Shown here: positions 1 to 64,000 of the stretch, in pieces
Position numbering within the stretch: position 1 is the first letter of the stretch
Layout: the number at the start of each line of letters is the position of its first letter
Source: Amphibalanus amphitrite
Taxonomy: Eukaryota > Arthropoda > Thecostraca > Balanomorpha > Balanidae
Direction of reading: 5' to 3'
Assembly: GCF_019059575.1 (NCBI RefSeq)
Contig: NW_024881870.1
Coordinates: 434,001-498,000, forward strand
Length of the DNA stretch: 64,000 bases
The notes under the pieces: model-generated
Told to the model about the DNA's origin: nothing
The model's input: the letters and a program-made list of their open reading frames with translations, nothing else
The model's database searches: none
Translations under genes and position numbers: made by a program

Positions 1-3000
1 AAGTGTGTACTACAGGGTAACTAATGGCTAAACACATGGCTGACCTGGATCTTTGCAAGCTGGATAAACGTAAGGAACGTCGTGGTACGCCATGCTCTGA
101 ATACGTGCCAGTGCGGACAGGTCCACTGTTCATCGCGAACTCGAGGTGCACGCTACAATGTTCTGCGCCAGCTCAAAACCATCTCCTGCACAAACTGTAG
201 CCCGGCGCTGATACCGCCGAGACGCAGCGCCGAGTGCAGGCGTACTCGGCTGGCTGGGACGGGAAGCCATCTAACCGAGGAGGCCAACGTACCCTCACAC
301 CACGTCACTCGCTCCCTTGGCGGAGGCGCCGGGAGCCGGAGCTAATTCATCACGGTGGGTCGTCAGTGCCGCCTGCTGGCTGGGAAGTGCAATTTGTGAC
401 GCGTGACGCCGTGAATTGCTACTGTTGAACAGTGCAAGCTTCCGCAAAACGGGCCCGGCGGGTCAGAAAACCTGCTAATTTTACCGCCATTTATCTCACA
501 CAAGGAGTATTATTTCATAACTACATAAGCCGGCGTGCTTGAAAGCTGATCCACTAACTTCGGCTACAGCCGAGGCATGTGACGCCGTGACGGTGTACAG
601 CTAACGCAAACTGACCTCAACAAGAAGTCCGGGACGCTCAATGATTCACGACTGACCACCGCGCTCGGAACGCCGCGGCCATCAATTATCAATTCGCATC
701 CACGTCAGAATCTGCAATCATCGCAGCAGCGTCTTCCCGTCCCTCCCACACCGGTTTCTTTCAAGGTCTGAAGGTTCGTCCGTCTCAAGCTCTGCAGCTT
801 CCCCGCCAGCTGCAATCTGTCACTATCAGCGGCACGGCGAGGCCAGACTCGCGGCTGAGTGATGCGCCCTGCACAGCTGCCGACCTTGCAGTCGAAAATA
901 GAGACGGACGGCGTGAGCCACAACACTCCACCTCCCTCCCACCCCGCGCTGCTGAGACTCAGAACACACGAGTGAAGCGGTCTATCTACATCACCTGTCA
1001 GTCATCGCATCCAGGACACCCACGGCACTAATCCCCCATGGTCAGACACCATTTCCGCCGCGGTGCCAATCACTAATGGACGTCCACTATCGCCGGCGAT
1101 TGCATGATGGTCGCCGATAGGTAGTGTCGCCCGGCCCAGTCGCTCCCGGAAAACCCCTGGACGTTCGGGACGCAGGAACGGTCTCTGACGTCAGTACAAC
1201 CGTGGTAAAGGTGCCGTTAACTTGTGACGACATGGTCATAGGTTACGCCGTGAGGCACGCACACGACACGGGTTATGCTAGAAAAGTGGCACGTCTGGGG
1301 TTCACGAAGCACGACACATGCGTAACTGCGTTTATCCTGACTAGTGCAAGACATTTTGCGGGAATTCCTTTTACAACCAGACCCTATTTTCAAGGTTTTG
1401 TGTCAAATTGTTCAGCTGCACCACAGCTAGGTATTGTTCAAAACTCATATCAGATCCCGCGGGTAACACATCCACTGGGAGTACCTATATGAAGCTCAGC
1501 ACCCATCCAGGCGAGCGATCAGTGTTATCAGTGCCCGGGTCACGCGCCTGGTGTACTCCCCTCCCCCACCTCCCCCCTACGCGTCCGATCGATACTGTAC
1601 CTATACAGGTCAACAGCTGGCCGGGTTCGCTCCCAAAACACCACCGCCACCCACCACCAGGACCAGCCCGGTAAGTTGCGCAGTCGGCAATAGCCTAGCC
1701 CCAACCGTTTGCTAGTTTTCATGTCGTACAGGGCAAGTTTACGACCGGCCGACTTTCACCAGGACTCATGAATCTGCCAACGCCGAGTGGCGGCTTCTGC
1801 ACAGCGCTGCCTGCTGCGGCTCACGGCCGACGCCCACACCTGCCCTTCGCGGCCGGGGCGAGCGACGACCGGCCGACTTACTGCGCCGCAGGTTCGAGCC
1901 GGTCAGGCGCCGTCGAGGGTGCTGAAGGGAGAGGATGATTGGGAGGGTGAGATGGCAACTGACGAGAAGCAGCCGACGGGCTCGGGGAGGGAGGGAGGTG
2001 ACACAGACTGTGGGGATTCACCACACGGATGCGACTTCAGTGAGGAAGTAGGGCGATCGGAAGATGCATCCGGTTACGATGGATTGTAAGACCATCGACA
2101 TAAATGACAGCAACGGAAGCTCTTACATACGACGGGCGTCAAGCGAATCCAAGCAATTTGTCAAACCACGGAGAAAGCGTCTGGTGACTTTAAACAGCAT
2201 ACCGTCCCCAGCCGTCACTCAGTAGGGAATCCCACAGCTGGACAAAGCAGAACCCCCACCCGCGGTGCGTCACGCCGGCGCGGCCCTCCGCCCTGCTCTC
2301 CAGACCACTCGGAGCGCGGATTGTGCGTCACTAGAGGTCATCTGAGCCGCAGCGGCGCGCTCTGTGTCCTCTGAAGGCACCGGCGCTATCCGACCGACCG
2401 ACCGGCCACGTGGGGACCAAATTAGGGGAACCGCTCGTAAAACCGGCCTTGGGCGGGCCGCCACGGCTGTTAGAGCCCGAGCCGAGTGTCATCTTCACAC
2501 ACGGCGCCGGGCGAGAAGAGATGGGAACGGAAACGAGGGCGGAGGCGGAAACGGGGACAGGGACGCAGCCTCCTCACAGGACGGATCGGCAGATGGGGAC
2601 GCCAACGAATGACTCGAACACAGGGAGCAGACGGGGTGACCCTGACACTTGACAGCCGCCAAACCAGCGGGACAGAGAGTAGTGTGGCGGAAAAACTGCC
2701 GACCAGCGACTGAACCAGGCCGTACTGCAGCAAACAAACCCAGAAAGTCGGCAAATACACAAGCGACAGGGAGACGGCGACCGAAACCGGACCCGGCCGT
2801 GACGACTCCGTTTCTACAACAGAGACGCATCAGGCCGGATCCAAACGGAACTCGAAACGGCCTGGAAACAGATAGATAAATGGCCCTGCCAAACGAATGG
2901 GCTGTTTTGGAGAGGCTTTGAGTTGTCCGACTGGGACGCTTGTTACAGCGTCGCTCGGTCGTCGGCCAACAGAACAGCGGTCGATGGATGTACGACCTTT

Positions 3001-6000
3001 GTCTGGGTATGCCAGGCGTCTGGGAAGTCTGGGCCCCCTGGCGCCAGCGACAATAGAACTCGGGGGGGGGGAGACATCCTAAGGGAAGGAAGACACTCTG
3101 CATGCATCGACTAGCGCGGACGACACGTCGCGAGCGTCCTAAATCAGCCCAGCATCCGGCCTGTTTGTCTGCCTGTCCTCGTACTAGCGTGACTACTTCC
3201 GTCAGTTTCCGACGTTATCGCCAGAGTGAATCGCTATATGCAATAGCGCCAAAGCATGTTCCGCTATATCGGCCAAATATGCTGTACTAATATACTTGTA
3301 CATTGCATAGGCCCATTTCGTCGTTATGGTATCCAGCCTTTAAAAGCGGACGCCAACAGGAAACCCATTTAAGTTTAACTTATTCAAGGCGGAGTATCTC
3401 AATTCTAAATACCTACACTAGAGCTCCATACAACTATACATAAGGTGCAGGAGTTGACAAAAAAAATCGATCTACTGGAATGATGCTTTGACTCAATGAG
3501 GTTTCGTTAAGCCGGCATCTCACTTTCCTCCTATTTTCTATTCAACCTTGTCTATTTCAGTTTAATTCCTCAGCACCCACCCCCAAAGATCCTGTGGGTA
3601 TTTTGGTCCATTGACGTTATTCCCTCAAGTACAACAAAGCGCTGATCATGCTTACTGCACAATCGTCCCAGCGGACTCATCGGCTTCGCGCACTACGGGG
3701 ACCATTCAAAGTCGATTTCACTTACGACGGGGCGTGCCGTGTCCACGTAGACGGACCTGCGCTGCGCACAGGGATCGATTTGTGGTCCGAATACGCGCAC
3801 CAAACGGTTCACAATTCAGGGCCAATGACTGGTGGGACCGGGTGTCTCACGGCAACCGTATCAACATCGCAGCACCCCCGCTGCAGCGTACGGACACAGC
3901 ACGTCACAAAAGCGAGGCTCGAATGTTAAATGCGCGCTTACTGTGCAAAGGGTATTAGCCTAATGGCCATTCAACTCCAAACCGATCATGGTTCAACTAA
4001 ACATAAAACTGAGTCAACTTTTGAACACTCAAGCCACGTTGACTTGCGAGTCATGCCGAATGTCAGTCACTTTCGAGGCATCAAACCCATCCCGTCCGTG
4101 AGCCGGCATCCATTCCGCTCGTGAGCACCTGACCCGGCTACCGTCCTGCCATTGTGAACACCGGCCGCCTGCAACTAACAAGCAAGATCGGTATATCAGC
4201 ACGGTACAGACGATAAGGGTCAACCCATGCATGAGTTAGCAATAAACAGTTCCAGGCGAATGCGGGTCACCTCACAAATTTGTTTGCAAATGCCAGGCAA
4301 ACATGGCTACACGGGTCACCTCGGACTAATTTACGAACGACAGCCAAGTGCTAGCGGCAAGGTGTAAATATTCCAACTGGCGTTCCTAACGGGTATATAA
4401 TGTATATTATGCGTTGATTCTTCAATATAAACACTACAAGCCAATAGACCATTGTATATTTGCGCTTCCTTTTTACTGGGACTAAATACTTATGAATTTA
4501 GCAATACCAGAACAAGGACTGATAGTCACACAATCATATTTCATTTTGTCGAAACAAACCCTGTGACATGACTTGGCACGAGTGTGAAAACCGTCACACA
4601 GTGCATACCCACGATGCTCTGGTGAGAAGGCAGCGGTAAAAAAATGCGCAGTAGGGTAACAAGGCGATTGTGTCAGAAGAAGCCGTGAGCCTTTTGTCAG
4701 CCACGCGAATGAAGCCCACAACAGGCAATTTCATGCTGAAGCCTCATCCTGCAAAGTGAAATATTGCCGCTCAAAATATCATGAAGGAGCTGTTAGCAGC
4801 ACATCAATCAAACAAAAATATTCTGGCCCCAAATTAAATGCAAAAGGCGGCAAAACCAAGGGTCAGTAGGTATAGGTTCGGGGTTCCTCAGATCTCATAG
4901 GCCCAGGCAGGGCCCAGGATTCAAAATACACATTACACATGCAGAGGTTGTGCGTAACCTATCCACGCAACTGGCCGTCGCCACGTCACTCCATCTGGAC
5001 CGGACACAGTACGTGACAAACAACACAAGGTCGCCTGCCGGGCGGTGCTCACAAAAAGCGGCTGTACCGGTCCACGCAGTACTTCAGAGGCACTGACGGC
5101 CGGCAGGAGATCACTGTCACCTGAATAGACATCGATATAGGCAGGGAGACAGGCGAGGGACGTGCAGGAGATTGGGACGACAGAGAAAGGTGAGCATCGG
5201 CTGATACCGAGCTGGACATCGCACGGGATTAACTGCGACGTAGGAGAGGGTTAAATCACAATAACAATGGCGGAACTTGAGAGAAGACAGGTGCGTGCCC
5301 ATCATAAAGATTCAAGAACAGTCGGTGATTTGCTGTGTGAGGTTCTGCAGAAGTACAATGGGCTAGGTATGTATCAAAATTATGAGCCATTGTGTTCCCG
5401 ATATTGGCTCAAATCGGTCTCGACCTCTCATGTTTACCCGATGCAGCCACGTCCAGTGGTGGCCGTCAGAGGCCCCTGTTTACTCGAACACAACTGGGAG
5501 GTTCTGCATGCGCGGAACCAAGGTCACTACACCATCCAGGGCAGACAAGAGGCTCTTATGGATCAGCCGCGGGCAGTCGTCGGCGTATTGAATTCGCAGA
5601 GAGACCACAGAGGGCCCACGGAAAGGAAAATGAATCGGTAATAATATCGCAAAGAACGAGAGAGGCACTGTAACAATATGGGAGGGTTACATCACGGAAA
5701 TGGAGCAAAATTGTACACATACGCGGCACACACAATACCAAGAACGGAGACCCAAGACTCGGAGACTGTAGACACGACATCGCTGCAACTGAGGGGTGTG
5801 GCTTCACTCTCAGTCACGGCCGGGCCGCGAGGCATGGGACCGGGCTGGGCACGACGGTCGGGTCTTGGAGCGGAGAGAGCTGTCCGGTGACCGTAAGGAA
5901 CCGGCTCTCGGTGCCGAGGCCCGGGGAGGAGAGGAGCGGCACCGGAGGCCCACGCAGGGGCCGCAGTGCCGACCGGTCGACCGAGCTCGGTAAGGGAGGG

Positions 6001-9000
6001 GACACAGACCGGTTTGTTATCTGATATCGAAAACACCGAGCTGGCTAAAGCTTTAAAGACTTACCCCGCTCTCTCGGATGTTTGCAGGTAATGTGGAAGG
6101 TATTATTGGTTCTCTAATCGCCTGAGAAACGCCTAGGATAAGTGAACTACCTTTGCAATGCTAAGGAGCTGAGATTGGTCATACTGTTGATTTGAGATAA
6201 ACATTTTCGATCCAGTTCGTATTTCCTTGTAAGTTGTAGGAAATACGAGGAATGCCAGTTTTGCAACAACTGCACGTAAACATTTGAGCAGTTCAACGTT
6301 TGCATTCTGCACTTTTTTGGGCGAATTCAACTTCAGTCCCTCTTCCACCTCAAGCTGCAGAGCCTCATTGACCATACCAAACACCCAAACACTTACATAT
6401 CGCACAAGGTTCACCCGTTGCACCACTACTGATCTCCAGAACAGGTTTACAACAAACAGAGTGCGGAGCCCGTTCCTGAAAACTCCTCGCGCCGTCTCAC
6501 AATGGGAAAATCCAGCACGCTGCCTGGTATACCCGCCATGAGGCGATGTGACGTATAACCACGTGGATCCCAAAACATCCACCGTGCCCTTCGGAGACAG
6601 GAGAAACAAGTTCATCACGTGATCTGTGAGCCGCGTCAAAACATCGGAAACCATCCCAACCATCCCAACCGACTGCAGCCTCGAACACTGGAGAACATAT
6701 AACGCACCCTGGTATAACGCCACCTCGCACTGATTGAAGCCTATTCACCCACCAGCCCCACGCACGCACAACGACGGCGCGGCGGTGCAGCACAGGCACC
6801 CTGCGCAACGTAATTCGTCTTCACCGGAGCTAAGCACCACCTTCAACGGCCGGCTGCGGCCCGCGGTCAGAACAGATGACCCAATAAAGTGACTGGCTGC
6901 ATCAACAGCGTCCGTATTTGTGCTCCACACCGGCGCCTGGGGACTGCCTCCGCCACAGCTGGCTCCTCGGGGCCCGTTCGACCGCGAGCCAACCTCTGAC
7001 GTCCTCAGTCGCCCACGACGCACATAAGGCGTCGACTTCGCCCCTTGCGTGTTCAGTTTTGGAGCGGCACAGTTCTCTGAGGGAACTGAAAGGTCGGAGG
7101 ACAGTGATCTAACACATCGTCTAGCGCGGTCAGCGGCCAAGGTCACCTAATCGGGCCACTTGAGGTCGTTACCCGGTCATCTTCCTCGACAGAAGAGTAG
7201 TTGTCTGATGGTCTGAACAGCTGAGGTCATGCTTAATGTCCAGATGCTGAGAAGGCGACTACTCGCGACTTACGTGGCGGTGGTAGAGCAGCAAGCTATC
7301 ATCAGTAACATCCTTAAAAATATAGGGAAGCATTAACCGATATTTCGATAAGGAGTTGACCAAATCTGAACTTTAGGTCGAAAAACACCAAGGACCAAAG
7401 CCTTCACTCTAATCCCCAAATGCTCCACCGAACGTATGCCTACCGCTACGCAAAAACTCACAATCTCTATCTTCGGCAAACTTTTGTTTTCGAGATAGGT
7501 AGTAACCTTGAAACATGAAGATAAAGCTACACGACTGTAAGGATAGATACCATAAATGATTGTGGTCGATGATCACGGACTAAAAAGCAACTTCAGCGAA
7601 ATCATGGCGTGCATTTTTGGAACCTTTGAGAGAAAACCGTCAAATTTCCCAAAACTTCAGCTAATCCACAATATCTCATCTCTGCACAGTGCAGGGGTTC
7701 AGGCGTGCCGTGACGCCGCATCATCCACATGCAGCAATAGTTCAACGTGACCTACGTGATGAGCCGCTTTATAGGATCATACATCAGCGCCCAGTTGTCG
7801 GAGGAGATCAAAAGCACCAAGGTTCACCTGGATGGGTGGGTGTAAGAGGTTGATGGTAAGGGTGGCTGTTCACCTACTGGTCTAACGGAGAGAGCTAACA
7901 AGACCGGTTGGACATCTGATTGAGTCCAACGGCCGCCGAAAAACAACAACTTGTCATGGTGGGTTTTTCTTTCGCGCTCTGTTCAGGTCTTGAACGGGAT
8001 CCAAAACGTTTCACTTTAAATTTGGGATAAATAACACGGCGATTGCCAAGTCTCAACAGACAGGCAAGAGAGGATTCATTTCTTTGTGAATAAAAATGCA
8101 GGCATAAAAAACAAATGTGTAGTATCTATCAAATGGAATATTGGGGATCGTGAAAACAGTCGTATTTCGTACCACTGGACCAGTCAACGTGATGCGTTCA
8201 CTATACATACATCGCCCAATTTCGCCAGACTTGCTTACACTACAAACAGGAGACGACCATCGGCTCATGGCAAATTCACCCAGCCAAAAATAACGATCAT
8301 GATGCAATATCAACGTGCCCCATCTTGCTCCACACCTGCTCCAGATTCATAGTGTCAAGGAAGTGAAGGACTATAGTGTTGAGGAAGACGAGTCTTGGAA
8401 GAATCACACGGTATACTGCAAATGCACATGGTTTGAACATGGATAACAACCATGGCAAGGAACAGCATGGACTATGGATCGGTGTCCGGTTTTAAACTTC
8501 CAACAGGCTTCAGACAAACTTACAAGTTACAACTGAGCCAGTTACAGCGTCATAATAACTGAGCCAATCGTACTCAATACATCGGTCTCAGCTGCGCGGA
8601 CGTTCAAGGACGGAAGGGACATTCACTCACACCGGGGTCATGACCTACAGGTGGAAACTATGTCACCGATAGCCGGATAATGACACCGAGTTCGCAGCAC
8701 ACCTCAGACAGACGGAAATTTCCTGACGTCATAATAGCCGAACCGGCCGCGACGAGACCCATTGTGCGCTGAAAAATACGCTCGCTACGTTTAACTACGA
8801 TAAACGTTGTCCGCAGACTTTCGACATCAAACCAACTTAGCCAAGTAAGAGGTTACGGAACAATTCAAAGAAAGTAAAACCATTTGTTTCCAGCAGTGCG
8901 CTAGAGCGTAACCAGTGCCATAGCGTCACACCAATTATGTCGCCCGCATCTCCATCCCCCGCGCCACCGTCACAGACAAAAGTGGCTTCGTCACGACCCA

Positions 9001-12000
9001 GTCACGGTTGCCCTGTCGACCGTGACATCCGCAAACCATCGCGTCACGAGTACCGCACGGCTACCGCACGTCCCAATAGCTCCTCAGAGCCCCAGCGTGT
9101 GCTCAGACTTCAGAGTGTGTGCCATCAGTCATAGCCTATTTTTCCAGGATCGACCTAGTTTGCTGCGAGTCATAAAGATTGCTGGAACCTGGTGCTTGTG
9201 TGGTCCGCACACGGGTGTTTGGACTATTTTCATTGATGTGGGAGTCTGTTGAACGTGTTTTTCAGCAAGCAGCTTCTTATAAGAAAGCTCTAATCATATT
9301 TGCACTTCGAACAAAACTACTCAGTAGCTAGCTAACTAACGAGGATGAGTAACGAGGAAGTCAGTATGAGAACTTTATTAAAGTTCAGCGATTTCACCTC
9401 ATGGTCTACATAAATAAAGCTACTTTGAGCAGACCCAGGCGGTTCTAAACTCAAAAACGTACGCCACCACATCACTTTCGCCACCCATTACAATTCACAA
9501 TGAAAGCAACGAAACCTCCCAGCACTATCCGGCAAATTGCTGCTTGCTTGACCAATCAAAGAACATTTGCCCTGCACATTTTGCACAGAACCGCAGGTAG
9601 GGCCGCGGTGGCGCACGCGAACCTCCCTCCCTCCCCTAGGGGAGCCGACGGTGTGCAGTTTTGCGGACGGCGGCTGTCACAAGGCCATCACCTTGGTAAC
9701 CGGTAAACAGGTGACTATCCGCGACCGAGAAGCGACAGGTGAGTGCCAGCATGACCGCCGACGGCGCCGCCGGGCCCAATCGATGGCACCACCCCCGCCC
9801 CGGCCCGCAGGAACCGCTGGCCGCCCCCGCCCCCGCTCCGACCTGGACCGGGGGTCGTCGGCCGCCCCCGCCCCGAACGGAGCAGCACCTTGCCTGAGGC
9901 ACCGCCGATCCGTTCACGGTGTTCACTCGATAGGCGGGCTTTTGAACTGACGACACCGTGGGTGGATCACGGGCAGGCCACGTGCAGCGCGCTTCAGGTC
10001 CTTGCACTGGAACCGGTGGTCGTCGAGCGTCTGAACGCGAAAGTTTAACTGCGAATGGCAAACTTAAGCGGAGGTAATTTTAAAATAGCGGGGTAACTTT
10101 GATCAATGAGATCCATCCGCCGGCTTCCTTCCTGGAAGTATCGGTCGCACACGGACGCGTTCACGGTTCGTTCCTCCCAATCCCACGAGTCCGTTTGACC
10201 GCACCCCGCAGTACCGCTTAGTGGCTCCACAAGACCGCGCCAGTGCGGTAAGCTATGATTAAATGCATGCACTCGCCATTCCTTCCAAGCCGCACGTTGA
10301 ATTTACTTCACATAGCGATAACGTTATCAATCCACAGATTCACCTTCGTCGTTTTCAGCGTCATTATCAATGTACACCGCAACTATCAACCCTTCAATCG
10401 TCCCCGTCTCTCCAAACAAACTCCGGACCTTGACGATAGCATCGGTCCCTAATGGTAGGTCCGCTGTCGCAAATGTCAACCGCTACTGCTAACGCCACTC
10501 GCCGTCGCTAACTCCACGTGTTGTTGACGCTTTAGCCCACAGCATTTCCAGTCACTCATCGCGCAAACACCCTCACCACCCTCGCTCAAAGTCATTGGGG
10601 AGAGGGAGACGGGCGTATACCCCACCCTGCGCCCGCATCGGCCCACAATGCTGGCGTCGGCAGCTGAATGGTGTCAGCGCGTGCTTTCCACCAGCACACG
10701 GGCGCAATAGGCGCCGCTGTGATCAGCGGAACGGTGACGGCTGGAGCATAACCGCCGCGTGTTGTTGCGGGATATGTAGTCAATACAGAGTCAGTGCGGA
10801 GTCTGCGGTGGGTTGCATTGCGTGTTGACGCTCCACAGGGGTCTGGAAGGCGTTGTTCTTCGGGTGACCGGCTGACGTTGAAATGCGTGACTGGCTGCGT
10901 GGGTGCGCCGCACTCCATCGTCGGCAGCTGGGCAGGTCTCAGGCATGTCCAGGGTAGGTCTCACCACGGTTGAGCACGTCTCGGACACGGCTGAGCACTT
11001 CTGGACACGGCTGAATAGGGCACGCCCCGAACCGGCACGACCCAGGTCAGCCCAGTCTTCTCACCGATGACCGCTGCTTTCTCTGCCAAATTCGGTCGCC
11101 CCCGCGCCGCCTACTCGTCCGGGTATAATATTTCGTAGTGTTCCAGCCTCCCACACGTTCGCCCGTCCACCGGGACGACGGGTGCGTTGGCCTGAAGAGA
11201 CCGCTGCCGCAATGGGAGGATGCCCATGGCTGTAAGTCCCAGTCCCAGTATGTCAGTAAGTCTCAACTCTCAATAATCATGGACGCACTCTCAGCAGCCT
11301 GAGATGCAGTCTTGGTAGTCATGGACGCGGTCTCGATACGTCTGGGACGCAGCAGGAATGTTTATTGGTTTAGTGACGGCCGCTGCACTGTGCAGAGACG
11401 CAGACCTCCAGTGTCACCACCAGGGAGGTTAGATAGGTCCAGTGATCGTCACTGATGGGCTTCGTGGGGAGTCGGATAGAAGAGGAAGCACGATGAGCTG
11501 GTAGGCAAACAAAATAGTTAGTACCCGGCCATCCGTGCTGCCGTGTGGCCTGCGACAGTTCCGGCATGATGTAAACGAGTCACTCACGCATCCGTGCTCA
11601 AAATTTTTCATCAAAACAAAAATCCTTTTAAGCCAAACATACCTACTCCGGCGACAACAGCATACGTTATCGCGTGTGTGGACGTAACAAATGGAATATG
11701 ACCAATGGGAATAATCCAACGCAGGGCTCGTCGGGCGCATCAGCGGAATAGCAGCCGTGTTTGGAGCGACACAAGCCGTACGAATAGCCGCCGTCGTGTG
11801 CCGACAGCACGCTATCACGGCCCGAATATAGCGTCACGATAACTGTTGCGCGGGCTTAGTCAACACGCCACGGTCCGGAGGGGCGGCCAGGAACGGCCCA
11901 GGTATGGAGAGTACGCAGACGGGGACCGAGAATGGCCCAGAAATGGGGAGTAGGCTATGACACTTCACAGTCATCCCACCACCAGCGCCTTCGACCACTT

Positions 12001-14908
12001 TACAACTCAACTGGCCTTGCGATAGCGTTCCAAATAAAAACTCCCAGTCATCCTGGGCGCGACAGAACCGATATGACGCAACGGCAGTGACAATTTGGGC
12101 GCCCTTCTCCGTCGCCGTCACCTCCGCCAGTGCCGCCCCAAGGATCAGGAAGCCTGCCGGCGCGGCCCGAAGAGGTGATCATGTGGTCCAGCCTCGACCC
12201 AGTTCCGGCCCGACCCCGGCAGTGGAGGCGGCTCACCGCGAGCCGGAACGACACCGGTCAGCCGAGGGGAGGCGGGTGAGATGGCACACGGCCAGCACAG
12301 GGGAGAGGGAGGCGCGGTCGAACGATCGACCGGAAGGGGGGGGGGGGGGCGGAGACAGCCAGGCAGGAGAGACATGGCGGGACCGGAAGGAAAGCACAGG
12401 CAGCGCGGTGGCAACACATAGAACAGAGCGCAAATGCGACATACATTGGTGAACCTTGGGGGCGAGTTTTGGTAAGAGCTAGGCTAGGAACAGCAGGGAC
12501 AATGAAGAAACATGGTCGGCCCTGGGGCAGGCTTTGCGTGGGGCTAGGGACCGGAGGGAAGGTGACGCGGTCACTGGAAGGACACGATGCAATCATGCGG
12601 AGCGGCCGGTCAACACGGAACCAACGCCCATTAGACACGAGCCAATCTCGCGGTGACGAGCGAAAACAGCTCCTACGGTTACGCTACAGCCCAGCGGTCA
12701 CCGTGGTCACCGACTGGGAACGGCGCTACTACCAAAGGACAGAGTCTAACGCCCGATACACACAGCGGAACAAATAGGACGGGTATATTTAGACGTGACG
12801 CTTGTCTCGAAAACAACGGAATGGGTCCTCATTTTGAGAAGGGCTTCGGCGTTCCCAAAGGTCTGTCGTTTGTAGTTAACATTAGCCAACAGCTATCGGA
12901 GCTAATGGCAGTTGTGAGCTGAAGGTCGCGTTAGCTGGGGTGGCATTAAACCAACTGGGCCAAAGTGCGGGGCCAAAGGTTACACACGTGCCTCCACTGA
13001 GTCACGGCAGCAGAGGACCGAAAGGCATAGAAACGGTCCACAGGTCACATCGGTCTCGCGCTACAGACACTTATAGATCACCTTTGTTTCACGTTTGTGG
13101 ACACTTGTAGAGTATAGGTCAATTGAAAGGGGAACTAAAAGGCAGAATGGAAAATATTTCCTTAAGTATTCTATTCAATAAAAGCAGGTAAGTAGAGCAG
13201 GCTCATCCAAAAGCCCTGTGATCATAGATGGCGGATTACTAGGAAACGGGCGTTATATCCTGGAAAGTTTCCTCCGTGAGACGACGGTGACTTGCTGGGA
13301 AGCCACGGCCCATTTCTACTGCATGCCACACCACGACGGGCCACTTATGTAGCGTGATTGAATTCGAGCGCACGCGACAGCCGAGTTTCACCACGGGAAT
13401 CAAATGCCTCCGATAAAGAGAACGCTCGCGCCCATCTGAGCACGCAAGTCATTTACACGCACTGTAAATCTCCATGGATGTATCAGCGAATGTCACAATT
13501 TCGACTGTCGTGCGTATATGATCTTGGATGGAACCTAAGCTACCTGCAACTAGCAACACCCATAACTTATGACAATGTATCAACCATGAGTGTTTCTCTG
13601 TCAAACGAGAGCAGCTTCCTATAACAAACTGACAGCAGATTCCGTGACCTTCGCCACGCCAACACACCAGTCCCGTCGGCCGGTCGGTCAGCCACCTACA
13701 GCTACACGGCTCCGTCCCGAGGGAGCGAGAAACACCGCAGTCACCATCGCCCATCACTCATCCGCCGGGCCGTGGAGGCGGCGTGATGGACGCTTCCCAC
13801 CGTCAGCAGTCTCCACCCGGGCGAGACTGCACTCACAGCCGGTACAAACACCGCGCCGGTGCAGCCGCGGTGCAGTTTGGGTGCACCCAAACTGCACTCT
13901 AGGAGTGTGTAGAACTGTATAAATCAAGCTATCGCACAGGCCCGTTTGAGCTCTACACTTCTTCCATCGGCAAAGTCCAGAAATACAAACATCCCCGTGC
14001 GGCGATAGCTGTTCAGTCCTGAATCCCACCGTCCGACAGAAATTCCGAGCGGACCGGGCAGCGGTTCTGGCCACGTCAGTGCCAGCGCGGGTCACGCGCA
14101 GCCAGCGCACAAAGCCAGCGGTAGCGCAGTCAGCTGTGCGGTTTCCACCGCGGCAAACACCACGCTGGTGACACATGCGGCAGGCGGTGGCATTCGACAA
14201 AGGCCAGAGTACGGCAGAGTGGCACTGACAGCGACTGTCAATCTCGGCGGCAGAGAGTTGCAGCCAGAGATCGTTAAATGCCGAATCCAATAACATCCAC
14301 TCCGTTTGGAGCTATTCCGAAACATTTAGGATCAGCACAACACATTTAAATTTTGAACTTTTTTGCATTTTAAATCTGAGTGCCGAAGAAGCTCAGTGGC
14401 CAACAGTCCATATTGCATCACAGTCTACCAGCAGTCTATATTACATCACAGGACACGATCAGCTATCGTAGACAGCAGTGGGTACCTACAGGAAACATGC
14501 CCGCACGACCGGCCGACTGCAGGGGCCGTGTGCCGTGTCCCTGGCACACGGAGCCGCCCCCGCCCCCGCCCTCAGGGCTGCTGTGACCGGACGGCCATCG
14601 GAGAGATAGACACGTAGCGCCAGTGCCGGCGGGGAGACCGTGGCAGCGCGAAAATGTGGCACAGTGTACTGTGGAAATACGGGCACGATTCGCGCCGTCT
14701 GACCGGCCTGTGTGGTCCCACAGTGGCAAAAATATAGAAGAAAACGCATAAAAAACCTGGGGCAGCCGAACGATGCAACTGGGCAAGACACCGTGGGATA
14801 CTAAGAAATCAAGCCCACGAACCCTCGTAGGATGTTTGACCTAGACACAGTTCTCATTGTAATTGACTAATCACCCGTCGAAATCCGCATCAATATTCGC
14901 GCTGGGAG
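1..14908. other. No gene supported (intronic or intergenic)
   Basis: I read both strands and found only short open frames (mostly under 200 codons) with no recognisable domain, no conserved motif and no chain of exons with matching splice phases. The stretch includes GC-rich patches (for example 9770-9870 and 12100-12400), a run of 14 G at 12336-12349 and a perfect palindrome at 13870-13897. Because the P4-ATPase exon at 20880-21751 ends in a good splice donor and its next exon is not visible, this stretch may be intron of that gene; that is inference. Confidence 0.55.
13870..13897. repeat. Perfect 28-bp palindrome
   Basis: The 14 bases GTGCAGTTTGGGTG are followed at once by their exact reverse complement, with no spacer. 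Such a site could form a cruciform or bind a dimeric factor. It lies in a region without a recognised gene and no flanking target duplication is visible, so I do not assign it to a transposon. Confidence 0.85.
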
Positions 14909-16100
14909 TTAACCCGCGCCCTGCTGGGGGTCCTGGATTTCCACGCCCTGCTGGGGGGGGTGTTTGAACACCCCCCCTTCTAACTCGGCTCCTGGGCCAC
15001 GTAGCGATACGCGGAAGGCGGCGTTCGAAAGAGCGTCAAAAATAATGACGAAATCACTTCGGTCAATTTTTTGGTCAGGTCAAAGGTCAGGTCACCAGAG
15101 GTCATTGAAGGCAAAATTTCGCCGATTTCCAGGTCGAATGTCGACAATTTCCAAGAAGCCAACGCATAACTCGGGAACCAATAGAGCTACAGCGCCGCGG
15201 AAAAGCGCATTCGATAGCCCTATTAACGCCCTTTCTGAGTAATGTTCTCAGATTTGACCTAACGTCAACGGTTTTGCCTGCAGGGGGCAAAAACTGCAAA
15301 AATAGCCGATTTTTTCGGAAACAGTTTTTCTGTAATAAATTTTGACCCAAGCCTTGTACGAGCTTACTTTTACCGGCATCGTGTTCCTCTCGTCAAGACG
15401 CATCGAATGAACTATAACTTGACCTTGAAAGGTCAACTTGAAAATTTGACCTCAGGTCAAGGTCATGACCTGACCGGAAAGGGTCATGTTGCATATCAGT
15501 CGATCCGCATCGTCGAGCTGAACACATCTAAGGCGTTTTCATCGCTCTAGCATGCCTCTATCAAAAGTTATTTGCGAAAAACTGTTAGATACCATTCGTG
15601 ACCTAAGATGACCTCAGGGCATAAACAGGGGTCACGGACACCATTTTCATGTTCAGTGTGTCTAAACCACTTGTAATTCAGTGTTTGGGAGTGTTTATAA
15701 TGTCTTTCGTCCAAAAGAGGCGCATTTCAATTTTCTCCCATTGACTTATAATGGGGAGGTCGCAAAATTGACCTGACCTTAGGTCATCGATATCAAAATT
15801 CTGAGATATACATTTTGTACATGCTATTGCTCTTAGCAATCGCTGAAAGTTTGAAAGCGATCGGTCACTCGGTGTAGCTATGACAGACATTGAAACTTTT
15901 TATGAGGTGAGGTCACTTCAAGTGACCTGGTGACCTGACCTTGAATGACCTTGGTCTGAAATTTTCACAACATGTGTAGAATTGATGTATGATAAGGTGT
16001 ACCAAAAACGGCGTCGCTCCGCGCCGCCGTTTTTGAGATATTCGCGAAAAACCACAAGGGGGGGTGTTCAAACACCCCCCCCCAGCAGGGCGCGGGTTAA
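14909..16100. mobile_element. piggyBac-like non-autonomous element (MITE)
   Basis: The element is bounded on both sides by TTAA (14909-14912 and 16097-16100), the target duplication typical of piggyBac. Its ends are inverted repeats starting CCCGCGCCCTGCTGGGGG; the CCC...GGG termini also fit the piggyBac superfamily. The left end carries a short internal duplication of the GCCCTGCTGGGGG motif, so the two ends differ by about 27 bases. Just inside each end is a G-run/C-run hairpin around TGTTTGAACA. The 1.1 kb interior has no convincing transposase frame, so it is non-autonomous. It is rich in GGTCA/TGACC words, including adjacent AAGGTCAAGGTCATGACC near 15455. Confidence 0.72.
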
Positions 16101-19100
16101 TGTCAGAAGCGGTGATCATCCTGGCCAGAGACCATGACCCACTACCCAGTGACCGGCGTCCTAGACCCCACACGCGACAGATGAGGACATGCGACCGTCT
16201 TGTCGGTCATTATGACAAGACAGGCGGGCATATCTGTCGAGAGTCAGAAGATATCTTCCCCACACATACAAATGTAGTACACTTTCCTGACCAGCCTCTA
16301 GACAATCTTAATCACAGCGTCAGGTCACCAGACCAGGTCAGAAGCAGACGGCCGAGAGAGCACACAGCCCAGTGGAGCGTCCGCCACTGTCACGTCCCAG
16401 ACCACAGAACCCCGACCGAGCGTGACCGGGGATGCCGCGCTCTGGCTACCGGTGCCACTGTGCGGTACCGGTCCGGGGATCTATAGGCTGTGTATTGGGA
16501 GGTGATACGAGCGGTGGCTGAGAGAACAGCTGGCACTGACTTGCACCGCTCCCAGTCTCAGCGGACTCACACCGGTAAGCGGCCAGTCACGGCGCAACTG
16601 ATGAGATAGCGTCGTTAAAAGTTAAAGTCCCAGGTCATTAAAATGGCCTTGGGAACGAACACACAAGGCATTAAGGCAGAATTCCCATGGGATACCCACG
16701 ACAGCAATGGCGAACGCCACTTATTCACTCATCATTCTTCCCGCGCTCTCCCTCCCACCATCCACCTTTAGGAGCTCCTCACTACTCCCTCATCATGTTT
16801 TCCTCCCAAACGATCCTCACATTCCACATATGGCTCTTCCCCTGCCAGCTCAATCTAGGCTTGGTTCCAACATGAATTCGAAAACATAGTCATTCTTCTC
16901 CTCTGGTTTTGCCGAAACAGCTCTCCCCTCAGCTCTCTCAACACCAGAAAATATTGGAACGGCACTGCACGAGTTGGCTGCACGGTCACGACCATAATAT
17001 CTATCTGCAACCATCGCGCCCAACTACGAGGAAACAGCCGCGAACCACGCCCGATACTCGAGGATAGGTAACGAGTTGCTCAGTCACAACGGGAAATCCG
17101 ACCTAACCAGCCGCTAGTTAACTTTTCTGCTGCACCGTCGACGCAGACTGCAGACCGACTGGTGCAATGAGTCAAGTTGTTACTATAGGCGGGAAGGTAA
17201 TGAAACTCATCGAACTCACTTAATTCCTGCAACAATCGTATCAGCTGAGGAGTCACGTTCGTTCGTGTCTCATGCTGTCAACTTGTGCTTGTCTATACCA
17301 AGTGATCGTTGGCATACTCTTGCCGCTTTGAAGGTCTAGCGACGGGCATCAAAGCACCGTGGCGGAGATCCAAACAGTGTCGATTTAGCCACCTGTCACA
17401 TCGCTCGCTCGAAATGCCACGGGGCACGGAGGCATTGTATGTCTTCAGAAGCGGAGGCGAATAGCTACAAATAGAAATATCTTTAAGCATCATATCGACT
17501 CAGGTTGCCCTTGGCTTGAATGTATGGGTACCGCATGAAGTTTGCCATCTACTTCACTTCACGTATGTTGATTCTGCTACACATAAGGATACAGGCATGC
17601 ATGCATCTATGGCAATGGCATGCATCGGATACTGACCACTGGCCAGCCCCAGTGCACTTGCAGGTCCTCGAACGGAGACGAGCCCCAGGTATTTTTAGCT
17701 CGGTCTCGCGTCCGGCGTCCTCCAGGCTAATAGATAAGGCCGACATGAGGCTTCAAACATGTTGCTACTACATTGGTATGTGGTGAAACTCGAGGACTGA
17801 GAGATGATGCCTGCAAGTGACGCCCACGCAGGGAACTCAGAAATGCGCCGCCTGCAGAATACATTTAATAAATTATTATAACCTTACAATCCTCTTCATA
17901 AAGTGACCGCTCGGTCGTTACCAACAATACCATCTTTGTTAAATATATCACAGTCTTATTATATTCCCATTTATATCATATCACAGTCTCGGTCGGAGGG
18001 CTGGCACATGAATCATCGATCGAGATACGAACACAGTCGATGTTTTTACTAGCATTGGCCAGCATAACGAGTTTCGCCCCATACCAATGTAGTAACGACA
18101 CGTAGAAATGAGCGCCGACGTCATATCAGACTCTCACCATCCTCTAGATGGTGGTCGGAAGCAGATGACTTTGGTGGTTAAATTCGGATGCGCACCGCTG
18201 ATCACAATGCACGGAACACAATGGGCGCTGAGTGAAATGATACCACAGTTGCATTACATCCGTTACGGCGCAATTGCTTTATTGCTTTACGTGGATCAAT
18301 ACATTGCACAGTACAGAGTCCATAACGTCTTTCTATCAGGCATCTTCTGCTTGCACAATGCACCACGTACATTGCACAACGCAACTGGCTCAATTTCATC
18401 TATTATCAAAACATTTTTTAGTTCAAATTTAGATTGCCGGCGTCCGGATAAAATGCGACGCGTTTCAACATTCATTTGTAATGTCGTTATCGCTGCTGAA
18501 GTGCGATTAAGCTCGCTCTTTTGCAAAGCTTGCAGTATTTTCCGGTACTTACCTAACCTTTCTTTTATTCATGTTTTGTACGCGGTCATGAACCCTCAAC
18601 GGATGAATGGTTGGCTAACAATTAACCAATCACAAACAAAACAGAACAGAGTGCAGTGCTCGCATGATGACTACTTTGCATGTCTCCGCAACCAGAGCCC
18701 CTATCGCAATCACCATTCAGAAAACAGCCTACCTAATGCGACCCCTAACTGAGTCAGGCATGCCACCAGTCCATTACTCTACCGTAGCGCTCAACGTGCT
18801 CCCTAGTCTGCGCTTCTTACCATAGCTGTCTCAGTTTTTCTTTGTTATTTAAAGGCGAACAGGCGCAACACCAGAGGTATCGTTGCCTTTACATTAAAAA
18901 AAGTAAATCCTTTAGTACGATCTTCATCATCCCACCTTGCATCACTGATAAATTTAGTAGAATAAAACCATAAAAAGTTTTTAACTGCCTTTTGTTTCAG
19001 TTACCCAATCCTAGCACCCACGTTCCATGAGAGCGAGGGTGAGCCGTCTCGACAGTTCACGACCCTAGTCGCCGCGCCGCCACCGCCGGCTGGCCGCTGA

Positions 19101-20879
19101 TGACGTCCGTCCACATCATTCGACGTCATCACCGCTGACGTCGGAGAGCTGATGACGCCAGCAGGTGGTCGTTCCCAGCGCCCGCCGCGACCGTTTGACG
19201 AGCACGAGCGGTGGGAGGCGACTGCCGCGGGGGTGGCTCGGTCGTAACGCCGACCTCAGACGTCCGTCACAGTTGGACCGGTGGACTGTGCCGGCCGACC
19301 GACCGTGGCTGCTACCTGGCCGGCGGAGCATGCTGGCTGACCGGCAGAGCTCGCTAGCTGACAGGTCGCCCTCGCCTATACCAGGATTTAGGAAGTTACA
19401 GGACCGCTGTCCTTGCCCCCGTCACAACCGGCGAGACAGTTCCGTCAACCAGCGGAAGCGTGTGCCTGTATCTGCGTGGCTATGCCACTATTATCCACAG
19501 CTGAGAGCCAAAAACTCACCGTTTGGAATCATCACTTAGGAGAGTCTCCAAGGCTGCTATCTACTAGCCCTGAGTTTGGCTCGTCCGCAATTTTGTTCAC
19601 CCCTGTGGCTTCTCAAATGTTGCCAAATAGCTACCTACAGCCGTCATACACAATGATACTGCGACACCCATCCCTGTCGGTCGGCCCTGAGACACCCACC
19701 CATCCCTGCCCCGGCAGTCTGTAGATGTGCTACAAAGGTCACTTTGCAAAAAGCGGAACATCTAAGCAAATGCCTTTAAGATCATAGTTCAACGCCCCTA
19801 TATCTCAGATCAGAGTTCGCCAAGTGGGGTCCACTGGCCCATCAGGACGACCGGCGGAGAGGTCACGCGTCGAGGTCGCCGGACCCAGCCTGGTGACCCC
19901 ACAACCCAGCTCGGTATGGCCGCATGGCGATTGCCGGGGTCGCCCACCGGCCACCCCAGCCTGGTGACCCCGCTAACCAACCGCTCAGCGGGAGGCGGAT
20001 GGTAGCAGGCAGCGGCCCTCAAGCCTCAGAGTACCGTAGTCACTGGGCCGTGAGCTGCCCAGCTGACCCAATCACTAATCAGCGCACAGAGTCTGATCAA
20101 ATGTCAGGTGCGGTGAGTCAGAGACGGCGAGTGACCGACGTCAGACTCACGGACAGACGCGGCACAGTGCAGCAGCAGAAGAGAGCTGACTCATCAGCCG
20201 TGGGTCATATTCACGGCCGTGTACTGGCGAATGTTATCATCCATGTCAGGAGGGGGCATCTGAGAACGCAAGCCAGCAGAATATGTGTAGAGCCTGACTT
20301 GATAATGGTCAGATATCGATACTGAGGATAAGAGAGCACCACTTAGCTGCGATCAAAGTTTAGAAAAGCAGCGCAGTAAATTCTGCGAAGGCGGTAGTGT
20401 AGGCATGCAAACGAGAGTCGCGGTGTTTTCATCAGAACGTGCGCTATATATTCCTGGATGACCTGACCGTAGGCACTGCTACGCCGTGTTTAAATCACGC
20501 CACCCAATGAGGTTATTTGCATAGCGGGTAAAACGCTGAAAAGTCCCACAGTACCGCTATCTAATGTTGTGAACGTAAGATCCAGCAACAAATAATGCGA
20601 GCTTCATGGTCATTGCTGCAGATGTCATGATGTAAACGTTATGAATGCTGCCTTAAACCGAGAAGCTTCAAGTGAGAGGCCATCAGTGTCTAGAAAGAAT
20701 GTCTAAATGAACACGCATTTTGCCGATGAAATCGTGACTGCTAGTCACCACTATCGCCATCCAGACGCGGAATACACGACAGTAGGATCTCTCAGCATTC
20801 CCCGGCCCTGTAAGTATTGCATGCACACTGCACAGCGTTCACCCACCCAGCGCACAATATCTGCCCCGGCGGGACTCAC
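16101..20879. other. No gene supported; probable P4-ATPase intron
   Basis: No exon continuing the P4-ATPase (actuator-domain or cation-channel motifs) is visible on the minus strand here, and no plus-strand gene is supported. The longest open frame (18108-18752, plus) has no known motif and an unbiased composition, so I treat it as chance. A short direct repeat of the word CCCAGCCTGGTGACCCC occurs near 19885 and 19953. Confidence 0.55.
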
Positions 20880-21751
20880 CTGTCGTAGACGCGGCAGGTG
20901 GACGTGTTGACCCGGCGGTCACTCAGGTAGCGGCGCCGGTCCTCGAACAGGTCCTTAATGGCCGTCACACCCATCACAAACACTAGCGGCAGCATGGCCA
21001 CCTCGCGACCAAACGCCGATATCTCCGGCACCCAGTTCAACAGCACGATAAACAAAAAGTACAGGTTGGCGAACCGGTGAAACTGCTCGAACAGGTTCTT
21101 TGGCAGAAATGAGAGCACCGTGTACTTGGTAGTCCGCACGTAGTTGTTGGCGAACGCCGCGTTCGGGTGCTGTTTGGCCGGAGTGTCCGGCGGCACGGTG
21201 TGGTTTGGCACTACGACTCGCACGCGCGCCTCCTCCAGCGTCTTTTTGCGCCAGAAGCAGAGGCAGTCGAAGAGGGAGGAGGTCTGCTGGGTCTGGCGCA
21301 GCGTGTACACACTCTCTGAGCGGCTCGCCTGGCGCGAGTGGCCGCGGAACAGACTATCAGGCCGGGAGCCGTGCCGCTGGCGCGCCGTCGAGCCGCGGCC
21401 GCTCCGCTCGCGCGCCTCATGGCCCGGCGGCAGGGTGAACTCGGTCTTTGAGCCGGCGCGCGTCACCTCGTCGAGGCCCTCCAGGCCCACGCCGCCGTGG
21501 CTGAAGGCACGCGCGTGGCCCCGGCGTGCCGTGCCCGCCCGCTCGGGCCCTTTGAGGATGGACGGTCCGGGCAGCTGTGTGCCCTGACTGGCCGACCGCA
21601 CGTGGCCGCGCCGCTCCGGCGAGGTCGGGTTGTGGGACACGGTGCGTCCGGCCGGTGGGTGGGAGCGCTCCAGCAGCGCGGCCGCCACCGCCGAGCCGGC
21701 CGCCGCCGCGCCCGCCGGCGGTGTTACACCATCAGCTCCCTGTGCGGCCAT
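20880..21751 (-). CDS. ATP10: Phospholipid-transporting P4-ATPase, class V (ATP10-like), first coding exon
   Basis: This exon encodes about 290 residues of a lipid flippase, a P4-type ATPase that moves phospholipids to the cytosolic leaflet, usually with a CDC50 partner. The conserved part starts near residue 200: NNYVRTTKY, then [19 protein letters not shown] leading into transmembrane helix 1 ([10 protein letters not shown]), then helix 2 ending in [11 protein letters not shown]. The LNWVP...F..E..MLPL spacing is typical of ATP10. About 190 residues before it are low-complexity, Arg/Ser/Gly-rich and probably cytosolic and disordered. The ATG at 21751 is the first in-frame Met after a likely acceptor at 21762-21763, so the upstream exon would be 5' UTR. 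The exon ends at a CAG|GTGAGT donor (20879-20874), phase 2. All later exons are missing from the window, which implies either an intron over 20 kb or a gene broken by assembly. Confidence 0.88.
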
Positions 21752-21761
21752 GCTGGTGCAT

Positions 21762-24028
21762 CTGGGAAATAGAGCAGGATGAGCCAGGGTGAACAACTGA
21801 GAAATAAATCAAAATGTGTCAATACACTATCATGGCCTTAGAAGAGATCAGCAGAGACAAGATATGTGTGTGTGTCATTTAAAAAGTTAGTAAAAAGTAT
21901 TGGTGTTTATTATAAATTACTTTTACCATCACATCAAATTTTCACTAGAATTAAGATATATCCCTGATCTTGATCTAGGAAGCTAACATTGAAATGTAGG
22001 CATTGAACTGTACGGATAAATGTAACTTTAAAAAGTGTCTGATCACAAATCAAGCTAACTGACAAATGCTAAAATACTAACAGCTAGGAACATCCTTAAT
22101 TTTAATTCATTATTCAAGGGATGAATGAGAGGCCCTTTCCTCATAGCCATTCAACAAACTTCTAGGAAGAGACCATATTGATAACTAGGGACTAGGTAGG
22201 TAACTTCAATTTTCACAGCATAGCAGTTGGCTTTTGTCATAAGTCAACCAAAGTAGCTTGGACTGCCAGAAGTTTCAGAGGTGTCAAGCATCAAATGAAC
22301 TCGTAGGTCGTAACTGAACCAAAAACTGAAGCAGATGAATCATTGAATAAGGAAAATCATTCAATGACAAATTATATTGGAGGAAGGTCAACAATATAAA
22401 GTGGACATCATGTGAAGATAAAAATTGTTTGAAAATCAATCTCAAAGGCAAAACTATTGATATCAGTGAGTTGCATCATGCAATGAAAGTTAGTCAACTC
22501 ATTCATAGGAGATAAAATGATAGGAACCTACTGTGGTGCACGACATTTTACATTGCATATGATTAATCATGAACATAAACCTGACCTAATTGTATAAAAA
22601 ACATAACTTTCCATATTATTTTCTAGGCACCATTTGATCGGCGCCAAAACTCATAGCACTGCACGCCAATTATAGTAACATTAAGCTTTTCAGCGATAAT
22701 TGTTTCAACCCCAAACCATCTCATTAACTGAAACTTCGTTTGTAGCCACATAAAACGAGTCATATTGACCTACCCGCTATTTCAGAGACGCACGAAGCAG
22801 ACACCACACGACACGAAGACCGCCGGACAACAACTGAAACAAAACTGACACCTCACGAAAGCCCGGGGGCAAACAGCTGATTGCGTTTATCAAGAGGTAA
22901 AAAAGGCACATCTTTATCAATCTTGTACATGATTCTTTCGCCAGATTCTTAATATTTTGATCTAAGATATTTTAAATATATACGACGCGTCATATAAATA
23001 GTTAAAGTATAAACATTCATTACAAAAAGGTACTAAAACCAAGTTGCTATGACAACACTTCCACATATGTCACCGTGACTGGCGCAGTAAATACAAAATA
23101 TGGCGAAAAAGCGCAAAAAGGTAAACAAAAATTCAACTTGAGATGTGATTTTTGAGATATTTTGAGATTTTTCGTGAGAAGTACAGCCGTGGGATCACTG
23201 TTTTAGTCGAATTTTATTTAACGGCACCCACTTAAATAAAAAAATAGCACTCTCAACATGGGCAAGCCTATTTTTCAGAACCGAATGGTGGGCTCGGATC
23301 CAAATTATGATTTTGATTCTTTACCTACCTTTGGGCGAATCCAAGGCGAATCCGGCCTGAACCTAACCCAAGCTAACCTGAGCCATTTTTGACCATTTTT
23401 TACTGGACCATGCTCTTCATACTGGGTTTCATTAACCACTGGGTGCATCATGCACACCACCGGTCAAATCCCTCTTTTGCGCCCTGTGCAAAAAAAGCAA
23501 AAAAAAAATCTATTTTTCAGAACTGAATGGAGGGCTCGGATCCAAATTATGATTTTGATTCTTTACCTTTGGGCGAATCCAAGGCGAATCCGGCCTGAAC
23601 CTAACCCAAGCTAACCTGAGCCATTTTTGACCATTTTTTACTGGACCATGCTCTTCATACTGGGTTTCAATAACCACTGGGTGCACCATGCACACCACCA
23701 GTCAAATCCCTCTTTTGCACCCTGTGCAAAAAAAGAGTGCAAAAGACGGAAATGACCCCAAGCTCTTAATAATCGCTTTCAAAATTCAAAGACATCTCAA
23801 CTGGTGTAAGTGTCATCAGATATTTGATGTTGATGTCAGTGTTTTATTCCAGCCTTTCATGTTGGATGCAAGAGCCAAGCTGCTATGCACCCTAACCCAA
23901 AACAACAACAACAGCCTCTCATGTTTTAATAACACTGGCTTATAATTAACATGTGCATTATTTTTCAGTTGAAAATTATGCAACCTGATCCTGTCTAAAA
24001 GAAGACTCTTCTCAACTAGCAGTCGATC
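21762..24028. other. Head-to-head interval between ATP10-like gene and CFAP74
   Basis: AT-rich sequence separates two divergently oriented genes, so it should hold both promoters and the 5' UTRs. A GC-richer patch on the minus strand at about 22745-22870 is a possible non-coding first exon or promoter of the ATP10-like gene, but I see no TATA box that I would defend. The interval also contains the tandem duplication at 23269-23736. Confidence 0.5.
23269..23736. repeat. Tandem duplication, two copies of a ~242-bp unit
   Basis: Copy 1 starts at 23269 and copy 2 at 23511, both with TATTTTTCAGAAC. They match closely through GGCTCGGATCCAAATTATG to CCTCTTTTGC and end in an A-rich stretch. A few substitutions and a 4-base difference (TACC present once or twice) separate the copies, so the duplication is fairly recent. 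No coding content is seen. Confidence 0.85.
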
Positions 24029-27000
24029 ATGGCTGACGAAGATGAAGACAGCACACTGCTCTGTGGCAGTAAAGGGTTGATTACCTTGGATGAGCAGCAT
24101 CATTATGTCAGAGCCAAGCAGCAAGTTGATGCCTCTGATGCAGAATGTGGGAGATACAACATACTCTTGGATGAGGTTAGTGATTGCAATCAATATTTAG
24201 GATTTTGGTCATGAGTAGGTCAATGCAGATTTTTAACCAAGTCTGTAGGTATGCTCTAGGAACATATGGGCTGATTTATACATGTTTTTCTGCTCTATCA
24301 TGCTGATGTCAGGCATTGATCATTTTTATTTACTAGAATGTATGCAAGGAGAATGTCCCCTGAGGGCCTGACTTATGTGGTCCACACAATGCAACATAAA
24401 GGCATCAGAGTGCATAACCTTAAAGGTGGTACAGCCCTGCATAAAAATGTTTGGATGGTTTTGACGGATGGCTCCTGGTTTGCTCAAGGGATGGATAATG
24501 CAATCTCCCATTCAGCTGCTGGGGTGGGCTACAGTGTCCATCGACACATGATGCTTGTTGTTTGGTCTTTGTATCATGCTTGTTCTGTCCACAATGTTTG
24601 ACGGCCCTTTTGTTTGTGATGATGGCTTGTGTGATGTTTTGTCCATGCCTAGGTTCGACAGCAGCTGTGGCAGTGCCGGGAGCGGCTGCAGGTCCTCTCC
24701 AGCCGACGCGAGCAGGCGGCGGCACAGGCGCGCCATGCGGCACACACTGGCCGACACGCCAGTCTCGGATACCTGCGGGACCGACTGGCCGGCCTGGAGG
24801 CGAACGTGGCGCAGCAGCAGCATCGGCGGCACTGGCTGACGCACCGGCTCGTCACGCTAGAGTGAGCAGTAAACGGGTGGTCGGTGTCATATTCGGCATT
24901 GCAAGGTGTTTCATTTAACGACGCCGTGCTGCGGTCGAAACCAAATATACGCTCGATAAATCGCTGTTTGTACTGCTGCAAGGAACGCGATAATTGCTCT
25001 CTAACGCTATCAGTTATGACTACCAGTTTTTAGGTCTCAATTACTTGAGTAGTACCCGATAGTTAGGATCGGTTAACATAACGTGCCCTCGCTTTATCGC
25101 CAGAAAGTACGCAGCGGCCGCCGCATTTGACGACGGAAAGCTGGTCAGCACAAAGTTTTTCGTAAACGAGATGGAAAAGGACTTTGAACGGAGAAAACAG
25201 GCGCAGAAGAGCTGCTACATTCAGCGGGAGGAGAAACTGGCCAAAATATATGAGGTGAGCTCAGCACGTTTGTAGGATTGTTTGTTTGTTTGTTTTGTTG
25301 GGTTAGGCCCTTTCGGTCCAATTAGACCATTTCAGAGCCGGAAGGATGGTAGGAATTAGGGGAAGACATTGGTCTGGGCAGGCACCCTAGTGAGTCGCCG
25401 GGGCTGAGCCCGTCTAGAAGACAGGCCACCCAGCCCCAAGGCACTCACTGCACCCGGCTACGGGGTGCGCTCCCTCGGGAGCAGCGGTGCCGCTCCAAGG
25501 GAGCAGCCCGCATGAGATAAAGTTGCCTGTCCAGCCCGGAGGGGGGTTGCGGCGTGGAGGAGAAGGATTTCAGTATCCTGAGGATAGAAGCATGGAACGG
25601 TGTTTGTAGGATTCGCAATCAGCATAGTCGTAGATCGTACTGCAGTCTTGGATGTGCGTAGGACTGCCCATTATGATTACGCATACCGTCGTACTGTCTG
25701 TCATACTGTCAATAGAAGTGATTCGTTGTGCCGTGATTCTTCGGCCTGTTCTGTGGCTCTGTACGCGCTACCGACTCTGTCCTGCACTGCGCTAACGTGA
25801 CCGACCGCTGACGCCCAGGACAAGGTGCGCCGACGGGAGGAGCGCAGTCGGAGGACCCTGCGCACCATGGCGGCGCGTGAGGACCAGCTGAGGCGGCAGG
25901 CTGAGGACGCAGCCGCGCGTATGGACGTGCATGTCTCAAACACGCTGAAAACCCTGCATAAACAGCACAAACAACAGGTAATGGATCGTGGACCGTCAGT
26001 GGATTCACACGTTTTAACGGACATTGCAGTCCGGTTACTGAGCTATCTTTTTGTTCATACTCTTATAAAATACCTCTCTCGATGCATTTTAAATGCAGGT
26101 ATTCTTTTTGTCGTTCTGAAATTAATATGCGCGATAGCTTAAGTCATAGCTTAAGTCGATCTTTCGTACCGCTACCCCTTAATTCTCCTAGTCGCTCTTC
26201 GTACCAATCTTTGCATGGCTCAGTATCTCAGTACGATAACCGCCCATTTTGTGTTCATTCCCAGCTGCTGGCGTCGGAGCGTCAGCGCCAGCGTCGGTCT
26301 GACGCGGTGCGTCAGTTCGCGCGTCAGTTGGAGTACACGCGAGAGGTGCTCCGGGTGCAACAGCAGCTGCCCGCCCGCGCACCGGGGGAGGCTGCCGGCG
26401 AGCACAGCGCCCTCTCCAGCGGCACGCAGAAACTACAGGTCAGTGCGGAACGGGAGGTTGAATTTGGGTTGAATGGCGTTGGTTCTTGTTGCGCCACAGA
26501 CTCACGATGAAAAGGCACACGCTTAGTATGTTGTATTGGTATACACACGGCTGCAGTTCCTCATTATCTTGAAGTATATCGACAATGGCAGTGGTGTCGA
26601 GGAGACGATAATGTATTTAACTTAAATCGATTTTTTCCGGTTACGTTCATTATATATCATGATTTTAACTATTATTGCAAAAGATTGCTGACATTAAGTC
26701 GCTATCAGCGTTGATTTCCTCACACGTTCTATGTGCGAACACGCGCATGTATTCACATATGTGCGGGCACGCATAGCGACACATTGTGTCACCTGAAGAC
26801 GCTTCCAAGTGAAGTACGCTGGTCTCCTTTCGTTCGCCGCCAGTGCCGGTCGTTCAGAACGGCTCACAGTCCTTCTGACAGAGAGTGATGCTGGCGAAGT
26901 TGTTCGTCTCGTTGACGATGGTGGCGAAGCTGTGCTCCCCACTCCAGCTGAAGGTTGTACACGCTCCGAATTCGGCGTTAAAGTACCAGCGAGAGATGCT

Positions 27001-30000
27001 CCGGTTCCCGGGGCCCGGGTCCATTTGGTCGTAGCACCACGGTTTTCTCATCTGGCCGCTGAGAACCTCCATGTGCCAGACGAATAGAAGCACTAGCAGC
27101 CGCAGAAGATGTCGGTACACAGCCATGGTGAGGGAGGACGGAGTGAGCTGCGGCAGACCCCGGCGGTGACCGGTGCCGGAGGCAGGCTGTTTGGCAGTGA
27201 CCGGCGGCGGAGAGACGCTCAGAATGGTTCAGAGTGAAGCTAAGGGCTAACGTGGCAGGGCCGGTCCTTGAGACGTTGTTTTCGTGACATTTCAGTCACG
27301 TTCGGTCGCCGTGACCCATTTTCGTGGCGTAGGTATCGATCGAGCGACTGTTGTTGGCCTGTCGCGGCCGACGGGAAAAGTGCCGACCGATGGCCGTTGA
27401 CCTTCCACTTCAATTGTGCTAGTGTCTGGGGGAATGGACGAGTCGGTAGTGTTACCGGACCGGACATCAGCCTGTTTGTTTGAAAAGTAATTGAACTTCT
27501 TTTCAGTACTTAGGACGCGTGCATCATTGATAGGCAATAAAAAGTTAGCAATAAGATCAGTTTTATTGTTTTTTTTTTTTTTGTTCTCCCAAATGATGGC
27601 TGTAAACGTTTCCGCTTCTTCTTTTCATCCTGCATTTCCCTCTTGATCTTACTGTTCCCCTTTGATCGCTCGGATGTCTCCCTAATCTTCTCTCCCTCTC
27701 AGCACTCACCAACCCCGTCCCCTCCCCAGGCGCACCTGGAGCAGCGCCGTGCCACTCGGGCGGCCGCCGAGCAGTGTCGTGTCGACACCGCCGCTCGTCA
27801 GCGGGACAACACGCGGCGCATCGTCGCACGGCTGGTACAGGAGGAGCGGCGCCGGCTGCAGTCACCGCGGCCGCCGCCGGCGCCGCTCCGACCCCGCCGG
27901 CCGGGCCGCTCCACCCGGCCCCGCAGCCTGCCGCCGCTGACCGCAGAGTCAGGGCAGCTGCCGGACTCTACCACAGGTATAGAACAGTCAGCCAGTCCGG
28001 ATAGCGGTGGAGCAGGCGAGGAGGCTGGCCGGAGTGCGGAGACTACCGTCTCGGCGATAGCGCGCCCGACTGACTCGGCCTCAGCTGATGGTCTGACTGA
28101 CTCGGCCGGTCAGCATGAGGACATGCACACGCTGTCCTCTCCGGACTCTTCTGGATCGTCAACTCCGCCTCGCGGGCCCACCTCGGACGCCCACGGTAGA
28201 GCGCGGGCCTCCAGACTCTCCTCTGGAGATCTGGAGAGGCTGCAGCACCTGCTGGAGACGTCGGCCAAGGGAGGGGGCGGGGATGACGAGGGTGACGATC
28301 TGGGTGACGAGGGCTCCCTGGGCGGCTCGCTGGGCAGTGTGGGACGCCAGTGGATGAAGAGGCGGCCCGATATGCCGGTGGAGAGGCCGCCGGTCACCAG
28401 CGACCCGTGTCCGTTCAGCTGGAAACCGGACGTCATCGAGTTCAAGGTGGGTTGTGAGGTGGCAGGAAGAACATGGGAGTCTATTCGAACTGTTCATAAG
28501 GTTAACGTATATTTAGACTGGAAGATATATGTTGACCAATATGGTGTGAGAAATGAAAGGAGTTGCTACTTTCGTACTGTCGAACCTCCAAAAAAGAGTT
28601 TATGCTAGGCTGGGCTAGGTTCTTGTTCAAATCATGTTTCAAGTTTTGCAAAATGATATGATCGTTTCGCTGCCCTCCCACACCGAGGAAATGTATAAGT
28701 ACTCATGTTGTCCCTTGACAATGGTCTAAATATTGTTCTCTCCTTCCCACAGGACTTCCAGGTGGGCTGGACGTACTACCGGCGTGTCTCGATCGTGAAC
28801 CTGTCCCGGACCCGCTCCAGCTGTCGCTACATCGGCCTGTTCGAGCACAACTACTACCAGCTGGAGCAGCCGCTGGCCGAGAGTCTGCGCGTTCATTTCC
28901 AGCCGCCGGGCTTCCTGGGAACCGGGCTGGCGGCGAAACTCGAGCTCGAGTTCACACCGCGTATGCTCGGAGACGGAGAGTGTCTGGTACGATTCCAGGC
29001 GCCAAATGGGGAGTTCCAGGTGCCTGTGAGGTTCGTGGCTCAGCGAGCAGAGCCGAGACTAGACCGGAGAGCGGTGGAGTTTGGGGATCTGGTGCTGGGG
29101 ACGCGAGTGAAGCGCAGTGTGGTGCTGAGGAACACTGGTAGTAAGGGGTGTCGGTTCACCGTGAGGCCCCTGGTACCGACCCCCACGGGGAGTGCGGAGG
29201 AGGAACGGACAGAGAGCCAGAGGCAGGTCACCTCTGCGGCCGCGGAGCACTCGGCAGTCGCTGTGGACAGGCCGGGCAGGGCGCCGCGAGGCGGGACTGC
29301 CGGGTCGGTCGGAGCTGTGGCAATCACTATCGCTCCGCGCGGAGGTACAGCAGGGTCGGTGGGAGCCGTGGTACCGATTTCCAGCTCTCCCGACGGAGCG
29401 GCGGTGGTCTCGACGTCCCCAACCTCCTCCCCCGCTCCTGCGACCAACGACTCACCCGCCCCTGCGACCACAGCCTCGCCAGCTCTCGCTTCGGGCTCTG
29501 CAGGGAACTCTGGGGCGTCATCATCAGCTGGTCCCGCCGCGTCCACCACCTCCCCAGAACCCGCAGTCACCACCAGCACCGAACAACAACCCACCTCCGC
29601 CAAAACGGCCACTGACATCGTCTCATCAATCCTGGATCAGCTGTTCGACCGGCTGCCCATCATCGACTTCGACGGGGGACTGGGGGTGTGCGGCAGCGGC
29701 GAGGGCGAGCTGCCGGCCGGCGGCAGAGCGCGACTTCACCTGGGCTGTGTGGCCGACCTGGAGGGCGCCTGGAGACAGCAGTTCGTCGTCGAGTTTGACG
29801 ATCCCAACTGTGAACCGGTGAGGATGTGGGTTGGTGGTAAACTGGTGAGTGGGTGTCAGCTGGGAGGGGTTAGGATACGGGAAGTGAGAGTGGTGCTGAT
29901 TTTTATTGATGCATTATTGGCTATTTTGGGTGTCGGCTATGATACAGAACATACAGCCACGATGCAGCCGTGGGTACACACGGAAACGACATTTTCTTTA

Positions 30001-33000
30001 CGAAAAAAGTAGCATTCATTCATCCTCGTAGCTATGCGTTTTTTTTTTTGCTGATTTGTGAAGCGTAGCTGGGTAAAAGTATGCTCACTGCTAATAAGCG
30101 CCGACTCTGCCCTATCTTCTGTCCCATATCTATCCTCACACTCCTCTCCCCATCCTCAGTTTACGCTGACGGCGTCCTACTCCGGTCACGAGTTCCCGAT
30201 CTCCGTGCGTAACCCGCACCTCTCGCTGGACATTTGTCTGTGCGGGCTCACCTACTGGGACACCTTCGAGATCGTCAACACCGGTAAAGTCGCCAGGTGT
30301 GTGCGGCTCGATTGAACGTGAGGAACGTGCGTGAATGTATGAAGTGCATATCTCCGTTGTAAATAATGTTCTGTGCTTATGCAGTGATGTTGGGAGTGGT
30401 TACGCTTAAGTTTGCCCAGTTGGATTTTTGTCGTGGTACTGGCAGGGTTTTAAGTGAGGGCGTTTCTAGTCTCATTCTTATTCTAGTGTCTTATTTGAGC
30501 TAGATAAAACTGTGACTATGGCTGGGCAATGGGCATGTTGAATGATCTGACTACTGTCACTTCGATTTCAGCCGTGTGCGAACTGTTGTGCCCGATGATA
30601 TGAAGCCGTTCGTGGACATCCAGGGATCCCCGGCGCTGGTTCAGGCCGACAACTCGTTCAAGGTCAAGATTTTCTTCAAACCAAAGTAAGTGCCTTTGTT
30701 CGCAGTAAGAGCGGCAGCTGCTAAGCAATAAGCATGGCACGCACTTTGGAAGTTACCGAATAAATAACTCATTAACAAACCCGATGAGCCGCATATTAGC
30801 TTATCGACTTTTGTCGATTGATACACCAACGGATAGTGATGGACTTTTGCTAGTATAGCCATATTGTCCTCAGCTGTCCCAAATTTCCCCGTCTAACCTC
30901 TACTCCCCTCTTTCAGACGTTCGCTGCTCAGCCCTCCACACCGGTTCTTCGACCCCGCCACACACATTCTCGACTTCCCAGTGTCCTTCCACGTGGACGC
31001 CGGTTCACTGGGCGCCTCTCTGGGCGGCGCGCGAGGCGCCCCGATCGTGGGCTCCGTGCAGGCAGCTGTCTCCAGTAACCACGTGTGGCTGAAGCCGGAG
31101 AGAGTCGAGTTTGGGAGGGTCACCCTACTGGAGTCGGCGTGTCGGAGAGTGCAGCTGACTAATGGTGGCCTGACGGTGCAGCAGTGCCACTTCACCGGAC
31201 TGCCGGATGTGAGAACCGAGAGGGCGAGAGACCTAAGGGGGAGGGGGATGGCAGTGTAATAGAAGTGAAACCCTAGACGTCTAGGCTAAAAAGTGATGCA
31301 ATTGGGCGATGGTTGAATCCCAGGAACTTAATGAAACTCGAAAATTTGCATGATCATTTTTACAGTGGCTCGTATCGCTGCGCTGCTAAATTCAATGTTT
31401 ATGCTATATAATGGTTTTGTTAAAACAAGAAATGTCCACATCGCTCCACCAGCTATCCGCTGAACTACTTGCTGAGCATGATATCACTGCGTTTGTCTCA
31501 CCAGTCCGTCTGTATGACCGCCTGTTCTGACCCTTACACCCTCTACCTCCACAGAGTGTGACCGTTCAGCCGGGTAACGGCGGTGCGGTGCTGCTGCCGG
31601 GGGAGACGGTGCCTCTGGACGTCATCTTCTCCCCGTCCGTGTCCGGTCAGCACCAGTTCTCACTGGTCGTGGAGACGCTGGATGGCGGCAGGTAGGAGCG
31701 GGGAAAGGAAGTTGACAGGCATCACTCGTCACTGCCCCACGGTGTTTGAGATAGAATTGAAAGTCAGGCTCGTAGGAGGGATATTTGGATGTCATTATTT
31801 GCTGGCGCTCGTTGAATGGTCGATCGCTGCTTGTGAAGTACAAAGTGTTTCGAGTTGTCAGCCTCTTCCTCTTTCTCTGTCCCTTTCTCTTCCTACCCCT
31901 CCTCCAACTCTTCCTCCCTCTCTTCCCAGAGCCACTGTCACATGTCACGGCCTGGCCACCACCCCGCCCCTCTCTTTGAGCGCTACCAGTATCAAACTGA
32001 GCGGCGTGCCTGTCCAGGGAGAGAAGAAGGCGGCCGTTTACGTGCAGTGTCCTAAGGTGCGTGTTTACCGTGGCAATCTGCGTCGCTTGTAGACATCACT
32101 CGACCGACTCGATATTTTGCTTTCTGTGATTGCGATTGGTTTCACTGAGCTCATTGGAATGTCCATGATGCTTTAGCTCAACACTTTGCTTTTAGCACCA
32201 GCTTTAACTTTTTCTGTCCTTCCCCTCCAGGTACCGCTGGCTGAGGAGAAGTTTTTCGCCATGGGCGGCAGTTTCGAGTTTCAGCCGCCAGATGGCATCC
32301 CGGTGGCCATACACCCCATGGTGGGGTTCGTACCCTACAAACAGGTCAGCCGTGGTTTGGTTACCGTATCTGGGTGGGGGTGGGACAATGACTAACTTCA
32401 GTAAACGCTTGTCAAGTCTGGGGTAATTCGAGTCACCTTTAGTTGACGTAGTTGAGTCGTTTAGAGCGGAGAAGTGACCAAATTTTGCCGATCTACGCAC
32501 ACACCTGGTTATAGCGGTTAGATTTAATAAGCTTTAGTGCTCCTCTGTGTTACCGAGCTGGCAACACGGTGGATGTGCTGAAAACGCAATCATCTCTTCA
32601 CGGTGATGTATTGCATAACGCATATCTATGTACAGTGCTGAGTACAGAGTACAGACATTGCAAGATTGGCAAAAACCGTGTTATTGTTTCAACATATGCA
32701 CATTGCACACTGACTGATTACGCGTTAATGTAACTATGGCTGATACGTGTAATAGAGTTTTTAAAAGCAGCCTCACGACTAACTACGATCCCGATGAACA
32801 CTACCCGAATGTATAGAAGCTGATCGGGCCGGCTGAGGGGCCCCGCCGCCGCGGTGTCAGCGGCCGGCGTCTTCTGCCCCCCGCGGAGGGGGCGGGGGAC
32901 TGGGTGGGGGTGGGGGTCGGGCCGAACCCTGCCACCCGCGCGGCCGGCTGGGGCGTGCAGCGGCCGCCGGGACGGCACGCCCGCAGCTCCTCGTCGTAAG

Positions 33001-36000
33001 TTTCGCCCTCCTTGCAGCTGAACAGTTCCGGCTGCCCGCCGCTGCAGAGGTAGAAGTGCTCACAGTCGGACGCCGCGTGCTTCCCATCCGACGGACACAC
33101 AAAGATATCGCTGGCGTCGTAGGCGGGAGTGGTAGGCGGCACTGGTGTTGTCGGCAGACCGGACTCGTCGATACCCAACATCCCAGCCTTGAGAGCGCGG
33201 ATCATGGGGAACGGCTCTCCGGTACAGAACCCGCGGAAGTCGTCCAGAGAGACCGTCCAGACGGCGACTCCGCCCAGACCCGCCTCCCGAGCCATGCGAG
33301 CCTTCATCATAAGCGACGTCTCGTCGTCGAAGGCAACAATCTGATCCTCACCGGCGGCGTACGGTCCCACATCCTGAGGGAACGGCCGCGCCGCCGTCCA
33401 GCCCCTCCGACCCGTCTTGTCGCAGATCTCGTACGTAGCCAGAGATCCTTTGGCACGAGTGATGGGCCCGGCAGCACCGGGTCCGGACGAGCTAGCGTAC
33501 AGACCGGCGAGCCGGGGATCCTCCAGGGTGAAACTCATCCCGAACGTTGGCACGGCGAGGTTCAGTTTGGCCATGTCTGCACCCATCTGTTTGAGCGTCT
33601 CGAGGGTGGTCAGGATATCTCGTCCGGCGGCGTCGGCCGGCGCTCCGGGTGGGGTCCGCAGCGGCGCGTGATGAGAGGTGACGCTCCGCTCAGTCACCTG
33701 GTATCGGTAACCCAGAACGTTGGCGTAGTCCACCGCAGCCGTCACTCGCTCCATGTCAAAGTGCTCCCGCAGCTCGTCTGGATGTGGAGTCAGCTCGACG
33801 GCCAGCAGCAGCCGCCGGCGTCCCGTGGAGGTCGTATCGCGGTCAAACGCCGCTCGCAGTGCCTCCAACAGACCGGCGTGGTCCTCGGGCGCGTGCGGCG
33901 GCTTCCAGTCCACATCCAGACCGTCGAAATCGTGTTCACGGAGGAATTCCACCGCCGCCTCTGCGAGCTGTTTGCGGCTCTCAGCCGTGGCGGCGGCGGC
34001 TCGGAGCGAATCCTGCTGCTGTCCGCTGCCTCCGATCATCGTGAGCACCTTCAGATCGGGGTTGTGCTCGCGGAGTTCCACTGTGCTCCGGTAGCCGCCG
34101 GTGACAATATCAGCGAACACGTCCAGCGGTCCGACCCGAAGTGTCTCGGCGTGCACCCCGGCTCCCACATAGTGGATATGGGTGCACAGGTGCGGCGGGA
34201 TGTTGGTGGGAAGGAAGCGGCCCAGCGGCGGACGGTACCGTGCCCAGTTCTCGTAGAAGCACACCACCCGTGGGGCGGACTGGCCGGTGGAGGAAGGTGG
34301 TAGTGCTGTGAGCAGCAACAGTAGCAGTGAAGACGAGGGGAGCTGAAACCAGGAGCGTGTTGGTTAGAGGCATATACATAGATAGGTATCTCAGCAGTCC
34401 AACATTATGCGTTCTTTGACCTTGACGATCGGCAAATCTGCCATAGTCAGCTATCAGCTCTCATTGCTCGAATTGAGTGTATCCAGCGTATTTGGCGTCT
34501 TTCTTGTCGCCCGCCTGCTGATTGTGGTGCATTGTTACGGGGCAGCGCTTGAGAGGAAAATACTCGTAAGGGACTGGGTGGGGTCGAGGGGTGAGATTCT
34601 TGTGACAGGCTCAAATTATGGTAGGAATTTTCTTAAAAGGTCTCAGTTTCCGCCTAAATATTTTTCAGCGAATCATTGCATGTGCCTGCAATGCTTAGAC
34701 TACTTCAACTGTTCGATCTCTTCACCGTCACCTTCAGACTTCAAAACCAGTATAGTGAGCACTGAGCAAGTTGCATCAGTCAGGAGGCACCGCATGCATA
34801 AACAATCGATTCCCAGTAAAGAAAAATGCAAGCACACGGCCGTCTACCTGTACCCAATGTTTCTCTCCTACCCACTCACCTTCATATTAACTCGTAGCAC
34901 TCTCGTCGCCTCTCCCCAACACGCTCCTTTCAGCGCCCGGGCGGAGAAGTGGCAGTGACCACCGTCCCAGCGCACCCTATAAACTGCCCTCCCGCCGCCA
35001 CTCCGCCGACTACTCGCCCAGTAGCGCTGTGCCTCGCGCCGCTCTGAGCCCCGCACGGCTCCCACAGATGCGGAGATGGCGCGAAACCGGTTTGGCGCCA
35101 CTATTCTGTCGGTGCAGGGACAGACGTGCTGCTAAAAGCTGGCTGCTCTGGAGAGGTAGAGCGCGGCTGAGGTGTGGGTTTACCGGCCGCCTCGGGGAAC
35201 TTTGTGGGGCTCGGGATGATTTGTACTGGTTCGAAGAAGCTGGTGGTCGGTTTTTGGAATCCCCGCGATGAGCAAGGCGCTCAAAAGAAGTCCCGGGTGA
35301 CTGAGTTCACCCAGTTCTCAGACTCGGTGATAATATCTTGTGGAAGCTTTGAGGTACTGATTCATGTTCGTGGAATTTTAGCGGTTGTATGTACCACGGC
35401 ACCGGGAAGTTTGTTTTTGGACACACATCCTAGGCTTCACTACTAGACATTAGCAAAAGACACGCTATGTGGTAACAGAAAATCCGAAAACCACGATACT
35501 TTTCCTAAATAATATTTCCCATGTTTATTACCATCCTTTTTTCACGTCACTGACAGATGTATTTGCTGGCGGGCTTCCCACGGTTGCGGGCCTACCCGCT
35601 CCGACTCTAGCGTCGGTATTCACCTCCCGTTCCCGTGCGTTTCCTCAGAGTCGCCGTGTCGAGGTGACGGTGTCGCCCATCCTGGATCCGACCGAGGTTC
35701 GTATCACCGCCTCGCTCCTCCGCTACGAACAGCTGGAGATGGAGCGGGCCGCCGAGCCGGAGGTGTCCGCCAAAGGTGACAAGGTGCGTCCGAAACGGCA
35801 CGGCACGGAACATCAATCTGAGAACGTCTCATAACGATATGCTATGAGCAATATGCGATATGCGAAATGGCTTTTGATCATAAGCTCCCGATGGCGTGCA
35901 AGTTTTCTAGTGTAACTCTTATACGATTCTTATGGTTTCCTGCCTTTGAAGTAACAGTAGCTCAATGGCTATGTTGGTCAGTTTCAGTTTTTATTTTTAT

Positions 36001-39000
36001 TTTTATTTTGACCAAGCATGATATGACATTTGCGATGACATACAACACGGATGATGAGGGACGTCAAAGCGCACCTAGTTGTCCGTTGATGTTTTTTTAC
36101 GCTCATTTTTTTTTTTTTTGCTTCCTTTCACGTTGCATGCGTGTCGTATACTCTCCACAGAACAAGAAGAAGGGTCGTAAGAAGTCAGCGGAGAGGCCTC
36201 AGATGATCCTGTGTCCGGAGCCCTCCACCATCCACCCGGGCAGCGATCTGTACCGGGAGGCACAGCAGGTGCTTCTGAGGACGTACGAGCCGGCCACGTA
36301 CCGTTACGTGATCCCGTGCTGCGTGAGGCACGGGGACACCGGTCAGGAGAGCAGTGGGTGAGAGAGAGGATTAGGGGGTTATCGGGGGTCTTTGAAAGAC
36401 TGGAAGACTTAAACAACTGGCTTCTCAATGGTCCATAGCGGCGCGGTGGCTTAAAATCGCGCCACCACCTACATTTCGGTTGGCTGAGCTTCGCTTATGT
36501 AGTAAGCTTTGGCGTGGTAGATGATCGATTATTTCTGAACATGATCAGCAATTGGCTGGTCCCCGGCCCGATTTTAGTCTCTGTCCTAGTCTGCACCACA
36601 GCGGCGCGGCTCTGACACCCGTCCTCGTCTTTCAGGCCATGTGACGTTCTGTATCTCGAAATTGTCTACATCATGACTGCGCTTAACACCCAGTTTCTAT
36701 CCCCCAGGCCTTGTGACGTACTGTACCTGGAGGTAGTCTGCACCACGGCGGCGCCCCACCTCGTACCCGCCTCGTCTCTGTGCCTCGACTTTGGTCCGCG
36801 CGTTCTGCGCGCGCCCGCCTACCTGGAGGTGGCGCTGGAGGGCGCCGGTGAGGGGCCGCTGCGGCCGCGCGCCTCGGCTCTGGACCCGCACGGACCGTTC
36901 AGACTGGTGGAACCGCTGAGGGAGGTGCCGCCGGGAGAGAGGAGTGTGGCGCGCGTCTGCTACACGCCAGAGAGGCTCAGTCAGGTAAGATAGGGACTAG
37001 ATAGGGTTCAGTCAGGGGGGGGGGGGGGCGAAGGGGGACTGTGACGTGAATGGAAATGGCTGTGCTTCACTTTAAATCACATTCTCTTCCTTGTCTAGTG
37101 ATAGTAACTCTAATCTCTTTCTAAATGACTGATGAATGAATGAGTTCTGATGGTGCTAATGCAAAAATAGTGCGTTAACTGACAAGACTGACGATGACGC
37201 TTTGCGGTAGGAGCTGGAGTTTTGGAACATTACCGGAGGGAACACCAATTTGCGATACGCCCTCTACGGTCGTGGAGTGAAACAAGAGTTCTCATTCACT
37301 CCGGAAGATGGCATCATCAACATGGGGAAGGCTAAGCTCGGTAAAGCGAGCAAGAAGCAGATCACGGTAAGCTGTTGTCGCCCTATCTTCACCATACTGC
37401 CTCCCCCCTTCCGTCGTTTCCATCCTCAGGATAAACAAATCATTCTCCCCCACGCCGCAACCCTCGGTCCGGGCTGGACAGGCACCTTTATCCTATGCGG
37501 GCGGCTCCCATTGGAGCGCACCGCAGTTCCTAAAGGAGCACACCCGTAGCCGGGTGCAGTGAGTGCTTGAGGGGGGGGGGGGGGGAACTGGTCGACCTGT
37601 CCCTCAACGGGCTCAGCCCCGGTGACTCACGAGGGTGCCCGCCCAGACCAATGTCTCCCCTTAATTTCTATCTTTCTTCTGGCTCTGCAACGGTCTCAAT
37701 GGATCGAAAGGGCTAACCCAACAAAACAAAAACAAATACTGTCGACCTCCCCCCCCCCCCCAGGTACCGTATAGGCCTTTAGCTAAATAAGAAATGGAGC
37801 ACCGCTTTTAACATTCCGTCAAATTAGTTTCGGTCGAATAATCCGAGATACCCACCATACCCTTCCTACCGCAGCAGCATGAAATGTCTCTCACTGCGGT
37901 GCTTTCGTGAAATTTGTATTGATTGACAACTTGGTATCACAATCCCTTGGCAAAATGGGCTTTCTTTTTTAAGATACAAAGGTACAGGAGCACAGGCTCA
38001 TTATGGTCCTGATACTGCTATGATAGCAGTGTCTGCTATTATTATGTTTGTGCAATTTGTCTTTTCTTCAATGCTGTGAAGTTCTGTCAAAACTGTTTGC
38101 TATTTTTACTCGCCCTGACCTCGGCATGGTATTAATATTGGCCCCAGTGATGCTGTTTGATAAGTTGTATTCCCCACTTTCTCCTCAGTTTAATTTACCG
38201 AGGCTGGTCCCTGTACCGTTTGCCGATAGTACCGATAATGGTTTTGCGCCGTATTTCTCGACAGTCCGGTCCGCGACGTCACAGTTCACAGTTCACACAC
38301 GTGGACTATCCAGTAGGAACGAGTGGGGATAGAAGCCAGCCGGCTGACGAGAAAGACGGCACGGATTAGTCCGTCTGGTGACGGATTAGGCAGCCGGGAG
38401 CCGAGCTCGTTCTAGTCGTACTGTCTGACTGGTTTGGTGGGCGTACTCCCGGCGTAGTTTGCCGATATAGAAACGTTACGGAGAATGGGAATAGCTCGTG
38501 GGTGAAAGCCGTGTGTGTAGTCGCTATTGCTGTCGACAATGGGCTGTTCAACTATGGTAGCTGTCAGCTGCCAGTCTTGTTGAGGTGATGCATCTTGAAT
38601 TCCGATGTGCTTACACCGCCTAGCATGCGTTCATTGGTTTCACTGGATGTTTTTTCTTCTTCGACAATGTATTGTGAAGCCTACCAGAAGCCCCCAGCGC
38701 AGTCGAATCTGAATCTCAAAGCCACAGAGCTGTCTGGCCTCGACACTCGACACATTTTTTACAGTAGCCTTATCCGATGATAGAGCGCCAGTCTCATGAA
38801 GATGTTCGAAAGCTAGTACGTGGTTTGGCAGAATACCGTGTACGATCATTTTGTGTCCTTGGGATCGCATTTTTTTTTCAAATCCATGTAACTTGCAATG
38901 TGTTTTACCTGGAATAGGCCTCGTCAGTCGTCGTGGTCATTATCTTGTTTGTGATGCTGTGTTGATCTTGTTGCTGTCGCCTGATTGTTTGCATTTCTCA

Positions 39001-40063
39001 TAAACTTCGCCCTTGGAATTTCTGCCTGAAGTGTTTCCTGTAAATAGCGTTGACGGCATGTTTGTCCTGACGGAACGGCTGTTCCGGCCTTTCGTGGCTA
39101 TACCTTCCCCTACAGCCAGGCCCGCGGAACCCTTCGTGTCTTGCATCGCCCCAGTAATCCCGCTTCCCGAGGAGTGTTTATGATCAGTTCTCAGAGGCTC
39201 TTTGGATTCTAGCTTAAATCTGTCCGCTGTCGTGTTCTGGGACACCTATTGTTGTTTGTGTTCGTTCTGATCCAGAACACCGAGTTGACCTTAGTTTGCA
39301 CTCAAGTCGTGATTGAAAGTGGCCGGGTTAATGTGTCTGTTGTTCATGATCAGGAGAGTCCAGTAATTTACACCAGCTTTGGCTAGCTTAATCCACATCA
39401 AGTGATAGGCTGGGGTAGTATAACAGATTAACTTTGATGGTTTTGGACCCTGGGCATTCATTTTCGGACTCCTTGTCTTTTATGGTGGTCTTGCCCCTCA
39501 TACCTACCAATCATCTTCAAGCTTGCCTCTAACTTTGTTTCTTCGCTTTTTTTTTTTGCCTTTCGCCTTTGGCGCTCTGTCGTAGCCACACTCCTCACTA
39601 TGTGCTGTTTCAGGTGACGAACGAGTGCGAGGCTCCCCTCGAGTTCGCCGTCGAGCTGGTGCCGGCGCCGCCGCTGCTGCCCGCTGACCCGGAGGTCAAG
39701 TCACGCGGCTCCGGCTCGGCGCGAGGGGACCGGCGCAGCGGGCGGCGCGAGCCAGAGCCGCAGCCGGCGCTGGCGGCCGCGTGGGCGGTGTCGGCGCAGC
39801 GGCTGGAGGTCGGCCCCTACCGGACGGCAACCCTGGAGGTGCTGCTGACTCCGACAGAGGAGGCGCTCTATGAGGCACAGCTCGTGCTGAGGCTCTTCAA
39901 AAGGCTGGATGAGCTGGTGTTCACAGCGACTGGGAAAACGCCGGGCTACAAGGCGCCTAAGGTGGAGAAGAGCGCGAAAGAGAAAGATGGGAAAAAGAAG
40001 AGTGCGGAAAAGAGCGCGGGACATAGCGCGGAGAAGAGCGGTAAAGGAAAGAAGAAGAAGTAA
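24029..40063 (+). CDS. CFAP74: CFAP74 homologue (ciliary central-pair protein), 18 exons
   Basis: Exons: 24029-24175, 24653-24861, 25104-25254, 25819-25977, 26265-26438, 27730-28446, 28753-29817, 30160-30296, 30572-30685, 30917-31208, 31555-31691, 31930-32056, 32231-32344, 35649-35783, 36161-36357, 36708-36984, 37211-37366, 39614-40063. All introns are GT-AG, phases match throughout, and the sum is 4,758 nt (1,585 aa), close to the length I recall for vertebrate CFAP74. Residues 50-280 are Arg/Glu/Gln-rich coiled coil. From about 520 on come several immunoglobulin-like ASH/MSP-type beta domains (for example VEFGDLVLGTRVKRSVVLRN, and VEFGRVTLLESACRRVQLTN). The EPSTIHPGSDLYREA block and the EKFFAMGGSFEFQPPDG block agree with my memory of CFAP74. 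The tail is Lys-rich (KKSAEKSAGHSAEKS). In FAP74/CFAP74 of other organisms the protein sits in the C1d projection of the axonemal central pair. Oddities are a Ser/Pro/Ala-rich insertion in exon 7 (about residues 660-808) and a partly duplicated exon 16. The start has A at -3 and G at +4. Confidence 0.85.
25280..25601 (-). repeat. SINE-like retroposon, copy A (CFAP74 intron 3)
   Basis: A ~320-bp sequence is flanked by a 12-bp target duplication, GTTTGTAGGATT, at 25268-25279 and 25602-25613. Read on the minus strand it ends in an (AAAC)n-type tail (25280-25300 region), as expected for a retroposon copied by target-primed reverse transcription. It shares most of its length with the inverted copy at about 37405-37736, for example CACGCCGCAACC, GGGCTGGACAGGCA, CCGGGTGCAGTGAGTGC and GCCCAGACCAATGTCT. 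No clear tRNA-like A and B boxes were recognised, so the promoter class is open. Confidence 0.72.
26854..27126 (-). CDS. Secreted Kunitz/BPTI-like protein lacking the Cys14-Cys38 pair, nested in CFAP74 intron 5
   Basis: A single-exon gene of 90 codons with a good start context (CACCATGG at 27126). Residues 1 to about 24 form a signal peptide (HLLRLLVLLFVW core). The mature part is a Kunitz domain: first Cys in WCYDQ, then SRWYFNAEFGAC, CTTFSWSG, NETNNFASI and CQKDC. RWYFN, TNNF and the C-x3-C end are diagnostic. Against the BPTI pattern two of six cysteines are absent: Cys14 (here Gly, in GPGN) and Cys38 (here Glu, followed by a ~6-residue insertion). These two normally bond to each other and hold the protease-binding loop, so the fold may persist but trypsin-like inhibition is unlikely. 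Two N-glycosylation sites are present (NRS, NET). It lies opposite to CFAP74 within one intron. It could be a functional non-inhibitory Kunitz protein or a decaying copy; the open frame favours the former. Confidence 0.78.
   Translation of the reverse strand: MAVYRHLLRLLVLLFVWHMEVLSGQMRKPWCYDQMDPGPGNRSISRWYFNAEFGACTTFSWSGEHSFATIVNETNNFASITLCQKDCEPF
32801..34885 (-). CDS. Chitinase-like protein (GH18 + CBM14), catalytic Glu replaced by Lys, nested in CFAP74 intron 13
   Basis: Two exons: 34885-34880 encodes Met-Lys before a GTGAGT donor; 34342-32801 follows a TTTCAG acceptor. Together they give 515 aa starting MKLPSSSLLLLLLTALPP, a clear signal peptide. Residues ~27-400 are a GH18 barrel: VVCFYENWARYRP (strand 1), LCTHIHYVGAG, LKVLTMIGG (strand 3), FDGLDVDWK (strand 4), VPTFGMSFTL and GVAVWTVSLDDF (strand 8). 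The DxxDxDxE motif reads D142..D145.D147 then Lys149 instead of Glu (AAG at 33904-33902); the later M-x-Y-D loop reads LGYRY, so its Asp is also lost. Six cysteines at about 420-465 (FVC to GRC) form a type 2 chitin-binding domain. A basic, Pro/Arg-rich tail follows. It should therefore bind chitin or a glycan without hydrolysis, like other inactive GH18 proteins. A further 3' intron trimming the odd tail cannot be excluded. Confidence 0.85.
36586..36707 (+). repeat. Partial duplication of CFAP74 exon 16 start, with a second splice acceptor
   Basis: At 36636, right after a good acceptor (TCGTCTTTCAG), the sequence GCCATGTGACGTTCTGTA repeats the start of exon 16 (36708, GCCTTGTGACGTACTGTA), and the similarity continues for about 45 bases. 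A second shorter echo of exon 16 (TAGTCTGCACCACAGCGGCG) lies just upstream near 36590. The two acceptors are 72 bases apart and the intervening frame is open, so using the upstream one would add 24 residues that repeat the PCDVLYLE motif without shifting frame. Confidence 0.75.
37405..37736 (+). repeat. SINE-like retroposon, copy B (CFAP74 intron 17)
   Basis: This is the inverted partner of copy A at 25280-25601, diverged by scattered substitutions and small indels and ending in an A/C-rich tail (AACAAAACAAAAAC near 37720). A run of 15 G (37571-37585) interrupts the homology, and a run of 13 C (37749-37761) lies just downstream. A possible degenerate target duplication (ATACTG at 37394 and again after the tail) is visible but not convincing. 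Confidence 0.68.
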
Positions 40064-42188
40064 AGAATACACGAAGCGGCAGAGAAATTTAAGCATGGAA
40101 TCACGTGAAAGAAATCTTAACAGTATTTTGCGTCTCATAGTCATTTGTCTGAAAATTGTCCTGTGTATATTATATTGTGAACGCAAATGCAGCGAATTTC
40201 TTTCATTTGTCCGAATTATGAAGCGTTAGCAGGCACGACTCTGAACTTCAACTTGATGCATTTCTCGTCTCGTTTCTCAAGGTTTTTAGCAATTTCTTCT
40301 ATTTCTGAAAATTGGCAAGGGCACCGATAACCGATTTCTTGAGATAACATTGAAGCGGGAACAATATGGGACTTAATTTTTCCGCGCCTCTCATCTCTCG
40401 GAGTACAAACCACAACGGTCATTTCCAATCCGATTAATGCGCGGAAGCTCCGTGGCCTGAAAAATGAGCTCCAAAGACTTCGGACTTGACCTACTGACGT
40501 TGACCTACTTCACAATCGGGTAAAACTTTAGGATTTTGAGGGCAAACAATGTGCAATCCTAATGCTTTGCTCGCGTGAGGCGTAAGCCCCGAGCCCAGTA
40601 GCCACGTAACGAGTGTGAAGACCTTCGTGGTAGCTTATTTGTGATCTTGAAATATGAAAACAATGGTGATGCCTGCTTGTAAATGTTTAGAATTTATGTG
40701 TACATAAATTAGAACCAAGGAAATACCGACATGACCTAAAAGGCTACGTAGCTGGATTTGGAGGTCTATGGTATTCCGGAGAAGACGGTCGAGATCCCAT
40801 TCCTAGTACATTTACTAGCATGTTGCTAAGTCGAATGAATGCATAGCACCGTTCTAGGGCGGGGTCGTTGTCAGTGAACGCATGTAGAAGTTCCCGTTTA
40901 AAAAGTAAATTACACATGTTGCGATATGCGACATTAAACCGTCAGGGATCATTTGAGAAGCAAGAGAATTAAGGATACATATTTGTCGTTCACTGGGAAG
41001 TTGACGTTCTGGAATAGATGTCTGACAGGTACATTACGTTAAGGGGGTCGCTTGACTTGACAATTGATCCGACTATTGAAAGACGGAACCAACATGAATC
41101 CCATGCTAATTACAAGTTGTCCTTAAAATTGGTAAAATTGTTAAGGCGGAAAGCGGTCACTCTAAATTTGTGTTGATGTGGGTCACCAAGTCTCGCTCAT
41201 TGCGCGGTTTTGTCCGTTTCATCTTCCTTGCGTCTGGGTCTCAAATTATCTCGCTTAGTGCCGTGCGTCGAACTTATTTCTTTGTCAGTATTGTTTTATT
41301 GTGAGACAAGATAACAATTTCACGACAAACTCAGACAGGTTTTGGGACAGTGATCAATGATCATTGATCACCTTTTCCCTGGCTGAAGGTTAGGTGACGT
41401 AAGAAGATGCCCGTATCGAGCCCGTCATCTCTCTAAGGAACCCTCTCGTGACGACCGCAATCCCGCTCATTGCCGTGCCATTACCTTTGTACCGTTAGTG
41501 TATGTCAGGGCTGCACCATTGTGGCTCGTTTTCCCACCGAGCCCTGTTTGCGTGCATCATCTGAGCGGTCGGCGCTTGTCGGGTCATGGATGGCTGAATT
41601 TTATTGACGCAGTACCTGCGTGGAAAATCGACCCTACTGATCGCTCCTTGGAAGTGGACCTCAGTGGGCGATCACTGGTGTAACTGGTCATCGGCTGATC
41701 TCAGGTGTGGCCTTGACCTATCGGTCATTGACTGGTCATCGGTCGACTGTGACCTTCTGGTCACTGACCGGTCACGGCTGGTTTTCCAGTCCGCGTTCAG
41801 CGGCGAGCACCTCCTTCAGCTGCCGGAAACTGCTTTGAAGCGCCTTCAACCAGATTCATCCTCCTTGGAACACGATTAGCTAACCCACTTCCAACCTGTC
41901 TTCAACGAGTCTAAAATAGTCTTCAACCAGTAACCACCACCCACGCCTCCTACCGCCCACCGAAGTTGGACCCGGAGCCAGAGTCGCCAGCGAGCGACAG
42001 TCGCAGCTTGCGAAACCGGTCGGAGCTGCGGGTCGGCTCCAGAAGTTGGCTGCACCGCGCGGCGCACCTGATCGGCCGCCGCGCCCCGGTCTGGGTCGCC
42101 GGGAGGAGGCCGGTCGGTCGGACGGTCGGAGCAGACGGGAGTCAGTCGCGTACCGGTCGCCATAGTGAGAGGAGCGCCAGCTGCAGAC
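40064..42188. other. Intergenic: CFAP74 3' region and serpin promoter/5' UTR
   Basis: No gene is seen. The part just after 40063 should be the CFAP74 3' UTR, although no AATAAA is evident in the first 300 bases. The last ~250 bases before 42189 are GC-rich and probably include the serpin 5' UTR. A small cluster of GGTCA/TGACC words (about 41680-41780) gives short imperfect repeats of CTGGTCATCGG. Confidence 0.5.
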
Positions 42189-45100
42189 ATGGACACAACG
42201 GGGAGACACTATCTCAGAGCAGGTGAGAGAGATTTGGGGATGGGACGGGAGTGTTTGGGGTCAGACTGATCTGCGAGCTTAATTTGTTGTGAGCTTAATT
42301 TGGGTGTTTGTGTTTGGTTCGTTTTGTTGTATCGCCCTGTGATGTCAGTGGGGAGGGTCGAAGCTGAGCTTCAGTTATGAGCTGGAACCGGTTGGGTGTC
42401 TCGCCTCTATGTGGTCACTGTTGCTTCAACTGCTTTCGTTGGCGATTCTGTGTTCATCCATTTCTCAATCGTGCACTTTCGTAAATTTCCCGAAAAAAAG
42501 AGGTCGTACCGTCATTTTTAATGTGCGTCTGCTCGAAGCCTGGATATGCAATCGGTTTCAGCAGCATTGATAAAAGGAAGCCTAAATTTGTACGGTAGCA
42601 TGCCTTTGGTTTGATTATTAAGTCCATTCCCTAATCTCGGTTGCGGCATGAACTACCACATGTTAAAGTACGACATCGGCACATGGTCTCCGTCGATGAC
42701 GTCACACCACATGGCCGAAGTCCATTTCGTCAGGAACCGGTGGTCCTTTCGGCACGATTGCTCAAATCCCGGCTGCTCCCCGGTCTGTGTAATATTTTGC
42801 AATGTGCGCCTAGCGCAATCCGACCTTCGCTGCGGGCGCCGCGGGCTGTGCGGCCGCCTGTCCTGCGGCCCGCCCGGTGTCGGGTGCCCGCCGTCTGTGA
42901 CCCCGCCGGCGGCCAGTTGACCTCGGCCGACCCTCTCCCTCTGACAGCCGCGCTCCTGCTGCTGGCTGCGACCGCCGCGGGCCTCGTCATCGAGAAGGAG
43001 AGCCCGCTGCTCGATCTCAATGACCACCTCCTCAGGGTAAGAACGTGCTCACGGGCATGCACGAATGGGTTCTGGAAGCAAATGTAAGATTATGATATAA
43101 ATGCCACTATATAGTTATCCCCACATTTCCAACCTCGCCTGTTGATTGAACTAAATTACGCTAACCACGTTTTCCTTTCTAAAATCAAGTTTTTTTCTCA
43201 CTTGAATCTAAGTTAGAAGTGCTTGTAATGCTTCGGGCTCGGGCCTATTTATCACTCGCTCGTCTCGTTTTTAGGCGAGCCGTCTCCGATCAGCTGATGG
43301 CCTCTCCGTCTGACCGTGACCGTGACCCTGGCCCGCTTCTTTTGTTGGCCCGGTGAGCGTGTCGTGTTGTCACGCTCGCCGGCTGCCGATGTTTTGCCGA
43401 TGTTGGTCTGGACGCTTCGAATTATGTTTCGGTGTCAGTATTGCGGTGCATGAGCTCGGTGCGTGACCCCCGGTCGCTGCAAATACTTCCCTTCAAGCAT
43501 AGTGTGTGGGCGGGGACACCGACAGCATTATTTATCGATGGTTCCCGTCCCGGATCCCGAGACGCGACATTTCTTGCTGCACGCTGGTGTTTTGTTGATT
43601 CTGCTACTGCCCAGTGTGTCCGCCTCTGCTGTGGTTTTCGAATGTCGCTCTGGTCGCCAAATATGTCAGCTATCCCTTTGGTGATGGCTCACCGCTGAAA
43701 AAGCAGCACAGGAGTCTCTGAAGCCCACCGATAATAACATTTACCACAGTCCACAACTATGCCCTTCTTTGACTTTTGTCATTCGCTGCTGCACGGCCTG
43801 TCTCCCTCAGTGCATTGGTTTGACGTCGGGATCTCCGTAAATTGCGATCCACGGAATCTAACCACCGCCGTTACGGCCAATGCTGGTTTCGGCCAGGCCC
43901 AATCTACCGGCTGGATTTTGGACAGAGTTTAGCTTCTGTCTCCCTGCCGTTCGGATGGCGCTGGACAGCCTTGGATTATAACTCCACCGTCGTAACGCCT
44001 GCTGATCTGATCTGAGTGGATAGTGCGGTGGTCGCCGCCGCACAGTGCCATCGCTTCGGTGTGTAACCCCAGGTCTAGCTACCGCTGAGACTGGGTCGAG
44101 AAGTCGTGACTTATGGCACTGAGGCTCAGGCTGAGCCGAACCGGTCTGAGCACTGCTCGGATCAGAGTGCGGTGACCCAGGCGTTAGCCCGACCTGCGTC
44201 TTACCGGACTCAACGCGGAAGTGTCTCGGGATGAGTCAGTGCAGTTCTACGAATCTGGGTGAGAAATCGTGTCCAGATAATCTGTTCATATCATCTGCAT
44301 ATGAAAGGACGTAAGATGTTCTAGGAGTTTGACGCCGCTGGTGCAGCTCCGATGCACAAAGGTATTTAGAAATGTCTAGCTTTGTTTCTCCCAAACATAT
44401 TATGAACAAGTGATCAGAACGGACTGGATTGCCCTTGGGACACACTGCAACTGAAAGGTCTCCGGGGTTCGACGACACCTCTGCCGCCTCTCCTGGCCAT
44501 CTCGGCGGTCGGCCTTGGACGGACAGCCGCCGGACGGAGCAGTGAATGTCTGTACCGGTTTGTCGTGCAGTTGACCGGGCCTGTGGCGACGCCGGTCACT
44601 GTCCTGAGCGCTGCCGGCGGCCGCGGCGGGCCTATCGGCCCATCAGCCGTGGGTGTCACCTCAGAGCCGCCGCTGTCAGAGCTGGAGAGCCAGCAGTGGG
44701 CGCCGCTCTCCTGGATACGATCTCATGCGCTGCGCCTTGGAGCCGGGTCAGGTCGGCGCCGGCTCGCCACTGCGGTAATGAGGTGTATGCGCCGTAACGG
44801 CCATACGGGTACCGTTAGCTGCCAGCCGCCGCGCCGGTCGGTCTCTCTGCAGTAGAGCTTTGGGTCACCGTCTCACTGCTCTGGAGCTATGAGCCAGCCC
44901 TCGGCCCGTAAATCTGCATAGAAGCTATGAGCCAGCCCCCGACCCGTAAATCTGCATAGGAGCTTTGAACGCCAGTCTCTGGAGTGCCGAGCAACCGTTC
45001 CTGGCTCGCAGCTGCGCCCATCCCGTATACTAGATTCGCCTCAGATTTATTCGGTGAAAGGTCCATCCCCATATAGCCAGCCTGCAGCCTCCGGTCGCCT

Positions 45101-47573
45101 CCGGCTGCTGCTGCGCGCATCTGTCAGCTCTCGCGCAACGTCGAGGGCCGTCGCCGAACCTTTTCATTGCGAGTTGCGTACCTACTTCTGGAGTCCTGAG
45201 CATTTCACGAAAGGTTTCGTGACCGCCTATTTTGAGTCCTCGTGATTTGAGATAAATGCATGAGCGCGATTGATCCTCGATTGAAGAATGAGCATCTTAC
45301 TAGCAAAAGCTATCCGCTGGGAAAGAGGAACATTCGTTTAGAATAGCAATGTGCGGTCAAAAACATGTAATATGTCGGGTCGCGGAGGTTAGCTGATAGG
45401 TTGATAGGACCTTGTAAAGGTGCCCCCCCCCCTCTCCCCTGGAATTAGATAGTTTGGACTTTGGAGTATATGGTTTTGAATGCAACCGCATATGTGCGAT
45501 GCATTGTGAACTATTATGCATTTTTCAAAGCATAAGACAGGAGTGGTCACTGGTCAGAAAGCATTCTTTTCCGGTGACATGGGAAGCGATGGTGTCATGT
45601 TAAGTCTTCCAAAGAGTTAAGCCGTACCGTTTACCAAGCAAAGTGCAAAGTTTTCGGCGTTACGATCCATAACGAGCACGCTTCAAGTATGGCCCGATGG
45701 GCAGAACGCTGGCGACAGCCGCATATCGGTGGTACAAATCGTCAGTATCGCGGCACTGCAAAGCTAGCTATCCAGGCTGAAAATGCTTTGCGGTACCAAT
45801 TTGGGTTCTTATGTAACAATTCCCTTGGTACGATGGCACGTGAACGCAGTGGAATGTAGACAACTGTCCTTTATATAGTCCCGAAAGCAACGTAGCTAGA
45901 GGGGTGTGCTTTAATAGAATATACACACCGCTCATGGCTCACGAGTCGTCATTATATACTCTTTATCGAACCTTGCATCATACCATCACAAACCTCACCG
46001 TCTGGTGTGGTTTTTCCGGCGGTACCTGATCTGACCTGACCGGACCTTTCTCTGTGTCACCACAGGAGGTGCTCTCTGGCCAGAAGAACGAGGTGGTGTG
46101 CCGGCGGCACCTGACCTGACCTGATCTGTCCTCTCTCCCCTCAGGAGGTGCTCTCGGGCCAGCAGAACGAGGTGGTGTGTCCGGCGGCGCTGTTTAACGT
46201 GATTGCCGGCGCCCACCGCGCGGCCAACACGGAGATCCAGAGTCTGATTCAGAGGCAGCTGGGCACCGCCAACCCGGCCCAGCTCAGCCAGGCCATCGAC
46301 CAAATGGTGAGTAGGCAGTGTGTGGGGTGGTGTGGGAGGGGCGCACTCTGAATCGCAGTATGGTCGTGTCAGTGTAAAGGAGTTGAAGTCTGCTATAAAC
46401 GTGCTATTTGTGCTGCAGCATTTTAAGGCATTTATGCTATTAAAAACCGTCATGTCATTGCCTTTCTTGTTTGGTGCGATGACAGCTGTTCGGCTGCCTG
46501 AAACAATGTATGCGATTGATATGATCAAGTTATCATACAATGCAGTCTCATTGCCGACATTTTAGCAGAACGCAGATTTTCAGCAGATCGTAAATTCGGC
46601 TCCGTCTCACCTCTTTCCCTTCCCACAGGCTGCTGAGAAGTCCTCCGTGAAGAGCTTCTTCCGGGCGTACAGCATACCTCGCGTGCGCACCGAGTGCTCG
46701 AAGCCGCAGGTGACCTCTGTGTCCAAGCAGCAGCTGTGCGCGCGGCTGCTGCAGCTGCTGTCCCCTCCCACCGGCCGGGAGCTGGACCTGGGCGCCGCCG
46801 AGGCGGTGCGGCAGATCAACTCTGACGTGTCGGCGGCCACGGACGGTCTGATTTCGGACCTGTTTACCCACCTGGATCCGGACTCGCGCCTGGTGCTGGC
46901 CGCTGCTCTGGCCTTCTCCAGTCCCTGGCTGCCCGAGCTCACCATCTCCACCAAGGAGCTGCCATTCCGCCGGCCGGCCGGCGAGCAGGCCGTGCCCGCC
47001 GTGCTCGTCTCCGGCTCGATGCGGTTTTTGAACGCCAGCGACGACGGCCTGTACGGCGTGGCCGTGCCGTACAACGACAACGCGTTCCACATGGAGATGT
47101 TCTTCTTTGTGGCAGCGAACCGGAGTGAGGACGTCGTGAGCAAGCTCTCCCGGCGGCACTACGAGGCGCTGGCGGAGATATCGCCGCTCGAGACCCAGGT
47201 GCTTCTCACCTTCCCCAAGTTCTCCATCAAGTCCGTCAAGCACGACTACCGCGACGTGGCCCTGTCGCTCGGCCTGGGCCCGATGCTGGAGGGCGGCCTG
47301 GGGCCCAACGGTGCCGACAAGGTGGACCAGCTCGTGCACCGGGCCGTCATCGATGTCGACGAGAAGGGTACGCGCGCCGCTGGAGCGGCCGGTATCAGCA
47401 TCATCCCGCGAGCGGGCTCTGACGAGAGCACGCCGCGCGCCGTGCTGCAGCTCGACCGGCCGTTCGTTGCCTCTGTAATGCACGTGGAGCTGGGCCTGCC
47501 CCTGTTCACGGCTCACGTGGTGGACCCGCTGGTCGGCGCGCCGGCCGGCCGCCGCAGTCCCGTCAGGTTCTGA
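42189..47573 (+). CDS. Secreted serpin with a Pro-Arg reactive centre, four exons
   Basis: Exons 42189-42222, 42948-43036, 46145-46306 and 46629-47573 join in frame to 409 aa, the usual serpin size. Residues 1 to ~23 are a signal peptide (MDTTGRHYLRAAALLLLAA, split by intron 1). Helix A is LLDLNDHLLR; NEVVCPAALFNVIAGAHRAA matches the helix B region; INSDVSAATDGLISDLF and DSRLVLAAALAFSSPW are the helix F and strand 3A blocks; the end RPFVASVMHV...LFTAHVVDP is the conserved breach/strand 5B. The reactive loop is EKGTRAAGAAGISIIPRAGS: P17 Glu340, P15-P14 Gly-Thr and small P12-P8 residues mark an inhibitory hinge. Aligned with alpha-1-antitrypsin this places Pro at P2, Arg356 at P1 (CGA at 47409-47411) and Ala at P1'. 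It should inhibit trypsin-like clip-domain or clotting-type proteases; the target is inferred only. Confidence 0.9.
44885..44961. repeat. Two tandem copies of a 38-bp unit in serpin intron 2
   Basis: AGCTATGAGCCAGCCC...CCCGTAAATCTGCATAG occurs at 44885 and again at 44923, with three differences. It has no apparent function. Confidence 0.8.
46014..46144 (+). repeat. Duplicated start of serpin exon 3 with its acceptor (pseudo-exon)
   Basis: A CACCACAG acceptor followed by GAGGTGCTCTCTGGCCAG (46066 on) repeats the true exon 3 start (46145, GAGGTGCTCTCGGGCCAG) 79 bases upstream, including the CT-rich and CCTGACCTGA intron sequence before it. A third partial echo of the unit is seen near 46005-46030. 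Unlike the CFAP74 case, 79 is not a multiple of three and the upstream frame soon meets a stop (CACCTGACCTGA), so splicing to the upstream acceptor would abort translation. Confidence 0.78.
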
Positions 47574-47789
47574 GGAGTGGTCCGGTGGGCGGGGAGTGAG
47601 GCGGAGTGGAAGGGAGGGGGATTGGTAGAAATTGAACGCGGGTGGTAGATGCAATGATAGATGTTTTAAATGCACTAGTTTGGATCACGAGATGTGGCTT
47701 TACATAAAACGTGAGCGTACAACGCGAGAGCAAAGCCCACGGTAAAGAGTTATTCATTTTGAACTAAGATTTTATGTTTTGTTGGTCAA

Positions 47790-47795
47790 AATAAA
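47790..47795 (+). terminator. Polyadenylation signal AATAAA for the serpin
   Basis: AATAAA lies 217 bases after the serpin stop codon (TGA at 47571-47573) and is followed within about 25 bases by a GT-containing stretch. It is the first canonical signal downstream on this strand, giving a 3' UTR of roughly 240 bases. Confidence 0.6.
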
Positions 47796-48872
47796 GTGTG
47801 CAATAAGCTACAGTGCTTGAATGATGCAATCGTGTCGTGACCAGAGTGGGCTCACCTGTGTTTCCTTTCAGCTATAAAATCCCAGTTACGTCGGTAGGGA
47901 ATATTATGGAATATGGATGAATCTGCTTCTCAGTTCAGCCGAGTCACACATATCGTGTCTTGAAGAGCGGCATTAAATCAGTTGTAATAGCGACCTTTTT
48001 ACTGCGTTTGTCACGAATATACGCTGCAACCTGCACATCGAATGTAGTTCTGATGATACAATCGTCCTTTGAACTTTTACGATTTATTGCAGATTATTCC
48101 GTTCAGCGTGCGTCATTATTGGCTTCTTAGTGGTGTTAAGTCTGATTAGTTTTGGTTGGATCATTATACATTGAATGTATGTCACGGATCTTAAGCTTTC
48201 GTTTGATCCGTTGTTATTATGACTTATAGGTTTAGAAGCGGATGCCGGGAATTTCTGAAAAGTCATTTTCCAGTGAAGTTTTTAGTTTATGCGACGTGCG
48301 ATTCGATTACCTATGATAGTGGCAAACGGGTTATAGGCACAAACGCGTAGAATGCTGACCTTTATAGCGTGAGCAGGCACTTCTACAGAAACGCTTATTA
48401 CGCACACACAACGCACTACGCAGGCTGCAGTATGAAAAACGCATGCGAGCTGTGCAAGATTACTTGCTAACGAGCAACGCTCCCATTGCCATCTCAATTT
48501 TCATTAACGTTTACGAAAGTTTTCGCAGCCCCGAAACGGGCATCTGATCGCCTTACTTTGGGCTCGAGATGATGACTTTAGCCTGTCTGTAAGAGGCTTG
48601 GGCTTGAATTACACGTTGGATGGCCACACACGCCTTGATACTGTATGTGCAATATGCAGTGTGCCCGGTGCCGTGGGGACTAACTAGCACGGCCGACCTG
48701 GGCTGCTAGCGCCCTCTTCCGTTACGCACCGCCGTACCGGGACGGCTGAGAGGTGGCGCTGGGAACCCGTCGAGTCAGGCGACCCTGAAGTGCCAGCCCG
48801 GGAACATTTTACAGAGCGACTTCGGTTATGACTTATATGTATCATATATGTATCATATGTGCAGAATGTAGG
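47796..48872. other. No gene seen
   Basis: AT-rich intergenic sequence with only short chance frames; no repeats with clear ends. Confidence 0.5.
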
Positions 48873-48874
48873 TA

Positions 48875-49764
48875 GGGGAGAGTGGGGCAAAGCGGCCACC
48901 CATCGTTTTAGCCCTTCATAGCTGGCGTCAGTTCCAATTTATGGTTTCCAATTATACTTCTCTTCACGGTCGTTCGAATGAGCCAGACCGGGGTTTCAGG
49001 CCCATCACCATTGTTCTGTGAAACACGGAAAAGCATTTCTTGCCAGGTTACCAACTATGTTTACAATTTCTAAATGTTATGTTATTCCATAACCGTTTTG
49101 GAATTTTTATAAGCGTTCTTGTCCATGCATTGCATGGTTATCGTACATACATGTATTCTACCAATTTTAATGTTTTTTACCCCACTAATAGCTAAGCTGG
49201 AATATTTTTGTCTCGGACGGTATGCGCGGGGCAAAGTGGCCGGAGCAAAGTGGCCACCCCCAATTGGCCATAAGTTGCTTCCATCTGGATAAAAAAACAT
49301 TATTTATATTGAAATGTGTCGTCATGCATTCATCTTGGCCACTTTTCAGTTGCATGAGTTACCAAATAATGCAATTAAATGTTTATTTTCATGAAAATCC
49401 TTTCTTTGTTTACCTACAGGTGGAAGATGATAAAGTAAACATCCATCCTCGATTAACCTTGTCACCATCAAATACACTAGTCGTACACGAGGCAACTATT
49501 TTGTTTCTCATATCGGGACTTGAGAAGACGCCGGTGGCCGCTTTGCCCCAGGGTATGGGGCAAAGTGGCCAATATGCATAGGTTTAAAGTTTTGTCAATA
49601 TCTTTCATATGTGAACGCCTTTGGAAATAAAACGCAGTTGAAATAAAAGGCAACTTACTAGGGATCACATTGGTATAGAAAGAATCTTTCCAAGTTTAAA
49701 AATCAAGCGTTGGCATCGTGAGAAACGTTAGGGTGGCCACTGGCCGCTTTGCCCCACTCTCCCC
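48875..49764. mobile_element. TA-flanked MITE (Tc1/mariner-type target), 890 bp
   Basis: Both ends carry the 24-base inverted repeat beginning GGGGAGAGTGGGGCAAAGCG and ending GCCA, and each end is flanked by TA (48873-48874 and 49765-49766). TA duplication points to the Tc1/mariner/pogo group. The core word GGGGCAAAGTGGCC recurs inside (about 49229, 49246 and 49558) and once inverted with the end sequence near 49535, so subterminal repeats seem to be part of its structure. The longest internal frame (49222-49581) has no transposase motif, so it is non-autonomous. Confidence 0.78.
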
Positions 49765-50219
49765 TATCATATAACTTCGGTTATCCCCAATATGATGCCT
49801 ACATTCTGCAAAAGGTTGGTTGTGAATTGTAAAGTATTTCAACTCGAATCAATGCTTGGTGGACCTCGACCCCACCTCGCCGGTTCGACCCTTGTTTACC
49901 TAGAGCTTCGGAAAACACGTCAAGCACTGTGGCGCTTGGAGTCAGGTCAAAGACGACCGATATTTGCCATGACGTTTCGGATATAGGCGCTCGCTGCTCG
50001 CTGTGGAAGGCTTATTTGCCTTTTATGCCTTGTTAACTTCGATCATTCTCCGATCCTCCGATGATGATGCTCCCTACCTATATCTCGCCCAGTGTGCCCC
50101 TTCCCAATATCCTATTTTCAAATTTATCATTCTTTTGTTGAAAGCAGAGTCGTTGACATTTTCAGCCGATTGTCATCAAATTCCTGCGAATTCCTGTCCG
50201 GCTGTTGCCCTAAAATCCT

Positions 50220-50228
50220 TCCACATCG
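50220..50228. repeat. Left 9-bp target-site duplication of the foldback element
   Basis: TCCACATCG lies directly before the left terminus ACGTGCGTGAAG and is identical to 57651-57659 after the right terminus. Confidence 0.85.
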
Positions 50229-50385
50229 ACGTGCGTGAAGTTAGCGTCGTATTCCGCGACGGATTCAGCGTCGAGTCCGAATTTCAACTAAACCCAACCT
50301 AGCCGATGCAGTTTGGGACGCTGATTCCGAATATCGTATTCATTTCAAATTTCAAGGTCATCTTCAAGGTCAAATCACGGATTGA

Positions 50386-50805
50386 AATTGAGTCCCCGAT
50401 TTTTCCTACACCGATCGTCCGATCCGATTTCTGAAGGTCGCATTCGAAAGCTAGGGTCAGAATCTCGAGTTCCCTAATATATACCTTATTAAAAATATTT
50501 GACCTTAAAGGTCAAATCACGGATTGAAATTTTGAGTCCCCCTATTTTTTCTACACCGATCGTCCGATCCAATTTCTGATGGTCGCATTCGATAGCTAGG
50601 GTCAGAATCTCGAGTTCCGTAATATATACCTTATTAAAAATATTTGACCTTAAAGGTCAAATCACGGATTGAAATTTTGAGTCCCCCTATTTTTTCTACA
50701 CCAATCGTCCGATCCGATTTCTGATGGTCGCATTCGATAGCTAGGGTCAGAATCTCGAGTTCCCTAATATATACCTTATTAAAAATATTTGACCTTAAAG
50801 GTCAA
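50386..50805 (+). repeat. Satellite array block 1 (3 monomers, left arm)
   Basis: About three ~145-bp monomers in plus orientation, each with AAATCACGGATTG, CACCGATCGTCCGATC, TAGGGTCAGAATCTCGAG and TTTGACCTTAAAGGTCAA. The outermost monomer carries the variants TTCGAAAGC and TTTTTCCTACACC, which recur only in the outermost monomer of the right arm. Confidence 0.9.
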
Positions 50806-53154
50806 CAGAGGTGAATAAAACTCAAAAGCTGTCACCTACGCGATGTCTAGCTGTCACGATTTTTTTTTCAAGTACCTAATCTTGAAACAGAAGGTACTTT
50901 TTGACGTTTTCTCATCACCTTTTTAGACCTAAAAATGAAAATGAGGCTAGAGTGTTAGAAAGAAACTGACCTTTCAAATTTCGAACTCTGGGCGTTACAA
51001 CGCATCACCACATTTCAGTGACACAACACAACAAAAATAAATCACTACCATCCAACTTACCTATAGGTCTGATCGACTTCCTATAGCTCGTCCTGGCTTC
51101 CTGATCCAGTTCAATCAGAACTCACGAAAGCAGGGACCCGGGAACGACTTTCAAGTTGGGGGGGCGAGCCTAAAATGCCTGACATGATGCATATGAAGCA
51201 GTGGCGTAGTTAGGGGTCTAAGGGGACACGTACCCCCCCCCCCACCCCACCCCCCCACCCATCGGGTTGAAAGGGACCCTCGGGTCCGAGGGGACCTGCG
51301 GTGCCATTTGACCGCCGAGGGTTAACGATGTCCATATTTCGACTCAGAATGGCCTCATAGGTCTCGTTAGAGCACCTTATGGGCCCTAAATAACCAAACT
51401 ATAAATCTCAACAAGGGCCCCACGCCGGCTTCTGAGGGAATCTTGCAGATTTTAAGGGCCCCTCGGTGGTCTCCAAAGGCCCGTTACTGGCCTCTGAGAG
51501 TTCTTACCGGCCTATGAGGGGCCAGTTCTAGGGGCATTTCCCGCCTGTGATGGTCACACACTTATTTTTCCGAGGGTCCCATAACGGCAACTGTGGGGGC
51601 CCTCATCGGCGCCTATGAGTGCCCACACCGGTGTCTCTGAGCGTTTCACACCCCCAACTCTGAGTGCCTATACCAGTGCTTTTTAAAGCCCTATATCGGC
51701 GGCTCTAAGGACCCAACAGTCAACACCTGCGCATCTAAAGGCCACCCACTGGAAACTTTTGAGGGCCCCACACCGGTGACTCTGAGCCCTGAGGGCCCCA
51801 CCGGCGTCTGACAGTACCATGCCGGTCTCTAAGGACCCCACACGACTTCTTCTGCCGGCCTAGGGGCCCCGTGCCGGTCACTGAGAACCCCCTGTTGGTT
51901 TGTAGAGGGTTCGCGTCAGGAGCTCTAAAGACCCCACACCCGTCTGTAACGGCTCCACACCAGCGTCTATGAGATCCCAGAGCAACGCCTGTAAGGACCC
52001 TCACCGGCGCCTCTGAGAGAATCACACTAGCACCTCTGTGCGCCCGAACCAGCACCTGCATGGCGGCCCATACCAATGCCTCTAAAGGCCCCTTACCGGC
52101 GGTTCTGAGGGCCCTATACGCCGGTGATTCTGAGGGTGCTACCGATAACCGAATGCATCAGACAAGCCCTTAGTGTCGCTGAGCTTTAATCCCATAGATA
52201 CCGGCCTTCCGAGGGCGCCACGTCAGTGCACTCATTGCCCCACACCCCTCCCTCACACCCGGAGCGGGTAAACTGTGGTATAACTTATACCTATATTATA
52301 GCAATGATTTTACCACCGTTGTACGTTATATATTTCTCAAAGTTTTCTCAAAATGGTCTAGTATAAAATCTGGCCTGCCAAACTCATGGCCAAGGCCAGG
52401 CCCAAACCAAAGCGGGATGACAATAGCAGATGTTGTGAAATCGATACTGTATCAGCAGAAACCATTCAGATAGCTAGGAAAATGCCGTGTGATGATGTTT
52501 AGATGGGAGACAAGAAGGAAAGAAGTCCGGAAAAGGGAAGAAAGATCCTTTCACGCTGCCTCAATGTTGAGGGGGCGCCGCCCCCTCGGCTCTCAAGTTG
52601 GGGGGGCAAGCGCCCCCGCTGCCCCCCCTGTTCCCGGGTCTATGAAGGATTGTCAATTGTCACTGATTCACTTGCCTTTGCTTCAGTAGTCAGAACCAAT
52701 TATCAACGCACCTACCAAGTTTCTGGGACCGATGGTCATGGACCTCACCCCAGTTGTGGCCCAGATGTGACGTCCCCCGTCCCAGTCGCCCGGTCCTTCC
52801 CTACTCCGGCGGCGGCCAAGGCCGCGCCGGTCCCCGGCACCGTTCAACCGGCGACGAGCGGGGACGAGCTGTCGCGCTGTCGCCGTTTTTCCTGCGTTAT
52901 CTATGGCGCTTCACAACGCACCGGCTGTCGCACCGGCGGGATTTTTCAGCCCCAGCTGTCTACAAAGAGATGACGCTGTTCAATTTTTGTGCCGTGGTCC
53001 ATAGTGGCCCTCTATGGGAAGACAGCTCTGATTTTAGCGGAAACGGACTAGTTATCTATTTTAAATGCATCAACTGAGATGCTCGAATCTGTCTCTTTAT
53101 TGCTGTGGCTGTCAGCTACGCACGCAGGCGAGTAGCAGGGTTTTTTCACCTCTG
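50806..53154. mobile_element. hAT-like element nested in the foldback left arm, 2,349 bp
   Basis: Its ends are imperfect inverted repeats (CAGAGGTGAATAAAAC at the left; the right end read inward is CAGAGGTGAAAAAACC). It is flanked by a perfect 8-bp duplication, AAGGTCAA, at 50798-50805 and 53155-53162, which lies inside a satellite monomer; with one copy removed the monomer is intact. Eight-base duplications and CAG...CTG ends fit hAT. I see no transposase frame: the interior is a poly-C/G-rich patch (51225-51265), a degenerate minisatellite (about 51400-52150) and GC-rich unique sequence. It must have arrived after the array had formed. Confidence 0.8.
51400..52150. repeat. Degenerate GC-rich minisatellite inside the hAT-like element
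   Basis: Words such as GGGCCCCACACCGG, CTCTGAGGGCCC and CGCCTCTGAG recur every ~25-40 bases with many changes, giving a fuzzy tandem repeat. No coding meaning is apparent. Confidence 0.6.
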
Positions 53155-55740
53155 AAGGTCAAATCACGGATTGAAATTTTGAGTCCCCCTATTTTTTCTA
53201 CACCGATCGTCCGATCCAATTTCTGATGGTCGCATTCGATAGCTAGGGTCAGAATCTCGAGTTCCCTAAAATATACCTTATTAAAAATATTTGACCTTAA
53301 AGGTCAAATCACGGATTGAAATTTTGAGTCCCCCTATTTTTTCTACACCGATCGTCCGATCCAATTTCTGATGGTCGCATTCGATAGCTAGGGTCAGAAT
53401 CTCGAGTTCCTTAATATATACCTTATTAAAAATATTTGACCTTAAAGGTCAAATCATGGATTGAAATTTTGAGTCCCCCTATTTTTTCTACACCGATCGT
53501 CCGATAGGATATCTGATGGTCGCATTCGATAGCTAGGGTCAGAATCTCGAGTTCCCTAATATATACCTTATTAAAAATATTTGACCTTAAAGGTCAAATC
53601 ACGGATATTCGACCTTAAAGGTCACATCACGGATTGAAATTTTGAGTCCCCCGATTTTTTCTACACCGATCGTCCGATCCGATTTCTGAAGGTCGCATTC
53701 GATAGCTAGGGTCAGAATCTCGAGTTCCCTAATATATACCTTATTAAAAATATTTGACCTTAAAGGTCAAATCACGGATTGAAATTTTGAGTCCCCCTAT
53801 TTTTTCTACACCGATCGTCTGATCCGATTTCTGATGGTCGCATTCGATAGCTAGGGTCAGAATCTCGAGTTCCCTAATATATACCTTATTAAAAATATTT
53901 GACCTTAAAGGTCAAATCACGGATTGAAATTTTGAGTCCCCTATTTTTTCTACACCGATCGTCCGATCCAATTTATGATGGTCGCATTCGATAGCTAGGG
54001 TCAGAATCTCGAGTTCCCTAATTTATACCTTATTAAAAATATTTGACCTTAAAGGTCAAATCACGGGTTGAAATTTTGAGTCCCCCTATTTTTTCTACAC
54101 CGATCGTCCGATCCAATTTCTGATGGTCGCATCCGATAGCTAGGGTCAGAATCTCGAATTCCCTAATATATAGCTTATTAAAAATATTTGACGTTAAAGG
54201 TCAAATCACGGATTGATATTTTGAGTCCCCCTATTTTTTCTACACCGATCGTCCGATCCAATTTCTGATGGTCGCATTCGATAGCTAGGGTCAGAATCTC
54301 GAGTTCCCTAATATATACCTTATTAAAAATATTTGACCTTAAAGGTCAAATCACGGATTGAAATTTTGAGTCTCCCTATTTTTTCTACACCGATCGTCCG
54401 ATCCAATTTCTGATGGTCGCATTCGATAGCTAGGGTCAGAATCTCGAGTTCCCTAATATATACCTTATTAAAAATATTTGACCTTAAAGGTCAAATCACG
54501 GATTGAAATTTTGAGTCCCCCTATTTTTTCTACACCGATCGTCCGATAGGATATCTGATGGTCGCATTCGATAGCTAGGGTCAGAATCTCGAGTTCCCAA
54601 ATATATACATACCTTATTAAAAATATTTGACCTTAAAGGTCAAATCACGGATATTCGACCTTAAAGGTCACATCACGGATTGAAATTTTGAGTCCCCCGA
54701 TTTTTTCTACACCGATCGTCCGATCCGATTTCTGAAGGTCGCATTCGATAGCTAGGGTCAGAATCTCGATTTCCCTAATATATACCTTATTAAAAATATT
54801 TGACCTTAAAGGTCAAATCACGGATTGAAATTTTGAGTCCCCTACTTTTTCTACACTGATCGACCGATCCGATTTCTGATGGTCGCATTCGATAGCTAGG
54901 GTCAGAATCTCGAGTTCCCTAATATATACCTTATTAAAAATATTTGACCTTAAAGGTCAAATCACGGATTGAAATTTTGAGTCCCCTATTTTTTCTACAC
55001 CGATCGTCCGATCCAATTTCTGATGGTCGCATTCGATAGCTAGGGTCAGAATCTCGAGTTCCCTCATATATACCTTATTAAAAATATTTGACCTTAAAGG
55101 TCAAATCACGGATTGAAATTTTGAGTCCCCCAATTTTTTCTACACCGATCGTCCGATCCGATTTCTGATGGTCGCATTCGATAGCTAGGGTCAGAATCTC
55201 GAGTTCCCTAATATATACCTTATTAAAAATATTTGACCTTAAAGGTCAAATCACGGATATTCGACATTAAAGGTCACATCACGGATTGAAATTTTGAGTC
55301 CCCCAATTTTTTCTACACCGATCGTCCGATCCGATTTCTGATGGTCGCATTCGATAGCTAGGGTCAAAATCTCGAATTCCCTAATATATACCTTATTAAG
55401 AATATTTGACCTTAAAGGTTAAATCACGGATTGAAATTTTGAGTCCCCCGATTTTTTCTTCACCGATCGTCCGATCCAACTTCTGATGGTCGCATTCGAT
55501 AGCTAGGGTCAGAATCTCGAGTTCCCTAATATATACCTTATTAAAAATATTTGACCTTTCACGGATATTCGACCTTAAAGGTCACATCACGGATTGAAAT
55601 TTTGAGTCCCCCGATTTTTTCTACACCGATCATCCGATCCGATTTCTGAAGGTCGCATTCGATAGCTAGGGTCAGAATCCCGAGTTCCCTAATATATACC
55701 TTATTAAAAATATTTGACCTTAAAGGTCAAATCACGGATA
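53155..55740 (+). repeat. Satellite array block 2 (about 17 monomers, left arm)
   Basis: Plus-oriented ~145-bp monomers (the AGGTCAAATCACGG word recurs at 53301, 53446 and 53591). A variant with a ~38-base extra segment (CACGGATATTCGACC...) occurs near 53605, 54650, 55250 and 55560. A variant reading CCGATAGGATATC at 53501 returns at 54543, showing a ~1,042-base higher-order repeat of about seven monomers. Confidence 0.92.
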
Positions 55741-57500
55741 TTCGACCTTAAAGGTCAAATATTTTTAATAAGGTATATATAAGGGAACTCGAGATTCTGA
55801 CCCTAGCTATCGAATGCGACCATCAGAAATCGGATCGGACGATCGGTGTAGAAAAAATAGGGGACTCAAAATTTCAATCCGTGATTTGACCTTTAAGGTC
55901 AAATATTTTTAATAAGGTATATATTAGGGAAATCGAGATTCTGACCCTAGCTATCGAATGCAACCTTCAGAAATTGGATCGGACGATCGGTGTAGAAAAA
56001 ATAGGGGGACTCAAAATTTCAATCCGTGATTTGACCTTTAAGGTCAAATATTTTTAATCAGGTATATATAAGGGAACTCGAGATTCTGACCCTAGCTATC
56101 GAATGCGACCATCAGAAATCGGATCGGACGATCGGTGTAGAAAAAATAGGGGGACTCAAAATTTCAATCCGTGATTTGACCTTAAAGGTCAAATATTTTT
56201 AATAAGGTTTATATTAGGGAATTCGAGATTCTGACCCTATCTATCGAATGCGACCTTCAGAAATCGGATCGGACGATCGGTGTAGACAAAATAGGGGACT
56301 CAAAATTTCAATCCGTGATTTGACCTTTAAGGTCAAATATTTTTAGTAAGGTATATATTAGGGAAATCGAGATTCTGACCCTAGCTATCGAATGCGACCT
56401 TCAGAAATTGGATCAGACGATCGGTGTAGAAAAAATAGGGGGACTCAAAATTTCAATCCGTGATTTGATCTTTAAGGTCAAATATTTTTAATAAGGTGTA
56501 TATTAGGGAACTCGAGATTCTGACCCTAGCTATCGAATGCGACCATCAGAAATTGGATCGGACGATCGGTGTAGAAAAAAATCTGGGGACTCAAAATTTC
56601 AATCCGTGATGTGACCTTTAAGGTCGAATATCCGTGATTTGACCTTTAAGGTCAAATATTTTTATAAAGGTATATATTAGGGAACTTGAGATTCTGACCC
56701 TAGCTATCGAATGCGACCATCAGATATCCTATCGGACGATCGGTGTAGAAAAAATAGGGGGACTCAAAATTTCAATCCGTGATTTGACCTTTAAGGTCAA
56801 ATATTTTTAATAAGGTATATATTAGGGAACTCGAGATTCTGACCCTAGCTATCGAATGCGACCATCAGAAATTGGATCGGACGATCGGTGTAGAAAAAAT
56901 AGGGGGACTCAAAATTTCAATCCGTGATTTGACCTTTAAGGTCAAATATTTTTAATAAGGTTTATATTAAGGAACTCGAGATTCTGACCCTAGCTATCGA
57001 ATGCGACCATCAGAAATTGGATCGGACGATCGGTGTAGAAAAAATAGGGGGACTCAAAATTTCAATCCGTGATTTGACCTTTAAGGTCAAATATTTTTAA
57101 TAAGGTATATATAAGGGAACTCGAGATTCTGACCCTAGCTATCGAATGCGACCATCAGAAATCGGATCGGACGATCGGTGTAGAAAAAATAGGGGGACTC
57201 AAAATTTCAATCCGTGATTTGACCTTTAAGGTCAAACATTTTTAATAAGGTATATATTACGGAACTCGAGATTCTGACCCTAGCTATCGAATGCGACCAT
57301 CAGAAATTGGATCGGACGATCGGTGTAGAAAAAATAGGGGGACTCAAAATTTCAATCCGTGATTTGACCTTTAAGGTCAAATATTTTTAATAAGGTATAT
57401 ATTAGGGAACTCGAGATTCTGACCCTAGCTTTCGAATGCGACCTTCAGAAATCGGATCGGACGATCGGTGTAGGAAAAATCGGGGACTCAATTTCAATCC
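55741..57500 (-). repeat. Satellite array block 3 (about 12 monomers, right arm, inverted)
   Basis: The same monomer in reverse orientation. The switch occurs within a copy of the palindromic TTTGACCTTAAAGGTCAAA region at about 55735-55760. The block contains one inverted copy of the CCGATAGGATATC variant (near 56730) and one of the 38-base variant (near 56615). Confidence 0.92.
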
Positions 57501-57650
57501 GTGATTTGACCTTGAAGATGACCTTGAAATTTGAAATGAATACAATATTCGGAATCAGCGTCCCAAACTGCATCGGATAGGTTGGGTTTAGTTGAAATTC
57601 GGACTCGACGCTGAATCCGTCGCGGAATACGACGCTAACTTCACGCACGT

Positions 57651-57659
57651 TCCACATCG
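57651..57659. repeat. Right 9-bp target-site duplication of the foldback element
   Basis: TCCACATCG follows the right terminus CTTCACGCACGT and matches 50220-50228 exactly. Confidence 0.85.
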
Positions 57660-58836
57660 TCGCTATTTTGTGCACCAACAGCCGGTAGCGCGGGGTCCGA
57701 CTGCGGTCATTAACAGCACGCCGGCCTTATCGCCACTGTTTGTCCGCACGTGTGAGTGTTGGCGCACGATACCCGACTCACGGCACGTGTCACGTGCGCC
57801 GGCCGCACGTGGGTCGCCCCGCACGTGCTGTGGTGAGTGTCACGGTAAGCGGCGCCGGCACCCCTTGAGCTGGTGGACGGCACGCGACCGTCCGATCACT
57901 GCTGCTGCCCCCCTCCCCTCCCCCTGCTGCCGGGGCAGTGGCCGGCAGGGGGTCAGCCCGCTACCCAGCGTGCAGTACTGAGCTCAGGAAAGGATTGAGG
58001 ACTGGCCGGTTAAGTAGTTAAGATAGTAGGCATGCACAGTATAGCTACAGAAGCGTTGGATCTAACAGTTAACAGAAACTAACCATCTAATGAATGAACC
58101 CGAGCCGCTGACAAACTAGGAAATGAGCGATGATTATCTAAAGTTGGGAGTCATGTGGTTTGGACGTTTCTAAGGGCCCTGTTGACGTGCGTGTTCATAG
58201 TCCACCGATCCTACCCCTTTCGCTTACTCGCCTTCCACTCGAGCTGCGTGCTGTGGGGACCCTCTGGGACCCAGTCGATCCATAATTATCCCTCGACAGT
58301 AATGGAGAATCTATTGCCGTTCGGCTGCCGAATAATTGCACAATATCAATGACAATAGCTGGGCGGCAGAGCGGGGGAGGGATGGGGTCACCTCTCGGCG
58401 GACAGGCAGGTGCGCTCTCTCCCAGCACCGCCCGCTCGATAAGTCAGCCAAGCTCGACACCCCCGCTGCAAACGGCTGTTCACGCCCGCCGCTGAAGGGG
58501 GCTCGGATTGGACGGGCAGGTGATCGCTCCCGCTGCGTGACCGTCTGTCTGTCTGTGTGTGGCTGTATGGGTGTACCTACAGGCGATGTGATTGATATTG
58601 AAGTGGCTGGCGTGGAGGTCGGCTCTAATTATATCGGCTCCACTTACAGGGGGACCGACTGAACTGCGCGGTCTCAGCCGCGGCAGCTGCTCCTGTCATC
58701 ACACAGGACAGTGAAAATGTGTGACAATATTGATGGTTATTGGATATTTACACCGTAAAATATAAATTGCAGGCAATGCTCAAGAATGGCCTCCCACGCT
58801 TAGTCGATGAAATCGGTTAAATATACGAGTAAGTTT
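57660..58836. other. No gene seen
   Basis: Moderately GC-rich sequence with chance frames only; a short CTGT microsatellite near 58543. Confidence 0.5.
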
Positions 58837-58844
58837 GATGAAAG

Positions 58845-59181
58845 CAGGGCTGCGGAGTCGATGGATTTTTTTGGTGAATCCGACTCCGACTCCGACTCCA
58901 GCTTCAAAGATCGACTCCGACTCTGACTCCGACTCTAACTCTGACCCCAGGCGTTATCTTCAAGTTCTTATCATGATAGTAAAGTTCATGTCGGAGTCCG
59001 GATATAGGTATTTTTATCTTGTCTGAAATGACCCTCTGCGCGTTTCAACGCCTTGCTTTGCGTAACTCCGGCCCCGGAGTCGGAGTTGGTAAATTTTTGG
59101 CGACTCCGATTCCGACTCCAGGCAGATTCGTCGACTCTGACCAACTCCGACTCCGACTCCAACTCCGACTCCGCAGCCCTG
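58845..59181. mobile_element. hAT-like MITE with GACTCC-rich ends, 337 bp
   Basis: The terminal inverted repeat CAGGGCTGCGGAGTCG is perfect over 16 bases at both ends and the element is flanked by an exact 8-bp duplication, GATGAAAG (58837-58844 and 59182-59189). Inside each end the word GACTCC is repeated many times, which makes long Val-Gly or Asp-Ser chance frames. CAG ends with 8-bp duplications assign it to hAT. It is non-coding and non-autonomous. Confidence 0.88.
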
Positions 59182-59300
59182 GATGAAAGGTAGGTTCATG
59201 TAAAGAATGGTAGGTTCAAGGTCTGTAGTCCTAGGACGGGTCTTTGTTAAAATTAAAGCAAACGTTCAGCATCGCCACTCGTTGCTAAAAAAATGGGTAT

Positions 59301-59326
59301 CATAGACCACTATATAGTGGTCTATG
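59301..59326. repeat. Perfect 26-bp palindrome
   Basis: CATAGACCACTAT is followed directly by its exact reverse complement. No target duplication is obvious on either side. It may be the fused ends of a very small palindromic MITE or a cruciform-forming site. Confidence 0.8.
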
Positions 59327-60517
59327 TGGGTATATTTACCTAGTAATATAACAATACCTTATACGTTCATATTTAGTGTACCTTTTGTATTTTCCACTCA
59401 AGAACGGAATACAATTCGCTTATTTTTACTTGCTGTGTTTTAGTGGTTAATTAGACTTGCCTGGCGAAGAGAACAAAACCGATATTTCTTGTCATGTTTT
59501 ATGGTGTTTTTTTATAACAGCCAAACCAACCTGCATAAAAAGGTAAGCCTCATTTTCTAAGCACCATCAGCATGTTTCGAACAGATGCTGTCCGATCCAT
59601 GAACCAAAAAGATGGACATTCTGGAAATTAATTACATCACTCGGCAGGGGAACTCTTTGTGACTTCGTCAGAAGCGCGTCGATGACGTCATCGCGGCCAC
59701 ACCGCCTGTGACGTCACAATAGTTGTGCTGACAGGCTAACGAACGATGCACGCGGATGGGAGCAATTAGTGTTAAAAATTAAACGGAACCCTCACGCAAT
59801 GGCGCGCCACGTGCTCGCTGGAACCTCTCGTGCCACAATAATGGCACGTGGCGAATTAAGTGTTGGACCAGAAAATAACACACTTATGGCTGAAAGACTT
59901 AGACTACCTTGCGACACACCTTATCAGACCACGAACCAATTTCGTGCACCTGTAGTGAACTTACCAACTTTATGTTCGTACGAGCTTGCCAAATGCCACT
60001 GCCACACCTATCTGTCGGACAGCCTGTTCACAGTTCATGTGCCCTTATCGCGACATTTAATTTCGCCGTCTGTTGTAGCTCATCGACCGTGAAAGTCGTC
60101 CAGTTCTGGTCTATGCAGCCCCCTCTATATAGGAAGCAGCCATATTTTGTTATGTTGTGCTATCTATTTGTTGTCTTGCACATTGCATCTTGCTCCTTAT
60201 ACATACAAATAACAACAAGCCAGCTTAGGAGTCGGCTGCAAACACGCCGACGCTGAGGACGAGAATATGGGTGGAATGGATGACTGGTAAAGGTGGTAAT
60301 GAGCGAATGGCACTACCCGTGGTAAGCACATACTTATTTATTTATTTACTTCGTATTGGCCGTCCTCTATCTATGACCGAAGTCAAAGAGGCTATTCTTG
60401 GCACTGAGTCAATAAAAGATGGCGATGAAGTGGGTAAAAGAACATCATGCCATGACATAAAAAATGCTTAAAAATCACGATAAAAGCACACAACACAATG
60501 CACATACATTATACATA
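59327..60517. other. No gene seen
   Basis: Mixed AT-rich sequence with short chance frames (59769-60256) lacking known motifs; the last 50 bases are probably 3' flank of the LINE fragment. Confidence 0.5.
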
Positions 60518-60935
60518 TCACACTTCGTCCGCACCAGACGTCAGTCGACGTTTCAGCTGGCTTCTAAACTCGGTGACGGTCAGATCAGTAAAGGCGGCGG
60601 GGAGAGCATTGAATGTACAGCTCTGCGGCACGGTACGTAAACTGCCGCTTTCCCGCCGCCGCGCCGTGCCGCGTACCTATGTCAGGGAGACTCAGCAGGT
60701 TGTCACTGCGAGTGCTGCGCACATGGTTGGGCCGTTCGCGGTTCGTGCAGAACCGAGCAGCCAGAGACTCGGGCTGCCCAGTCTGACGGACCTTATGAAG
60801 CAGTGTGAGGGTGTGATGGACGACCAGGTCTTGGGAACACAGCCAGTCCAGGTCTTCTCGCACGGCGGATATATGGTCAAATTTACGCTTTCCAGAAATG
60901 ATGCGGGCTGCATAGTTGAAAAATTTATCGCGACA
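60518..60935 (-). mobile_element. Non-LTR retrotransposon (LINE) fragment, 3' end of the reverse-transcriptase ORF
   Basis: On the minus strand the frame reads KFFNYAARIISGKRKFDHIS, then AVREDLDWL, VVHHTLTLLHKV, RQFTYRAAELY and, after a frame change, FNALPAAFTDLTVTEFRSQL and KRRLTS before a stop at 60520-60518. This order (N-AAR-I-xG-RKFDHI, LDWL, Y/F-R-AAELYNALP, F-k-L-k-xL) is the usual C-terminus of CR1/Jockey-type LINE polymerases. About four extra bases near the LYNALP motif shift the frame, and everything upstream of the C-terminal region is missing, so this is a 5'-truncated, dead copy. Confidence 0.75.
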
Positions 60936-63823
60936 TACCTGTGGTTAGGGGCCACGCTGGGAGGTACCAGCTGGCATTTTCTGTCCCCCCTCCGGATACT
61001 GGTTTCTTGTGAGTTCGTGAATTTCCTTTCCGTAAAACTGAACGAATGCTGAAAGATGTGGGAGTGCTTTTTAAACGGTTATGAAGCTGAAGTAACTGGG
61101 CAAACTTCAGCCTCATTAGAATATTAAAGATGCAAATATATTTTATCGTCACCGGAGATGGTATGTGTCGACGCATTTGTCTCCATAAATTAAATTAGAA
61201 GATGGCATAATACAAGCAACGTTAAAACGATGATGAAGCGATTAAGTTAGCTAAGATGAGACGACTTATGTGACGATTTATATGACGACTTAGAGCGAGA
61301 CATATCAAAGGATTATGGAGACGGTCGCCACGGAAATGACCTTGTCGATTTTCTGAATAAACTTTAAATGCACATTTTCATTTCAGGATCGGCGTTCTAA
61401 TTAATCGAAGTTCACTCAGATTTAATACCCAATTTTAAATTGACCGAAGCAGTGGAAGTATTCTATCAGCACATCTGTATGTATGTAGGTAAGTATTGTA
61501 TGTATTGACATAAAAGCCTCCCATATATAACGTGGCGATTACGGCTTCGACGTGGTTATTGCTCTGTTCTGCGTTTAGGTTACTCTGTGCATTGGACTAT
61601 TGCATAGAACGAGCTTTGAGATTCAGAATGCGTTTGTGCATGAAATAGCCAGACCTTGAATGACATGAAAATAGAATTACAGACAAAAGTCGGCAAATGC
61701 GTAGCTCACCGCTGATAACGTGATTGAACAGAGTTCATCAAATTTATGTAATTTTGAATCTCAATTTATATCATTATTTGCTACTTTCCGAGACTAAGGG
61801 GTGGTTACCCCATGCGTGCTTGTCATGTTAATTGAGTTTGCTGGCGAAGGCCGTTATTACCCCGGTAATTGATTACAAATTAGTTGACTGCACGTGCTGC
61901 TACTTCCGCTTACATGGGTCGGACTGAGTGTTCAGTTCCGTTGGAACGGTCAAATCACGGCCAATCGAGCGGCCGTGCGTTTGTCGCATAAATATTCCAT
62001 GATCGCCAGCTGTCTGGCGAGGGCTGTTTTAGAGGGTCGCGCTCAATCTGACATGACGTCCCTATTAGGAGTGGTGTTGACAGGCAAGCTTGGACTCGGG
62101 GATTACATGGTTTGTTCAGCCTTGAGTTTGGACAAGTAGTGTTTCCGAACGTGCCTGGTCTATTATCGGGACAATATGTATTATTAACCTGTTTAGATAA
62201 CATTCGTTGCATTCGTTGTCACCGCTGTTCCTTACGTATATCCTCAGCACCAATCCTATGAATGTGTGGTGACCAGCTATCAGTCCTCGGGTGGTGGTCA
62301 CTGGTCAGTATTTGTACGTAGAGGGATTAAATTGCTTATTCACTCATAGTAGAAAACGTCTCGAAAGAGTTGGACTAAGCATCTGTTTTGACTTTTACTT
62401 AGCATCTAACTGGGTAAAAGGTATGTTTAAACTTTTAAGCATAAAAATGTAGGCATTTCATCTCCCAATGCGAGGAATGCAAAGAGTTTCGTTTTTTGCC
62501 GTCCATAACCACTTTCAATTTTAGGTACACGACCCATCATCATCGTCCGCCGCTTGAACGCGTCGCCGTCTGGCCGCTGCAGTCTACTCTATATCGGTAC
62601 ATCACAGCGGGGCGTGAGTTGTCCCCTTTCGATCCTGGCACGACTAAAATCAATACGTCCACCGGGGCACCTACCGACTGCCGGCGGCGGGTCCGGCGGT
62701 CAGTCCAGGGGGCGGAGGGGGCCTTTTTGTGGCACATGCACACCGCGGGTGGACCGGATGTCCGCCGGAAGTGAGCGGCCGGCCGGCGGGCGCTGATTTC
62801 GGCGCTGCCAGACCACGCCGGACACTGTCCGCACGGACACCGCTGCAGCTGCTCGGCGCCAATTAAAGGGACCCTCCCACCTTCAAAAAAGTTAATGAAT
62901 TGGCATGAAAGTGATGTCGCTCGGTTCAGAAAGAGCAAAAACGAATATCTACCAAATTTCATCGAAAAATATTCACCAGTTTTCAAGATATTAGACTTTT
63001 ACTTTTGTTTACTTTTTGGGATCTCCGCTGTTCCTAGCGACTTTATTTGAAAGTGCGGCATTTGTTGCGCGCAAAGCAGCATATACCACCGCGTGCTACA
63101 AAACGTTTTAGTCAAACATTTAACGGACGTTCGAAAGCCTGATGACGTCATCAGATTCCCGTAATGGTTAAGAGATAGGGACCACGCTGGTCCCGCGTAT
63201 TTACAAATTGCAACCGAGCTCCGCCGTAGGGTATTTTATTTCCGCCGTAGTGTATTTCAGTTGGGGTATTTTCTACCATACATCTGCCTGAGCTTGGGGT
63301 AATTGCAATTTGTCGGCGACGTTAAAAAATGATGCACCTTTTTTCGCAGTATAGGTTATCGCATGTGCATATTTTTGTCTTTTTGGTTGCGCTTTTCCCT
63401 CGCCCGTATAGGGGGAGGCGTTGAGCGGACCCCATCGGTTTTTCGTGAGTAACTCGCGTAAAAACCGTCCGATCGCGACGAAACTTTCAATACCCCCGAT
63501 TTTATCAATTTTACTCCTGCCCTGAAAATTTCATGACCCTGACCCAAATGACCTTTGACCTGTGACCTATTTCTCGAGGCCATGTTTGGCCCGAATCGCG
63601 ATTCGGCGTATGTCGGCTCGCATAAGCCGCGCGTTTGCAGTCTTTACGTGGTTTCAAGCGTTGAAATATGTGATATGATGCTGGTCCCATGCATTAGGGT
63701 GGGTGTCACATGAAGGTCAGGTCAGCTCAATGACCTTTGATGACCTCGGTTCACTTTTTCGAGTTTAACATGTTTCTAGGCTAGTTTTTGGAGCTGATTT
63801 CGAATTTAGCAACCATTTGAACA
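60936..63823. other. No gene supported
   Basis: Intergenic sequence. The part from about 63430 to 63780 is rich in TGACCT/AGGTCA words (for example ATGACCTTTGACCTGTGACC near 63549), a composition like the interior of the piggyBac-like element at 14.9-16.1 kb, but no ends are visible. Confidence 0.5.
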
Positions 63824-63826
63824 TTA

Positions 63827-64000
63827 CAGAGGGTGTAACGAAATTATCCGGACATCTTTCTTCCCGCTGTAATTAAAAAGCAAAACATTCTGGTACTTTT
63901 TATTTTGACTGAGCATGTAGCCACCTTTCATAAAAACACAGTGGCGAATGTTTTGGAGCATTTCAGCCAATGTATTCTCCAGCACACTGGCTTTGATGCG
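63827..64000 (-). mobile_element. Tc1/mariner-like element, end with transposase C-terminus (runs off window)
   Basis: A TA (63825-63826) precedes CAGAGGGTGTAACGAAATTA, which looks like a Tc1/mariner terminal repeat. From the right edge an open minus-strand frame of 58 codons (…LAEMLQNIRHCVFMKGGYM…KDVRIISLHPL) ends in a TAA at 63826-63824 made partly of the flanking TA. The R-x-C-x5-GG block near the C-terminus resembles Tc1/mariner-type transposases. Only the end is in the window, so whether the gene is intact cannot be judged. Confidence 0.5.

Follow-up and report, generated by a model that had tools for sequence, protein, structure and literature searches.

A 7,422-bp unit at positions 50229-57650 of the window, that is, of the whole 64,000-nucleotide stretch of Amphibalanus amphitrite DNA analyzed here, is very probably a non-autonomous foldback DNA transposon (probability about 0.88), bounded by a target site duplication and inverted ends and built internally of inverted arms of tandem monomers. 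The unit starts with ACGTGCGTGAAG and ends with CTTCACGCACGT, and identical 9-bp direct duplications, TCCACATCG, lie on its left (50220-50228) and right (57651-57659) sides, beyond which the two flanks differ from each other. A single further occurrence of TCCACATCG was found in the whole window on both strands, at 31435; a T precedes both copies of the duplication, and a 10-bp reading, TTCCACATCG, is possible. The outermost 577 bp of the two ends are inverted and identical at 572 of 577 positions, with the first 133 bp being non-monomer: the left terminal domain (50229-50361, plus strand) and its inverted copy on the right (57518-57650, minus strand) agree at 131 of 133 positions. By arithmetic, a 9-bp match so positioned has a chance of about 4 in a million even without counting the 577-bp end match, and chance is therefore no serious explanation of the foldback structure. 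When the 133-bp end was searched for elsewhere in the window, the remaining matches all had E values of at least 0.27. Comparison of the terminal domain with the monomer gave a best plus-strand score reached by 270 of 500 shuffles and a best minus-strand score reached by 63 of 500; the similarity is not significant, and the idea that the monomer detectably derives from the terminal domain was rejected, the resemblance being no better than in shuffled sequences.

Inside the terminal domains, Tandem Repeats Finder and BLASTN concurred on a repeat unit of about 145 bp. Of the 33 monomer rows returned by BLASTN, 20 are forward and 12 reverse, and the remaining one is a 21-bp partial at the center; the monomers are 94-99% identical to the consensus, and their orientation switches once, within 55719-55753. 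The left arm (plus strand) is composed of an outer portion with L01-L03 and the start of L04 (50362-50805) and a continuation with the remainder of L04 to L20 and a partial monomer at its end (53163-55739), while the right arm (minus strand) carries 12 monomers at 55754-57517. Partial repeats of 28, 28, 28 and 18 bp follow L06, L13, L17 and L19, respectively, and one of 28 bp follows R06 (56623-56650, minus strand). A block of seven monomers, L06-L12 (53441-54482, plus strand), is duplicated adjacently, with 1013 of 1041 positions identical to 54483-55555 and 33 gap positions; this duplication would explain seven of the eight additional monomers of the left arm and appears to be the expected trace of unequal exchange or slippage. 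The arrangement is thus a tandem array of near-identical monomers, as is typical of satellites, and the term satellite refers here to tandem structure only, because every monomer found in the window sits inside the foldback element: BLASTN found none outside 50229-57650.

A nested insertion of 2,349 bp (50806-53154) breaks the left arm; it splits L04 in two and has its own 8-bp duplication, AAGGTCAA, at 50798-50805 and 53155-53162. The insertion starts with CAGAGGTGAA and ends with TTCACCTCTG, its inverted ends matching at 93% over 14 bp. The ends of hAT transposons begin with CAG, and the nested insertion, which combines an 8-bp duplication with short inverted ends starting CAG, is structurally hAT-like. 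No Pfam match up to an E value of 0.01 was obtained for its two longest stop-to-stop ORFs, of 156 and 140 aa; a shortened hAT copy would lack the transposase in any case. Because the insertion is present in one arm only, it probably postdates the last homogenization of the arms at that place. About 0.8 kb of its interior (51414-52226) consists of short, degenerate, G+C-rich repeats, many of them 15-25 bp long. Much of this architecture had been anticipated by the original prediction, which described perfect 9-bp target duplications, now seen on both sides and extendable to 10 bp, and about 32 monomers of 145 bp with one orientation flip, in agreement with the 20 forward and 12 reverse copies. 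Its terminal inverted repeats of unique sequence are indeed nearly identical and non-monomer, although 133 bp long and not 160; its inner arms of monomers were likewise confirmed, but it had missed the 2,349-bp insertion and the partial repeats of 18 or 28 bp between some monomers.

Since any two stretches of such an array resemble each other, the register between the arms was tested explicitly. The nested insert was removed, giving a left arm of 3,154 bp and a right arm of 1,911 bp, and the left arm was trimmed to the length of the right. Aligned end to end with the whole right arm, the trimmed left arm (its first 1,911 bp) showed 1863/1910 identities and 2 gap positions, i.e., with the insert removed, the arms are in register over 1.91 kb at 97.5% identity; per 145-column block, from the ends inward, the identities are 143, 145, 144, 143, 142, 144, 141, 140, 140, 137, 137, 140 and 142. 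Among 10 registers, shift 0 gave the fewest differences, 46 in its 11 monomer pairs; each of the eight positive shifts gave 66-79 in 11 pairs, and shift -1 gave 58 in 10. L01 equals R01 exactly, and each has at least 11 differences from all other monomers. Same-position variants exclusive to the pair were found in L02/R02 and L08/R08, while those of L06/R06 also occur in L13, and those of L07/R07 and L09/R09 in several other monomers. A permutation test, in which the order of the right monomers was shuffled with R01 fixed (20,000 trials), reached the observed score in 3 shuffles for positions 2-9, 4 for positions 2-12, 100 for positions 2-6 and 85 for positions 7-12. The 28-bp partial repeat after monomer 6 is the same in both arms. 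Several observations speak against a perfect register: this partial repeat also follows L13 and L17, one off-register variant is present in L05 and R04 only, R03, R10 and R12 have a variant of their own in common, and at positions 10-12 no diagnostic variant is common to both arms on the diagonal. Given the in-register alignment, the common 28-bp partial repeat and the position-specific variants, the arms were probably copied, homogenized or converted as units, with imperfect register inside, and the inner monomers appear also to exchange within one arm.

These comparisons bear directly on readings in which the unit is not a transposon. An assembly artifact, e.g., a false palindrome arising from a contig joined to its own reverse complement, is very improbable: 47 mismatches separate the arms over 1,910 columns, the arms hold 20 and 12 monomers, the nested insertion lies in one arm only, and the sequences outside the duplications differ. 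A false palindrome was rejected on the differences between the arms and on the confinement of the insert to one of them. The tandem arrangement of the monomers and their 94-99% identity to the consensus are satellite-like and would suit an ordinary satellite array with an internal inversion and coincidental flanking repeats, but such an array is hard to reconcile with inverted 133-bp ends that are not monomer, with exact 9-bp duplications, or with arms that are in register and have a 28-bp landmark in common. We consider this explanation the least credible of all, and a chance inversion of a satellite was rejected on the terminal domains and the register.

Under the preferred reading, a foldback transposon, the origin of the monomers can be argued in more than one way. 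A short inverted-repeat transposon may have captured pre-existing host satellite monomers, which then spread inside it, making the element a carrier and not the source. This variant of the best explanation, judged on the condition that the foldback transposon is right, is a possibility that we hold to be real but somewhat doubtful. It is favored by a terminal domain with no significant similarity to the monomer, unlike Tetris, for which the source describes a 37-bp stretch common to the two (PMC4079207), and by a proposal for Xenopus, in the cited part of a review, that a MITE captured a tandem repeat already in existence (PMC12628747). The terminal monomer, divergent and identical in both arms, points the other way and suggests that the array has long been part of the element, although it does not reveal whether array or transposon came first. 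A broader scenario, in which an element family in this host gave rise to a major 145-bp satellite, its arrays grown to tens of monomers in the arms, homogenized between them and seeded by transposition through the genome, is rather unlikely; if it were true, the birth, spread and homogenization of a satellite would be traceable in one lineage. By analogy, a transposon as a satellite source is plausible. The suggestion made at the outset, that a transposon gave rise to, or carries, a satellite family, holds insofar as the element carries a tandem array, but no monomer was found outside it in the window.

The unit displays the features of the foldback class, i.e., long inverted arms whose outer domain is non-repetitive, tandem repeats inside the arms in unequal numbers (20 versus 12) and the target site duplication TCCACATCG flanking both ends, and the FB-like assignment originally made from structure is upheld by the in-register inverted arms, together with the duplication and the inverted ends. 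On both strands of the foldback, excluding the insert, there is no ATG ORF of 60 codons or more, and movement would therefore require a transposase made elsewhere. The case for mobility rests on one duplication, since a single foldback copy was seen in the window. Duplications of the Mutator superfamily (MULE) are about 8-11 bp long, and those of the P element are 8 bp. The 9-bp (or 10-bp) duplication fits the Mutator range without being specific to Mutator, and does not match the duplication lengths of the P superfamily (7 bp in Galileo, 8 bp in P); duplication length by itself cannot settle the transposase superfamily.

Within the monomers, the plus strand carries the near-palindrome TTTGACCTTAAAGGTCAAA or its reverse complement 17 + 9 times, with none outside the element. 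Across 30 of the 32 monomers (L01 and R01 left out), 5 of its 19 columns are variable versus 41 of 126 elsewhere, and of the 145 circular windows, 52 contain no more variants than it does; strong constraint on this palindrome was rejected, as its conservation does not clearly exceed that of the neighboring sequence. The tandem repeats in the arms of Galileo are described as holding extra binding sites for the THAP domain of the transposase (PMC3688188), and by this analogy one might guess that the monomers serve as candidate transposase-binding sites. When terminal-domain and monomer sequences were used as exact 21-30-base patterns, viral and prokaryote contig collections gave 0 matches, and Rfam gave 0 matches over the window at the gathering threshold.

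We hypothesize that a transposase from elsewhere bound the foldback ends, and perhaps also sites repeated along the arms, excised the element from another place and inserted it at the present site. The monomer array could have expanded through unequal exchange or slippage, and the likeness of the arms may have been maintained by copying one arm from the other, because the arms of a foldback are able to pair. Lengthening of the left arm would have come mainly from the duplicated seven-monomer block, and the hAT-like element would have inserted itself into that arm.

Several other features were recorded in the window. A perfect 26-bp inverted pair (48873-48898 and 49741-49766, about 0.84 kb apart), for which a flanking duplication was looked for and none identified, is perhaps a small transposon adjoining the foldback. 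A second inverted pair, with members of 39 and 40 bp (14941-14979 and 16056-16095, about 1.1 kb apart), is near-perfect and itself nearly palindromic, with no matching flanking duplication at its aligned ends. A 238-bp unit forms two tandem copies at 95% identity with an A-run at the junction (23268-23735), and gene fragments were found for CFAP74 Ig-like domains (28699-30008, plus strand), a GH18 chitinase with CBM_14 (32804-34363, minus strand) and a serpin (46566-47570, plus strand); these fragments fit an animal, and nothing in the analysis pointed specifically to a crustacean or even to an arthropod.

Comparable elements are on record in other animals. The FB element of Drosophila melanogaster resembles the present unit in having 9-bp duplications and inverted arms that are repetitive inside, and differs in its short repeat units of about 10-31 bp versus 145 bp here. 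Galileo, a P-superfamily foldback-like element of Drosophila (PMC3688188, PMC3573991), has, in the parts of these papers drawn on here, long inverted ends, about 210-bp tandem repeats in subfamily F of D. mojavensis and unequal repeat numbers between the arms of one copy, and recombination and conversion of its long ends have been proposed (PMC3573991); it differs in its 7-bp duplications, its known transposase and the two or three repeats per arm described for subfamily F. Tm1, a Mutator/Foldback family of root-knot nematodes, is described as sharing with the present unit 9-bp duplications, nested insertions and composite inverted ends in which the tandem repeats vary in number, but its repeats are about 14 bp, some members have a putative transposase, and the ends carry asymmetric 7-bp motifs (PMC3169594). 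Searches of the open-licence PMC literature found no barnacle foldback element, a crustacean example elsewhere being possible, and no crustacean satellite DNA with inverted repeats, Mutator and tandem repeats; in a decapod repeat paper, the words foldback, Mutator and terminal inverted each occurred 0 times (PMC10454600).

Another close match is Tetris of D. virilis and D. americana, a foldback without a conserved ORF whose inverted arms contain about 220-bp tandem repeats; in the 2014 publication, the authors argue that the element gave rise to satellite arrays with as many as 66 copies, and expanded arrays inside Tetris are also on record (PMC4079207). According to the same source, the likeness extends to a non-repetitive outer flanking domain followed by tandem repeats in inverted arms, the lack of a conserved ORF, 8-10-bp duplications and variable repeat number (PMC4079207). 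The novelty of design implied by the original prediction is thus not supported, as Tetris shares both the design and the proposed satellite link. A 2025 review likewise lists, in the part cited, the expansion of internal transposon arrays among satellite origins (PMC12628747). From Tetris, Tm1 and this review (PMC4079207, PMC3169594, PMC12628747), the structural class and the satellite link are therefore already known, and the present unit appears to be a good new example and not a new kind of element. Measured against the published description of Tetris (PMC4079207), the monomer is 145 bp versus about 220 bp, the terminal domain is 133 bp versus up to 866 bp, no end-monomer similarity was detected here whereas Tetris has its common stretch, and no inner domain was seen, unlike in Tetris. 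The arms hold 20 and 12 copies versus three and four in the left arm of two allelic Tetris copies, and satellite arrays are argued for Tetris, whereas the monomers here are known from inside the element in the window. What is distinctive is the monomer number per arm relative to the counted Tetris alleles and the short terminal domain without detected monomer similarity; the host presumably also differs from those of the known systems. The present unit may extend the Tetris-type link between foldbacks and satellite-like DNA to another animal, and, with position-specific variants in both arms, one copy records both the upkeep of arm likeness and the lengthening of an array, a record useful for testing satellite origins.
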